Origin: Tupaia tana
Taxonomy: Eukaryota; Chordata; Mammalia; Scandentia; Tupaiidae
DNA length: 64,000 nt
Assembly: GCA_026018925.1 (NCBI GenBank)
Contig: JAKSZU010000002.1
Span: forward strand, 87,758,475 to 87,822,474
Reading direction: 5' to 3'
This document shows positions 1 to 64,000 of the stretch, piece by piece. Numbering within the stretch: the stretch's first letter is position 1; each line of letters opens with the position of its first letter. The position numbers were made by a program, and so were the translations under genes. Under the pieces are notes generated by a model. The model was given only the letters and a program-made list of their open reading frames with translations. It ran no database searches and was not told where the DNA came from.

Positions 1-1290
1 CAATTTTCAAAAATGGACAATTGGTATTTCATCAAGATAAAAGCTTTTTTGCAGCTAAGGAAACAATAATTAGGGTGAAGAAACAACCCACGGAACAGGA
101 GAAAATATTTACAGTCTGTCCTTAGACAAGGGACTGATAACCAGAATACATAAGGAATTTAAGCAACTCAGTTGCAAAAGAAAGGAAAGAAAAAAAAGAA
201 GGAAAAGGAAGGAAGGAAGGAAGGAAGGAAGGAAGGAAGGGAGGGAGGGAGGGAGGGAGGGAAAAGAGAAGAGAAGAGAAGAGAAGAGGAGAGGAGAGGA
301 GAGGAGAGGAGAGGAGAGGAGAGGAGAGGAGAGGAGAAGAGAAGAGAAGAGAAGAGAAGAGAAGAGAAGAGAAGAGAAGAGAAGAGAAGAGAGAAAGAAA
401 GCACAACAGAAATTCCATGAATACTCCAATTAAAAAATGGGCAAATGAGCTGAACAGATGATTCTTTAATCATAAGGGAAATGCAAATCACAACTCCAGT
501 GATATCATTTAACCCTAGGCAGTGACTGTGATAAAAAATATAAAGAATGACAAAGGCTGGAGAGGCTGGGGTGAAAGAAAACCCTCCTGCACTGTTGGTG
601 GGAATGTCAATTAGTACAGCCACTGTGGAAAACAATACAAGTTTCTTCAAAAACCTGCAAATGGAGCTTTCACATGACCCAGACCCAGTAATCCCACTTC
701 TTGGTATCTACCCAAAGAATAGGAAAACACTCAGTCGGAAAGACACTTGCACGTCTGTGTTCATTGCAGCATTATTCACAACTGCAAAGACATGGAATCG
801 ACCCAAATGCCCAAGAACAGATGACTAGATTGAAAAAATGTGGCACATTTACATTGTGAACACTACTCAGTCATAAATGACAACAAAATCCTGTCATGTG
901 ATACAAAGCAGATGAATATAGAAAACTTAATGCTAAACAAAACAAGCAAGACAATGAAAGACAAACATTGTATGTCTCCGCACAATATATACTGAATATC
1001 TGCTCTCAATGGCAGAAATCGAATGATTCAAAGATATAATAGTAGGGAGGACAAGTGTAGATGCCAAAGACTGAATAGGAGAGGGGTGGATATTTAAGAC
1101 AAATGGGAGGAGCTTAGGGAAAAACATTTAATAGATACAAGAATATAATGTTCTCTACTAAAAACGTTATATATGGTAATATCATTTATTTGACTGTCAA
1201 ATGCTGCATGCATCCTTTGAGAAATCATATTATATGCTATAAAAATATACAACAGTTAAATGTAAACAAAAAATCATGAAATTAAAAAGG
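1..1290 (+). mobile_element. L1 3' end (ORF2 C-terminus and 3' UTR), runs off left edge
   Basis: Translated pieces match the L1 ORF2 C-terminal region: ITRIHKEF near 130-165, then [60 protein letters not shown] at 625-810 in 20-residue-scale blocks typical of ORF2. The reading frame is broken. A purine array of about 220 bp interrupts it at 185-405. The 3' UTR resembles the older L1 copy that ends near 23890 (agtagggagRacaactgtagat type text). It is decayed and does not encode an active protein. Confidence 0.85.
185..405 (+). repeat. Purine-only microsatellite array (GGAA, GGGA, AGAAG, GAGAGGA units)
   Basis: Uninterrupted purines run in blocks: GGAA units, GGGA units, then AGAAG and GAGGA pentamers. 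The array sits inside the ORF2 part of the L1, so it probably expanded from an A-rich stretch of that element. Long low-complexity open frames on both strands here are by-products. Confidence 0.95.
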
Positions 1291-3069
1291 ACCATATTTA
1301 CATTCAAAATATTTGAGAATAATTTTAAATTTACCTTCAAACTGCACATAACTTACTTTAAAACATCATGTCTTATAAATACTTTTAAATACATAAGTAA
1401 CTCAGCTTGACTTATAGTTTCTACTAGGTGTAAGGAGAAATTAAAATGTAATTTAAATGCCTAACAACAAATCTGTATTTTAGTTACAAAAGTAATGGAC
1501 CATTTATACATATATATGAAATTTTCACATCATAAAAAATGAAAAATTAAAAAATTAAATTAGAAGAGAAATAAAGATAAACTGAAACTAATGCCTACCA
1601 TTTTTTTGTTCTTCTTTTGATTAATTTGAGACATTAATCTTTCTGATTCTATTTTCCAGGCACATGTTGTAAATTTTTTATGGAAGATATTCTTCCTATC
1701 CAACTCACAGGATTTATTTTCATCATTTGGATGTATTTAATTCTTCTTTTGATCTTTGCTTTTTTATTTATATTCTACTTTAGTCCCTTTCTTCAATTTG
1801 CTCCTTGTCCTACTATGCTAGTCTTTCATAACTACTTATACCTAATAATGGATTTGACTTTCAATATAAGTGGTATTTTGTAACAACCTGTTTGGTCCAT
1901 TGGGGTCTAAGGCTGCCACAGGGCTGATTTTTATTAGAATTTCAGAAACACAGAGTAGCTTCATGTTAAAAAAATTTTCAAGTTCATTTTAAGGACAATT
2001 TCATGCTCTAATCAAAAGGCTGTCATTTCGCTCTTAAAAGAGTAGAAGATTTACAATCTCTGTCCCCAGAGTCTGCTGAACTCAGACATTTGGGTACTCA
2101 GGTGATACATTTGTTTGGGCTGCCCTTCAACTTTGTCCTAAACTGTTAATACATAATCCTCATCAGTTCAGGACATCACAAGACTGTGTGTGCTTCCTTA
2201 AATATATGAAATAAAACTTCATTCCCATAATTTTTCTCAGTACACTACCTTTATGTGTACTCTATATTTTACTACTGTGGTTTTTCTCAAAAAATAGTTA
2301 TTTGCTCTAGCAAGAAAGCAGTGCAATTCAAATATCTTTAAATAACTTGAAGGAATTAGTCAAGTCAGCGAGACCAAATACTTTAAGCCCAAGTTGGATA
2401 GTAAATACCGTCTGCATCTGTCCAAGCATGCAGTCGTATTTTATCCTCTCTTTATTTTGCATTTTATTTATAGATATGTTCCATTAAATGACTGACCTGT
2501 TCTGCACTCCATAGTATTTTAAAAATTTATGAGCTTCTTATTTTTAATGAGGACCTGTAGTTTGGATTCACCATTTACAACACAATAGATGACTTCTGCT
2601 CCTAAACTCATTATTTCTTCTTCTCATTACTATTACTAGAACTCTGAGATATTTTCAGTCAGAGAGTTGGTTGGGTTGTTTTTACTTATTATTTCTAAAA
2701 GTGGAAATCCCAGATGTCTTTCCTATTCTTTTCATGTAAAATAAAAACAAAAGGTCTTATTTTAAGTCTTATTCTATAATAGCATAGAATTCAGATCACT
2801 GAATTCCAGAAGAAAGTGAGCTTTCGTTAAAATTCAATTCATAATTAAGCAATAAAAAAAATGTACTCTGGGATGCCTTACAATGCTATTTCACAAACCT
2901 AAACAGGTAGAAAATCTATTTTGGCTTTTGTAAGTTAAAGTAGTAAAAACTATTAATACATTTTTTTTTTCCCTAAATTCAAAGGTGGCTTTAATTTTTA
3001 GTCAGATCAATGTCAACTGTCAATCTTGCCAGTGGGTTAAACACCTTTATATCATTTTTAATTTTTATT
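1291..3069. other. Intron 2 of EPM2A, AT-rich, no gene recognised
   Basis: AT-rich sequence with many stop codons on both strands. I see no splice-flanked coding match, RNA gene or recent repeat in it. Confidence 0.6.
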
Positions 3070-3288
3070 TTTTGGTAGATATTTTTGGTCATAGGGCGCA
3101 TGCACTTGCTGGGGAGAGAGTGAGCAATCAACCCCAGGGGGATGGTCATGCCCCAGATCCTTCTCTTTTCTTCTCTTCATATTTTGGGCACATATGTACA
3201 CACATGATTTGGCATGATTTTCAAACTATTGGGTCTCAAATTACTCAGTCATTAACCACCACACCACCTAATGGCCCTGACTTCCTAT
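3070..3288 (-). mobile_element. tRNA-derived SINE, old long subfamily
   Basis: Reads on the minus strand as head (ggccattaggtggtgtggtg), decayed box B region, body with ATGTGTACATATGTGCCC, and the atagggcgcatgc complement of the CCCTATAGC tail. Strongly diverged. Confidence 0.8.
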
Positions 3289-3574
3289 AATTTTTTTAAT
3301 TTGTATTTTGTTATTTTATTTAGAAATAATTGTTTTTAGGCTTAGAGACTTTCCCTTATATGAATTTCTGAAATATTTTTAAGACTGTATAGTTGGATAT
3401 GTTTAAATTAAATTACAAAAAATGCCTTAACTCACTCAAACAGTTTCAAAGGAGATGCAATGGATTATCAGCCACCTGACTTACAAACTAAAAATATTTA
3501 AATATAGATAATTTCTTAGAAGCTGTTACTATTTTGTAAATTTTTAAAAGGATTATTTATTCAATTTTATTATT

Positions 3575-3722
3575 ATTATTTTAATTTGCTATAGGGCATG
3601 TGCTCTCACTAGAGAGAAACAGAGAGTGAAAGTGAGAAGGCAAGCTGCCAGGTCCAGGACTCAAACCATGATCGACAGTATAGGAGTCCAGCTCTTTAAC
3701 CACCACACCACCTGCTAGCCCC
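3575..3722 (-). mobile_element. tRNA-derived SINE, short (body-less) subfamily
   Basis: Minus-strand head ggggctagcaggtggtgtgg, box B-like GGTTTGAGTCC, then directly the pyrimidine tract and tail. The central GCATGCATGCCC body seen in long copies is absent. Confidence 0.8.
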
Positions 3723-4068
3723 AGAAGCTATTACTGTTTCTGAGGTTAAAAAAATAAAAATCTATAACATTTTTAAGTTTATCTCAATACAAAGATGATA
3801 ATGTCCGCCAACTTGATTTTTGTATTGTGTCCCAACAAGCCTTTCCACACATTACAAAGCAGGCTTTGCAGTCACAGAGTAAATAGGATGAGGTGACAGA
3901 ATTTGTGAAAGATACTACATCGATCACATGCTCTGGAGTTGTGGAAGGCAACAGTCCTATACCCAAAACTCTATGAAATTTTATTTTTAAGTAATGATAA
4001 AAGTACAATTTTTAAAACATAATTTTGCTTTCTCCAGAAGGCCTATTCTGTTAAATAGTACAATTACT

Positions 4069-4428
4069 GGGGCCAGCAGGTGGTGTGGTGGTTAAGACTT
4101 TGGACTCCCCCATGGTTGACAATGGTTCAAACCCAGACCCAGTGGCTTGAAAATCTCACTGGGCATGTGTGCATTCATGCCCAAAATCCCAGGAGGAGAA
4201 TGGAAAAGAAGGGATTGCAATGTGGCCATCCCCCTGGGGGTCGATTTCTCATTTTTTCTCTCTCTGTCTATCTACAAAAATTATCTACAAAAATTAATTG
4301 TATTAATTTTTTCATAGTAATACATAGTTTATTTGCCTCTACCATGGATTATTTGTTTCTAAAGGAGAGACTGTCTCTCTCTATCTTCCTCCAATGAGCA
4401 CACACATCCTATGGCAAAAACCTTAAAC
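4069..4428 (+). mobile_element. tRNA-derived SINE, old long subfamily, split by an 80-bp insert
   Basis: Head GGGGCCAGCAGGTGGTGTGG, body with gcatgtgtgcattcatgccc and ccatccccctgggggt. After tctgtctatctac the element is broken by foreign sequence at 4294-4373 and resumes at tctctctctatc, ending at atcctatggcaaaaacc. The insert is an exact copy of 4687-4766. Confidence 0.85.
4294..4373 (+). repeat. 80-bp direct repeat, copy 1 (inside the SINE)
   Basis: Identical over all 80 positions, by eye, to 4687-4766. It interrupts the SINE's pyrimidine tract and has no A-tail or target duplication, so it looks like a templated insertion, not a transposition. Confidence 0.9.
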
Positions 4429-4686
4429 AAACAAAAAAAGAACATTTATTGAAAATATTTTATAGAATGAGAAAATAATGTGAGATAAATAAAGTTATTT
4501 TCTTACTTCATACAATTTTAAGTACTAAGAGTTTTTCCTTTATTTAAAAAAATCTCCAAAATTAAATTATAATAATAGTTCTGAAAGTGAAGCCACAGTT
4601 TAAATGTAGCAAGATTTAAATGGGAATTCAAACATCTTGATTTACTTGAAAACAAGATGAAAAATCTCAGAGAAATAAAAAGTGAC

Positions 4687-4766
4687 TTAATTGTATTAAT
4701 TTTTTCATAGTAATACATAGTTTATTTGCCTCTACCATGGATTATTTGTTTCTAAAGGAGAGACTG
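4687..4766 (+). repeat. 80-bp direct repeat, copy 2 (probable donor)
   Basis: Lies in otherwise unique AT-rich intron, 313 bp downstream of the copy in the SINE. Continuous with its flanks, so it is the likely source. Confidence 0.85.
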
Positions 4767-4884
4767 GGTCTTGCTGAAATTTTTTGCCCTAGTGTCTAGC
4801 ACCTGGAGAAAAAGTAGGCGCTCAAAAGGTATTTGATGAACAAATAAATAGAATGCAAACAGCTAAAAGGCACCTCAATATAAA

Positions 4885-5136
4885 AATAAATTTTTGTCAT
4901 TGCCACAGGGTGAGTGTAGTCACCAGACAGAAGAGGAGGAGAGCAGGAAGAAAGCATCTCCAATGCCATATGGCCACACTGCAATTCCTTCTCTTTTAAT
5001 TCTCCATCCTGTCAATATTTGTGGCCCAAATACATGCACCCAGCTTGGTTTTCAAGCTGCTAGAACTGGGATTGAAACTGCCATAGGCCATGTAGGATCC
5101 AGCTCCCTTAACCACTAAGCTATAGTGCCAGCCTAC
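4885..5136 (-). mobile_element. tRNA-derived SINE, subfamily C
   Basis: Minus-strand copy: ggctggcactatagcttagtg head, then box B region, gggtgcatgtatttgggcc body and ggagaattaaaagagaagg. The head differs from the main family, with GGATCC in place of GGACTCC, and groups with copies at 27476, 40848, 42688, 47590 and 58065. Confidence 0.75.
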
Positions 5137-6734
5137 CCGATTATCACATTAAGAACAGAAAGTAAAAAACACTTTAAATCTGTGTTTATATGTGGATGGT
5201 TAATAAAATCTCATACTGTGGATAGTTAATAAAATACCAAAAAGACAATGCAGAAAATGAAGAGCATTAAGAGGAAAAAGAGACAGAAAAAGACACAGTG
5301 GGTAAGATAGACTGGGAGACAGGGCACAGTTACAGAGAGAGTGGAAAACCAATAGGAGTGGGAAGCAGAGAGAAAAGTAGACTGGAAATACCAAAAATTG
5401 TAGAGAAATAGAAAAGAAAGGACAGTATAAAATACACATAAAACTTGACAGACAAGGGTATGTTCCTATCTGAAGTTTAATAAATGCCATTTCATAAGCC
5501 ACAGTTCACTGGGGCCATATATTTCTACATTTAAACTTATTACTCATTTGTAAATTGTGAATTAATTAGTTAATTACCATTCATAATTTTCAGGGGTTTT
5601 TTTCCTACTTTTTTTTTTTTTTTTTGTCTAGTTAGAGTGACAGTGGCAAGGACAAAAACATTCCTCAAGTATTATTAATTCAGGCTGGGGAGACACCATG
5701 CCCCATGGCTTTGTCTTGAGAATACATACTTATCTAAATGTAAGAAAGTCCTTTCACAAAGTGAAGAAAATCTTTAGTAATAAAATATTAAATAATAAAG
5801 ATATTATTTAAGTTAGACATTTCAGCAATATCTAACACAATATTGGGCAAATAGTATGTAATCAAAGGGACAAGTTTAATTTCAGCCTTTTTGTTTGTAT
5901 TTTTTCTTAAATAGGACTAATGTTAACCTCATGAAAGGGTTATTTTGAAACTTGGCACTGACATTCAAATCTATTTCTATAATCAGTTAGCTATGCAATT
6001 TTCCAACTTCTATGGTACCATCTGAATCATCCTTTTTCCTTCTCCTTGACTTAATTAGCAGTACCTAATTTGATTATTCTGAATCAAAGAAAGGCTCTTA
6101 AAACCCCATCAACTATAAATAGTATTACTCTGGCTGAGGCCCATTGATCAATGCATATGAGCTGATTTCTATCAGTGTGGCTCTTTCACATTCACTGCAT
6201 CCCTGGGCTTTGTTTTCTTTGGAAAGTTCTGTAGTAAGGAAAACTCTTAGTGATGGCTATAAGCAATGAGACACACAAGAGGTCCTATTTCCAAACATTT
6301 GGTAACATCAGAAAAGAAAAAAAAAATATTCAATGTGAACTTTCAAATGACGGAGCACGCTTCTGATGGAAATGAGCTTTTAAAGATAATAAAATGAATT
6401 ATCACAGAACTATCACAGAATAGCTGGATGAAACGTATCCAAGGCCAGAAAGAGAGTCTGTTCTACCCTCTTCTCTGGCTTCACTTTTTTTTTTAATTCC
6501 TTTTCATTCTTCTAAGAAATAATTAAGAATCAACTATAAACACAGAGGTAACTTTATAGGCATCATATACTTTACACCTAATATATTAATACTTTGCAGA
6601 AAAACAGTTTTTGGCCATTTAAATAAGCTTATTACTTTTGTAATAAAATGCGCATATTTTCGATTTATCATTTTTGAGAGGCTTAATAGTCTTTTTAAAA
6701 AATAATTATTTATTTAATTTTTATTTTTTAATTC
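5137..6734. other. Intron 2, no gene recognised
   Basis: AT-rich intronic sequence with a poly(T) run near 5609-5625. Nothing coding or clearly mobile was recognised. Confidence 0.55.
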
Positions 6735-6877
6735 ATTTATTTTAATTTGACTGGAGAGAGACACAGAGAGAGAGGAAGAAAGTGAGAAAGCAAGCCACAG
6801 GTCCAGGACCTGAAACGTCATTGGCCATGTGAGAGTGTCTAGCACCTTAACCACCATGTCACCTGCTGGCCCCAATA
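6735..6877 (-). mobile_element. tRNA-derived SINE, short subfamily
   Basis: Minus-strand head ggggccagcaggtgacatgg, decayed box B, and a ctttctcactttcttcctc tract with no body. The AT-rich 3' tail extends toward 6695. Confidence 0.8.
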
Positions 6878-7601
6878 TTCTCTCTTGATTAATGAGTAAT
6901 TTAGCTTTAGGTCTCTCTTCCCAACAAAAACTAGACATATCCTCCCAAAACATAGTCTGGAAATGTGAAAGAAAAAAGTCATTTGATGACACTTGTTAAA
7001 GCCCAATAAGGCAGACTTTATTGAGGACTATCATGATCTGTCCAAGGACAATGGCAATGAGATTTTCCCATGGGGAGATTGTAATTCCAAATACAGTATG
7101 GGCAACTGGCAACTTACAGTAAGGGAGCAGAGTAGACCTGTGTGGATGGAAAATTGCTGAGAGGAAATATCTGGGGTAAGAGGGCATTCTGGCTAACAGA
7201 ATTCTTCCTGACGGCCAGGGTGATCAGACCTTAGCTAGGGGATGGTGGAAGCTAAAAATATGATCCGATATTGAAGCTGATCAGACAAGAGAGGGGTGTT
7301 TGCTGAACTAATTTTGCATATTTCTTTCCTTAAACTGGATCTACAAGGAAGTTCTTAGATAGGCCTAGCAAAGGGTTCAGAAGCCTGTCTAAAGTTTTGC
7401 CAAGCAAAGAATCTTTGTCAAAATAAACTTTTAAGTCCTTGGGGAGGTCACAATTTAAAAAAAACGCTGGTGACTTCCTACTTACTGCAAATGTGTCTCT
7501 GAGCTTTTGGGATTTTTATATCTTAAGTTTCAATAAAATTTAGCATGAGGAATCATATTCAATATATTCAAGTTGGAGTACAAGTTAAAAAAAAAAAAGG
7601 C
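6878..7601. other. Intron 2, no gene recognised
   Basis: Unique-looking sequence. No repeat or coding match was recognised. Confidence 0.5.
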
Positions 7602-7862
7602 GGGACCAGCAGTTAGTGTAATGGCTATGTCGCTGAACTCCCATGTAGTCGACCGTGGTTCAAGTCCCGGACCCGGTGGCTTAAACTCACGCTGGGCGCA
7701 TGTGCGTGTGACTCCAAGATCCCGAGAGGAGAAGGGAGGAGAAAGGATTGCGGTGTGGCCATCCCCCCTGAGGGGTGATTTCTCGATTTCTGTCTCTCTG
7801 TCTCTCTCTGTCTTTCTGGCAAGTGCACACACCCTATAGCAAAAAACCTTTCCAAAAAAAAA
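7602..7862 (+). mobile_element. tRNA-derived SINE, young subfamily (CYN-like)
   Basis: Head GGGACCAGCAGTTAGTGTAA has a pol III box A-like segment, and GGTTCAAGTCCC matches box B. Body, pyrimidine tract and the tail ccctatagcaaaaaacc follow. This layout defines the young subfamily throughout the window. Confidence 0.92.
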
Positions 7863-8178
7863 TAAAGCAATGAAACACAGCATAAACTACAGATTCTCTG
7901 ATAAAATACCTTCCTCACCATCAACATGACTGTTCCTAGGGGGGACTGCAATGAATATGTCCAAGGAAAGGGCACAGCAATGGAAATGATAGCAACTGAA
8001 TTAAGAATATTAGCACTGACTGTCTCAAAAAAAGTCAAAGCAACAAGTCAAAGCAACCTGATAGAGAAAGGAGTATTAAGTACAGGATCTGCAAGCTAGG
8101 AAAAAGTGAACTGAGAAAAGTAGTTCATGTCATGGTTCAGGATAACAAAGTGGGGAAGGACAGTGAGGTGAGTTCAAC
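7863..8178. other. Intron 2, no gene recognised
   Basis: No feature recognised. Confidence 0.5.
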
Positions 8179-8260
8179 TATCAGGTCTTCAGGAAAGTCG
8201 TGACATATTTTTCTGTTTTCCATGCAAAAAATGCATCATGACTTTTCTGACAACCCAATA
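8179..8260. mobile_element. Palindromic mariner-type MITE, copy 1 (82 bp)
   Basis: The ends are imperfect inverted repeats: the right end read in reverse is TATTGGGTTGTCAGAAAAGT and the left end is tatcaggtcttcaggaaagt. TA at both ends, length near 80 bp and no coding capacity fit a Tc1/mariner MITE. Related copies lie at 26596, 60961 and 61683. Confidence 0.75.
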
Positions 8261-8875
8261 CAAGGCAAATGATTGTGTAAACATAGCTTTTCAATAAATG
8301 GAATGAAGGTCCTTGGAGAAAAGGGTTTCAGTATCTTCTTATAATTAAGTCAACTTCTTTAGACTTAAATAGACTACATGAGTTTCAAAATTTGTTTAGT
8401 GAACATAAGCAGGATTATTTTTTGTCATGTGTCTGTATCCTGATTTGCATTGTAAACAGAAGTTGATGGTAAAGGCACTACTTCAAGAATATGGAGGCCC
8501 TGTCTTGTGAGGATGAAATACTTGAGAGGCAGGTAGGGGAGTCTGGGAAGAGCAGCTCTGCTGCTGATCAGTTGTCAGGACCTCGGAGATCTGCCCAGCT
8601 TTCATTCCCACTTGGTTTCTCTAGAACATGAAGGAATTCTGTATAAAATGCTTTTCTTTCATAGAAGTAGCTAACGGTTATAACGCATTGTTATGGTTTA
8701 ATTTGCTCAATGTAGACCTCTTATAATATGCAAAATCTATTCCTTTTTTAATTAGTCCAGTTGAGTCCTGTCCCAGCTATCATATCATGTGACCTGAGAA
8801 TAGAAAACAGTTCTTTCACTACACAATGGAGAGATGGTTCAAGTAAACAAGTAAATGTTAACAGTGTGTACACCT

Positions 8876-8909
<34 letters not shown>

Positions 8910-9219
8910 GGTAGAATCAGTATTTTTTCAGAGTAACATTTACATGTGTGAATCGATTAAGCTAATATTTTCATCATTATCAACTGATTTACTGGAAACA
9001 GTAAGCCTATATGACATTCAAAGAGAAAAATTAAAAGGACTTAGGAAAAGAACAGAAAGCATTTTACAACATATCAAAACACGAAGATAAAGATCACACT
9101 TTTTTAAAAAGTCTGTAAACAAAAAAGTCATAACAAGAAAGGCCTTTATGATACAGAAATAGCTGAGAGCAAAATCAATTCTTATATTTAGTAAAAATTG
9201 TACGTTTTGAACATTGTTG
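8261..9219. other. Intron 2 with (TG)n, no gene recognised
   Basis: Contains the dinucleotide run at 8877-8908 and otherwise unique intron. Confidence 0.5.
8877..8908 (+). repeat. (TG)n microsatellite
   Basis: About 16 perfect TG units. Confidence 0.95.
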
Positions 9220-9510
9220 TTGTTTGTTTTAAGAGGCATTTTTGCCTTAGGATGTGTGTGCTCACCAGAGAGAAAGAGAGAGAGACAGTGAGAGGGAAAG
9301 TGAGAAATCAATGCCCCAAGGGGGACAGCCGCATCATGATCCCTTCTCTTACATTCGCATCCTGGAATCCTGAGCACTTATGCATGCACGCAAGTACACA
9401 CACACACATGCACACACACACACACACACACCCCGGATCTGACACTTTAACTGCGATTGACCTTGTAGAAGTCCAACAACATAACTACTACGCTTTCTGC
9501 TGGCTCCAAA
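9220..9510 (-). mobile_element. tRNA-derived SINE, old long subfamily, with internal (CA)n expansion
   Basis: Minus-strand copy from ggagccagcagaaagcgtag to the tail complement. The body segment that is normally GTGTGCATGCATG has grown into a CA run (about 9400-9430), showing that this SINE body can seed microsatellites. Confidence 0.8.
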
Positions 9511-10783
9511 CACTGTTTTCAAATTGATCCTTCTTCCATGGGTTTGAGATTCTGTCCCTTCTATTCTGTCAAACAGGGACCATGATCTAAGAAATGCATC
9601 ATTTTAATGCAATTTAAACAGTCATAATCAATGATTGGCAAAGTATCTAAACACACCAGACCTCTACAAACAAAATATAAATATTTCGCAATATGTTCAC
9701 TGACTCTGATATAAAACAACTGACTAGGCTTCCTGAAGTGGACCTCCCATAATGGCTGGCATAGTACATTTAATGCTAGATCTGAAAAACATAATATAGA
9801 ATTCCCAATCTACCAATCCTCCACTTTAGCACGTTACTTAGACTCCTTTCAGATCTGGCCAGAGTCACACAGAAAACCCTCAAAAGAAAGGCTAGCTCAG
9901 CTTGTTAAAAATATTCTGTCTTCTGTATGCATTTAAAATGAGAGAATAATGCTTCAGTTGTCATGGCCACTGTCATATGAGAATTGGGAGAGCCTTATAA
10001 AAGTTAAAATTCATGAGTCGGTACATTAACGTTCCTTTAGTCACTCAGTCTATATATCTCATTCATACCTAAAACCCTTCTTATTCGTCTGATTATCTAG
10101 CTTCCCATGTCACTAAGAAAACAGAAACAATCAAAAACTGAACTTCTACACGGTCTCACTGTAAGACTGACCTACCTGCACATATATCCAAATTCCCTGC
10201 CTTCCTACCACCATGAAACTGTGTTCTCCTGATTCGATTCATTCTTGCTTATACAAGAATTTATTCCTCCGCTCCTTCTCTTTCTCTTCTTAATCATTTT
10301 CTCCACCCTCCAGGATCATTTTCATTTACATGAAAATATTCGACAATAGTTCCCAGCTCATAAGTTGCTTTGCCCTATCTTACCTACCCTCATTTGTTTT
10401 GTTTCCTTTTGTAGTAAAATTCTATATTTTATAGTAAAATTACCATACTTACACACATAATGACTTATGAATTCAATTTGCCAATTTGTTTGATAAAATA
10501 TTCCCACTTTCTTACTACCTTTCCTACAGTCATAGCCTGAGATCTGGCAATCCAGCTCTCTCCTTTCCAGACTCCCTTTTGTTTCCCAATGATTAAGACA
10601 TTTCAACCACAATTTAAATAACAATGCTGTTGATAGCATACTTGGTGGTACAGAATCCAGCTGCTTCCTTTAAAATTGTACTAATTCCACTGAAGCACTA
10701 TCATCCAATACTGATTTTTTCACACAATTAAGTGAACAGGTTTAGATGACTCTGTAAAAACAAGAATTAAGATGACATATTTG
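9511..10783. other. Intron 2, no gene recognised
   Basis: Mostly unique sequence; a pyrimidine-rich part near 10190-10340 may be an old repeat but I cannot name it. Confidence 0.5.
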
Positions 10784-10985
10784 GTGACCAGCAGTTGGAG
10801 TAATGGCTATGTCGCTGGACTCCCATGTAGTTGACCCCGGTTTGAGTCTTGGACCCCTGGGGCTTAAACTCACACCGGACGCGACGCATATGCATGCTTG
10901 CCCAAGATCCCGAGAGGAGACTGCAGGAGAAGGGAATGCAGCGTGGCTACCTCCCCCACCATAGCAAAAACCTCTCAAAACAAAA
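10784..10985 (+). mobile_element. Young SINE with deleted pyrimidine tract
   Basis: Head gaccagcagttggagtaatg, box B GGTTTGAGTC, then gcccaagatcccgagaggag. It passes from ctaccccccac directly to ccatagcaaaaacctctc, so the usual CTGTCTCTCTGTCTC tract is missing. Confidence 0.85.
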
Positions 10986-11172
10986 CAAAACAAACAAACA
11001 AAACAGATAAATGCCAATTAAAATTGCCTTCTTCCTTTGGCCAATAGTGTCTTGATTGTGAGCTACAGAATTAAGGCAAGGTAATGAGATTCTGTTGCTC
11101 ATGGAATTTTGTGGCTATTCTCTACCTGCTCCACAAGTGAATCTTTGGCAAAGTTTATTTATAAATGTGAGC

Positions 11173-11203
<31 letters not shown>

Positions 11204-11587
11204 CACCTTATCATAAATCATAACATAAGAAGCACTTGCATACTTATTAAAGATTATGTTAGAGTAGGTAGGTAGTGACATATGAGCAGGAAGTCCCAAG
11301 ATGGCCAAAACTATGCTTAGGGAATATGTAGAACGTAATTTTCTTCCCCTCTCATGACCACAAATGTACACATAGACACCTTCCTGGCTGCTTAACTGGC
11401 ATATGACTTTACTCTGGGGGCACTTGACCAGTAGGGGCCAAATCGTCCCTATGTGCATGCTCATACCTTCGGAAGTCACACTGGGCATACATATGACTTC
11501 CCCTCACCAAATGCCTGACTTCCCTTTACCAAGCAAGAAATGTGAAAGCTCAGTAAAAGCTTGGGAAAACAGAGCTGGCTAAGATGA
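10986..11587. other. Intron 2, no gene recognised
   Basis: Contains a poly(A) run of about 26 at 11178-11203; the rest is unique. Confidence 0.5.
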
Positions 11588-11602
11588 TAGACCTCCACTC
11601 TT

Positions 11603-11765
11603 TTTTTTAAGAATTATTTTATTTGTTTGTTTTAATATGACCAGAGAGGAACAGAGTATGTGAGAGAGAGGGAAGGCCCGAAAGCAAGCCACCAGGTCCT
11701 GGACTCAAACCGAGGTTGGCCATGCGGAGTCAGCGCCCTTAACCACCCTGCCACCTTTCGGCCCC
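11603..11765 (-). mobile_element. tRNA-derived SINE, short subfamily, first of a stacked pair
   Basis: Minus-strand ggggccgaaaggtggcaggg head and short pyrimidine part. It is flanked by TAGACCTCCACTCTT at 11588-11602 and 11766-11780. Confidence 0.88.
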
Positions 11766-11780
11766 TAGACCTCCACTCTT

Positions 11781-12052
11781 TTTTTTTTTTTTTTTTTTGG
11801 AGAGGTTTTTCGCTATAGGGCGCGTGCGCTCGCCAGACAGACAGAGAGAGACATAGAGACAGAAAGCGAGAAATCACCCCCCAGGGGGGATGGTCACGCC
11901 ACAATCCCTTCTCCTCCACTCTCCTCTCGGGATCTTGGGCACGCACACACACGCGCCCGGCGTGAGTTGTAACCCACCAGGTCCGAGACGCGAACCGCGG
12001 TCGACTACGTGGGAGTCCAGCGACATAGCCATTACGCTAACTGCTGGTTCCC
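11781..12052 (-). mobile_element. Young SINE (CYN-like), second of a stacked pair
   Basis: Complete minus-strand copy with many CpGs retained, head ggaaccagcagttagcgtaa and CGGTTCGCGTC box B region. Flanked by TAGACCTCCACTCTT at 11766-11780 and 12053-12067, so it used the target copy left by the older SINE beside it. Confidence 0.93.
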
Positions 12053-12067
12053 TAGACCTCCACTCTT

Positions 12068-12785
12068 AAATGTTCATGACAAGACCCTTCAAGATAAGAA
12101 AAACTTGACATTCCCACTGCAATTGCCACTTAGTAACTTGCCTGCATGGCCCTCTCCCTAGTGTACTTATTTTCTTATTTTCTCATGGCTGTGACTTTTG
12201 TGTTTTGAGATGAGTCTCTAAATTGAATTGAATGTTCCATCTCATGGAACAATTGTCTGTATACTGCCTGCAGAGTATGTGTATTTTCAAGTCTAGCTTC
12301 TGTCAGGATGAGCTGAGCGTACGTTCCAGACTATACACATGAGGGAGTGGACCATCTAAAGGCAACACTACTACATCACAGGCCATTGGCCACTGGGTCT
12401 GAATCCTGAGAAACCCACACGAGTGTGGTCACTTTAGGTCAGTAGAACATACTGGCAAATGTCCCACAAGCCTTTGTTTTCGAAATTAACATTAACTCTT
12501 GACTATCTGCAGAACAATACCTTTAGCAGTCATCTAGTTAAACAAGGTCACTTGACAAATTAGCGAAGTGAGATTTCCAAAACAGTTACAGCATTATCCC
12601 ACCCTCACCCAGGAGTGAATAGAGAGCCGCAAGCTAGAACTCAAGGTCTTTAATTTCTCTCTCTCTCCAAAGAAATTAATTTCATTTGTTTTAGAAACTA
12701 TGCTAGATAAAATAGCATTTAGAAATATTTGAAGTTATAGTTCTGTAGCCTTTAAAATCATTCTGAGTTTTGAAATTACTGAAAA
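12068..12785. other. Intron 2, no gene recognised
   Basis: No feature recognised. Confidence 0.5.
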
Positions 12786-12799
12786 TACCGTGTGTAGGT

Positions 12800-13010
12800 G
12801 TGAGGGGATTGGTATTTTAGAGAGGAGCTCACTCAAGATAATCCTCCTGCCTCAGCCTCCCTGGGATCTGGGACTACAGGCAAGTGACACCACTCCCAGC
12901 TTTATAAAGTGGGTGGAAATTGATCCCATGTGGCCTCAGCCTGCCAAGCAGCAGCTTTCAGTGCACACTATCATGACTGGGCCTACAGCTTTTCTTTATA
13001 AACCAAAGGG
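12800..13010 (-). mobile_element. Chimeric tRNA/7SL-like SINE, copy 1
   Basis: On the minus strand, gcctgtagtcccagatccc and gggaggctgaggcaggagga (12835-12890) match the 7SL RNA/Alu left arm. Upstream lies a tRNA-like part with gggatcaatttcc resembling box B. The order, tRNA-like then 7SL-like, is the same as in the copy at 13330. Confidence 0.65.
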
Positions 13011-13329
13011 GCTGCAAAGTATATGCATGATTTTACAGTACATTTTCTAAACTATAACAATTTTTAAAGTGTGTTAAGTGTGATGTTCATGAAGTCTAAT
13101 TTGTCTCCTGAAGTGTGTTTAATTGGCAATAAGTGTTTTCAAGATATAGAAATTATAGTCCTTTACCATAACGTCTCATTAAATTAGTTATCTGTGTCTT
13201 CAATACAAATAATCATTCTTTTTTATGGAAAAAAAAAAGTCTACTGAAGAGGGAGGTATAATTTGCTACGTGTAGGCTGTAATTTGTAATTGTAGCTTGA
13301 ATATGGAAGTGCACACAATCTTTAAAATC

Positions 13330-13530
13330 TCATTCAGACCCAGCCACAGAAGCACAAGCAATAGGATGTCTCTAAGAACATGGGAAGCCCAGGTTCAATT
13401 CCCAGTTCAACCTGGACAGGCAGGGCAAAGTGGTGCATGCCTGTGATTCTAGCTAACTGGGAGGCTAAGACAGGAAGTTTGTTGTATGGTGAGATCCTAT
13501 CAAAACATACCTCTCAAGATGCTAGGCTAA
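13330..13530 (+). mobile_element. Chimeric tRNA/7SL-like SINE, copy 2 (inverted relative to copy 1)
   Basis: GGTTCAATTCCC (13393-13404) is a good pol III box B. It is followed by gtggtgcatgcctgtgattc and ctgggaggctaagacaggaa, which match the 7SL/Alu left arm. 7SL-derived SINEs are known from primates, rodents and treeshrews, which supports a Euarchontoglires host. Confidence 0.65.
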
Positions 13531-13791
13531 AGTTAGGCCAAGAGAAGGCCACCATCATTTTGCCTGGAGTGATTCTAATCAGGAACTTGGAGGGTCTCGC
13601 CCTAACCTTGTCATGGGTATACACAGAGATATCCTAGGGGAAGGTTGGTTTCTTGTAGTAAGCCCTTGGGAAACCCAGAAAGTAGAAGGGCCCTGTAACC
13701 ATCACTCCTCAGGGTGGCTGGGCTCAGAACATGGGGAAATCTCTATACTGATTTGCTCAGGCTGAAGAGGCACAAAGAAAGACAAACAACA

Positions 13792-14960
13792 ATGAAAGAA
13801 GTAGAAATAAGTGAAGCAGGATCTGACAGTCAGCCTCTTAGTGGTAATCAACAAATGAATTGTGAATATTTGGTTGATAGCCTGTTTTATTTTTCTTGTT
13901 TTTTTATTTTTTTATTTTTTGAGAGAGAGAGATTTTTGCTATAGGGTACTTTCTTTGCCAGAGAGACAAAGAAAGACAGTGAGGGGAAAAATGAGAAATT
14001 ATCCTCCAGGGGATGGCCACACCACAATCCCTTCTCCTTTCTCCTCTTGTGATTTGGGACACACACGCATGTGCACCCAGCATGAGTTTCAAGTCTCCAG
14101 GTCTGGGACTCAAACCAAGGTCGGCTATGTGGGAGCCCAGCACCTTAACCACTATGCCACCCACTGGCCCCATTGGTAGCCTTTTGGAGGAAGCACAGAA
14201 GGTTGGTGACAAATGCTTGTCCCCCACCAAACAGAAGAAACACGTAGCTGTACGTATAAAATTATGGGAAAATGGATTATAGTTCATGATCATTTCAGAA
14301 GTTATTCTGATGGTGCAAGTCAACAGTTTCTAAACTCTATCAAAAAGGGGAAATTGTCCTCAGAATTACAAGGCACTTTTGATAAAGAAGTGGACATTGA
14401 GGTTGAAGATAAGAAAAATGAAGTATCTATATCTATGAAGCCTGGGTTCCAACCTTTCTTAGGACAAGGCAACAGACTGGGAGGTGCCACGTGAAAAATT
14501 GTTTCAAAAGCACAGAGTATCAAAATTGAAAATAAAAACAATTTCTCAGCTATTCCACTGAAAAAGTTGGAACCCATTACTAATGTACAAATCTGGTTAG
14601 CCAATGGGAAAAGGACTGTCCAGAAATTTAACATTTCTCATAAGATAAACCACATCAAAGACTTCAGAAAATATCAAGGATCTCAAAGAAATCCTCCCTT
14701 TTCCCTGACAAGAGTGCTTTCTTTCCTCAAATTGCTAGATGAAACACTCACACTGGAAGAACAGATTTACAGACTGCTGTAATCATTCAGAGGCTCCTAA
14801 AAACGGCTGAACCTTGTAGAGAACTTTTGTATCATCGAGTAGACTACATGGACAATTTTCAGAAAAAAAATGATGGTTATAAGGGGAAATGCAAACCAAA
14901 ATGGAGAAAAGAAGTCAGATTTGCTGGACGTTTGTTTCAAGCACTATTTAACTTAACTCT
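13792..14960 (+). pseudogene. UBXN2A: UBXN2A processed pseudogene, split by a SINE
   Basis: The parent encodes UBX domain protein 2A, a p97/VCP cofactor with a SEP and a UBX domain. Here an intronless copy starts MKEVEISEAGSDSQPL at 13792, breaks after NCEYLVDSLF (13889), and resumes at EEAQKVGDKC (14187) after a minus-strand SINE. It then gives FRSYSDGASQQFLNSIKKG (SEP region), LEPITNVQIWLANGKR and LLDETLTLEE (UBX region). Disabling changes include a frameshift near 14270, a TGA at 14492-14494 and further shifts near the C-terminus. No introns remain, so it is a retrocopy; the 5' and 3' UTR limits are uncertain. It lies antisense to EPM2A. Confidence 0.9.
13905..14171 (-). mobile_element. 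tRNA-derived SINE, old long subfamily, inside the UBXN2A pseudogene
   Basis: Minus-strand ggggccagtgggtggcatag head through the tail complement tatagggtac. The flanks tgatagcctgttt and tggtagccttttgg are target copies of the same pseudogene codons (VDSLF), so the SINE came after the retrocopy. Confidence 0.9.
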
Positions 14961-15824
14961 CTCCTTATAAGAAGATTTTTAAATAAGCTCAAGACAGGAA
15001 AGTAACATAGGACTGGAAACTATATCCAATACACTTTTTTCTGAAAGGATATTCAGAAAGAAAAAAAAGCTTATTTGCAAATACCAATTAATTAATACAA
15101 CATATATTAAATAGCTATATAATTTATAGAATATTAATGTGGTTTTCATCAAACCTAAACCTCAACGTATTCTCAGCTTTATTCTGTAACAGAAAAATAC
15201 ATTCATACACATTAATTTAGCAACGATATCAAAGATATATTTTCATTTAAGAATAAAATATAACATTTGAGATGAGCCATTCATTTGCCCCCATTCACTT
15301 AGAATCTAATACCTATGCTGTCACATTACTAATTGAACAAATATTTCAAAAACAAATCACATCAAACCAGAAGAATGAAGCGAACAAGAGGAAATAAAAT
15401 AATAAAATAATGGAAGCTAGAAAACAAATGGTTGACTGGTAAATAATTTAGCAGAGTTGAAAACAACAAAAACAAAACAAACAAAAAACACTAAGGCCAA
15501 CAGAAGGAGAAGCTGAGAATTGGCTAGAATTACTGACAGGCTCGGGCACTGGTATCACAAGGTAGTCCTGAATGTGAGGACAAGAAACAAGGAAAACTGG
15601 TGGAAAGTATTTTGAAGAAGCAGTCCGATGCCCAGATTCATTTTTCTGCTTTGCTCAGCTGGGAAACTTTCCCTCCCCAGTGCAGACAAATACTGAAGGT
15701 TATTCTCTGGGAGAGGTAAAAGAAGTCTCTGGATTGAAGGACTCCAGGCATGGGACAAGGATTACATGTTGAGAACAAAACAATTAAGTTACTGTCAGGG
15801 TATGTATATAGTAGAAGAATCCCA
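14961..15824. other. Intron 2, no gene recognised
   Basis: AT-rich; may include the rest of the UBXN2A 3' UTR at its left end. Nothing else was recognised. Confidence 0.5.
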
Positions 15825-16015
15825 TGGACCCAGTGGTAGTGCAGTGGTAACATGCAAAACATCCCGAGTTTGCATCCCAGCACCTTCCTGGGCAAACACA
15901 CTGGAACACATGTGCCCATGATCCAGGCTGGCTGAGAAAAGAAGTGGATCATGGCATGAAGATCCTGTTGACAATCTCTCTTTTCCTCTTTCTCAAGAAA
16001 TAAATAAACATTTTT
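15825..16015 (+). mobile_element. SINE subfamily D (tRNA-like head, AAATAAATAAAC end)
   Basis: Head ggacccagtggtagtgcagt, box B-like GTTTGCATCCC, ccatgatccaggctggctga body and a gaaataaataaac end. It shares the body text gatccaggctggctg with copies at 41757 and 42427. Confidence 0.7.
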
Positions 16016-16035
16016 TCAAAAAGAATCGTATAGAG

Positions 16036-16286
16036 GGCTGGCAGGTGGTGTGATGGTTAAGGCACTGGATTCCCACATAGATAACCATGGTCTGACATGG
16101 TCTGTCCCCAGACATGGGGACTTAAAAATCACTCCAGGTATGTGTTAATGCATGCCCAAAATCACAGGAGGAGAATGGAAGAGAAGGGACTGTGGTATGG
16201 ATATCTCCCCTGGGGAGTTATTTTCATCTTCCCTCTCCGTCTCTCTCTGGTGAGCACACATGCCATATGGCAAAAAAACTAAAATA
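16036..16286 (+). mobile_element. tRNA-derived SINE, old long subfamily
   Basis: Head gggctggcaggtggtgtgat; a short internal duplication of the text acatggtctg lies in the box B region. Ends gccatatggcaaaaaaac. It is the nearest repeat to EPM2A exon 2, 205 bp past its donor site. Confidence 0.85.
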
Positions 16287-16489
16287 ATAATACAAAAGAG
16301 AGTCCTTCATACTTAGAACAAGAAAAGCTTGTATACAAATTTAACTGTAATTTCTCTCTTTGAAACACTACAGGGTAACAGTCATCACTCAGGGAAGACA
16401 CTTCAGTTCTGAATATTGTAAACATTTCCATTGTCCTAATGCTACCTCTTGTCCTACTTCTTAGGCTTATAAACATGACACTATTTTTA

Positions 16490-17091
<602 letters not shown>

Positions 17092-17296
17092 AGGGCCAGT
17101 AGGTGACAGAGTGGTTAAGGTGGCTGGATCCCACATGGGCAACTTCACAGTTCTAGTCCTGAACCTGGCAGCCTGAAAAATATGACAGGCATATATACAT
17201 GTATGCCTAAAAATCTCAAAAAGAGGGAAGAAATGAAGAAGAAGGAATTGAGGTATGACTGTAGGGTGCTTTCTCATTTTGTGTACATTCAATATG

Positions 17297-17349
<53 letters not shown>

Positions 17350-17390
17350 CAGAGAACACACATGCTCTCTAGCAAATTAAAAAGAATGCA
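17092..17390 (+). mobile_element. tRNA-derived SINE with (CT)n expansion in its tail
   Basis: Head gggccagtaggtgacagagt, diverged box B. The pyrimidine tract has grown into about 25 CT units at 17300-17346, followed by acacatgctctctagcaaa. Confidence 0.8.
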
Positions 17391-17391
17391 T

Positions 17392-17408
17392 AAAAAGAAC
17401 TAAATGCC
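17392..17408 (+). repeat. Target-site duplication, left copy, of the inverted L1
   Basis: AAAAAGAACTAAATGCC, repeated at 20033-20049. The left boundary follows the L1-endonuclease type context (TTTT/A on the opposite strand). Confidence 0.93.
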
Positions 17409-18822
17409 AAAGGAGAGAGGTAGGGGTTCAGATTCATCTTTCTGCAAGTGGAAGTCCAGTTTCTCCAGCACCACTTGCTGAAGAGGCTTTCATTTTCCCA
17501 CTGGATTGACTGGTACCCCTTGTCAAAGATCAGTTGACTGTATGTTTGGGCACTTATTTCTGGGGACTCTATTCTGTTCCATTGGTCCACATGTCTGTTT
17601 CTGTGCCAATACCATGCTGTCTTTATTACCACAGCTTTGTAATATATTTTTGGATCAGGGATTGAGATGCCACCCACTCCATTCTTCTTGTGTAGAAGTG
17701 CTTTGGCAATACAGGGTCTTTTATGATTCCAGACAAATTTTAAGATTGTCTTTTCTAGATCTGTGAAGAATGAGTCTGGTACTTTGATTGGCATTGCATT
17801 AAATAGGTAGATTAATTTGGGTAGAATTGCCATTTTGATTATATTAACTCTTCCAATCCATGAACATGGGATGTCCTTCCATTTTTTTCTGTCATTTTCA
17901 ATTTCTTTTTTTACCTTCTCGTAGTTTTCCTTGTGGAGGTCTTTAACTTCTTTGGTTAGATTTATTCCTAAATATCTTATACTTTTAGTAGCTAGGGTAA
18001 ACGGAATAAGTTTTTTCAGTTCTATCTCAGTCTGCCTGTTATTCGTATATAGAAATGCTATCGATTTCTGTATATTGATTTTATATCCTGCAACTTTACT
18101 GAATTCATGTATTACTTCCAGTAGTTTTTCCATGGAGACCATTGGGTCTTCTATGTATACAATCATGTCATCTGCAAATAGAGAGAGTTTCACCTCTTCT
18201 TTTCCTATTCGAATGCCCTTTATTTTTTCCTCTTTCCGATTGCGTTGGCGAGGACTTCCAGTACTATATTGAAAAGGAGAGGAGAAAGTGGGCATCCTTG
18301 TCTTGTTCCTGTGTTTAGTGGGAAAGCTTTCAGCTTTTCTCCATTCAGGATGATGTTCGCTATGGGTTTTTCATAGATGGCTTTTATTGTATTGAGAAAT
18401 GGCCCTTCTATGCCGATTTTGCTAAGAGTCTTGATCATGAAGGGATGTTGTATCTTATCAAATGCTTTTTCTGCGTCAATCGATATGACCATATGGTTTT
18501 TGTCTTTCTTCCTATTAATATGGTGTATTACATTTATGGTTTTGCGTATGTTGAACCAACCTTGCATTCCTGGAATAAAGCCTACCTGATCATGGTGTAT
18601 GATCTTCTGTATAAGTTGTTGAATACGATTTGCTAGTATCTTGTTGAGAATCTTTGAGTCTATGTTCATCAGAGATATTGGTCTATAGTTTTCCTTCCTT
18701 GTCCTGTCCTTATCTGTTTTGAGGATGAGGGTGACAGAGGCTTCATAGAATGAATTAGGGAGAGATTCACCCTTTTGGATCTTTAGAAATAATTTGAGCA
18801 GAATGGGAGTATCAAGGATCTA
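17409..18822 (-). pseudogene. L1 ORF2 reverse-transcriptase segment (inverted part)
   Basis: Two minus-strand open segments cover it: 18220-18669 with [17 protein letters not shown] and [18 protein letters not shown], and 17369-18295 with the catalytic FADD box (LFADDMIVY at about 18160-18190) and [16 protein letters not shown]. They overlap in different frames, so one frameshift lies near 18230-18290. Endonuclease and ORF2 N-terminus are missing. Not a functional gene. Confidence 0.93.
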
Positions 18823-19760
18823 AATCTAAGACCTCAAACTATAAAGCTGCTCCTGGAGAATGCTGGGGAAACTCTGGGAGACATTGGTGTAGGGAAAGAC
18901 TTCCTAAAGGAGACCCTCAAAGCAGAGTCCATCGTCCACAAAATAGACAAGTGGGATTACATCAGACTAAGAAGTTTCTGCATGGCCAAAGACACAGTAG
19001 TTAGTGTGAATCGACAGCCCTCAGAATGGGAAAATATTTTTGTAAATGTTGCATCAGATAACGGACTGATAACCAGAATACACAAGGAACTAAAAAAGGT
19101 GTTTGGAAAAAAGATGAGCAACCCTATTAAAAGATGGGAGAAGGAGATGAAGAAAACACTCTCTAAAGATGACATACGAATGGCCAAAAGGCATATGAAA
19201 AAATGTTCAACCTCCCTCATCGTAAGGGAAATGCAGATAAAAACAACAATGAGGTACCACCTAACCCCAGTCAGATTGTCTAATATTAAAAAAATGATAA
19301 GTGTTGGCGGGGGTGTGGTGAAAGGGGAACTCTTTTACACTGCTGGTGGGAATGTAGATTGGTCCAACCACTGTGGAGAATAATTTGGAGATTCCTCAAA
19401 AATCTACAGATAGATCTGCCATATGATCCAGAGATCCCACTCCTCGGTATCTACCCAAAGGACAGAAGAATTCTTCATTGGAAAAGTGCTTGCACATCGA
19501 TGTTTATTGCGGCACTATTCACAATTGCTAAGTCATGGAACCAACCCAGATGCCCCCGTATGGAGGAATGGATTGAAAAACTGTGGCACATATACTCTAT
19601 GGAATACTACTCAGCCATAAAAACCAACAGAGCCCTGGCTTTTGACAGAAAGTGGAAGAATATGGAAGATGTACTGCTGAGTGAGGCAAGCCAGGCTATG
19701 AAGGAGAGACATTGTATGTCCCCACTTAACATATACCGTTTGTCTGCATTCTGTGTCTGA
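18823..19760 (+). pseudogene. L1 ORF2 C-terminal segment (sense part)
   Basis: Open segments 18982-19383 (MSNPIKRWEKEMKKTLSKDD) and 19359-19760 ([27 protein letters not shown]) are in different frames, joined by a frameshift near 19375. The last segment ends in SPLNIYRLSAFCV before the 3' UTR. Confidence 0.9.
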
Positions 19761-20032
19761 AACTGATTGACTAACAGTTGAACAAACACAAGAGATGGGT
19801 GTGAATGTCAGATGAGGTGTATGTGGAGGAGTGGGGCCCAACGAAAGACATTTGGAGAAGGGATACAGAGGTAGAGCATTGACGGGATGGGGAGGTGTGG
19901 TGTTATCTGTTGAAGATATTTCGATCAACGGGTCTGGGGAGAAATGTTCACATATCGAAATGGTCTCATTGTAAGCCAAACAATATGATTGAAAGTATAT
20001 ACAAAGATAAATAAATTAATTAATAAAAAAAA

Positions 20033-20049
20033 AAAAAGAACTAAATGCC
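20033..20049 (+). repeat. Target-site duplication, right copy, of the inverted L1
   Basis: AAAAAGAACTAAATGCC; its 5' A residues cannot be separated from the poly(A) tail. Confidence 0.93.
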
Positions 20050-21880
20050 CCACCCCCAGGTTTGCCTGGGGACCTTTGGCAGCACAGCTCTGCCTGCTTC
20101 CTAAGCCATGCCTGCCCACCAGGAGACTTAGATTCCAGGCTCAGCAGGCCTCTCCTTGTGGGTGCAGCCTCTCCCCATTATGCTGACCTTTGGAATTGGG
20201 ACCTCTGGCTAAGTCATATCTCCTTAGCTCATCTCCAGCTCAACAGGAGTTGAAAAGTTGGAAAAGGAGCCAATCACCTGAAGGTACCTATATTAACTTT
20301 TATCTGCTCTGTCTGGAAGACATAGTCCTCTAACAGGATTACACCTGGGACCTAAAGGTGATAGTCTCCCCCTCCAATACTACAGAATCTACTCCAATAA
20401 GTAGAAAGAAATGAATACTGCATCAGATGACCAAAAACCAGCCCAGAGACAGAAGAAATATGAGAAAACAATGAAATAACTCTCCCAAAAGGGAACACAA
20501 TATCCCTCACCAACAAAAGACAACACAAGAGAATTTACAGAAATGTAAGAGAGAAATTCTGAACATTGATTGTGACAAAAACTCAATGAGATGCAAGAGA
20601 AAACAAACAGTTCCAAGAAATGAGAAAATCATTCCAGGACATGAAAGAGGAATTCCATAAAGAGATGCACATTCTAAAAAAGAATCAAAAAGAACTTCTG
20701 AAAATAAAGAATACAGCAAGAAATTTAAATCTCCCTAGAAAGCATTTACAGCAGATTGAATCATGCAGAAAAAATAATTTCTGACTTTGAAGACAAATTC
20801 TCCAACATAGACAAAACCACCAAAAACAATTTTAAAAAAGAGTAAAAAAATGAGGATAATATACAGAAAATTCTAGACACCATTAAATGTCCTAATATCC
20901 ATGTAATGGGTATTACAAAAGCAGCTGTACAGAAAAAAGATGATCAACCCTATTAAAAAATGGGAGAATGAACTGAAAACACCACTCTCTAACGATGACA
21001 TATGAATAACCAAAAGACATATGAAAAAAATGTTCAACATCATAAGGGAAATGCAGATCAAAACAACAATGAGATACCACCTAACCCCAGTCAGAATGTC
21101 TAAAATAAAAAAATTTTTTTAAAAAATGATAAGTGCTGGCGGGGATGTGGTGAAAGGGCAACTCTGTTACACTGCTGGTGGGAATGTAAATTGGTCCAGC
21201 CATTGTGGAGAACAATTTGGAGAGTCCTCAAAAATCTACAAATAGAACTACCATATGATCCAGCAATCCCACTTCTTGGTATCTACCCAAAGGACAGAAG
21301 AATTCTTCATCAGAAAAGTGCTTGCACATCAATGTTTATTGCAGCATTATTCACAATTGCTAAGACATGGAACCAACCCAAATGCCCACGAACAGATGAA
21401 TGGATTGAAAAACTGTGGCACATATACTTTATGGAATTCTATTCAGCCATAAAAAAAAAAAAAACAGCAAAACCCTGGCTTTTGACAGAAAGTGGAAGAA
21501 TATGAAAATTTACTGCTGAGTGAAGCAAGCCAGGCTATGAAGAAGAGACATTGTATGTCCCACTTAATATATACCGAGTGTCCTCACTCTATGACTGAAA
21601 CTGATTGACTAAAGGATATACAAACATAGCAAATGGGTGTAAATATAAGATATAGTATGTGTGGAAGAGTAGGGCCTGAGGAAGGACATTTAGAAGAAAA
21701 TTACGGAGGCAAAGCATTAATGGGACAAAGAAATGTGGTATTATCTCTTGAAGATATTTTATAGTTTAAACAACTGGACTAGGGAGAAATGTTCATATAC
21801 TTAAATATTCACTTTGTAAGCTGAATAATGTGATTGAATGTATAAAAGAAAATGAAATTAAAAATAAAGTAAAAAAAAAG
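20050..21880 (+). mobile_element. Internally deleted L1: 5' UTR, half ORF1, then ORF2 end and 3' UTR
   Basis: 20050-20423 is GC-richer 5' UTR. From 20424 (MTKNQPRDRRNMRK, stop at codon 16) the decayed ORF1 coiled-coil follows, with EEFHKEMHILKKNQKELL, to [11 protein letters not shown] near 20905. Then at about 20925-20940 it jumps into the ORF2 C-terminus (DDQPY...KMGE) and continues through [16 protein letters not shown] to the 3' UTR and A-rich end. The RRM part of ORF1 and nearly all of ORF2 are missing, so it was non-autonomous or deleted after insertion. The ORF1 text is homologous to the composite element at 30826. Confidence 0.85.
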
Positions 21881-21885
21881 AAATT

Positions 21886-23900
21886 GAAAATAACACAAAA
21901 ACGTGGAAAGGCATCCCATGTTCAAGGATTAGAATTATCCATTTTGAATGTAATCAGAATGTCAATCCTACCCAAATTAACCTACAAATTCAATGCAATT
22001 CTGATCAAACTACCAGAGATATTTCTCACAGAAATAGAAAAAAAAATCATAAAATTTGTCTGGAATCATAAAAGGCCCCATATTGTCAAAGCAATACTGT
22101 ACAAAAAGAATAAAGTAGAAGGTATCTTAAATCCTGATCTCAAAATATATTACAAAGTTGTGATAATCAAAACAGCATGGTATTGGCAGAAAAACAGGCA
22201 GGTAGATTAATGGAACAGAATTGAGAACCCAGAAATAAGCCCCAAAATATCCAGTCAACTGATTTTTGACAAAGGGTACAAGACAACCCAGTGGGAAAAA
22301 GAAAATCTCTTCAGCAAATGGTGCTGGTAAAACTGGTTTCCACCTGCAGAAAAATGAAGCTGGACCCCTATCTCTCACCATTAACAAAAATCAACTCAAA
22401 ATGGGTAAAGGATGTAAACATAAAACTTCAAATTAAAGAACTACTGGTGGAGGGACCAGCAGGTTGTTTGGTGGTTAAGGTGCTGGACTCCCACATGGCC
22501 AACTGTGGTTCGAGTCCTGGACACGGTGGCCTGCATTCTCTCTCTCTCTCTCCCCCTCTTTCTCTCTGTCGTCAAATTTAAAATAATTATAATAATAATA
22601 ACGAAGGTAAACATAGAAATAATTTTCAAATAATAAAAAAGAACTACTGTGGAAAACACAAGGGAAACTCTTGGAGACATCAAAGTAGGCAAATACTTCT
22701 TAAATAAGATTCCCAAAGTGCAAGCAATAATCCCAAAAATAGACACATGAGACTACATCAGGCTAAAAAGCTTCTGTACAGCAAAAGAAACAATAATTAG
22801 AGTGAAGAGACAATCCTCAGAGTGGGAGAATATATTTGTAAACTATGCCTCAGATAAGGAACTTATAATATACAGGGAACTCAAGCAGCTTATACACAAA
22901 AACAAACAACCAAAAAAAAAAAAAACAAAAAACAAAAAAACAAAAAACCAAATCAGGACAATCAAAAGATCAGCAAATGAGCTGAACAGACAACTCCAAA
23001 AAGAAAACATGTAAACAGTCAAAAAGCATATGAAAAAATGCTCAGCATCTCTTATCATGAGGGAAATGCAAACTAAAACCACAATGAGAAACCATTTAAT
23101 CCCAGTCAGAATGAATAAAATTGAAAAAATAAAGAATGAGAGTGCTGGTGAGGTTTTGGTGAAAAGGGAACCCTCCTACGCCATTGGTGTGAATATAAAT
23201 TAGTACAACCACTGTGGATAACAATGTGGAAATTCCTCAGAAACCTACAAATAGAGCCACCGTAAGACCGAGTAATTCACTCTTAGGTATCTACACAGAG
23301 GATAGGAAAATCCTCTGTCAGAAAAACATTTGCCCATCCATGTTTATTGCAGCATGATTCACAACTGCTAGGACATGGAATCAACTCAAATGTCTAAGAA
23401 CAGATAAGTAGATTGAAAAAAATGCAGTACATGTAGTCTATGGAATATTACTCAATCATTAAAAAACAAAAACAAAAAAAAAAACAAACAAAAAAAAAAA
23501 ATGAGACCCTGACATTTGACACAAAATGGATGAATATGGATGATTGGATGCTACCCAAAGCAAGACTATGATAAACAGTCATTGTATGTTCTCACCCCAT
23601 ATACCCCAAATGGCTGCACTTTATATCAGAAACTGAAAGATTGGAAAGTATAATAGCAGGGAGAACAACTGTAGATATTGGAGACAGAATAGGAGAGGGT
23701 GGATAATACAGGGCAAGAGGGAGAGAATCAGGGAAAAAAAAAAACAAAACATTTAATACACACAAAAATGAAAAGATATCTGTTCATGATACTGTATATG
23801 GTAATGTCTTTGACTTGACTAATACACACTGCATTCATGTGAGGAAAGAACACGCTGTTCATGGAAAAGAGGTACAGTAATTAAATGTAAATAAAAATTT
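21886..23900 (+). mobile_element. Older L1: ORF2 C-terminal part and 3' UTR, carrying a SINE
   Basis: Translates as [34 protein letters not shown] and [14 protein letters not shown], then broken frames to the ORF2 end and a 3' UTR with an A-rich run near 23460-23500. A short-form SINE sits at 22450-22605. Confidence 0.88.
22450..22605 (+). mobile_element. tRNA-derived SINE, short subfamily, inside an L1
   Basis: gaccagcaggttgtttggtg head, box B GGTTCGAGTCC, pyrimidine tract and an (ATA)n end; no body. The target text aagaactactgg/aagaactactgtgg flanks it. Confidence 0.88.
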
Positions 23901-23909
23901 TTAAAATTA

Positions 23910-23910
<1 letters not shown>

Positions 23911-23965
<55 letters not shown>
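23911..23965 (+). repeat. (TA)n microsatellite
   Basis: About 27 TA units at the A-rich end of the older L1. Confidence 0.95.
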
Positions 23966-23968
<3 letters not shown>

Positions 23969-24019
23969 ATAAGAAATGAATGCATGATAAATGATAAACC
24001 AACTGATCACATTCCATTT

Positions 24020-24180
24020 AGTTTTCAGGTAAGACAGTACTTATTATTTTCAGAAGATGAAACTAAGTCTTAGAGGTATTTGCTTGCCCAAAGACACAGA
24101 ACTAGTAAGTGCGAAGCTGGCTTTTACCTGATTCACCCAGCCCCCCACCTCTCAGGCTCCTGACACCTCCGTGCTACTTT
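24020..24180 (+). mobile_element. MIR-type ancient SINE fragment
   Basis: gaagatgaaactaagtctta, gcttgcccaaagacacagaa and actagtaagtgcgaagctgg correspond to the MIR core and 3' part. Confidence 0.7.
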
Positions 24181-24292
24181 CTGCCAAGATCATAGGCACC
24201 GAAATACACAATCTTCCTCACAGGGCAATGGAGCAAAAGCAGCAGATAGATTGTTTCTCTGAAAAAACTATTTGCCTACTTCACGATTCTAC

Positions 24293-24545
24293 CCAGTATA
24301 CAGTCTAAATGTTTGTGTCACCCCAAAATTCATATGCTGCCATTTTAATCCCCAAAGTGATGGTATTAAGAGGTAGGGCCTTTGGGAGATAATTAGGTCG
24401 GGGGGGGGGGGGGCAGTAACATCAATGAGATTAGTGCCCTTATAAAAGAGGGCTAAGAGAGACCTCCGGCTCTGTTCATCATGTGAGGACACAAAAGTAT
24501 CTGCTGTAGATGAGCCAGAAAGTGAGCTCTTAACAGAATCTACTC
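24293..24545 (+). mobile_element. MaLR-type LTR relic, left part
   Basis: aatgtttgtgtcaccccaaa, gggcctttgggagataatta and catgtgaggacacaaaagta follow the layout of an ancient mammalian LTR. It stops at gaatctact and continues at 25905 after about 1.36 kb of later inserts. A run of 14 G lies at 24400-24413. Confidence 0.6.
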
Positions 24546-24791
24546 TCAAACCACAACAGAAGATAAAGTACATGAGACTGACTTGGTGAAGTATAATTTT
24601 ATGACTTCTGACTAAAACATTGCTGATTTTCTTGTAGACTTTGTTATCTGGTTGTAAGGATTTGTGTCCTGTCTTGAGATATGGATAGGTTCATGTACCT
24701 ACCATTTGAACAGAATCCTAACCTGTTTCCTCGCTTTACATTTTAAGCAAAGTTCCTTACATTTCTTTTATTTAAGTTAAAACTGTTTTTT

Positions 24792-25051
24792 GTTTTTTTT
24801 GGAGAGGTTTTTGCTATAGGGCGCGTGCACTCGCCAGACAGACAGAGAGAGACAGAGAGATAGAAAGCGAGAAATTACCCCCCGTGGGGGATGGCCACGC
24901 CACAATCCCTTCTCCTCCATTCTCCTCTCGGGATCTTGGGCACGCATGCACACGCGCCCGGCATGAGTTTAAGCCGCCAGGTCCGGGACTCGAACCGTGG
25001 TTGACTACGTGGGAGTCCAGCGACATAGCCATTACGCTAACTGCTGGTCCC
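24792..25051 (-). mobile_element. Young SINE (CYN-like)
   Basis: Complete minus-strand copy (ctgctggtccc end). The target duplication AAAACTGTTTTTT flanks it at 24779-24791 and 25052-25064. Confidence 0.93.
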
Positions 25052-25139
25052 AAAACTGTTTTTTTAATAGTACCAAGTGAACTTGCTATTGAAAATAGTT
25101 GGATTATTTAAGAAATCGTGTGATCAATACAATGTTGCG

Positions 25140-25378
25140 GGGGGGGAAGAATGGAAGACAACTGTAGACACTGGAGATAGTGTGAGAAGAGGGTGGGAAA
25201 GAACAGAGGGTCAGAAATAGGGGTAAAAAAATACTAGAAACTAGAAATGGAAAATTTTTTATAATAACATACATGATTAAGCCACTATGCAGTATATTCT
25301 GGATGGGAAATCACATTTTGCATGCTGTGATGATGCTTAGGGAATGAATGTAAATTAAGTAAAAAAAAAAAAAAAAGG
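25140..25378 (+). mobile_element. L1 3' UTR fragment, copy 1
   Basis: Same text as 25615-25896: ggaaaat...ataacatacatg, ctctggatgg-like cagtatattctggatgggaa, and gggaatgaatgtaaattaag before poly(A). It resembles the 3' UTR of the older L1 near 23640-23890. Confidence 0.65.
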
Positions 25379-25614
25379 TTCAAAAAATAAAAACTAAAAC
25401 TGTTTTTCTTGAAATTAAAAAAAAAGCATTAAAAATACCTATTTGATGACTGCAGTAACCTATATAGCCTCAGCTAGGTGTTACTTTATAGGATGTTCAT
25501 TCTACTCACTGAGTTTTATGCCTAAAGTTTGACTTGTGTTCATGGAAATGTATATATCAGCTGTGCTTCCTATGAAAATATTTAGATTAATTAAGATCTT
25601 TAGTGACTCAATAA

Positions 25615-25896
25615 AATGTGTGTGTGTGGGGGGGGAGTATAGAAAGCAAACATAGATACCAGAGACAGTGTGGGAGGAGAGTGGGAGATGGCAGAGGGTA
25701 AGAGATAGGGAATCAAGGATGGGGAAAAAAAAGCAAAACATACAGGAAACAAGAAATGGAAAATTATTTGTTGACAATAACATGCATGTTGATGTGCTTG
25801 ATTGAGCCAATACACAGTGTACTCTGGATGGAAAAATCTCATTTTCTATGCTGTAATGATGTACAGGGAATGAATGTAAATAAAGAAATTTAAAAA
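25615..25896 (+). mobile_element. L1 3' UTR fragment, copy 2
   Basis: Aligns by eye with 25140-25378, ending gaatgaatgtaaataaagaa. Both are 5'-truncated insertions of one L1 family in the same orientation. Confidence 0.65.
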
Positions 25897-25904
25897 AATA
25901 GACA

Positions 25905-26032
25905 TATACTCTGTTGGTGCCTTGACCTGGGACTTCTAGTCTCCAGAACTACAAGAAATAAATTTCTGTTGCTATAAGCCATTTGGTCTATGGAATTTTT
26001 GCTGCACTAACCCATATGGTCTAAGACACTAG
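25905..26032 (+). mobile_element. MaLR-type LTR relic, right part
   Basis: gttggtgccttgacctggga, ccagaactacaagaaataaa (with the AATAAA signal) and ggtctaagacactag complete the element begun at 24293. Confidence 0.6.
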
Positions 26033-26128
26033 AAAACCTTGAATTATATAAATATTATAATTCATACTTTATTTTTATTACCTTCTCCTCTTTTCTTTAT
26101 ACTATCTAATTGTCTTATATTGTAAATA

Positions 26129-26140
26129 TGTGTGTGTGTG

Positions 26141-26171
<31 letters not shown>

Positions 26172-26172
26172 A
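26129..26172 (+). repeat. (TG)n microsatellite
   Basis: TG run with one TTTG interruption. Confidence 0.95.
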
Positions 26173-26595
26173 TAAAGGCAAAGTAAATGTCTGAGTGGTT
26201 TCTAGGAATAACACGTTTGTTATGAATATAAAAATTAAACTCATTTACTCCTTTGTCTCTTTTATGAAATAACCTAGAGTTGCTTGGTATAAAATCTCAA
26301 AAAATAACCCTTAAGTTATTGGGTGATTCTTTGGGATATAATTTTCTTTCATCAAATATAAGTTACAGGAAGACTCCCTTAATAAATCATTACTGATCTT
26401 CCTAGATCAGGCTCTTCTTTTCTCCCTTGATACCTTAAAGATGCTACACCACCTCTTTATTAACCTTGATATATAATAGATGAAAACCAAACTATACTAG
26501 CAAGCACACTTCTAGAAATATATCCAACAGAAATATTAACAAGAGCAAAAAAAAAAGATATAGATAGATAGATAGATACATGTGTGTAGCAATAC
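26173..26595. other. Intron 1, no gene recognised
   Basis: A short L1 ORF2-like scrap (tctagaaatatatccaacag) near 26510 and a GATA run at 26560; otherwise nothing. Confidence 0.5.
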
Positions 26596-26669
26596 TATTG
26601 GGTTGTTGGAAAAGTCATAACACATTTTTGCATAGAAAAATATTTCATGACTTTTCTGAAGATCTGATA
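26596..26669. mobile_element. Palindromic mariner-type MITE, copy 2 (74 bp)
   Basis: Starts TATTGGGTTGTTGGAAAAGT, ends with the inverted form tgacttttctgaagatctgata. Shorter spacer than the other copies. Confidence 0.8.
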
Positions 26670-26869
26670 TTTTAATAGCAAATACTGTAAATAATATAAG
26701 TTTATCTATTTATTCCTCTTCAAATACTTTTTGAAACAGATACTGTACTAGGTCATATTAAGAATTTAGATATTTATCACAGAGCAATAAAAAAACTGAA
26801 ATACTTAACAGACAGCACAAGACATGACCAGATATCTTTTATATACAGACTGAAAAATTAGTTCAAGAA

Positions 26870-27440
26870 CAATGAGACAGAAGCAGAGTCCCTTTTAGAA
26901 ACTACTAGTGTAAGTAGGTGATGATTAAAGGCCAGTGGTACAAATGGAAAAGATTGGGCAGACTCAAAAGGGAAAGGTCACAGGACTTGGTGATTAATTG
27001 AAAGTGAGAAGGAAAGGAAAAGAGGATCAATAATGATTCCCAAGCTTCTAGCAAAAATGATTCAATGTATAGTGGCATCATTCACTGAGATGCAAAATCT
27101 GGGGGAGTTTAGAGGGAAAAACCATCAGTCTGCTTTTGACAAGCTGGGTTTGCAATGCTGTTTACATATCCCAAAGGAGATGTCAGGTAAGAGTGGGATT
27201 ATTAGTTCAACACTTAAGACCAGAGACCTGAACTAGAAAAGTTAATTTATGAGTCATCTGAGTATAAAAAGTAATTGAGATAAGGATAGAGATGAGTCAC
27301 AAAGAAAAACAGTATTAAGGAGAAAATACAGTTCTAGAACCAACTCTGAAAGTTTTTTAACATTTAACAGCTGGATAGAGAAGGCTGAACTTACAAAAGA
27401 AGCATAGAAAGAGAATCTGGGGAGGAAAACTAGAAGTAAG
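26870..27440 (+). repeat. Ancient dispersed repeat, family not identified
   Basis: acaggacttggtgattaatt, aatgattcccaagcttctag and catcattcactgagatgcaa are text I associate with an old mammalian dispersed repeat but cannot name. The region at 47200-48140 appears to be another part of the same family. The small open frame 27033-27236 has no sign of being a gene. Confidence 0.45.
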
Positions 27441-27475
27441 TGAGGTGGCAGAGCATGACTAAAAGTATAAACACA

Positions 27476-27702
27476 GGGTCAGTTGGTGCAATGATTAAGG
27501 TAGCCACCATGCAATGGGAATTCCCCATGGCCAACAGTGCAGTTCAAGTCCTGGACCTGGTGTCTTGAAAAACATGCCAGGTGCATATGCAAGCAAGTCC
27601 AACATCTGGAGAGAATAGAGAAGAGGTTGTGGCATCGCTGTGTCTCCAGGAGGTGCTGCCTCCCCACCCCCCTTGTGTGCATGCCTTATAACAAAAAAAA
27701 AG
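27476..27702 (+). mobile_element. tRNA-derived SINE, subfamily C
   Basis: Head gggtcagttggtgcaatgat, gtgcagttcaagtcctggac box B region, tail ccttataacaaaaaaaa. Confidence 0.75.
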
Positions 27703-27705
27703 TTT

Positions 27706-27780
27706 ATATATAAATTGTTTTACATATATAATATATATATAATATATTATATATATATATATATGTTGTTTATATATATA
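27706..27780 (+). repeat. AT-dinucleotide-rich microsatellite
   Basis: Imperfect TA/ATAT runs between a SINE tail and an L1 3' end. Confidence 0.85.
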
Positions 27781-27794
27781 AACACAGACTAAAA

Positions 27795-27950
27795 GACGAG
27801 ATGGGGAGGTGTGGTGTTATCGGTTGAAGATATTCTGATCAACTGGACTGGGGAGAAATGTTCACATATTGAAATGTTCACTTTGTAAGCTAAAGCGATT
27901 GAATGTATAAAAATTGTTTTAAATAAATAAATAAATAAACAAACTGGATA
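27795..27950 (+). mobile_element. 5'-truncated L1 3' end
   Basis: gatggggaggtgtggtgtta and ggggagaaatgttcacatat match the 3' UTR of the L1 at 19885-19960 closely. It ends in an (AAAT)n tail. Confidence 0.9.
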
Positions 27951-28690
27951 GATGCATGTCTGACTCTTAACAGTGGTTACATCTGGGACATAGAATTGGA
28001 TAAAGCAGTATTATTTTATTCTAAACTACTCTGAATTGGATTTGTTTAAAAGAGTAAGTGTTACTTCTTAGTTTACTAAAAAGATTACTGATGATTCTCA
28101 CTAGTCAGTACAAGACTAAGAACAATTTAAATGTTATCTCGTCAATACACACGATTATTGAAAAGGTCACATATATATATGTAATTTATAATGTTCATGA
28201 AAAACTATATATCATTATCTTACTAGGAATTCTTCATTCTTCATTGGTTTTTTGAATTACTCATTTCATATACACACGTTTTAGGCGACTCTCAAACTAT
28301 TTTCTAGTAAAGTGTCTTTTAGAAGGTGAGTCATTATCTTTGGGTTTAGCCTAAAGAAAAAAACAAAAATTAATAAAAAAATAAGTTTTATTTTGAGAAA
28401 TTTTTACATTCAGGGCTACAGTAAGTGTATTTCTCCTATTCTCACTGAATAAAACTTAAGACACTGAATATTATATACAAAAAAACATGACTTTGCAAGG
28501 CAAAGAAAAGAAAGCAGATCACCCAGGGGCACTGAGACTAAGGAGTGACACACTAGTGAATTACCTGGGTTTCCTTTTCGCCTTATAGATCCCATCCTTG
28601 AATCTGAAGAAGCCAGAAACAACAGACAGAAGAAAACACAAAAGCCCACTCACTCTAGCCAAAGGAAAACAAAGGGGCAGCCGAACGAGA
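27951..28690. other. Intron 1, no gene recognised
   Basis: AT-rich unique sequence. Confidence 0.5.
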
Positions 28691-29374
28691 AGAAACCTTT
28701 TAGATAATTCATATCCTAATCCTGTCAGATATCACTGAAAAACTGACCCACATCCACCCACACTGTGAAGAGCACGTGGGGGTGCCTAGGAGTTCCACAC
28801 GCACCAGGCTGTACTGAAGCTCCTCACTCCACACACTAGGGTGGTGTCAGAGAAGACCAAGGAGAGGGATGAGACTTTGAGAACCATCCCCTTGGTATAT
28901 TAGCAGAGACCAGATGGGGAAGTAGACTTCCACCTCCACTGACTAGTAATGATGTGCCATTCTCCATTCCCAGTGAAGGGGTATCAAAGGAGGCCTCATG
29001 GAGGGTCAGGACTCTTACCTCCTTGCCACCAACACCATCAGTGGAGATCATGTGGGAAGCCATGACAAGGCTCCGACCTCTCTCAGGCAGAGAGGTATTA
29101 GTGGAGACCTGGTAGAGAGTTGAAACTCACTCACTGAGTAGTAATGAGGATTCTAATCTCTCTGGTTATTAATAAAGACTAAGTGGGGAACTGGATAATG
29201 AGTGACTCCATTCTTCTGCCAGAGGAGTGTGAGAGGAATGTGGTTGAAACTGAGGGGTTATATGTGATCCAATGTCTCTTTACATAATGCCAAAAATATC
29301 CAGATTTCTATAGAAAGTCACTCATTATATCAAGGACCAGGAAAATCTCAAACTGCATGAAAAAGAGGATGCTT

Positions 29375-29664
29375 GGGACCAGCAGTTAGTGTAATGGCTA
29401 TGTCGCTGGACTCCCACGTAGTCGACCGCGGTTCGAGTCCCGGACCCGGCGGCTTAAACTCACGCCGGGCGCGTGTGCGTGCGTGCCCAAGATCCCGAGA
29501 GGAGAATGGAGGAGAAGGGATTGCGGTGTGGCCATCCCCCCTGGGGGGTGATTTCCTGCTTTCTATCTCTCTGTCTCTCTCTGTCTGTCTGGCGAGCGTA
29601 CACGCCCTATAGCAAAAACCTCTCCAAAAAAAGAAAAAAAAAAAAAAGAGAGAGAAAAAAAAAA
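29375..29664 (+). mobile_element. Young SINE (CYN-like), near-consensus copy
   Basis: Carries GTCGACCGCGGTTCGAGTCC and CTCACGCCGGGCGCGTGTGC with CpGs intact, so it is one of the youngest copies here. Target duplication AAAAGAGGATGCTTGG lies on both sides (near 29361-29376 and 29664-29679). Confidence 0.95.
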
Positions 29665-29820
29665 AAAGAGGATGCTTGGTAGACCCAACATCAAGATGAC
29701 AGAGATGTTAAAACTGACAAAGATTTGAAAGCCTCAACAACCCATGAGAATATGTTTCAAACAAATGAAAACTCAGGAAGTCTCAGCAAAGAAATAGAAA
29801 GTCTAAAGAAGAACCAAATG

Positions 29821-30074
29821 GGGACCAGCAGATAGCGTAATGGCTATGTCGCTGGACTCCCACGTAGTCGACCGCGGTTCACGTCCTTGACCAGGTGGCT
29901 TAAAATTTAATGCCGGGCGCGTGTGCGTGCATGCCCAAGATCCCGGAGAACGGAGGAGAAGGGATTGCAGCGTGATATCCTCCCTGGGGGGTGATTTCTC
30001 TCTTTCTGTCTCTCTGTCTCTCTCTGTCTGTCTGGCAAGCGCACGTGCCCTATAGCAAAAAATTCTCAAAAAAG
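29821..30074 (+). mobile_element. Young SINE (CYN-like)
   Basis: Full-length plus-strand copy; target duplication AGAAGAACCAAATG at 29807-29820 and 30075-30088. Confidence 0.95.
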
Positions 30075-30447
30075 AGAAGAACCAAATGAAAATTTTAAAA
30101 GTAAAAGATACAACAACTGAAATTTTTAAAAAAGAAGATATAACCATGAAAATTATCCAGTTCAAATAAGAAATAAGAGCAAGAAAAATGGGGTGGGAAA
30201 ATTAAAAAAAGAAAGAAAACAAACAAAAAAACCAGAGCCTTAGGAACCTGTGTTATTATAACAAAGATCTAAAACTCATGCAATCTGAGTCATGAAAGGA
30301 GAAGAAAACAATGGTAGAGCTGAAGAAATACTCAAAATAATACCTGAAACTCTTCAATTTTAGTGAGCTATAAACAAACAGATTCTCTAATTTTAGCTAT
30401 CAACTCATCCAATTCTGATCTCTCCCATGCCCTTCTGTCACTATCTC

Positions 30448-30457
30448 AGAAGCTATT
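30448..30457 (+). repeat. Target-site duplication, left copy, of the composite retroelement
   Basis: AGAAGCTATT, repeated at 33138-33147 directly after the poly(A). Confidence 0.9.
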
Positions 30458-30459
30458 GT

Positions 30460-30760
30460 CAATGGCGCCTGAGATCTAGACATTCTGGGAGAAAGGAAGA
30501 TGTCCCACTCCTAACTGGGCCTCCAGCATACAAAACCCACATGAACAGCCCTTCTTCAAGAGAAAGCCTGCTCAATGGCGCCTGAGATCTAGACATTCTG
30601 GGAGAAAGGAAGATGTCCCACTCCTAACTGGGCCTCCAGCATACAAAACCCACATGCCCTTCTTCAAGAGAAAGCCTGCTCAATGGCGCCTGAGATCTAG
30701 ACATTCTGGGAGAAAGGAAGATGTCCCACTCCTAACTGGGCCTCCAGCATACAAAACCCA
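30460..30760 (+). promoter_or_regulatory. Three tandem 5' units (about 113, 108 and 80 bp), promoter-like monomers
   Basis: Units start caatggcgcctgagatctag at 30460, 30573 and 30681 and are almost identical. Unit 1 has 5 extra bases near its end and unit 3 diverges after aaaacccacgtgcac. Tandem 5' monomers at the front of a retroelement recall the promoter monomers of mouse L1; promoter activity here is inferred, not shown. Confidence 0.75.
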
Positions 30761-30825
30761 CGTGCACACTTCCTAACCCTCATATTAAACTTCAAAAGTT
30801 TGGGAAGAAACCAACCATCCACCAG

Positions 30826-31626
30826 ATGACTAGAAATCGCTGCAGGACCACAAGAAATATGGAGAAGCAGGAAAATGCCCCTCTTCCAATTGAAACGGAT
30901 AGCTCCTCTTCATCCACACACAGTTCAAGGGAATTCATGGAAATGTCTGATAAACAATTCAGATCATTCATAATGGCAAAGCTAACAGAGATCGAAGAGA
31001 AGAGAGACAAGGAACTGCTGAAGGGGAAGGAGAAAGGAGTTGAAGAGTTCTAGGAGGTGAGGAAATTCATGCAAGATCTAAAAGAGGAGTTTCACACTTT
31101 ACAAAAGAATCAAATGGAGCTGTTAGAGATGAAGGCTATAATACAAGAAGTCAAAATCTCCCTTGAAAGTATTAAAAGCAGACTAGATCATTCAGAAAAT
31201 GGAATCTCTAATGTAGAAGAGAAAATGACTGGCCTAGAAAGGTCCACCATAAAGACTGAGAAAATGGCCCAAAACTTTGAGAATAATATGCAAGAAGTAC
31301 TAGATACAATTAAACGTCCAGGGGCGGCAGGCGAGGGCTCCGCCCCGCGTGCCGGCGCGTGGGGGTGGGGAGGCGGGCGCGGGGGCTCCAATCCACGTGC
31401 TGGGGTGTGGGGTCAGGGCGCGGGGGCTCCGCTCCACGTGCCCTGTCTGGAGGTCCGGCCCGACGGGCTCTACCCCACGTGCCGTGGCCGGGGCTCTGTC
31501 CTGTGTGCCATGGCTGGGGTCTGCCCCGCGTGCCGTGGCCGGGGTCTGCCCCGCGTGCCTTGGCCGGGGTCTGTCCCGCGTGCCGTGGCCGGGGCTCTGC
31601 CCCGTGTGCCGTGGCCGGGGCTCTGA
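30826..31626 (+). pseudogene. L1 ORF1 N-terminal half, running in frame into the VNTR
   Basis: MTRNRCRTTRNMEKQENAPL opens it, followed by a Ser-rich stretch and MSDKQFRSFIMAKLTEIEEK. A TAG at 31051-31053 interrupts it; the homologous L1 at 20610 has CAA there, so CAG to TAG is likely. It resumes EVRKFMQDLKEEFHTLQKNQ with heptad-like coiled-coil text to VLDTIKRP, where the RRM domain of ORF1 would begin. From 31314 the frame continues as Ala/Gly/Pro/Arg-rich VNTR translation to 31626. The coiled-coil (trimerisation) half is kept while both nucleic-acid-binding domains are absent. Confidence 0.85.
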
Positions 31627-32752
31627 CCCCGCGTGCCTTGGCCGGGGTCGGTCCCGCGTGCCGTGGCCGGGGCTCTGACCCCGTGTGCCATGGCCGGGGT
31701 CTGCCCCGCGTGCCTTGGCCGGGGTCTGCCCCGTGTGCCGTGGCCGGGGCTCTGCTCCGCGTGCCGTGGCCGGGGCTCTGACCCCGCGTGCCTTGGCCGG
31801 GGTCTGTCCCGCGTGCCGTGGCCGGGGCTCTGACCCCGCGTGCCATGGCCGGGGTCTGCCCCGCGTGCCTTGGCCGGGGTCTGCCCCGTGTGCCGTGGCC
31901 GGGGCTCTGTCCTCGCGTGCCGTGGCCGGGGTCTGCCCCCGCGTGCCGTGGCCGGGTTCTGCCCCGCGTGCCGTGGCCGGGACTCTGCCCTGCGTGCCGT
32001 GGCCGGGGCCCTGTCCCGCGTGCCGTGGCCGGGGTCTGCACCCGTGTGCCGTGGCTGTGGTCCTGTCCCCGCATGCTGTGGCCGGGGTCTACCCCGCGTG
32101 CCGTGGCCGGGGTCTGCCCCCGCGTGCCGTGGCCAGGTTCTGCCCCTGCGTGCCGTGGCCGGGGCCCTGTCCCACGTGCCGTGGCCGGGGTTCTGCCCCG
32201 CATGCCGTGGCCGTGGTCCTGTCCCCGCGTGCCGTGGCCGGGGTCTGCCCCGTGTGCCATGGCCGGGGTCTGCCCTCTCGTGCCGTGGCCGGGGTTCTGC
32301 CCCGCGTGCCGTGGCCGGGGTTCTTCCCTGCGTGCCGTGGCCGGGGCCTGCCCCTGTGTGCCGTGGCCGGGGCCTGCCCCCGCGTGCCGTGGCCGTGGTC
32401 CTGTCCCCGCGTGCTGTGGCCGGGGTCTGCCCCGTGTGCCGTGGCCGGGGTCTGCCCCCTCGTGCCGTGGCCGGGTTCTGCCCCACGTGCCGTGGCCGGG
32501 GCTCTGCCCCGCGTGCCGTGGCCGGGCTCTGCCGCGCGTGCCGTGGCCCGGCTCTGCCCCGCGTGCCGTGGCCGGGGGTCTGCCCCCGTGTGCCGTGGCC
32601 GGGGTCTTCCCCCGCGTGCCGTGGCCGGGGCTCTGCCCCCGCGTGCCGTGGCCGGGGCTCTGCCCCGCGTGCCGTGGCCTGGCTCTGCCCCGCGTGCCAT
32701 GGCCGGGGCTCTGCCCCCGCGGGCCGTGGCCGGGATCTGCCCCGCGTGCCGC
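31314..32752 (+). repeat. GC-rich VNTR, about 50 units of 25-27 bp, CpG-dense
   Basis: Units read CCGTGGCCGGGGTCTGCCCC plus GCGTG, with 25-, 26- and 27-bp variants (GGTCTG, GGCTCTG, GACCCC). The first about 150 bp are less regular. CCGTGG and CCTTGG starts alternate in 31540-31890, a higher-order pattern. Stops are rare, so several frames on both strands stay open for 350-500 codons; these are repeat artefacts. The region is a CpG island-like block in otherwise AT-rich intron. Confidence 0.95.
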
Positions 32753-33115
32753 AACCGCTGATGGCTGTCTCTGCTTTCCTGAGCCGCGTTCCTGAAACTG
32801 TGTTCCATGGAGATTCACTTACATTTGCGGGGCTGCACGAGACCCACCCTTGGTCCAGCCCTGAGTGCAGTCTACGTTTCCTATTGTTGGGAACTTTATG
32901 ATCTGATAATTGGAAAAAAAAAATCATGTTTATCATAAAAAATAATTAGAATAATAATAATAATGATTGGGGGAAACATAGGAAAGATATTGAATGTTGA
33001 AGTGGGGAGATTAATGTCTCTGTACTGACTGACATGCATGGCATTCCCTTTTGAAAAAGCAATGTAATACACTGTAAAGTTATATGTAATTCAATGTAAT
33101 AAAAAAATAGATAAT
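32753..33115 (+). other. 3' module of the composite element
   Basis: 32753-32905 is unrecognised single-copy text. 32940-33115 (ttaatgtctctgtactgact, atgcatggcattccc) resembles the L1 3' UTR near 23800-23840 (taatgtctttgacttgacta, cactgcattc). It ends aatgtaataaaaaaataga, with AATAAA just before the A-tail. Confidence 0.6.
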
Positions 33116-33137
33116 AAAAAAAAAAAAAAAAAAAAAA

Positions 33138-33147
33138 AGAAGCTATT
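33138..33147 (+). repeat. Target-site duplication, right copy, of the composite retroelement
   Basis: AGAAGCTATT following the poly(A) at 33116-33137. Confidence 0.9.
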
Positions 33148-33324
33148 AGTGCAGAAAGTGCACAAACTTGGTAGAGTCAATATGAACTTTCTGGCATTTC
33201 AATATTCTGTGCTAATGGCAAAGACAAAAGAAAACAAAACCTAGGATGTTCTTCAACCAGCTGCCTTTTTGAGAAGGCGGATTCTTTTCCAGTAGAGCAC
33301 TTTGATAACCTTACCAAAAAATTT

Positions 33325-33395
33325 TTGAAATCACATAGATTTTTATAATATAAATTTCCATGACATTTTGAAGACACTGTACCACATATATGTAT
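33325..33395 (+). mobile_element. Mariner-like DNA transposon scrap
   Basis: gaaatcacatagatttttat and ttccatgacattttgaagac align with the pieces at 45268, 54893 and 61985. Confidence 0.35.
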
Positions 33396-33484
33396 ACAAT
33401 TACTATTTTTTAATTAAAAGTAATATTAATAATAAAAAAGAAGAAATGAGTAGGCTACTTAGTAGTGATGAAAGCAGTTCTTTT

Positions 33485-33756
33485 TTTTTTTTTTTTTTCT
33501 TTTGGAGAGGTTTGTGCTATAGGGCGCGTGCGCTTGCCAGACAGACAGAGAGAGACATAGAGACAGAAAGCGAGAAATCACCCCCCAGGGGGGATGGTCA
33601 CGCTGCAATCCCTTCTCCTCCATTTTCCTCTCAGGATCTTGGGCACGCACGCACATGTGCCCGGTGTGAGTTTTAAACCACCAGGGCCGGGACGCGAACC
33701 GCGGTCGACTATGTGGGAGTCCAGCGACATAGCCATTATGCTAACTGCTGGTTCCC
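33485..33756 (-). mobile_element. Young SINE (CYN-like), left arm of an inverted pair
   Basis: Complete minus-strand copy, target duplication AAAGCAGTTCTTTT-like at 33471-33484 and 33757-33770. The next SINE, 207 bp away, is in the opposite orientation. Confidence 0.93.
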
Positions 33757-33851
33757 AAAGCAGTTTTTTGATTTAGTGATAACATGATTTTTCTACAGTA
33801 GATATGAAAAGACTTAAAAAGACTGTAATTTGGAGGACCAAATTGTTACGT

Positions 33852-33853
<2 letters not shown>

Positions 33854-33882
<29 letters not shown>
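33854..33882 (+). repeat. (TG)n microsatellite
   Basis: About 14 TG units between two opposed SINEs. Confidence 0.95.
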
Positions 33883-33883
<1 letters not shown>

Positions 33884-33963
33884 ATATCTTTTAAGGTAGA
33901 AAACTAATCATTATGGATAATAGGTATTTTTATAGCAAATAGTACATTAAAACATGGAATTCA

Positions 33964-34272
33964 GGGACCAGCAGATGGTGTAATGGCTACGTCGCTGGAC
34001 TCCCATGTAGTTGACGGGCGTTTGAGTCCCAGACCTGGTGGCTTAAACTGATGCAGAGCGCGTGTGCGTGCATGCCCAAGATCCCAAGAGGAGAATGGAG
34101 GAGAAGAGACTGCAGCATGGCCATCCCCCTTAGGGGAGTGATTTCTAGCTTTCTGTCTCTCTGTCTCTCTCTGTCCTGGCGAGCATACGTGCCCTATAGC
34201 AAATATCTCTCAAAAAAAAAAAAAAAATATATATATATAAATAAAACTAAATAATTTTTAAAAACAAATAAA
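33964..34272 (+). mobile_element. Young SINE (CYN-like), right arm of an inverted pair
   Basis: Head GGGACCAGCAGATGGTGTAA; long A/T-rich tail to 34272; target duplication aaacatggaat on both sides. Confidence 0.92.
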
Positions 34273-34284
34273 TAAACATGGAAT

Positions 34285-34920
34285 ACATAAGCAGCAATAG
34301 ATTTTCTGTTCATCTATACATACATATAAGCTTGTTCAACACTTATAGTCAAAAATGAACCACTCGCCCTAAAACAATTGTTTAATAGAGTTATGGTGGA
34401 ATTACAAGTCAGTGGGCTCATGCCTCTGTACATAATAGTTTTGGTCTCATTTGTTCTCATTAACAATCAGACTTTGATATTCACAGATGCTTCAAGTCCT
34501 ATAAGAAATTCAACAAAAGTCCTTGAGATGTTTTTTAAGAAGTGTAGTATGATCTGCTGATTCTCTCAAAGGAAACCCTGAGGTGTGAAGGAAAGGGGAA
34601 CAGAAAGATTGATGAACAAAACTTAGCCTTGGATTTACTCTCTGCCAAGAACCCAGAGGAGATCTTTAAGGGAAAACTCCCAAAAGCACGTTGATCAGTT
34701 CCAGCAAAGAATTTTAAGGAAAGACTTAATTAACACCTGCCAAGCCATACAGAGCAGAAACTATTAGAAGAAAAACTTCCATAATTACAAAATATATGAG
34801 TGAAATGGAGGCTTATACCAAGCTAAGTCAAAGAAGTATAATTTTAAAAAGTCTTGTGGGGAAACCAAAATTCAGTAGTTCCTTTTTTAAAAGGTGTACT
34901 AATAATTTAACATCTCACTG
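34285..34920. other. Intron 1, no gene recognised
   Basis: Unique sequence; the small open frame 34378-34560 has no support. Confidence 0.5.
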
Positions 34921-35325
34921 TTACAGACTGAATTGTGCTCTCTCCCCACCCCAATTCACATGTTGAAGCACTAATCTTCGATGTACCTAGGGCTTTGTAT
35001 TAGGTAGGTAATCAAGGTAACATGAGGTCGTATGGGTGGGTCCAAGGTAACATGAGGTCGTATGGGTGGGTCCCTCATCTAACTGGATTAATATCCTTGT
35101 AAGAAGGAATACTAGAGAGCTCTCTCTTTTTGAGCACACAGAGGAATGGTAATGTGAGGACATAGTGCGAAGGTGGTCATCTGGAAGCCAGAGGAGAGGA
35201 CTTAGCAGAAACTGAGTCTGCCATTACCTTGATCTTGGGCTTTCAGCTTCCAGAACTGTAAGTAAATACATTTTTCTTGTTTAAGTCATGGCAGCTCTTA
35301 TCAACTAATAGACTCATACATCCAA
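34921..35325 (+). mobile_element. MLT1-like (ERVL-MaLR) LTR with a 30-bp internal tandem duplication
   Basis: Starts ttacagactgaattgtgctc, has gatcttgggctttcagcttc, ccagaactgtaagtaaatac and a cttatcaactaatagactca end, the usual MLT1 order. The block caaggtaacatgaggtcgta... is repeated exactly at 35013-35042 and 35043-35072. No retroviral coding sequence adjoins. Confidence 0.75.
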
Positions 35326-35856
35326 AATATTTCAGAGTTTAATCCAGTTGGTAATCAACTGTTATTGAGAGCTTTTATGTATCTAGTTCTGTGCAAAATA
35401 GAGCTAACAAATGAAATAACATCCACAGTCTATGGGTTTTGCTGATTAGACTAAGGGACATGAAGCAACTAGTGAACGAAAGACAATTGACTTAAGAAAA
35501 TAATTGTTTAAATTGTATCACAACGGACACATGAACAGAATGGACAAGATTGCTAATAGGCTTCATCTCAAATGCCATTTTCAGTGTCTGTTGAATGGAA
35601 TGTTGTGTTGAGTTACTCTAAGGATTAACTGACTCACTAGAAAAGAAAATGATGATAGATTTGTGGTATCTACATAGATGGAGAAAAAATGGAAATGTAT
35701 CTTGAAGGACAGTATATCAGTGTGAGCTAAAATTAAAGAGAAAGAATTTGTTATTGAAGGCATGGGTCTTAAGCTGTAATGAACAGAAAAGTATGGTTTA
35801 GACACATGCCAAACAGTACAACAATGTATTGATATGATTCAAAATAAATAAAAATA
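35326..35856. other. Intron 1, no gene recognised
   Basis: Possibly old L2-like text at 35340-35420 (ttattgagagcttttatgta); otherwise nothing. Confidence 0.45.
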
Positions 35857-36116
35857 GGGAACCAGCAGTTAGCGTAATGGCTATGTCGCTGGACTCCCAC
35901 GTAGTCGACCGTGGTTCGCGTCCCGAACCCGTGGCTTGAAACTCACGCCATGCGCGTGTGCGTGCGTGCCCAAGATCCTGAGAGGAGAATGGAGGAGAAG
36001 GGATTGCGGCGTGACCATCCCCCCTGGGGGGTGATTTCTCGCTTTCTATCTCTCTGTCTCTCTCTGTCTGTCTGGCGAACGTACGCGCCCTATAGTGAAA
36101 AACCTCTCCAAAAAAA

Positions 36117-36147
<31 letters not shown>

Positions 36148-36150
36148 AAA
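35857..36150 (+). mobile_element. Young SINE (CYN-like) with (AAAT)n tail, left arm of an inverted pair
   Basis: Head ggaaccagcagttagcgtaa after a leading g, GTCGACCGTGGTTCGCGTCC, tail ccctatagtgaaaaacctc and an AAAT array. Confidence 0.93.
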
Positions 36151-36236
36151 TAAATAAAATAAATCTACTTCAGTGGGTAGAGTGACAACATATTAGCTCA
36201 CATTGTATCCATATTACTCACCCCTTTCTTCACTGT

Positions 36237-36503
36237 TTTTTTTGTTTTGTTTTGGTTTGGTTTTTTGAGAGATTATTGCTTAGGGCACATATGCTTGTCA
36301 GAGAGAAAGACAAAAAGCAAGAAATCACCCCCCAGGGGAGATGGCCACGCTGCAATCCCTTCTCCTCCCTTCTCCTCTCAGGATTTCGGGCATGCATGCA
36401 CACACACCCAGCATGAGTTTTAAGCCACCAGGCTCAGAACTCAAACTGCGGTCGACTATGTAGGAGTCCAGCAACATAATATTACACTATCTGCGACTCA
36501 CCA
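36237..36503 (-). mobile_element. Young-type SINE, decayed, right arm of an inverted pair
   Basis: Minus-strand copy starting gtcgcagatagtgtaat, with several CpG losses. Only about 90 bp separates it from the opposed SINE at 35857. Confidence 0.85.
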
Positions 36504-36667
36504 TTTTCTAGACCTGGAAAATAACTAGATTTCATGGTATGGGTAAGTGGAGAACAGAATTACACACATCACTAACCATTACTAAGAAGACATTTTTTAT
36601 TAATGCAGAAATTTACATTAGTGATTCGTGTCACATGTACATGTCAAAATGGGAATTAAACACAATG

Positions 36668-36882
36668 GGTCCAGTTGTGGTGGCACTAGTGGTGTGGCAT
36701 CACTACATGATACTGGAGCCATGTGGGAATGCTCGGAGTTTGGATTCCAGGTTAGTCTGGAATGCACTGGTTATGTCTCTGGGTATGCCTATAATGCTGA
36801 CTAGAAAGCTGGGAGGACTGCAGTGTGTAATTTTTGTGTTTCTCTAGCTCGCTCTCTCTCAAAATAAAATAAAATTTAAATT
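36668..36882 (+). mobile_element. SINE subfamily D-like, diverged
   Basis: ggtccagttgtggtggcact head, ggagtttggattccaggtta box B-like region, ctagctcgctctctctcaaa pyrimidine end followed by an A-rich AATAAAAT tail. Confidence 0.6.
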
Positions 36883-37512
36883 TTTTAAGTTAAACACAAT
36901 GACAGATAACTGACATCATTTTTAGAGAAAATCTGAAATTGAACTGTTCTTAAAAGTCTTGACTCAAAGCACTAACACTTAACTATTCATAATTCATTCA
37001 ATGTGATGGTAATCTAAAGAGATGACAAATGATTTGACCACCTGATCTGAAGTGGTCAAATCTTTTGGTAGATAACTATGCCATGACTTGAGGGATTAAA
37101 AAAAAAGATCGGCATATTAAAATGTTCTATCTCTGCATAATTGGAAATATTTTCTGGATACTGCATTTACTTTCTATGTCACATGCAGAGATGTTTATTC
37201 ATGTGTTTAATAAATTTTGATTTAATTGTTCTAATAATTTTAATGTTGGTTTTCCTATTGTCATTAAAACAACTTTTATAGCAGTGTCTAGACTTTTGTT
37301 TTTTTGCTAAATTGGCAGTTCATTTTCATCTCTCCGCAGCACTCCCAGAATTGGCCAGAAGTTTCATTGTGTTTCATTGCCTGAACACGAATCTAAGTCA
37401 TACTGTAAAAATAGACAAAGCATCTATATTAGTTTTAGACTCACTATATAAGTAAATGTTTCTAACCAGATTTTGCTACATTGTTTGACATACTTTGAAA
37501 CTCAGAAAAAGC
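36883..37512. other. Intron 1, no gene recognised
   Basis: AT-rich unique sequence. Confidence 0.5.
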
Positions 37513-37531
37513 CCCCATTTTATCTATTTTT

Positions 37532-37978
37532 TTTCTTTTTTTTTTCCTTAGAGGTTTTTGCTATAGGGCACAAGCGCTTGCCAGACAGACAGAGACAGAG
37601 AGAGAGAGACAGAAAGCAAGAAATCACCCCCCAAGGGGGATGGCCACGCTGCAATCCCTTCTCCTCCGTTCTCCTCTCGGGATCTTGGGCACGCACGCAC
37701 ACGCACCAGGCGTGAGGTTTTTTTTTTTTTTTTTTTTTTCCGCTATAGGGCGCGTGCACTCGCCAGACAGACAGAAAGAGACATGGAGACAGAAAGCGAG
37801 AAATCACCCCCCAGGGGGGATAGTCACACCACAATCCCTTCTCCTCCATTCTCCTCTCGGGATCTTGGGCACGCACGCACACGCACCCGGCGTGAGTTTT
37901 AAGCCACCGGGTCCGGGACGCGAACTGCGGTCGACTACATGGGAGTCCAGCGACATAGCCATTACGCTAACTGCTGGT
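37532..37978 (-). mobile_element. Dimeric young SINE: full unit plus headless second unit
   Basis: On the minus strand a complete unit (37735-37978) is followed by its A-tail and then a second unit beginning cctcacgcctggtgcgtgtg, which lacks the tRNA head (37547-37716). One target duplication, CCCCATTTTATCTATTTTT, bounds the whole block (37513-37531 and 37979-37997), so it inserted as one molecule. Confidence 0.88.
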
Positions 37979-37997
37979 CCCCATTTTATCTATTTTT

Positions 37998-38695
37998 ATG
38001 TCCTTTAAATCAAATAATGCTTAGGCAGAAGGAGATATCTTCCATAGTAGCTGTATCTCAAGAGTGGCCAACAATTATATGCAAAGAAAATAGAATGATC
38101 ATATTTGTGCTAGGAACTCTTCAAAACACTGAGGATTATTTCACATTTAACTCTATGCTAGCCCATGTAGCCCAACAAAGTGCATTTGGCAGTTTCACAG
38201 TAAGTAAATATTTTGGCATAAAATATCTCCTCAGTGAAGATTTTCTGAAATGTGGACTGAATAGTTCTATAAAACCTTCCCTTGACCTGATCTAGTTCTG
38301 CTGTGAAAATCATCTCTGATGGCTCAATGCTTTGGTTTCTTCTATGGCAAAAATATTTCACTACTATCATAGCAATATAGCTGATGTGAATATCATACCA
38401 GCACCACTCTGATTACTGGAGAGAAACTGGATTGAAATAGAAGATAGAGTTGTCAAATGTAATTTTTAAAGACAGAATTGTTTTCGAAAGTTAGAAGCCA
38501 GACTGTTTTAAATCTTTTTAATTATATATTATAGGTTCTAAAAAATAAAAGAGGGTTTGCTTAATACTAGCAATAGGGAGATTCTTTTAAAACTTGCCAT
38601 AATCATGTATAAGAAACAGCTGAAGAAGAATTTTGTTTATTTTAGGACTCTGATTGAAAGCAACAGAAAACCTAACAGTGACTTCAACATGTACA
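37998..38695. other. Intron 1, no gene recognised
   Basis: Unique sequence. Confidence 0.5.
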
Positions 38696-38857
38696 AGGGC
38701 CGGCAGGTGGCATGGTGGTTGAGATGTTGGATTCCAACATGGCCAATCACGGTTCAAGTCCTGAACTTGGTGGCTTGCTTTTTCACTCTTCCTTTCTCTC
38801 TGTCTCTCTGGGAAAAACTGAAGAATAATGATAAGAAATAAAATCAAAAATAAATAA

Positions 38858-38893
<36 letters not shown>
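38696..38893 (+). mobile_element. tRNA-derived SINE, short subfamily, long poly(A)
   Basis: ggccggcaggtggcatggtg head, GGTTCAAGTCC box B, no body, tail of about 33 A ending near 38893. Target text caacatgtacaggg/caaccatgtacagg flanks it. Confidence 0.9.
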
Positions 38894-38894
<1 letters not shown>

Positions 38895-39396
38895 AACCAT
38901 GTACAGGTCTCTGTCTCACAATACAAGAGATAGAAAACCAAGCAGCCCAGGACTGGTCAATACCAAGCTTTTTCTGAATGTCCATTTCACCATATTTAAC
39001 AGTTGACTTTGTTGTCTTGCTTATCACCTCACATTCGGGGGTGTCCTTTAGGGATCAAGCCTGGAATTTCAGCTATGAAGAAGGATGAAGGGTCATGCCA
39101 CGATTCTAATCCTCTCTTCTTCTCATAAGAAAAGTGAAAGCTTCACTGAGAACCTCACCCAAAAAGATTTCCCATATTTTATTAGCCAGAATTAGGTGAC
39201 ATGACATCCTTAGACCAGTTGCTGACCAAAGAGAATAAGATTATCAAAACTGGTTAGAGAAATAATGATTTATCCCACCACTAACATAAATCAGGATTCC
39301 ATTGGCTGAGAAGCATGGGGAAACCAAATACTAGTTAGGACACTGAAGGCGATAGTGATGGGATGGAAAAATTATCTTTATCCAGAAAATAACTGT
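38894..39396. other. Intron 1, no gene recognised
   Basis: Unique sequence. Confidence 0.5.
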
Positions 39397-39499
39397 GGGG
39401 ACCAGCAGGTGGCATGGTGGTTAAGGTGCTAGACTCCCACACGGTAGACCATGGTTCCAGTCCTAGACCTGGAGGCTTACTTTCTCACTCCCCCGGCAC

Positions 39500-39538
<39 letters not shown>

Positions 39539-39610
39539 AGTGCACATGCCCTGTAGTGAATTAAAAATAATAATAATGATAAATAAAATTAAATAAATAA
39601 TTCTTTAAAA
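39397..39610 (+). mobile_element. tRNA-derived SINE, short subfamily, with (CT)n
   Basis: ggggaccagcaggtggcatg head, GGTTCCAGTCC box B, about 17 CT units at 39502-39535, then gccctgtagtgaatt. Confidence 0.88.
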
Positions 39611-40254
39611 AATAAGTAACTTCAGAGGATAAACCATATTTCCTTAGGTATTACATGTTTAGTTGATTTCATTCCAAACTACCTAATGTATTATATTTTT
39701 AATTGCCTTGGGTTTTTATTTAAATAAACCAACAAATTGGTCTTATCACTCCCTGAGGAAAAAAATGTATTTTTAAAATGTAAAACCAAAAGCATTTTAA
39801 TGTACTCTAAAAACTTTAAAAACTATCACACACCTAAAAAAGGAGGAGGGAGTGAGACTACATGTTATTTGCCTAGTTCTTGGTTATGCTTGGCATAGAA
39901 AACCTCTTCGTTATAACACAGAATTTGTTCCATCTATTTCAAGCCTAACCCTTCCAAATCCCTCTTCTTACATTTTTCTGGTTGCCTCTGCCCCACCATC
40001 AGCCCTTAATACCTTCCCTTTTGTCTAACTAGCCCTTTGTGTACTTGGCCTCTTCATTTTCCTCTCCATTGTTTGGTGTACTATAATACGGCATCTGCTC
40101 TCAACATCTCACTTAAAAAAAAATCACATGAGGTCATATCCTAACAGGCAGATGCATTTATCATCTTTCTTTGCCTGTCTGAAGCATTAAATGACTGATC
40201 ACCCTCTCTCAGTTCTCTGTAGGTTGCATAATACTCTTTTCCTGGAAGGCCACA
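39611..40254. other. Intron 1, no gene recognised
   Basis: A pyrimidine-rich stretch at 39930-40080 may be an old repeat; not identified. Confidence 0.45.
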
Positions 40255-40500
40255 TATTACAGCAGTTAAGCACATATCCTCAAGATTCAGACTCAGACGT
40301 CATTCCAAGCTATACTATTTACTGTTCTGTAAGTATTAACAAAGTCATTTAAGCAATCTGTGCCTCCCTTTTCTCATTTGAAAAAAAAAAAAAGGCTAAT
40401 AGCATTATCTACCTCATAGGGTTGTTGTGAAGGAATTCAATTAGATAATCTATTTAAAGGATTTAACACAGGAGCTACCACAGTTGGTGTTCAATAACTC
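40255..40500 (+). mobile_element. MIR SINE, nearly full length
   Basis: acagcagttaagcacatatc start, gcaatctgtgcctccctttt and ctcatagggttgttgtgaag are characteristic MIR text, ending ttggtgttcaataactcaat. Confidence 0.88.
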
Positions 40501-40847
40501 AATAACAACTCTCAATTATTACTCTTCTCTTACACCTTCTCTGTTCTAATCTGTTTGCAAAACTGTACACAGACTTGCAAAACAGACATCCTACTGAAAT
40601 ATGCTCCAGTTGTTTTAACAACAGCTTTGCCCACACTTATGTGTATCAAGAAAGACCATAATAACAGTATCGCTGCAGGGGTCATGTATTCCCACAAGAT
40701 CGCTGATTTCTTTTTTTTCAGTAATTCAACCAGTTTACTAATTCCAACCAATCCTTGCCTAAACTGTGCAAATTTTATTATAAATCTGAAACTAACTGAA
40801 GTTCAAATATTTTCTCTTCAAATTGTTTCCAAAGAAAAGTTCTTGGG
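40501..40847. other. Intron 1, no gene recognised
   Basis: Unique sequence. Confidence 0.5.
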
Positions 40848-41110
40848 CCACCCCTGTAGCCTGTGTTTAATGGTAGTTGGATCCCATGAGACGAATCATG
40901 GTTCAAATTCTGACCCTGCCAGCTTGAAAAACACACTAGGTATATGTGTATGCATGCCCCAAATTCTGACAGGATGGAGAACTTGAGAAGGGTTACAGCA
41001 TGATGATGCCCCATTAAGGGTGCTTTCTCCCTTTCCCCATCTCTCTGTATCTCTCTGACAAGTATACTCTCCCTTTGGCAACTTAAAATAAAATTGCCTT
41101 GTAAATAAAA
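40848..41110 (+). mobile_element. tRNA-derived SINE, subfamily C
   Basis: gggccacccctgtagcctgt head, ggttcaaattctgaccctgc, gtatatgtgtatgcatgccc body, tcccccttccc-like tract, tail cctttggcaacttaaaat. Confidence 0.75.
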
Positions 41111-41204
41111 AAATAAAATAATTTACAAAAATAAGAGTTGACTTTTATTAATTTGTTAATTTATTTTTATCTTGAGAACATAAAGGGTTTTTTTTAAAGA
41201 GTAT

Positions 41205-41354
41205 TTAACTTTATTTATTTGTTTATTTAAATTTGACCAGAGAGGAACAGAGCAAGAGAGAAAGTGAGAAAGCAAGCTGCCAGGTCAGGGACTTGAACCA
41301 TGGGCAGTCATGAGGGAGTCCAGTGACCTTAACCACCATGCCCCCTGCTGGCCC
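41205..41354 (-). mobile_element. tRNA-derived SINE, short subfamily
   Basis: Minus-strand ggccagcagggggcatggtg head, ggttcaagtccctgacctgg, then pyrimidine tract and AT-rich tail. Confidence 0.88.
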
Positions 41355-41756
41355 AAGAATATAGTATTTTAAATACTGCTTCTCTCAGACAAAAACCCAA
41401 CTCTCTCCTAATTACCCCTCATCAGCAAATTTGATAAGCATGTTTCCTAAGTCACTGATAAAGAAAGATACAACAGGGAAGGACCTAGAACAGAGCACTT
41501 CCACATGACTTTCTCTAGTCTCCTGTTTTCACAGGTTTATTTGAGCACTTTTAAGTTCAGCGGTTCATCTTGCCCTGAATCTAAACAACTAGCCCCTTCA
41601 TCTCACTTCCTAATTTGTGCACAAAGCAACTGAGATTTTTCTAAAATGTTTTGCTGAAATTGAGATACACTGCTTTTCCATTTTCCCAGTTGTAGAAATA
41701 GGGGTTGATCCCTGATCAGGTCAAACTTCTAAATCAATTTTAAACCTACTTTCATA

Positions 41757-41890
41757 CCAATATTGCTCTACACATGCGAGGCACGTGTGCCCACATGCCT
41801 GTGATCCAGGCTGGAGATGGATCACAATGCAAAACCCTGCCGAGGATCTCTCTCTCTCAGAAGAAATAAACAAACTTATTTCAAAAATGT
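41757..41890 (+). mobile_element. SINE subfamily D, 5'-truncated
   Basis: Begins inside the body (gcacgtgtgcccacatgcct), has gtgatccaggctgg and ends agaagaaataaacaaac. Confidence 0.65.
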
Positions 41891-41897
41891 AACAATA

Positions 41898-42215
41898 GAG
41901 GCCAGCAGGTAACAAGGTGGTTAAGGCACTGGACTCCCATATAGTCGGCCACAGTTCAAGTCCCAGACCTGGTGGCTTGAAAATCACAACAGGCACATAT
42001 GTCTCTGTGTGTGCATGCGTGTGTGTGTGTGTGTCCAAAATCTTCTCTCTATGTGTGTGTGGGTGTATCCAAAATCTTAGGAGAATGCATTGTGGCATAG
42101 CCATCTCTCCGGGGGGCAGGGGGGGGAGGGGCTGAGGATTCACTTTCCCTCTCACTCTCTCTCTCTCTCTGATGAACACATGTGCCCTACAACAAAAATC
42201 TTAAAAGAAAAAAAA
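41898..42215 (+). mobile_element. tRNA-derived SINE, old long subfamily, with expanded body
   Basis: gaggccagcaggtaacaagg head, GTTCAAGTCCC box B. The body is duplicated around TG runs (two tccaaaatctt copies at 42035 and 42069). A G-rich run, ggggggcaggggggggaggg, lies at 42111-42131. Confidence 0.85.
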
Positions 42216-42426
42216 GTAAGATAGGATAAAATAGGATATGTTGCTTTATGTGGTTCTTAAGTTCCTTAGCAAATAAGTGAAAAGCTCTAGATCATCTTTC
42301 TAAAAAAAAAAAAAAAAAAAAACAAACAAACAAGAATATGCTTATATACACAGTGCACATAGCTTATTGTTATTCTATGAGAAGAGACAAAATGCAGTTC
42401 ATAATTGATCCATAAGAAAAAGATAT

Positions 42427-42658
42427 GGGGAGCCAGAAGGTAGCACAGGGTAAAAGACAGTTCTCTGTGAAGCTGAGCCACATAGGAGGTTTCTGGTTGG
42501 CCTCAGAGACCTCCCTGAACATGCTAGGCACTCACATGTCCGTGATCCAGGGCTGGCTGGGGCTGGCTGAATCACAACTTGAGGACTCTATTGGAGGTAT
42601 ATCTTTCTTTGCCTGTCTCTCTTACTACAGAAGAGATAAATAAACTTTAAAAAAATAA
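42427..42658 (+). mobile_element. SINE subfamily D
   Basis: ggggagccagaaggtagcac head, gatccagggctggctggggc, ends gaagagataaataaac. Confidence 0.65.
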
Positions 42659-42687
42659 AGAAAGGAAGGAAGAAAGAAAAAGAGACA

Positions 42688-42915
42688 GCCAGTGCCATGG
42701 CCTGGTAGTTAAGGGAAACAGATACCATTTGGTCGACCACAGTTCAAATCTCAGACCTAAGGGCTAGAAAAATATGCCAGGTGCATGTGCGTACCTACCC
42801 AAAATACTGATTGGATGGAGAAATGAAGGAAAAGGGCATGACCATGCCCCATGGGAGATGTTCTCCCACTCCCTCTCTCTCTCTGTCTCTCTTTTCCATG
42901 CCCTCTGGTAAAAAG
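42688..42915 (+). mobile_element. tRNA-derived SINE, subfamily C
   Basis: gccagtgccatggcctggta head, cacagttcaaatctcagacc, gtgcatgtgcgtacctaccc body, ccatgccctctggtaaaaag tail. Confidence 0.75.
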
Positions 42916-43138
42916 AAAAAGAGGGAGAGGAATGGAATTTTCAGTAACGTATCAGTTCAACTTTAGATATTCTTTAAAAGCAAAAGTAAAAACAAAACTT
43001 TTTTTTTCTCCCTGGAAACAGCAAAGACTTATTTGGCACAAGACAGTCAAAGTTTTCTATCAAATTTCAGCCATTTAAAAATAAAAGGTTTGTCTATCTA
43101 TATTAAATTTTATGAACAACTTTAAGTAGAGTAAATTT

Positions 43139-43394
43139 TTTTTGAGAGGTTTTTGCTATAGGGCACATGCACTCGCCAGAAAGACAGAGAGAGACAGAGA
43201 GATAGAAAGCGAGAAATCATCCCCCCAAGGGGGATGGCCATGCCACAATCCCTTCTCCTCCATTCTCCTCTTGGGATCTTGGGCATGCACGCACACACGC
43301 CCGGCGTGAGTTTAAGCCACTGGGTCTGGGACTCGAACCGTGATCTACTACATGGGAGTCCAGCGACATAGCCATTACACTAACTGCTGGTCCC
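43139..43394 (-). mobile_element. Young SINE (CYN-like)
   Basis: Complete minus-strand copy; target text taagtagagtaaatttt/taagtaaactaatttt flanks it. Confidence 0.92.
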
Positions 43395-43410
43395 TAAGTA
43401 AACTAATTTT

Positions 43411-44094
43411 TCAAAGTAGCTTCTTTCTCTTGTACAGATTATAGTGATTATAGCAGTTTAAAATTATATTATGGTCTCTTTGTAAATGAAACTAGCAGTC
43501 CATTATACTTTTCAAAAATTCTGACTTTTCTTACATGTTACAGGACACAAGACCTATGCCATCATTTCCCTTGAAGCCTTAATATCAACAGAAGTCACCA
43601 AGGAATTATTTATCAAGCTTTACAAATATACTTTTAATAAACCATGTTGTGGAATTAATTCTCAAGGAAATTCTGATAGCAAACTAATATGGAACCATAA
43701 TAAAGCATTTGTAAAGCGCATTACAAACATCTAAGAACTCAACAAACAACTATGCGATACACTTCTAATACACAGGATAAAATAGGTAGTACAGGTATTA
43801 TTAGTTAATTTTTAAAAAGGTCCACATGGGTTTATTGGAACACTAATTGCCAAAGCATTCATAAGGAATCAATGGCAAGATTATTATAGGTGATTTTTAA
43901 TGGATTTTAATTACCAATGTTAAAGAAATTTGCTTATATCTGAGCATAATTAAGCTATCTGATACTTCTCCCAAATGAAGCAGAAGTTCTGAATAAATGG
44001 CTAAGTGTTAAAGAGAATGTCCTCACATTTATTTCATTAAATCTTTTTTTTTTAAAGAAAAAGAGACAATGTTTTCAGAATTGTTGGGGAGATG
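43411..44094. other. Intron 1, no gene recognised
   Basis: AT-rich; possible MIR scrap near 43700-43800. Confidence 0.45.
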
Positions 44095-44305
44095 AGGCCA
44101 GGTGGTGACCCAGTGGACCTTTGTGGGAAAGGTCATGCCAACCTGGGACATTTCCCAGGACCTCACTGAGCACACTGGGTACACAGGTGTGGCTGTGATC
44201 AGAGCAGCTGAGACTGGGAGTAGGTCACAGTTTGAGGACTCTGTGGGGGTCCTATCTATCTTTCTCTTTCTCTCTGAAGAACTAAGTAAATAAACGTTTT
44301 TAAAA
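44095..44305 (+). mobile_element. SINE subfamily D
   Basis: aggccaggtggtgacccagt head, ctgtgatcagagcagctgag body, end gaagaactaagtaaataaac. Confidence 0.6.
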
Positions 44306-44967
44306 TATTCGAGAGAAAGGAGAAAAACAAAGTTGAAAGAGAATGGGAAATGTATTTAAAATAGTGATGAAATTATTTTTGGTGTGGTTATATACAGAAT
44401 GTAGAAATTGTAGAGTATAAGTGAATACTGCCACCCAGTGGAATTATAGTATCAATAAAATTTCATATTTAGAAAGATTGCTAGAATTTCACATCACTTT
44501 TCAGTTGGTATAATAGAGTTTAATAATTCCCCAAGTGCTTAAATGTATCACTCCTGGAAAAATCCAGTGAAACACACAGCAGAAGTGTTAGCACATCTTT
44601 TCCTGAGTCTGGGTTCAAGATTCCATGACCTGAGAGTGTCCATGCCTATTCAGTAGCATGCCAAGTACCTGAGCCCAAGGCTGCTGGCTCTCCGTGTGCT
44701 ACTGTTCACACCATGTAGTCACTCCTGAAAAGCCTTTGGCATCTCCACTGTTGTCCAAACACAGTAGTTCAGAGAGGCCAAAACTGAAACTCGGAGATTA
44801 TCAAGGCTTCTCACACATGTCCAAGGGGTTTGGGAACAGAACTTGAAGCACTTCTCTACTGGCATGAAAATTCTCAGAAGACTTGCATTTTTAAAAAATT
44901 CCCATGATGGCTGTGTTCTATTCCATATAGGACTGGACTTCAAAAGGTCTCCCGGTTGGGAGTTGCG
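44306..44967. other. Intron 1, no gene recognised
   Basis: Possible MIR-core scrap at 44780-44850 (gccaaaactgaaactcggag). Ends next to a run of 14 G at 44967-44980. Confidence 0.45.
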
Positions 44968-44984
44968 GGGGGGGGGGGGGGAGG

Positions 44985-45230
44985 TTGGCGTACCACACAT
45001 GGTGTGGATGTTAAGGCACTGGATCCCACATAGCCAGGTTTGTCATTCAAGTCCCAAATATGGAAGCTTGAGAATCACACTGGGTATATGTGCATGCATG
45101 CCCAAAATCACAAAAAGAGAGTGGAGAAGGGATTGCCATATGGACATCCTCCCTAGGGGGTGATTTCTTACTTTCCCTTTCTCTCTCTGACTCTAGTGAG
45201 TGTATGCACCCTACAGCAAAACCAGCAACA
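44985..45230 (+). mobile_element. tRNA-derived SINE, old long subfamily
   Basis: Diverged head with a G-run just before it, cattcaagtcccaaatatgg, gtatatgtgcatgcatgccc body, tail ccctacagcaaaacc. Confidence 0.78.
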
Positions 45231-45267
45231 ACAAAATCTGTGAGAAAATTGAATCAAAAGTATAAGT

Positions 45268-45362
45268 TTATTTTAGTACAAAACAATTTTGAAATCCATG
45301 CATAGTTTTTTCATAATACACATTTTCCATGAACTCTGTAAAATCCCTCAACCATGTCTGCT
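45268..45362 (+). mobile_element. Mariner-like DNA transposon fragment
   Basis: gaaatccatgcatagttttt and cattttccatgaactctgta. The first part is the reverse of aactatgcatggatatc at 61998, so the family has inverted ends. Confidence 0.4.
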
Positions 45363-45589
45363 TTAGTTTTTAAAGAACGTTTTATTTTCTCAAATGTCTC
45401 TTAAAGAAGATGATGCTTTAAAACAATGCTGCATCTTTATGCTACGTTACAAACTCACTGGCACATGACCACAGTGAATGAAGAAGGAGAAAAGGAATAT
45501 GAGTATTCCAGTTTGAGATCTCTGGAAAGCGCCATGCTCAAGTTCATTCATGCATAAAATATTTAATGAACACCTACTCTATGCTAGAT

Positions 45590-46000
45590 GTTGTCTTAGT
45601 TCCTAGGACATGCTATGATAACAAGCCCAAATTACCAGTGCCATAAAAGAGCAAAGGTGTACTTCTTTTCTACATTAAGGTTTGTTATAGATCAGCTAAG
45701 GACTCTTCTTCACATTGTCATCATCTGCATGCCAGAACCATCAGATAAAACAATCACTAACTGAAATAGTAACAGTAACCTCTTGGCAGAGAGAAGAGAG
45801 AATGAAGCAAAGCAGGAGGTAGTGACACGCAGCACTTCCTCTTGCAGTTTATTGGCCAAAGCAAACCGTATGACAAAGATATACTTCCTCAACATAGAGA
45901 GGAATAATCTCCTGAAAACAAGGTTACTGGTAAACATAATGACCTGTCACATCCTAACTTTTCCAAAATACGCTGAGGAAAGGCAGATCTGGATAAAATA
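45590..46000 (+). repeat. Ancient repeat, LTR-like, not firmly identified
   Basis: gctatgataacaagcccaaa, ttcctcttgcagtttattgg and ccaaagcaaaccgtatgaca look like an old interspersed repeat. Frames across it carry no convincing protein. Confidence 0.35.
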
Positions 46001-47199
46001 GAGGAAGAAATCAGATCCTCAGTATATAAGATGGTAACTCATACAATTTTACTTAAATATTAGAAAGGGTTATCAGAGAAGGCAAGAGGACTTAGAATGT
46101 GTAGGGTTTAGGTATGTAAGATACAAATGAGTACATATTAGAAAAGTAGACAGAGAATTGTGTGCTGATAATATGAGTATAAATTATGATACAAATCCCA
46201 GTTCTAGACACAGCAGTTTATCAGTACAAATCCCTCAGAGCTGCCAGTATCCTGTGAAGGACATCCCATCTTATCAGAAGCAACACTGTAAGGTTGCTTA
46301 CTGTGCACATACACAAAATGACAGCCAGGTGGGTGGCGGTGTCACAGCCCAGTATACACAAATTATACCTGGACCTACACATTAAGGTTGTGTAATTTAC
46401 ATACATGTAAACCCACAAATAGTTGAGTGTGGGCAAGAGAGTCAGCAAGTGCACTAATTACACATATGACCAAAATGTGTGGGTTGACTAACATGCATGC
46501 CATTTCCATAGCTCAACAACACTTGCTCCAGCTGGAAGAATGCATGTTGTTCCTTCCCTCTTTTAATGCTGGAAGGTTAAGTCTCAAGTAAGAGGATCTA
46601 ATATAGGCCTTTAAACTGAATTCTATCAACACTGATGTCCTAGGTAGCCACTGTAAGTGAAAGAGAGCAATTATATCTACAATACCACTAGTGGCCCAAT
46701 GAAAACACCACACACAGATTAAGATATTATGCCCTTTTACTCCTAATCTAAAGTAGGATGGATATGTATGTGTGCATATTATATATTAATAGGTTTTGTT
46801 CAGGTAGATTCAATAATTTTATATTATATAACCACTGTTTTAAAATTATGAAATGTAAATTATTTGAAGAGGCTACCTTTGATTGGTTTTCATACTATTA
46901 CAGCAAAACCAATGAGATAAATGTAGCATGGTTCACTGTAGATCACACTGTTACAATTTTGATAGAAAGCCAAGGAAAGGACATAGTCTAAGAACTGGTT
47001 GCAGGAAAATGTTGAGAACAAACAAGAGTCTTGAGTGGTAGAACCTTCCATTGCTTTTGGGAAGCGGCAGGAGATGAGCAGGCAAAAGGAAATAATAGCC
47101 AGACGGTAAGGAACAGAAAGGCTATCCTAAGTTTAAACTAATGAAAAATCGTCAATGAATTTTCATTACACATGTGACCTTACCCCATCTGTGTTTCAG
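46001..47199. other. Intron 1, no gene recognised
   Basis: Unique sequence; short open frames (46158-46385, 46758-46991) lack any recognised domain or splice context. Confidence 0.5.
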
Positions 47200-47360
47200 G
47201 AAGACAGTTCTGGTAGCGGTGTGAAGGACAGGTTGAATAGAGAAGGGATACCAAAGCGTCGGATCATGTAGAAGGCTGCTGAAATAGTCAGGAAACAACT
47301 CAGCAGATGCAGTAGGATGAAAACACAAAGGATGGCGGACTGAACGATTTCAACTGCGAA

Positions 47361-47558
47361 AGTGAGAAATCAACCCCCTCTCCTCCTGCCCCGAGGGGAT
47401 GACCATGCTGCAATCCCTTCTCCTCCATTCTCCTCTCAGGATCTTGGGCACACATGCACATGCGCCAGGTGTAAAGTTTAAGTCCCCGGGCCCAAGATTA
47501 GAACTGTGGTTGACTGTGGGAGTCCAATAATATAACCATTATGCCATCTGCTGGTCCC
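47361..47558 (-). mobile_element. Young-type SINE, tail-truncated
   Basis: Minus-strand gggaccagcagatggcataa through the body to gagaaatc; the CCTATAGC tail is missing. Confidence 0.85.
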
Positions 47559-47589
47559 AAGCTGTAGTGTCTTTAAATCAGGAACATAG

Positions 47590-47810
47590 GATTGGTCCTG
47601 AGTTTAGTGGTTAAGAAAAGTGGATCCAATACAGATGATTGTAGTTTGAGTCCTGGCCCTGTAAAATAGGCTAAGTGTGCATGTGTGCCCAAAATTCCTA
47701 AAGGATGGAGAAATGGAGGAGAAGGTATTGAAGCAAGACCAGGTTCCATCAGGGGTTGCTTTCTCCCTCTCTCTGGCAAGTACAACATGCCCTCTGGCAA
47801 TTAAAAAAAT
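47590..47810 (+). mobile_element. tRNA-derived SINE, subfamily C
   Basis: attggtcctgagtttagtgg head, gtagtttgagtcctggccct, tgtgcatgtgtgcccaaaat body, tgccctctggcaattaa tail. Confidence 0.75.
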
Positions 47811-48685
47811 TGTTGTTTTGTTTTGTTTTTAAATTAGGAACTCAAAACAGGAGTTTGGCATAGATTAAAAATGAATTGAGGTTTGGATACATTGAGTCTA
47901 AAGTACCTACAAGATATCCAGATGTAAAAGTCTGTAGACAATAGGATATATAAGTCTGGAGTCCAGAAGGGAGATTAGAACGGGAGAAATCTACCACCAT
48001 AATATTAGAGGGAGTCCTGCAGAGAAAGAATTGACTTAGAGATTAAAGGTCATCTGAGGAAAAGTCTAAGAGCACTTTCACTTGACAGTAGTGCACAGAA
48101 AGATGACAATATTAGGATTGGCAAAGGACAAATAAAAGTACCTATTAGATCATTCTATTTAATTAGCATTAAATCATATTGCCTTACTTGCTCCAAAAAA
48201 GTGAAGCACTGTACAAAATCAACCATGTATTTCAAAGTAAAAATTTTCATGTATCAGCTTTCTGTCCTGTGGTTTCCTATTGTCTATCCAAGAATTATCT
48301 GTATCAATATCATCACAGGAGGATTTTTTAATAAAGCATGTACTTTTGCAATGCAACAGTTAAAAGACAATCTCATTAAAAATATGCAAAGGATCTGAAC
48401 AGACTTCTCTAAAGAAGATGCATAAACATGCATATCTTCTCTATTGATATAAGATCTGTAAGCACAAGAAAAGATGCTCAAATCATCAGATATTATGGAA
48501 ATGTGAATCAAAACCACAAGATACCATTGCAGACCCTCTAGGATGACTAGACTATCACATACACACAATTACACACAACTGTTGAGAAGAACGTGAAGAT
48601 ACTGAAACCCTCATGTAATGCTAGTGCAAACATAAAATGCTACAGGCAGTTTGGACAACAGTTTGGTGGTTGCTTAGAAAGTTAA

Positions 48686-48868
48686 CCTCACGCCAGGCGC
48701 GTGTGCGTGCGTGCCCAAGATCCCGAGAGGAGAATAGAGGAGAAGGGATTGCGGCGTGACCATCCCCCCTGGGGGGTGATTTCTCACTTTCTGTCTCTCT
48801 GTCTCTCTCTATCTGTCTGGCGAGCACACGTACCCTATAGCGAAAATCTCTCCAAAAAAAAAAAAAAA
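48686..48868 (+). mobile_element. Headless young SINE with its own target duplication
   Basis: Starts at ctcacgccaggcgcgtgtgc, with no tRNA head or box B, and runs through the body to the tail and A-run. Target duplication GAAAGTTAAC flanks it. Its start matches the start of the second unit in the dimer at 37532. Confidence 0.9.
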
Positions 48869-48946
48869 ATGAAAGTTAACCACAGAGTTTACCATATGAC
48901 TCAGCAATTCCACATCTGAGTATGTATCCCAAAGAAATAAAATGTG

Positions 48947-49215
48947 GGGGCTAAGGTGCTGGATCCCACACAACCAACTCCATGGGTACAAGTTCCATAC
49001 TCAGTGGCCTGAGAAACACGTCAGGCCCATGTGTGTGCATGCCCAAAATCCCAAGAGGAAAATGGAGGAGAAAGGACTGCAGCATGGCCATCCCCTAGGA
49101 GGGTGATTCCTTACTTTGTCTTTCTCTCCCTCTTTGGCAAGTGCATGTGCTCTATGTTAAAATATTCTAAAAAAAGAAGGAAGGAAAGAAGGAAGGACGG
49201 AAGGAAGGAAGGAAG
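48947..49215 (+). mobile_element. tRNA-derived SINE, old long subfamily, 5'-truncated, (GGAA)n tail
   Basis: Begins gggctaaggtgctggatccc, lacking the first bases; ends in gctctatgttaaa and a GGAA array (49178-49215). Confidence 0.82.
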
Positions 49216-49460
49216 GAGGGAAGGAAGCAAATATGTCTACACAAAAGCTTGGACAAAATGTTCATAGGACTATTATTGAAAAAGCAAAAACGACCCACAC
49301 ATTCATCAACTGATGAATGAACAAAATGTAATACACCTATACAATAGAATTACTCAGCAATAAAATGAATAAAATCCTGAGATACGCTAAACATACATGA
49401 CCATGAAAACATTATAAATAAGTCAGTCACAAAAGGCCACACAGTATTTGATTCCATCTC

Positions 49461-49706
49461 TCTTTTTTTTTTTTTTTACTACAGGGCATATGCACTCGCC
49501 AGAGAGATAGGGAGACAGAAAGCGAGAAATCACCCCACAGGGGGTATGGCCACACGACAATCCCTTCTCCTCCATTCTCCTCTCGGGATCTTGGGCACGC
49601 ATGCACACACGCCCGGCGTGAGTTTAAGCCACAAGGTCTAGGACTTGAACCGCGGTCAACTACATGGGACTTCAGCGACATAGCCATTACGCTAACTGCT
49701 GGTCCC
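49461..49706 (-). mobile_element. Young SINE (CYN-like)
   Basis: Minus-strand complete copy; target duplication TCCATCTCT on both sides. Confidence 0.92.
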
Positions 49707-49971
49707 TCCATCTCTATGAAATGTCCATAATAGGCAAATCCATGTAGACAAAGCCCATCAGTGATTACCTGAGGATGGCAGAGAGAGAACTGGGGATTGA
49801 CTGTTAATAAATACAGAGTTTCTTTTTGGGCTACAGAATATAGAATTAGTGTGGATGATTAGACAACTTTGTTAATACACTAAAAATCACTAATCTCCAT
49901 ACTTTAAAAGGGTGAACTTTATCATATGTGAATTATATCGCAATAAAACCGTTATAAAATATATGGATTTC

Positions 49972-50100
49972 CTGGCACCACCCCTAGTAATCCTGTAGAG
50001 TTGTGACTGACATAAGAATCAGTATTCTTCAAAAAGCTCCCCAGGTGATTCTAATGCACGGCCAAGTTGCTGAATCGCTGATATGCCTAGGCGAGTGCCT
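49972..50100 (+). mobile_element. hAT-Charlie-type DNA transposon scrap (MER5/MER20-like)
   Basis: cctggcaccacccctagtaa and gctccccaggtgattctaat are typical of these ancient elements. Confidence 0.6.
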
Positions 50101-50503
50101 TGAGGTTTCACATTTAAAGGAGAAAAAAGACACCAATAGAGAGATGACTGGAGGTGAGCAATGCAGCAGGAGTGGCTGTCCCTGACCAAGTCCTTCCAGC
50201 CTCAGGTAAGAGGGCCCCACCCACATCCACCCATGGTCCTCCTAATTCCCGCCCTCCACAACGCCCGCTTCTACAGCAGTCTTCCACCCCAAGATTCCTC
50301 CATCTGAAAACTAACATTCACATGGTTCACCCCACATACCAGGACACTCCCAGGGAGGGTTTCAAGGGCATTTAAGACTTTGGCTTTTTCCTCCTCATTT
50401 GAATAAGACCAGCCCTTCTCATCATTTGCTCTCATGGAGGATAAAGTCAGAGTACCCACTTCTTCTTGGGCTGAGATCCAACAGATTTTTTAAAATAATT
50501 TTG

Positions 50504-50768
50504 TGAGACCAGCAGTTGGTGTAATGGGTATGTCGCTGGACTCCCATGTAGCTGACCGTGGTTCAAGTCCCGGACCCGGTGGCTTAAACTCACACCAGGC
50601 ACGGGTGCGTGAGTGCCCAAGATCCCGAGAGGAGAATGGAGGAGAAGGGATTGCAGTGTGGCCATCCCCCCGGGGGGTGATTTTTCACTTTCTGTCTCTC
50701 TGTCTCTCTCTGTCTTTCTGGCGAGCGCACATGCCATATAGCAAAAGAAAAAAAAAAAAAAAAAAAAC
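50504..50768 (+). mobile_element. Young SINE (CYN-like), with an empty site at 52440-52520
   Basis: gagaccagcagttggtgtaa head to tail gccatatagcaaaag. The target text taaaataattttg/aaaataat...aattttg flanks it, and the duplicate copy lacks the insertion. Confidence 0.92.
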
Positions 50769-50830
50769 CTCTAAAATAATCATAATAATTTTGGGGTTTT
50801 TTTTCTCATAATTACAAAAATGAAATAAAT

Positions 50831-51097
50831 GGGACCAGCAGTTAGCATAATGGCTATGTCGCGGGACTCCCACGTAGTCAACCAAGGTTCGAGTCCCGGA
50901 CCTGGTGGCTTAAACTCACACCAGGCGTATGTGCGTGCATGCCCAAGATCCTGAGAGGAGAATGGAGGAGAAGGGATTGCAGCGTGGCCATCCCCCCTGA
51001 GGGGTGATTTCTCGCTTTCTGTCTCTCTGTCTCTCTCTGTCTGGTAAGCACACACGCCCTATAGCAAAAATCTCTCAAAAAAAAAAAAAAAAAGAAA
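50831..51097 (+). mobile_element. Young SINE (CYN-like), with an empty site at 52545
   Basis: Target text gaaataaat (50822-50830) and gaaaataaat (51098-51107) flanks it; the duplicate copy has a single gaaaataaat. Confidence 0.93.
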
Positions 51098-51459
51098 GAA
51101 AATAAATAACAGAGGAGCCTTTTTCTCATTAAAAAAACAAGGTCAAAATATTAGTTCCTCTAGAAAGCCTTCCTCAACCCCTCTCTCTTCCCTGAATTCC
51201 CACTGGGATGAACTTCCTCCATTACCCTATATACAAATTTTCAGAATTCTGTGATAGTCCTACTGATTAAAAGCCTTTTCTCCTCACCTAGAAAGTTCCT
51301 TTCTTAAAGCCAACAGCTGTGAATTTCTCATAGTTGTATCCCTATCACCTATCATGATTCTAGTGTATAACTGAGCTTCAAATTATTTGTTAAATGAGTT
51401 GAATAAATACAATATTGTTTCTGATTTCTTAGAGTTTTTATTTTTTGCTGTTGTTTTTG

Positions 51460-51742
51460 TTTTTAGATTTTGCCATATGCTTACCAGAGAGACAGAGAGA
51501 GAAAGTGAGAAATCACCTCCCAGGGACATATGGGGTTAGGGTGGAGGTAGGATGGCCACACTGCAATCCCTTCTCCATTCTCCTCTAGGAATATTGGGCA
51601 AAGACAATCACTTGCCCGGCATAATTTTCAAGTGCCCCTCCACCCCTTCACCCCACTCACTACACCCTCCCCACCCTACTGGGCCTCAAACTTAGCCATG
51701 TTGGAGTCTAGCATCTTAACCACCACACCACCTGCTGGCCCC
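51460..51742 (-). mobile_element. tRNA-derived SINE, old long subfamily
   Basis: Minus-strand ggggccagcaggtggtgtgg head. A cytosine-rich insertion (ccctccaccccttcacccc region, 51633-51685) lies between box B and body. Confidence 0.85.
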
Positions 51743-52130
51743 TCTTACTAGTTGTTTTTTATTTTTTCCCGTAATCAAGGGGCAAAGGTAATAGACATCC
51801 TCTCTCAATGGCTAACACTAAAATGAGTTTTTAAACAATATTAAAGGTTTAATAAAATTAAAACATTTTTATTTTCATGGCATTTTTACCTTTGTAATAT
51901 CAGAAAACCTACAAGAGTTTGGCAGTTTATTTTTAAGTGTGGTTTAGATTATGCTTGTCTATATTCTTCACTTCTAATTAGACTGATTCATGAATGAATT
52001 CTAAATATATCTTAGAGAATAGAGCCTCTTCAGCCACGATGAAAAGACAACATTATCAAGTAAAAATTTCAGATTCAAATTTCTAATCAGATTAAGTCAG
52101 TAAAGTCTGTGCAAAAAACTGTACATAGCT
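51743..52130. other. Intron 1, no gene recognised
   Basis: AT-rich unique sequence. Confidence 0.5.
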
Positions 52131-52390
52131 CAGGGGCCAGAAAATGGTATAACAATTACAGTGCTAGACTCCCACATGGTCAACTGTGGCTTGAGTCCCA
52201 GACCTGGTGGCTTGAACATCACTGAGAGTGCATGTATATGCATGCCCAAGATCCCAGGAGGAGAATAGAGAGAGGAGAAGGACTGTAGCATTGCCATTCC
52301 CCTATGGGGGTGACTCCTCACTTTCCCTCTCACTGTCTTTGTCTCTCTGGTGAGCACACATGCCATGGGGTGGGGGTGGAGGACTCTAAA
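52131..52390 (+). mobile_element. tRNA-derived SINE, old long subfamily
   Basis: aggggccagaaaatggtata head, ctgtggcttgagtcccagac, gcatgtatatgcatgcccaa body, tail cacatgccatgg. Confidence 0.85.
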
Positions 52391-52444
52391 TTTTTTTTTT
52401 TAAAAGTATATACAGCTCGGGATAAAGTACTTTTTAAATACATA

Positions 52445-52717
52445 TTCTCTCTCGTGGAGGATAAAGTTAGAGTATCCACTTCTTGGGTTGAGATCCAACA
52501 GATTTTTAAAAATAATTTTGTTGTTTTTATTCCCATGATTATAGACAGAAAATAAATGACAGAGGAGCCTTCTACTCATTAAAAAACAAGTTCAAAATAT
52601 TAGTTGCTCTAGAAAGCCTTCCTCAATACCTATCTCTTCCCTAAATTCCCAATGGGATGAACCTTCTCCACCACCCTAAATACAAATTTTCAGAATCATG
52701 ATAGGTGATAGGGATAC
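52445..52717 (+). repeat. Duplication copy 2 (empty site), ending in an inverted patch
   Basis: 52445-52691 aligns directly with copy 1 without its SINEs. The last 26 bases, 52692-52717, are the exact reverse complement of 51336-51361. Confidence 0.9.
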
Positions 52718-52790
52718 TCCTTCATTGCACTGAAAATGTGAGACATCATCAAAAACTAGTAAATAAACCAGTGTTAAAATAGTCGGTCAA

Positions 52791-53056
52791 GGGGAACAGC
52801 AGTTAGCATAATGGCTATGTCACTGGACTCCCACGTAGTAGACCACGGTTCGAGTCCCGGACCCAGTGGCTTAAACTCACGCCAGGCGCGTGTGTGTGCG
52901 TGCCCAAGATCCCGAGAGGAGAATGGAGGAGAAGGGATTGCGGCATGGCCATCCCCCCTGGGGGGTGATTTCTCACTTTCTGTCTCTCTGTCTCTCTCTG
53001 TCTGGCTGGCGAGCGCACGCACCCTATAGCAAAAACCTCTCCAAAAAAAGAAAAAA
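52791..53056 (+). mobile_element. Young SINE (CYN-like)
   Basis: Near-consensus plus-strand copy. Perfect target duplication AAAATAGTCGGTCAA at 52776-52790 and 53057-53071; the TT/AAAA context fits L1 endonuclease. Confidence 0.95.
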
Positions 53057-53071
53057 AAAATAGTCGGTCAA

Positions 53072-53670
53072 TATCTTTATTTACAATCTTTTTACTTCCA
53101 TTTACAAAAAAACATTCATAAATATTAATTCTAGAGAGTAAATGGTCATATCCATCAAATAGGTTTTTGCTGACTGTAATCAATGGAAATGTAACATGTT
53201 AGCATTTTATGGCAACGGAGTTGTGATTTAAATATTAACTCTTTCCAAAGGTACAATTGTTCATAAAATCTACAAATATAACACCCAGAATTTTGGTAAT
53301 AACAGATCAAACCATGATTAAAATTCTTGGCCCACAGAGACAATAGAGAGCTTTTTATGACTAAACTGGAAAAGGAAATAATTCCATAACCATCATCTAA
53401 TCAATCCTCTAAGGCTTTAATCAGCTAAAATTCAGGACAAAACCCTATGTTAATGTGACATTTTGACTTACCATTTAAAAACATGAAGATCATGGAATTG
53501 AAAATGTTAAGCTTCTCACTCCTGTTTACACGGGTTACAGTGCTGACATGGCCCAGGATCCCACTACCAGAGCAGAAAACTAAGAAAATGTTCCCAAGAG
53601 TGCATTTTAAGTTGGTGGTAAAGTTGCAATAAAATTTGAAACAGAAGTCCTAGCACCAATACCGGTATCA
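53072..53670. other. Intron 1, no gene recognised
   Basis: Unique sequence. Confidence 0.5.
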
Positions 53671-53683
53671 AGACATGTAAGGG
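53671..53683 (+). repeat. Target-site duplication, left copy, of the NSA2 retrocopy
   Basis: AGACATGTAAGGG, repeated at about 54771-54783. Confidence 0.9.
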
Positions 53684-54770
53684 ATCTTTTCCCATTCCGG
53701 ACCACATCAGGTCAGCTCGTTGGTCTCTGAGACCTGAAAGTTGACAACTTCTCTGCGTCTGGGAGGCGGCTCCCGGCGACTCTGCAGCTGTCACCATGCC
53801 ACAAAACAAATATATTGAATTATATAGTAAATGCTATGGATACCATTTGGATTACCATGAGAAAAAGAGAAAGAAGGAAAGTTGAGAGGCTCATGAAGGT
53901 TCAAAGAAGGCAAAAAAGATGATTGGTCTGAAGGCTAATCTCTATCAACAGCACCATGCTGAGAAAATACAAATGAAAAAGGCTACCAAGATGCATGAAA
54001 AGAGGAACACCAAACAGAAGAATGATGAAAAGACTCCACAAGGAGCAGCACCTGCCTATCTGTTGAACAGAGAAGGACAGTCCCAAGCTAAAGTACTTTC
54101 CAATATGATTAAACAAAAACGGAAAGAGAAAGCAGGAAAATGGGAAGTCCCTCTACCCAAAGTTCGAGCCCAGGGAGAAACAGAAGTATTAAAAGTTATT
54201 CGAACAGGAAAGAGAAAGAAGAAGGCATGGAAGAGGATGGTTCCAAAAGTCTGCTTCGTTGGAGATGCTTTACTAGAAAACCACCTAAATATGAAAGATT
54301 CATTAGGCCAGTGGGCTTACGTTTCAAGAAGGCCCACATAACACATCCTGAACTGAAAGCCACCTTTTGCCTGCCAATATTCAGTGTAAAGAAGAATCCC
54401 TCATCCCCACTATATACAACTTCGGTTGTTATCACCAAGATGTTATCATCACTGAGATGAACGTGAGCAAGTTGGGCCTTGTGACACAAGGAGGCAAGGT
54501 TTTTTGGGGGAAATATGCCCAGGTTACCAACAATCCTGCAAATGATGGATGCATAAATGCTGTCTTACTGGTTTGATAGTAGTTGCATACAAAAAACTCC
54601 TTGTAATATTTGAAGATGATACACCATCTGGAAAACCATCATAACTGATGTTTCTGAATATAGCCGGTCTTACATGTCTGCAGTCATCAAAAGATTGTTT
54701 ATTAAATTGTACAAAAACATTAAAGTGGCTTGGTTTTACAAAAAGAAAAAGAAAAAAAGAGAGAGAGAGA
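53684..54770 (+). pseudogene. NSA2: NSA2 processed pseudogene with UTRs and target duplication
   Basis: The parent encodes NSA2 (TINP1), a nucleolar factor for 60S ribosome biogenesis, about 260 residues. The retrocopy keeps a 5' UTR, ATG at 53796 (MPQNKYIELYSKCYGYHLDY), stop at 54574-54576 (CINAVLLV) and a 3' UTR ending in an A/G-rich tail. Disablements: TGA at 53883-53885 where the parent has Arg (CGA to TGA, CpG decay), one lost codon near 53950, and two frameshifts (after VCFVGDA near 54270, and near 54440). The span is 781 bp against 783 expected. Intronless and bounded by AGACATGTAAGGG, so it is an L1-mediated retrocopy. It lies antisense to EPM2A. Confidence 0.96.
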
Positions 54771-54783
54771 GACATGTAAGGGG

Positions 54784-55280
54784 TGACCTCACCAGGAATG
54801 AAGTGCAGATGTCTTTCAACCTATGTTGGGGGTTGGGGTTGTGTTCCAATAAACCCATTTTAAGTAAAAAAATATCACAATATGGAAAATGATACTATGA
54901 AAAACTACACATAGATTTCAAAAACTAAAAAGTTTTGCACCAAAATAAACTCATACTTCCATTTTTCCACAAGCTTATTGAAGTTTCCTCAGAGCCTGTT
55001 CACACACTTAGTGGAGATCTCCCTCGTCAGACCGGATCTGTCAGCCTCCCTGTCTCTCATCAAATGCTGAAAACTCCTTAGACTCCTCCCATCTCATTAA
55101 GTTATCCATTTACTGGCTTTCTCAATTTATAAATATTTTCCCCATTAACTCTCATGTTCTAAATACCTGGACACTGTCCTTACACAAAGAAAAAAATGCT
55201 TATCAGCCTTTTATTTCTCTAAACACCATAAAATATGTTATAGTAGTTCAAACCAATGCATTATCCAAATTATTATATTA
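54784..55280. other. Intron 1, with a mariner-like scrap
   Basis: 54893-54985 (aactacacatagatttcaaa ... ttttccacaagcttattgaa) aligns with 61985-62100; otherwise unique. Confidence 0.45.
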
Positions 55281-55643
55281 CAGAAAGTCCCTACCTTATG
55301 ATAGTCTGGTTTAGGATTTGTCATTCCTACAATGATGTGAAAGCAATATACATTCAGTACAAACAACTTTGAGTACACGTACAGCTATTTTATTTTTCAT
55401 TTTCAGATATACCATTCAATAAATTACATGAGATAGTCAAAACAATATTATCAGATGGGCTTTATGTTGGATGATTTTGCCCAACTGCAAGGAATTTATG
55501 TATTCTGAGCATATTTAAGTTAGGCTAGTCCAAGCTATGATTGTCAGTATATTGGGTGTATTAAATACATTTTGATTTGGGATATTTTCAACTTAAAATG
55601 GGTTCATCAAAACACAACCCCAATGTAAGTCAAGGACCATCTG
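55281..55643. mobile_element. Tigger-like DNA transposon, non-autonomous
   Basis: Left end cagaaagtccctaccttatg and the reverse of the right end, cagatggtccttgacttaca, are matching inverted repeats. The interior (gggctttatgttggatgatt) has no transposase. Flanked by TA on the left. Length about 363 bp. Confidence 0.7.
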
Positions 55644-56502
55644 CACTTCCTTTCTGTAAAGTCACCAAGAAAGATTTCATAAGATTATAGTTGTTCCACC
55701 ACCTTTTTGATGAAGAAAAGAAAACATGTACTACATTTCTTTTGTTGTTGGGTTTTTTTTGTTTTTTTTTCCTTTTTCTCATTTATTTATTTTATTTTTA
55801 ATGATTTCTTTTCTTCCCAGCCTGTAAGCATACAACAATATTTTACTTAATTTGCCCCTAAAATTAGAACCACTATTCTGTTTCTCAGGGCATGTGAGTA
55901 AGTCATCTAAAAGTAGCAAGCACTGCCATTTCAGTTCCCATTAACTCTGTCAAATGATAAAAGATCAGGTATTGAGAGAATAAGAACAAGAGATAGCAGG
56001 AATTTCTCCTCCTGGATTACTTCAGTCTGACCCAATTTATCCTTGATATATGGGAGATGTCTCTGGTCTATGTTCTCATACAACAGTAAGGAAGAAAAAT
56101 GTTCATTTTTGTTTAAATACACTCTTGATGATGTTCTCAAAACTTTGGGTCACTTTTGCTAAAGCAACACAATAAATAAATGTTCTTTTGAACAAGAAGG
56201 AGAGAATGAAGAGGGATGACTAGCTGAATAGTCTCGACTGAACTCTCCATTTCTTTCGTATTTTTCTCTTAAGTCCCTTCTTGCTGATAACACAGATATC
56301 CTAATTTGACACAGCACCCAGACTTATCTCTGAAGCCCCAGAGCCCAGAGCTTATGCATGGGATATTAAAATATACTCTAAATTTCCATGCCCTGCCATG
56401 TAGAGTGGATGCGGAGTGGAAGGGAAAGTGCTACATTATGACATCTGGAATGTTACGAACAAGTTACTGAATGAAACATTGTGAAAGACTTACTATCTGT
56501 TA
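55644..56502. other. Intron 1, no gene recognised
   Basis: Unique sequence with a T-rich run at 55740-55780. Confidence 0.5.
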
Positions 56503-56706
56503 TGTGTTGATGGGGGTCCCCACCAAAAAAAATCATTATGTTGAAGTCTTAACTTTCAGATCTTTAGAATATGACCTTATTTGGAAATAGGGTCTTACAG
56601 AAGTAATCAAGTTAAATGAAGTCAGGAGAGTGGGTCCTATACCCAATTGACTGGTGCATTTAGAAGAGATCTGGAAACAGGGAAGGGGATGCTAAGATAC
56701 AGGGAG
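56503..56706 (+). mobile_element. MLT1-like (ERVL-MaLR) LTR, 5' half
   Basis: gttgaagtcttaactttcag, atgaccttatttggaaatag and ggtcttacagaagtaatcaa are typical; it is cut at the SINE that follows. Confidence 0.75.
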
Positions 56707-56914
56707 GGATGGACAGGTGGCATGGAGGTGAAGACAGCCAGGTCCCACAGAGCCTGCTCCACAGTTAGAGCCCTGGACCTGGTGGTTTGAAAATCACACT
56801 GGCACACGTGTGTGCATACCCAAGATCCTGAGAGGAGAATGGAAGAGAAGGGACTGTGGCATGACCATGCCCCCCGGGGGGGAGGGTGATTTCTCACTTT
56901 CTCTCTCTCTCTCG

Positions 56915-56959
<45 letters not shown>

Positions 56960-56995
56960 CGAGCACATGTACCCTATAGCCAAAAAAAAAAAAGA
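56707..56995 (+). mobile_element. tRNA-derived SINE, old long subfamily, with (CT)n
   Basis: ggatggacaggtggcatgga head, gagccctggacctggtggtt, CT-rich run at 56900-56957, tail accctatagcc. Confidence 0.82.
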
Positions 56996-57474
56996 AAAAA
57001 AAATTGGGGGGAAAGGATGGCTACGTACTATCCAAGAAAAACATGGAATAGTCTTAAAGACATAAAGTTGAATGATGATTTATTTAATCTTCTTACATTA
57101 TAATGTATTATTTAAAGATTCAAAATTTCATATTTCAGTTCTACTCTAATGCAAACATTGTTGTCGCACAAAAATGCACTTTGTAAGGGAGGAAAAAGAA
57201 TGGAGTAAACTATAGTGATCATTCAAATGTTGAATTTGCTTTTTAAAAAAATATGTAACGTTTATTAAGTACTTTAATATATCTTTCAATGCTTCCAGAA
57301 TAATATTAACTACACATTCATCCTAGCAGCAAAGTACTTAAGAACAAAAACCAGCAACTCAAATTCTCATCTGGTAACAAAAAATGACCCTATATTTCTA
57401 GAAAATGGATTTAAATTCAAAGGTTGCAGGTGACAGTTTTACATATATAATCCTTTGTTTTCTATTCCTCCTTT
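56996..57474. other. Intron 1, no gene recognised
   Basis: AT-rich unique sequence. Confidence 0.5.
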
Positions 57475-57488
57475 AAAGATAGGTATAC

Positions 57489-57749
57489 GTGGGACCAGCA
57501 GTTGGAATAATAACTATGTCACTGGACTTCCATGTAGTTGACTGCAGTTCAAGTCCCGGACCCAGTGGCTTAAACTTATGTTGGGCGTGTGTGCATGCAT
57601 GCCCAAGATTCCGAAAAGAGAATGGAGGAGAAGGGATTTCGGCGTGGCCATCTCCCGTGGGAGTCGATTTCTAGCTTTCTGTCTCTCTGTCTCTCTCTGT
57701 CTTTCTGACGAGCACATGTGCTCTATAGCAAAAACCTCCCCCCCCAAAA
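57489..57749 (+). mobile_element. Young-type SINE
   Basis: gtgggaccagcagttggaat head, GTTCAAGTCCC box B. Perfect target duplication AAAGATAGGTATAC at 57475-57488 and 57750-57763, in a TTT/AAA context. Confidence 0.95.
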
Positions 57750-57763
57750 AAAGATAGGTATAC

Positions 57764-58064
57764 TTTACCTTCACATTCATTATAGCTCTCTAGAAACTAC
57801 AAACATTAGAATTAGAAACATCTATATATGGTTCCATAAATTATGTTACTATTAGACATACTAAAACCATACATGCAAAGAAGTCATTGGCTTCCAAAAC
57901 ATTTAGATTATATAGATTTGTGCAAAATATCTTTTATTACAATTGCATATTTATCATTAGAAAAATAAACATTTTTCTCTTTTAGTCACAAAATCTCATT
58001 TGTCTTCACTCCGGGTGTTTCTAGCTACTCCTAAAAAAAGAAACATCAGCTTAAAAAAATAATT
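57764..58064. other. Intron 1, no gene recognised
   Basis: Unique sequence. Confidence 0.5.
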
Positions 58065-58274
58065 GCCACAGGGCATGTGCACTCTTTGGGGGAGGGGGCA
58101 CACATACTCTAACAGGGCATGGTCTTACCACAGTCCCTTCTCCGTCTCTCCATCCTATTAGGATTTTGGGCACACATGTACCCAGCATCTTTCAACCTGC
58201 CTGGCTGGGACTTCAACTGTGGCTGGCCATGGGGGATCCAGCTTTCCTTATCCACTAGGCTTTGGGACCCGCCC
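58065..58274 (-). mobile_element. tRNA-derived SINE, subfamily C
   Basis: Minus-strand gggtcccaaagcctagtgga head, cagttgaagtcccagccagg, gtacatgtgtgcccaaaatc body. Confidence 0.75.
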
Positions 58275-58429
58275 AGAGACTGAATGTTGAACTTGTGATC
58301 ATTAAAATCTAAGAGTATAAAGCCTGATCTAGGATGTTGTCATGTGGGACCCAATTTAGTAGCAGGTTATAATTAAAAAGTTAACTATTATAACAATTAT
58401 CATGTTAATTAAAAATTATTAATAAAGGA

Positions 58430-58703
58430 GGGACCAGCAGTTAGCGTAATGGCTATGTCGCTGGACTCCCACGTAGTCAACTGCGGTTCGCGTCCTGGAC
58501 CTGGTGGCTTAAAACTCACGCTGGGTGCATGTGCATGCGTGCCCAAGATCCCGAGAGGAGAATGGAGGAGGAGGGATTGTGGCATTGCCATACCCCCTGT
58601 GGGGTGATTTCTTGCTTTCTGTCTCTCTGTCTTTCTCTGTTTGTCTGGCGAGCACACGCACCCTATAGCAAAAACCTTTAAAAAAAAAAAGAAAGAAAAA
58701 GAA
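58430..58703 (+). mobile_element. Young SINE (CYN-like)
   Basis: Near-consensus copy; perfect target duplication AAAAATTATTAATAAAG at 58411-58427 and 58704-58720. Confidence 0.95.
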
Positions 58704-58720
58704 AAAAATTATTAATAAAG

Positions 58721-59590
58721 CAAACAAACAAAAAAGGAGCAAAGTATCTTCATCATGAAAAAAGATAGTCCCAAAACAATAATCCAATTTTACAAGAAAG
58801 GGACAAGTTAAACTATAAACACACAGTCATGTGTCATTTAAGATAACAAAAAAACAAGTCATACACTAGAAGGAAATGTTTTGCAAGTCACTGTCACTCA
58901 CAAAATCTGTATACAAAATATATTTTTAAAAATTAGTAACATCAATAAGAAAACAAACAAGCCCAATTCATAAATTAAAAAAAAAAATCAGACACCCAAT
59001 CAAGGAAAATACACATATAGCAAATACGTACATGAAAAGATGCTCAACATCATTTGCCGCTGGAGAATTACAAATTAAAATAACATTGAGTGGGCCAGCA
59101 AGTGGCATGGCAGTTAAGGTGCTGGACTCCTACATGGCCAATCATGGTTCAAGTCCCAGACCTGGAGACTTGCTTTCCCACTTGCCCTCCCTTTCTCTCT
59201 GTCTGTCTCATTCTGGTGAGTACACGTTCCCTATAGAAAATTTAAAAGTAATAATATTAATAATAATTAAAATAAGTAATCCATTTCTTAAAAAATTGAG
59301 ATATCACTGTGAACTACTAGGACGGTTAAAATCCAAACCAAAAAATAAAAAACAAAAAACAAACAAACAAACAAAAACCTAACAATATAAAAATTGAAGA
59401 GATGATGGAGCAGCAGGAACTCCTTCATTGCTAGTGAGAATGGAAACTGCTGTAGCCGTTCTAAAAGACGGTTTAGCAGTTACTTACAAAGCTGAACACA
59501 GTCATATATAATTCAGCAAACCCATTCCTAGATATTTACCTAAATGAACTGAAAACTCATGTCCACACAAAAACCTGTTAACTCATGTAG
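58721..59590 (+). mobile_element. Old L1 (ORF2 C-terminal part) from about 58930, split by a SINE
   Basis: aagatgctcaacatcatttg, agatatcactgtgaactact and ttcagcaaacccattcctag follow the ORF2 3' order. The SINE at 59093 splits it at taacattgag/attgagatatc. 58721-58930 itself shows nothing. Confidence 0.75.
59093..59290 (+). mobile_element. tRNA-derived SINE, short subfamily, inside old L1
   Basis: gggccagcaagtggcatggc head, GGTTCAAGTCCC box B, no body, ttccctatagaaaattt tail; flanked by aacattgag/aaattgag target text. Confidence 0.9.
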
Positions 59591-60493
59591 CTCTATGCTA
59601 CATTCAGTAAATTATTATTTATTTTTGTGATCAGTTACTATATACCGAGTATAATTATAGGATACAAAAGAGTGAAAAATATGTACAATAATTCATAGAA
59701 CTCACAGTTTGGTGGGAACACATAAATATACAACAAATATTATATTAATACTTAATAACTTGTTTTTAAATGCAGCAGACATTATTAAGAGCCTACCTAA
59801 GATTCACTCCTCTCATTTTTCTTGGTAATCAGAACCCTAATTTTCTCTCAGTACTAAATAAAATACTTTCTCAGTTTTTTTCTGCCATAGAAGTAATTAG
59901 GCACAATGGTTCTGGGCAATTCTAAACATAAAGAAGTAGGGTTTGGGGGTTATTCTGGTCAAGTTTTTGCTTCCTAGATAAAAGTGCCTACCCGTGACTG
60001 ACTTTCTTCCTCATTCTTCCCTTTCCTCTCTTAATCCACTAAATGCAGATGTGATGACTGGAGCTGGAGCAGCCTTCTTGTTGGCTTGAGAGAAAAGTCC
60101 ACAGAATGCTTTGTGCACCTCACTCAACATACATTTTTTCTTCTTTTCTGGATTTAAGCAGGTAAGACTGACCTCCCCACAAGGAAGACTAACTTGGTTG
60201 AGTCAGCTAACTTGAAAAAAGTGAACCCATGACTGAGAAAAAACAAACCTGGAAGGAAAAAAAAAAAAAAAAAAGAGCACTGGAAAACAAGTGAGGAAAA
60301 ACACTCTATCTAATGCTGCCCCTCCCCCCAGTTTGGGTATAAGAATTAATATTTTTCTTTTGTGGGCTGATTCACATTCAGTTTCCATTGCTTGCAACTA
60401 AAGAATCCAAGGCAGTAGAACCAATGGGATTTTAACTCTAATAAGAGGAAAAAGAACAGGTGCTATAAGAAAGAGTAGGAAAGTAACTAGGGG
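59591..60493. other. Intron 1, with an L2-like scrap
   Basis: 59625-59740 (aattcatagaactcacagtt, ggtgggaacacataaatata) resembles the end of an L2-type LINE; the rest is unique. Confidence 0.45.
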
Positions 60494-60640
60494 GGCCTGC
60501 AGGTGATGTGGTGATTAAGGTGCTGAACACCCCCACATGGCTGACCTCAGTCAAGGTCCTGGACCTGGTGGCTTGTTTTGTCACCTTCCCTCTCTCTTTC
60601 TCTCTGTTCGAATTTAATTAATTAATTAAAATAAATAAAA
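60494..60640 (+). mobile_element. tRNA-derived SINE, short subfamily
   Basis: gggcctgcaggtgatgtggt head, cagtcaaggtcctggacctg, pyrimidine tract, AATTAATT tail. Confidence 0.85.
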
Positions 60641-60960
60641 TGAAAATAAATAGTACTTCTAAAAAGCTTTGAAAAATAGATATTTTTTTAAAGTAATTAG
60701 GAAAGACTTCTGAAAACCAACAGGAAGGAAGCTTTCCCCTCAACAAAAATCTGCCAAATTAAACAGTATGCCACAAGTTTCTTTCCATTTAAAGGAGATT
60801 TTTGGAAAAATTTAAGCAACAGGGAACCAGCACATCTGCTTATGCTTGCTGCTGAACATCTGTATTCATAAAAAAGAGTGGTCGTTCAAAGAGTACCAGA
60901 ACAGAAATTTTATAGCATGAAAAAACCACCTGTTATAGGTTGAGAATACAATCCAACAAA
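60641..60960. other. Intron 1, no gene recognised
   Basis: Unique sequence. Confidence 0.5.
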
Positions 60961-61042
60961 TATTGGGTTGTTGGAAAAGTCATAATGTATTTTTCTGTTT
61001 CTCTCTACAAAAACATATCATGACTTTGCCAATAGCCCAATA
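60961..61042. mobile_element. Palindromic mariner-type MITE, copy 3 (82 bp)
   Basis: Starts TATTGGGTTGTTGGAAAAGT and ends tgccaatagcccaata, inverted ends over about 35 bp each, TA termini. Confidence 0.85.
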
Positions 61043-61277
61043 GATTAAGGTATTCAAGGAAGAGAAAGACGTAGAATCCAAAACAATGTAACTAACACAA
61101 GTTCAATTTTTTAGAGAAAAGTCTCAGGTTTAGAGCAGTGCTCTAAAAGCTATATGAAGAGTCTTTATTCTAAAGTTCATGGACAATGTAAGGCAAGAGA
61201 TAGGAATACTAAGCATGAAGGCAGGGTAAAGGCCCAAGATGGAGTCACAATGGCTCAGTTTCAACAAATGAAGAGCT

Positions 61278-61529
61278 GGGACCAGCAGTTAGGGTAATGG
61301 CTATGTCGCTGGACTCCCACGTAGTCGACTATGGTTCAAGTCCTGGACCCGGTGGCTTAAACTCACACCGGGCGCATGTGCGTGCGTACCCAAGATCCCA
61401 AGAGGAGAATGGAGGAGAAGGGATTGCGGCATGGCCATCCCCCCTGATTTCTCGCTTTCTGTCTCTCTGTCTCTGTCTGGCGAGCACACGTGCCCTATAG
61501 CAAAAACCTCTCAAAAAAAAAAAAAAAAA
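61278..61529 (+). mobile_element. Young SINE (CYN-like) with a small internal deletion
   Basis: GGGACCAGCAGTTAGGGTAA head; the ggggggtg part after catcccccc is lost. Target duplication aaatgaagaRctgg on both sides. Confidence 0.93.
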
Positions 61530-61682
61530 AAATGAAGAACTGGCTACAAGAGGGCTCAAACCAACTATAGCTAAGGGCAACAGTTTCTATTTGCTAACTA
61601 CATCCTGACAAAAAATGCAGATGATATGGCCTGCTGTCCCACAAAAAAATGGGGTAATAAATTACCCACACTATCATGTAAC

Positions 61683-61759
61683 TATTGGGTCATCAGAAAA
61701 ATCATGATGTATTCTTTTTCTACGCAAAAAATGCGTCATGACTATCTGACATCCCAATA
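61683..61759. mobile_element. Palindromic mariner-type MITE, copy 4 (77 bp)
   Basis: Starts tattgggtcatcagaaaaat and ends gactatctgacatcccaata; same family as 60961, 640 bp upstream. Confidence 0.83.
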
Positions 61760-61789
61760 TTTTCTAAAGCCTAGTTTCTTATCAGATAG

Positions 61790-61980
61790 ATAGTTCATTG
61801 CTTGGACTGTGAGATAAAAATGCCTTGACTCAGCCCCAAGTTGGCAACCCTCTTTCAGAACCTCTCCCTGCTCAGAAAGCCATTCTCTCTCTCAATAAAT
61901 CTCATTTTGCTATCCCCTCCTATTGTCTGATGTTCTAATTCTTCATAATCATAGCACACAAGATTAGCAACCCATAAATC
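61790..61980 (+). mobile_element. Possible ERV LTR 3' part
   Basis: cctctccctgctcagaaagc then ctctctctcaataaatctca resembles the R-U5 polyadenylation region of a retroviral LTR. No coding region adjoins. Confidence 0.3.
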
Positions 61981-61984
61981 TTGC

Positions 61985-62100
61985 AACAAATTCATCTTAT
62001 AAAAAAACTATGCATGGATATCAAAATTTTTTGCACTCAAATAAGCTAGTATTTTAATTCCATTTTCCATGAGCTTTTTGAAGTCCTTTTGTAAATTAGT
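61985..62100 (+). mobile_element. Mariner-like DNA transposon fragment
   Basis: aactatgcatggatatcaaa and tccattttccatgagctttt; related to 33325, 45268 and 54893. Confidence 0.4.
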
Positions 62101-62249
62101 AAAAAAGTAAGAATCCTAATTCTTCAAGGGAAAAAAAGTTTTCAAGGAGTAAGCAATTTGTATTCATGGAACAGAATTAATTAATTAAGCAATTAAACTT
62201 ACAAATTTTGAAGACTTGTGTGATCATTCTGTTTTTAAAAATTGAAGGT

Positions 62250-62495
62250 TTTTTGTTTGTTTATTTTTAGTTTTTCTTATGGGGAATGTGGGCTTGCCAG
62301 AGACAGAGAAGAAAAAGTGAAAATTCATACACCAGGGAGGATGTCCTTGCCACAATCCCTTCTCCTCCACTCTCCTCTGGGGACTTTGGGCCCATGCACA
62401 CACGTGCCTTGCATGATTCTCAAGTCGCAGTGTCTGGGACTTAAACCTCGAAGCTGGATATGTTGGATCCAGTGCTTTGACCTCCACACTTCCTG
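62250..62495 (-). mobile_element. tRNA-derived SINE, old long subfamily
   Basis: Minus-strand body agggcacgtgtgtgcatggg and ggagaggagaagggattgtg; the head is diverged. Confidence 0.8.
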
Positions 62496-62609
62496 ATGCC
62501 GTGTGCACGCACACACACACGACATTTTAAATTAAGTAGTATAAGAATATTACAGTTCAAATATGAAGTAGCTCTGGTATCATTTTTTTTTTTAAATCTG
62601 AACACAAGG

Positions 62610-62755
62610 GGCCAGGCATAGCAGTTGGGAGCTGGACTGTCACATGGGAGAACACAGTTTGAGTCCTGAACCTAGAAGCTTGCTTTCTCAGTTTCTCTCT
62701 TTATTTCTCTAGCGAGTGCATATGCTTTATAGTAAATTTTTAAAATAATAGTAAT
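62610..62755 (+). mobile_element. tRNA-derived SINE, short subfamily
   Basis: ggggccaggcatagcagttg head, cacagtttgagtcctgaacc, then pyrimidine tract and gctttatagtaaatt tail. Confidence 0.82.
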
Positions 62756-63739
62756 AACAAATAATAAAATAAAATAATTCTTTTTTAAAAAATCTAAACA
62801 TGATTTGTCGTGAAGAAACGATTACTTTCTCTTCCAATGGTAGTTGCATGTCACAAAATCTTGTTTTCTTTTTTTTATGAGTTTAATTGTACAACTTGGT
62901 TGCCAAGTAATATAGTAAAAATAATAACTTTTTAATCTTACAAGTTTGTTTTTTTATATAAGTTTTATTTAACGTATAACACACATCTTCTAAGTTGCTA
63001 ATAGATGTCCTGTTATACTGAATAAAGTTTATTTATTAGGCAATTCTGTTCTTTCAACAACAGCACAGTGACTTTCCGCAGATCACACCCTAGCTGGTGA
63101 ACCCTAGCAATCTGGTTCCAGAATCACTCCTCTTAAACTCTTGGTTCCCTTGCTACCCATAACACTCTTTGTTAACTTAGAAATTTTTAGAATCATCCTA
63201 TGAACCTAAAGCAAAAAAGTACAGCAATAATCACAGAATATACATTATGTAATAATGCAGAAATAATGATGAACCAAAATAAGAAAAGGAAAAGTAATGC
63301 ATAAGTAGGATTTTTTCTTTTCTTATCCTCTTACACAAGAGTAACTTTTTATACAATAGATTTATAATGAACTTTCTATAGAAAGTCAACAGTTGTATAT
63401 GTATCATTTAAAATAAAATATAAAAATCAGCAGAGAAGAAAGATAATCAACAAGCTCAATTCCTCACACACAGCAGGTGTGATGGTTAATTTTACATGAA
63501 TCCAGCAGGTGTCAATAGATACTGCCTAATTTTAATAAAAAGGAGTAGGTAATTTATATGGTAACTGTCACAAAATTAAAAGTTAAAGTTGATACGTTAA
63601 GAAATAGGAACATAAATTATTCAGAGCTTTGAGAGGATTCTCAGGAAAGCTAAAAACAGGAAAGAAGAAAGACTAGGGAAAGGAATGGCCTTTTTTTGTA
63701 CCATTTATATTTTAATTAAAATGAACAGATGAATGTTTT
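62756..63739. other. Intron 1, no gene recognised
   Basis: AT-rich; a short old-repeat scrap (tgtgatggttaattttacat) lies at 63479. Confidence 0.5.
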
Positions 63740-64000
63740 TTGTTTTGTCTGTTTGTTCATTTATTTTCCAAGTAGGCTGCTTGAGCTCCCTGTACATTCT
63801 GGTTACCAGTTCTTTATCCAAGGCACAGTTTGCAAATGCATTCTCCCATTCCAAGAGTTGTCAATTCACTCTAATTACTGTTTCTTTTGCTGTGCAGAAG
63901 CTTTTTAATCTGATGTAATCACACTTATCTATTTTGGGGATTATTACCTGCGCTTTAGGGGTTTTATTTAAGAAGTCTTTCCCTACTTCAACGTCTCCAA
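63740..64000 (-). mobile_element. L1 ORF2 fragment, antisense, runs off right edge
   Basis: The minus strand reads as L1 ORF2 C-terminal text: ttggagacgttgaagtaggg, tacatcagattaaaaagctt and tggaatgagagaatgcatttgc-type sequence, parallel to 18880-19070 on the plus strand. Confidence 0.85.

Follow-up and report, generated by a model that had tools for sequence, protein, structure and literature searches.

The window, the whole stretch of 64,000 nucleotides that was analysed, was found to carry one copy of what looks like a new, independently assembled family of VNTR composite retrotransposons, a separate invention of the SVA/LAVA type. With a probability of about 0.92, this element is a non-autonomous composite retrotransposon made of a half-L1 front, a GC-rich VNTR, a segment of about 180 nt designated part A and the end of an L1 3' UTR, and copied by L1. 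The composite is a young, high-copy mobile element family.

Direct reading of the sequence showed that the window copy, at 30458-33137, is a single insertion with a 10-bp target-site duplication and an A-rich tail (Table 1). The first-pass annotation, which had proposed one insertion ended by poly(A) between two copies of AGAAGCTATT, was right to the base, and the four unlike modules that it had distinguished (monomers, ORF1 piece, GC-rich VNTR and 3' module) were all present. The tandem monomers presumably serve as the promoter. In another copy, L006, four monomers are followed by a CT-rich spacer, a partial monomer and the ORF1 leader; the 5' region of the window copy is a shortened form, without the approximately 460 bp that L006 has from the last monomer to the ORF1 leader. 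An AATAAA signal was located at 33098-33103, inside part B. An Rfam search over 30400-33200 gave no match up to E 1.

Table 1. Features of the composite element in the window (positions are those of the window).
Feature	Position	Strand	Evidence
Target-site duplication, 5' copy, AGAAGCTATT	30448-30457		Sequence read
Tandem 5' UTR/promoter-type monomers of the half-L1 lineage, 108-113 bp x2.8	30459-30765	+	TRF (108-bp unit x2.8, 96% matches); likeness to L076-L078
Remainder of 5' UTR leader, up to ORF1 start	30766-30825	+	Comparison with L006
Half-L1 ORF1, first ~165 codons, ATG at 30826, end approximately at RRM domain start	30826-31320	+	Identity to L076-L078
Founder stop TAG, codon 76	31051-31053	+	Copy comparison; CAG/CAA in half-L1 copies
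VNTR lead, GC-rich, 41-bp imperfect repeat	31321-31464	+	TRF; genomic matches
GC-rich VNTR, 26-bp unit x49.8	31465-32751	+	TRF, 84% matches
3' module part A, ~180 nt, directly 3' of the VNTR	32752-32932	+	No match in L070, L074, L075
3' module part B, end of L1 3' UTR	32933-33105	+	Identity to L075, L074
A-rich tail	33106-33137	+	Sequence read
Target-site duplication, 3' copy, AGAAGCTATT	33138-33147		Sequence read, just past the A-rich tail

The genome, 2.95 Gb in 1198 contigs, was searched for further copies. A 32-nt pattern spanning the ORF1/VNTR junction, with up to 3 mismatches allowed, gave 584 matches, 313 on one strand and 271 on the other and distributed over many contigs, and the reversed control gave 0. 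When a 131-nt junction probe was used, all 40 scored matches (of 992 candidates) covered the full 131 nt with 98-100% identity. The core of the 3' module (part A) was matched at 1547 places (reversed control, 0), and every one of the 40 scored matches of the 3' module probe (of 1902 candidates) was 99-100% identical. Thirty of these 40 loci, the window locus among them, were fetched; 29 of them, including the window's own, have VNTR units upstream of the 3' module, and the remaining one (L047) starts in the last VNTR unit. None of the 30 was a continuous L1. The earlier proposal of a dispersed family with a common ORF1/VNTR junction and a common 3' module was thus borne out, and a single rearranged L1 is ruled out by the copy number and the common junction. 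The core of the VNTR lead was matched at 540 places (control, 0). Since this count does not exceed that of the junction, nothing pointed to another frequent kind of 5' end on the same VNTR, by what is a weak test. In PVA and FVA it is the 3' ends that are exchanged, but an exchange could affect either side of the VNTR.

Over the ORF1 part of the 32 best-scoring copies, the median pairwise difference was 0.8%, or 0.6% when CpG changes were left out; because the copies compared are the best-scoring ones, the value of 0.8% is a lower bound on the divergence. The mean pairwise difference over the same part was 4.0%, a value inflated by indel-shifted copies that were out of register. The fetched copies were likewise mainly the best-scoring ones, so the youth and uniformity of the family are overstated by them. 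A less biased hint was obtained from one contig, C111, on which 28 exact matches to a 42-nt 3' pattern were found; scaled to the genome, this corresponds to approximately 912 exact matches of the 1547.

The origin of the front was examined by comparison with L1-related elements of the same genome. The ORF1 piece was 91.7-93.3% identical to the half-L1 copies L076-L078, and the alignable parts of the 5' monomers matched the 5' regions of these copies at 77-91% identity. Identity of the ORF1 piece to the half-L1 represented by L069 and L070 was 85%, and that to the full-length L1s L074 and L075 was 74% over 268 nt and 68% over 410 nt. The likeness of L076-L078 to L1 ends at the start of ORF2, and their open ORF1 comprises 331 codons in L077, 320 in L078 and 256 in L076. 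L069 and L070, with a mutual identity of 96.8% across 2.2 kb, carry 5' repeats and an ORF1 frame of 333 codons (1674-2672 in L069); their 3' end is non-coding, and a frame of ORF2 size is lacking. With these features the two correspond to half-L1, or HAL1, in the sense of PMC5753468. L069, L070 and L076-L078, all without an ORF2-sized frame, represent a young half-L1 (HAL1-like) population in this genome. A search with PF02994 gave 150 scored matches (of 43929 candidates), many of which have open frames of 340 codons. L1 promoter units and half of ORF1 had been annotated at first; the donor of these parts is a HAL1-like lineage, not an autonomous L1.

A pattern in which ORF1 runs on past the breakpoint gave 1565 genomic matches (control, 0). 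The ORF1/VNTR join lies approximately at the start of the ORF1 RRM domain; Transposase_22 starts at residue 164 in both L069 and L077. At the join, CGTCCA is common to half-L1 and the composite, so that template switching at a short match would be a plausible, if unproven, origin of the join.

In correction of the first-pass annotation, the ORF1 piece carries a family stop codon, TAG, at codon 76. Of 32 distinct copies, 31 have it at the fixed position; in the remaining one, L007, a 1-nt deletion shifts the register and the TAG motif is there as well, as it is in both further copies that were fetched as possible exceptions. In the four half-L1 copies checked, codon 76 is CAG (L076, L077 and L069) or CAA (L078). 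Since TAG was present in every copy checked and CAG or CAA in half-L1, it may be concluded that the stop is a founder feature, owing to which no complete ORF1p is made. The frame before codon 76 was open in 31 of the 32 copies, with L034 stopping earlier, after 14 codons. Half-L1 elements with the founder stop and without the VNTR were also sought. The 43-mer pattern used, with up to 2 mismatches, matched 3337 places and was non-specific, half-L1 probably being included. On contig C111, 14 of its 16 exact matches adjoin composite marks (for one, at 62649091, the only such mark is a 3' one at a distance of 3.7 kb); the remaining two proved to be composites once fetched.

The two parts of the 3' module were of different character. 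Part B and the L075 3' UTR shared 93.6% identity along 173 nt, and the last 93 nt of part B were 90.3% identical to L074; in the alignment, L075 lacks AATAAA at the matching place. Part A, tested as 32753-32912, had no match in the full-length L1s L074 and L075 or in the half-L1 L070. It did match within L069, where it belongs to a separate, 5'-truncated insertion of the composite's 3' end. Of the L1-like 3' end in the first-pass annotation, only the last 170 nt or so can be recognised as L1 sequence. From the comparisons with L076-L078 and L075, the front is half-L1 and the tail is L1, and no source was found for the VNTR and part A between them.

These observations bear on a simpler explanation, namely that an L1 or half-L1 with a VNTR native to its own 3' UTR was internally deleted and nothing composite was ever assembled. 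Although both ends are L1-related and lie in the same orientation, this explanation is very improbable, given that part A had no match in L070 or in L074 and L075, the two L1s compared in full, with its match in L069 being a separate insertion, that no fetched 3' locus was a continuous L1 and each had at least part of a VNTR unit upstream, and that the 5' and 3' parts best match different donor lineages. A VNTR native to an L1 3' UTR was itself rejected as a candidate on the lack of a match to part A in L074 or L075.

Full-length L1s with long open frames are present in the genome. L074 has frames of 319 and 1285 codons and L075 has frames of 322 and 1320 codons (ORF1 and ORF2), and dozens among 150 scored RT matches sit in frames of at least 1285 codons. 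L1s with open frames are the likely mobilisers of the composite. The 5' monomers of these two L1s differ, with a unit of 129 bp x14.7 (1-1894) in L074 and one of 158 bp x2.4 (1502-1874) in L075.

The VNTR region of the window copy (31323-32752) has 80% GC and a CpG observed/expected ratio of 0.80; for comparison, two 4-kb stretches nearby had ratios of 0.16 and 0.38. A comparison of VNTR length among loci, which had been suggested at the outset, showed that it varies from about 0.6 to 3.5 kb (approximately 620-3537 bp, as calculated from coordinates) among the 15 copies, out of 25, whose ends could be paired; the remaining 10 lacked an exact 3' match up to 6 kb away. Agreement at each of the first six VNTR unit positions was 0.08-0.37 among 34 copies, against a background of 0.018. 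Further into the VNTR the unit order mostly dissolves, with position 13 still reaching 0.08.

Integration marks were studied at 35 loci with a 3' end, the 30 fetched loci and five more, 21 of which hold the whole insertion by the boundary rule of the script. A target duplication of at least 8 bp was detected in 13 of these 21 copies, against 8.3% of 420 pairs of swapped flanks; the first-pass annotation had named a private duplication at each of many loci as part of the proof of a family. Several of the 13 duplications (L043, L064 and L065) consist largely of A and are weak. In the other eight copies, the automatic test found no duplication of at least 8 bp. One of them, L035, showed a 15-bp duplication under a looser search, which yields chance matches at other loci; the flank of L001 contains N, and no duplication was found for L040, L042, L047, L049, L061 and L012. 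For the 13 copies and L035, the nick site on the priming strand was TTTT/AA in 7 of 14 and TT/A in 11 of 14, as raw counts of the motif. L034, L043 and L058 deviate from this motif, as does the window's own site, TTCT/G. Many copies lack their 5' part, with the truncation falling within the VNTR. At L056, L059 and L065, the tail is separated from the target duplication by a short additional sequence and another A-run, which suggests 3' transduction.

Some copies lie close together, for example at 544-548 kb of contig C228 and at 213-216 kb of C389, as would be expected if the family had spread by segmental duplication or satellite-like recombination and not by retrotransposition. Such a mode of spread is extremely unlikely in view of the many contigs and both strands on which copies occur, and of the individual flanks, A-tails, truncations and target duplications, by which the 21 tested copies point to retrotransposition. 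In L020 (contig C389), moreover, a second composite at 1080-1640, truncated near the end of ORF1, begins directly after the A-tail of the first copy, like a fresh insertion. Judged from coordinates, the C228 cluster resembles this double arrangement.

A route of origin for the composite retrotransposon, which encodes no complete protein, may be proposed as follows. In a founding event that would have occurred once, as the common junction and stop suggest, a half-L1 front (the monomers and ORF1 to codon ~165, with the nonsense codon 76) would have been joined to the VNTR, part A and the L1 3' UTR end. Pol II would probably transcribe the element from its monomers, and the RNA would probably be polyadenylated at the AATAAA close to its end. 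It would then be copied through target-primed reverse transcription, presumably by L1 proteins; the target-primed route is supported by the target duplications, A-tails, 5' truncation and nick sites. Changes in VNTR length could have arisen by slippage or recombination. An extension of this scheme, which we consider unlikely, would make the composite a two-step parasite that takes its promoter and RNA front, and perhaps ORF1p in trans, from half-L1 and its ORF2p from L1, with a convergent VNTR that makes such RNAs good L1 substrates. In the boldest form of this idea, the 75-codon N-terminal frame of ORF1 would yield a peptide interfering with ORF1p assembly.

According to PMC4432496, VNTR composites are confined to hominoid primates. 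An unrelated one, built from a mammal's own L1 and half-L1 parts, means that the design can arise more than once, and comparison of independent inventions offers a way to study the contribution of the VNTR to L1 mobilisation. Through the composite, sequence that is rich in GC and CpG and varies in length is also spread across the genome. The first-pass annotation knew of no element with this order of modules, and in the open-licence papers searched, with Repbase and Dfam outside the search, no HAL1-VNTR-L1 element was found in print.

Among known systems, HAL1 resembles the front of the composite, as is evident from the identity of the ORF1 part to HAL1-like copies and the related 5' monomers. 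HAL1 elements have an intact ORF1 and no ORF2, whereas in the composite ORF1 is cut near the RRM boundary and interrupted at codon 76, and a VNTR and an L1 3' end follow. Chimeric LINE-1 insertions are similar in that L1 is fused with other sequence (Law and Burns 2026, PMC13174262); however, that catalogue concerns LINE-1 loci of the human lineage, and the excerpt consulted mentions no comparable element.

As in other VNTR composites, a single mobile unit has dissimilar 5' and 3' domains with a GC-rich VNTR in the centre, the VNTR is variable in length with ordered units at its 5' end, and there are poly(A), target duplications and L1-type insertion sites. No CT-hexamer array is present, in that TRF found no 6-bp array inside the element, and the CT-rich spacer of L006 lies within the 5' region, not at the 5' end. 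An Alu query sequence matched the window only at 12841-12901, outside the element. The match is an isolated 61-bp Alu/7SL-like fragment, 80% identical to the Alu query. An abundant SINE of another type than Alu occurs at 29377-29636 and elsewhere in the window (41 BLAST matches, 11.8% of the window), with tandem SINE forms at 37560-37900 and 50507-51105. Since ARAGORN found no tRNA gene in the window, the tRNA-likeness of this SINE was judged by eye only.

The composite resembles SVA in its modular make-up, a VNTR variable in length and poly(A). It differs in lacking an Alu match, in its 26-bp units and in a 3' end that is L1 3' UTR; the SINE-R of SVA is described as HERV-K-derived in excerpts of PMC4432496 and PMC5753468. 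The likeness to LAVA extends to the central GC-rich VNTR, the conserved order of 5' units (up to 5 conserved VNTR units at each end of LAVA, according to an excerpt of PMC4432496), an L1 fragment in the 3' part, poly(A) and target duplications. In the composite, however, the 5' domain consists of half-L1 monomers and ORF1, whereas that of LAVA is CT hexamer/Alu-like; the 3' sequence is different, as is the 26-bp unit, and the host is probably no hominoid, in view of its common SINE of another type and of the numerous differences between its L1 ORF1p and PDB 2ykp (LINE-1 ORF1P), which we take to be the human protein. LAVA is L1-dependent in published assays. A real relationship to primate SVA/LAVA by descent or transfer, to which the common plan of a 5' domain, a GC-rich VNTR, an L1-related 3' end (as in LAVA) and poly(A) might point, can be practically dismissed, for the composite has neither an Alu match nor a hexamer array, its units are of 26 bp against 36-50 bp for SVA/LAVA in an excerpt of PMC7353768, and its modules of known source come from the L1 and half-L1 lineages of its own genome. 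These features support the view, put forward in the first-pass annotation, that the composite is an independently built equivalent of SVA and LAVA.
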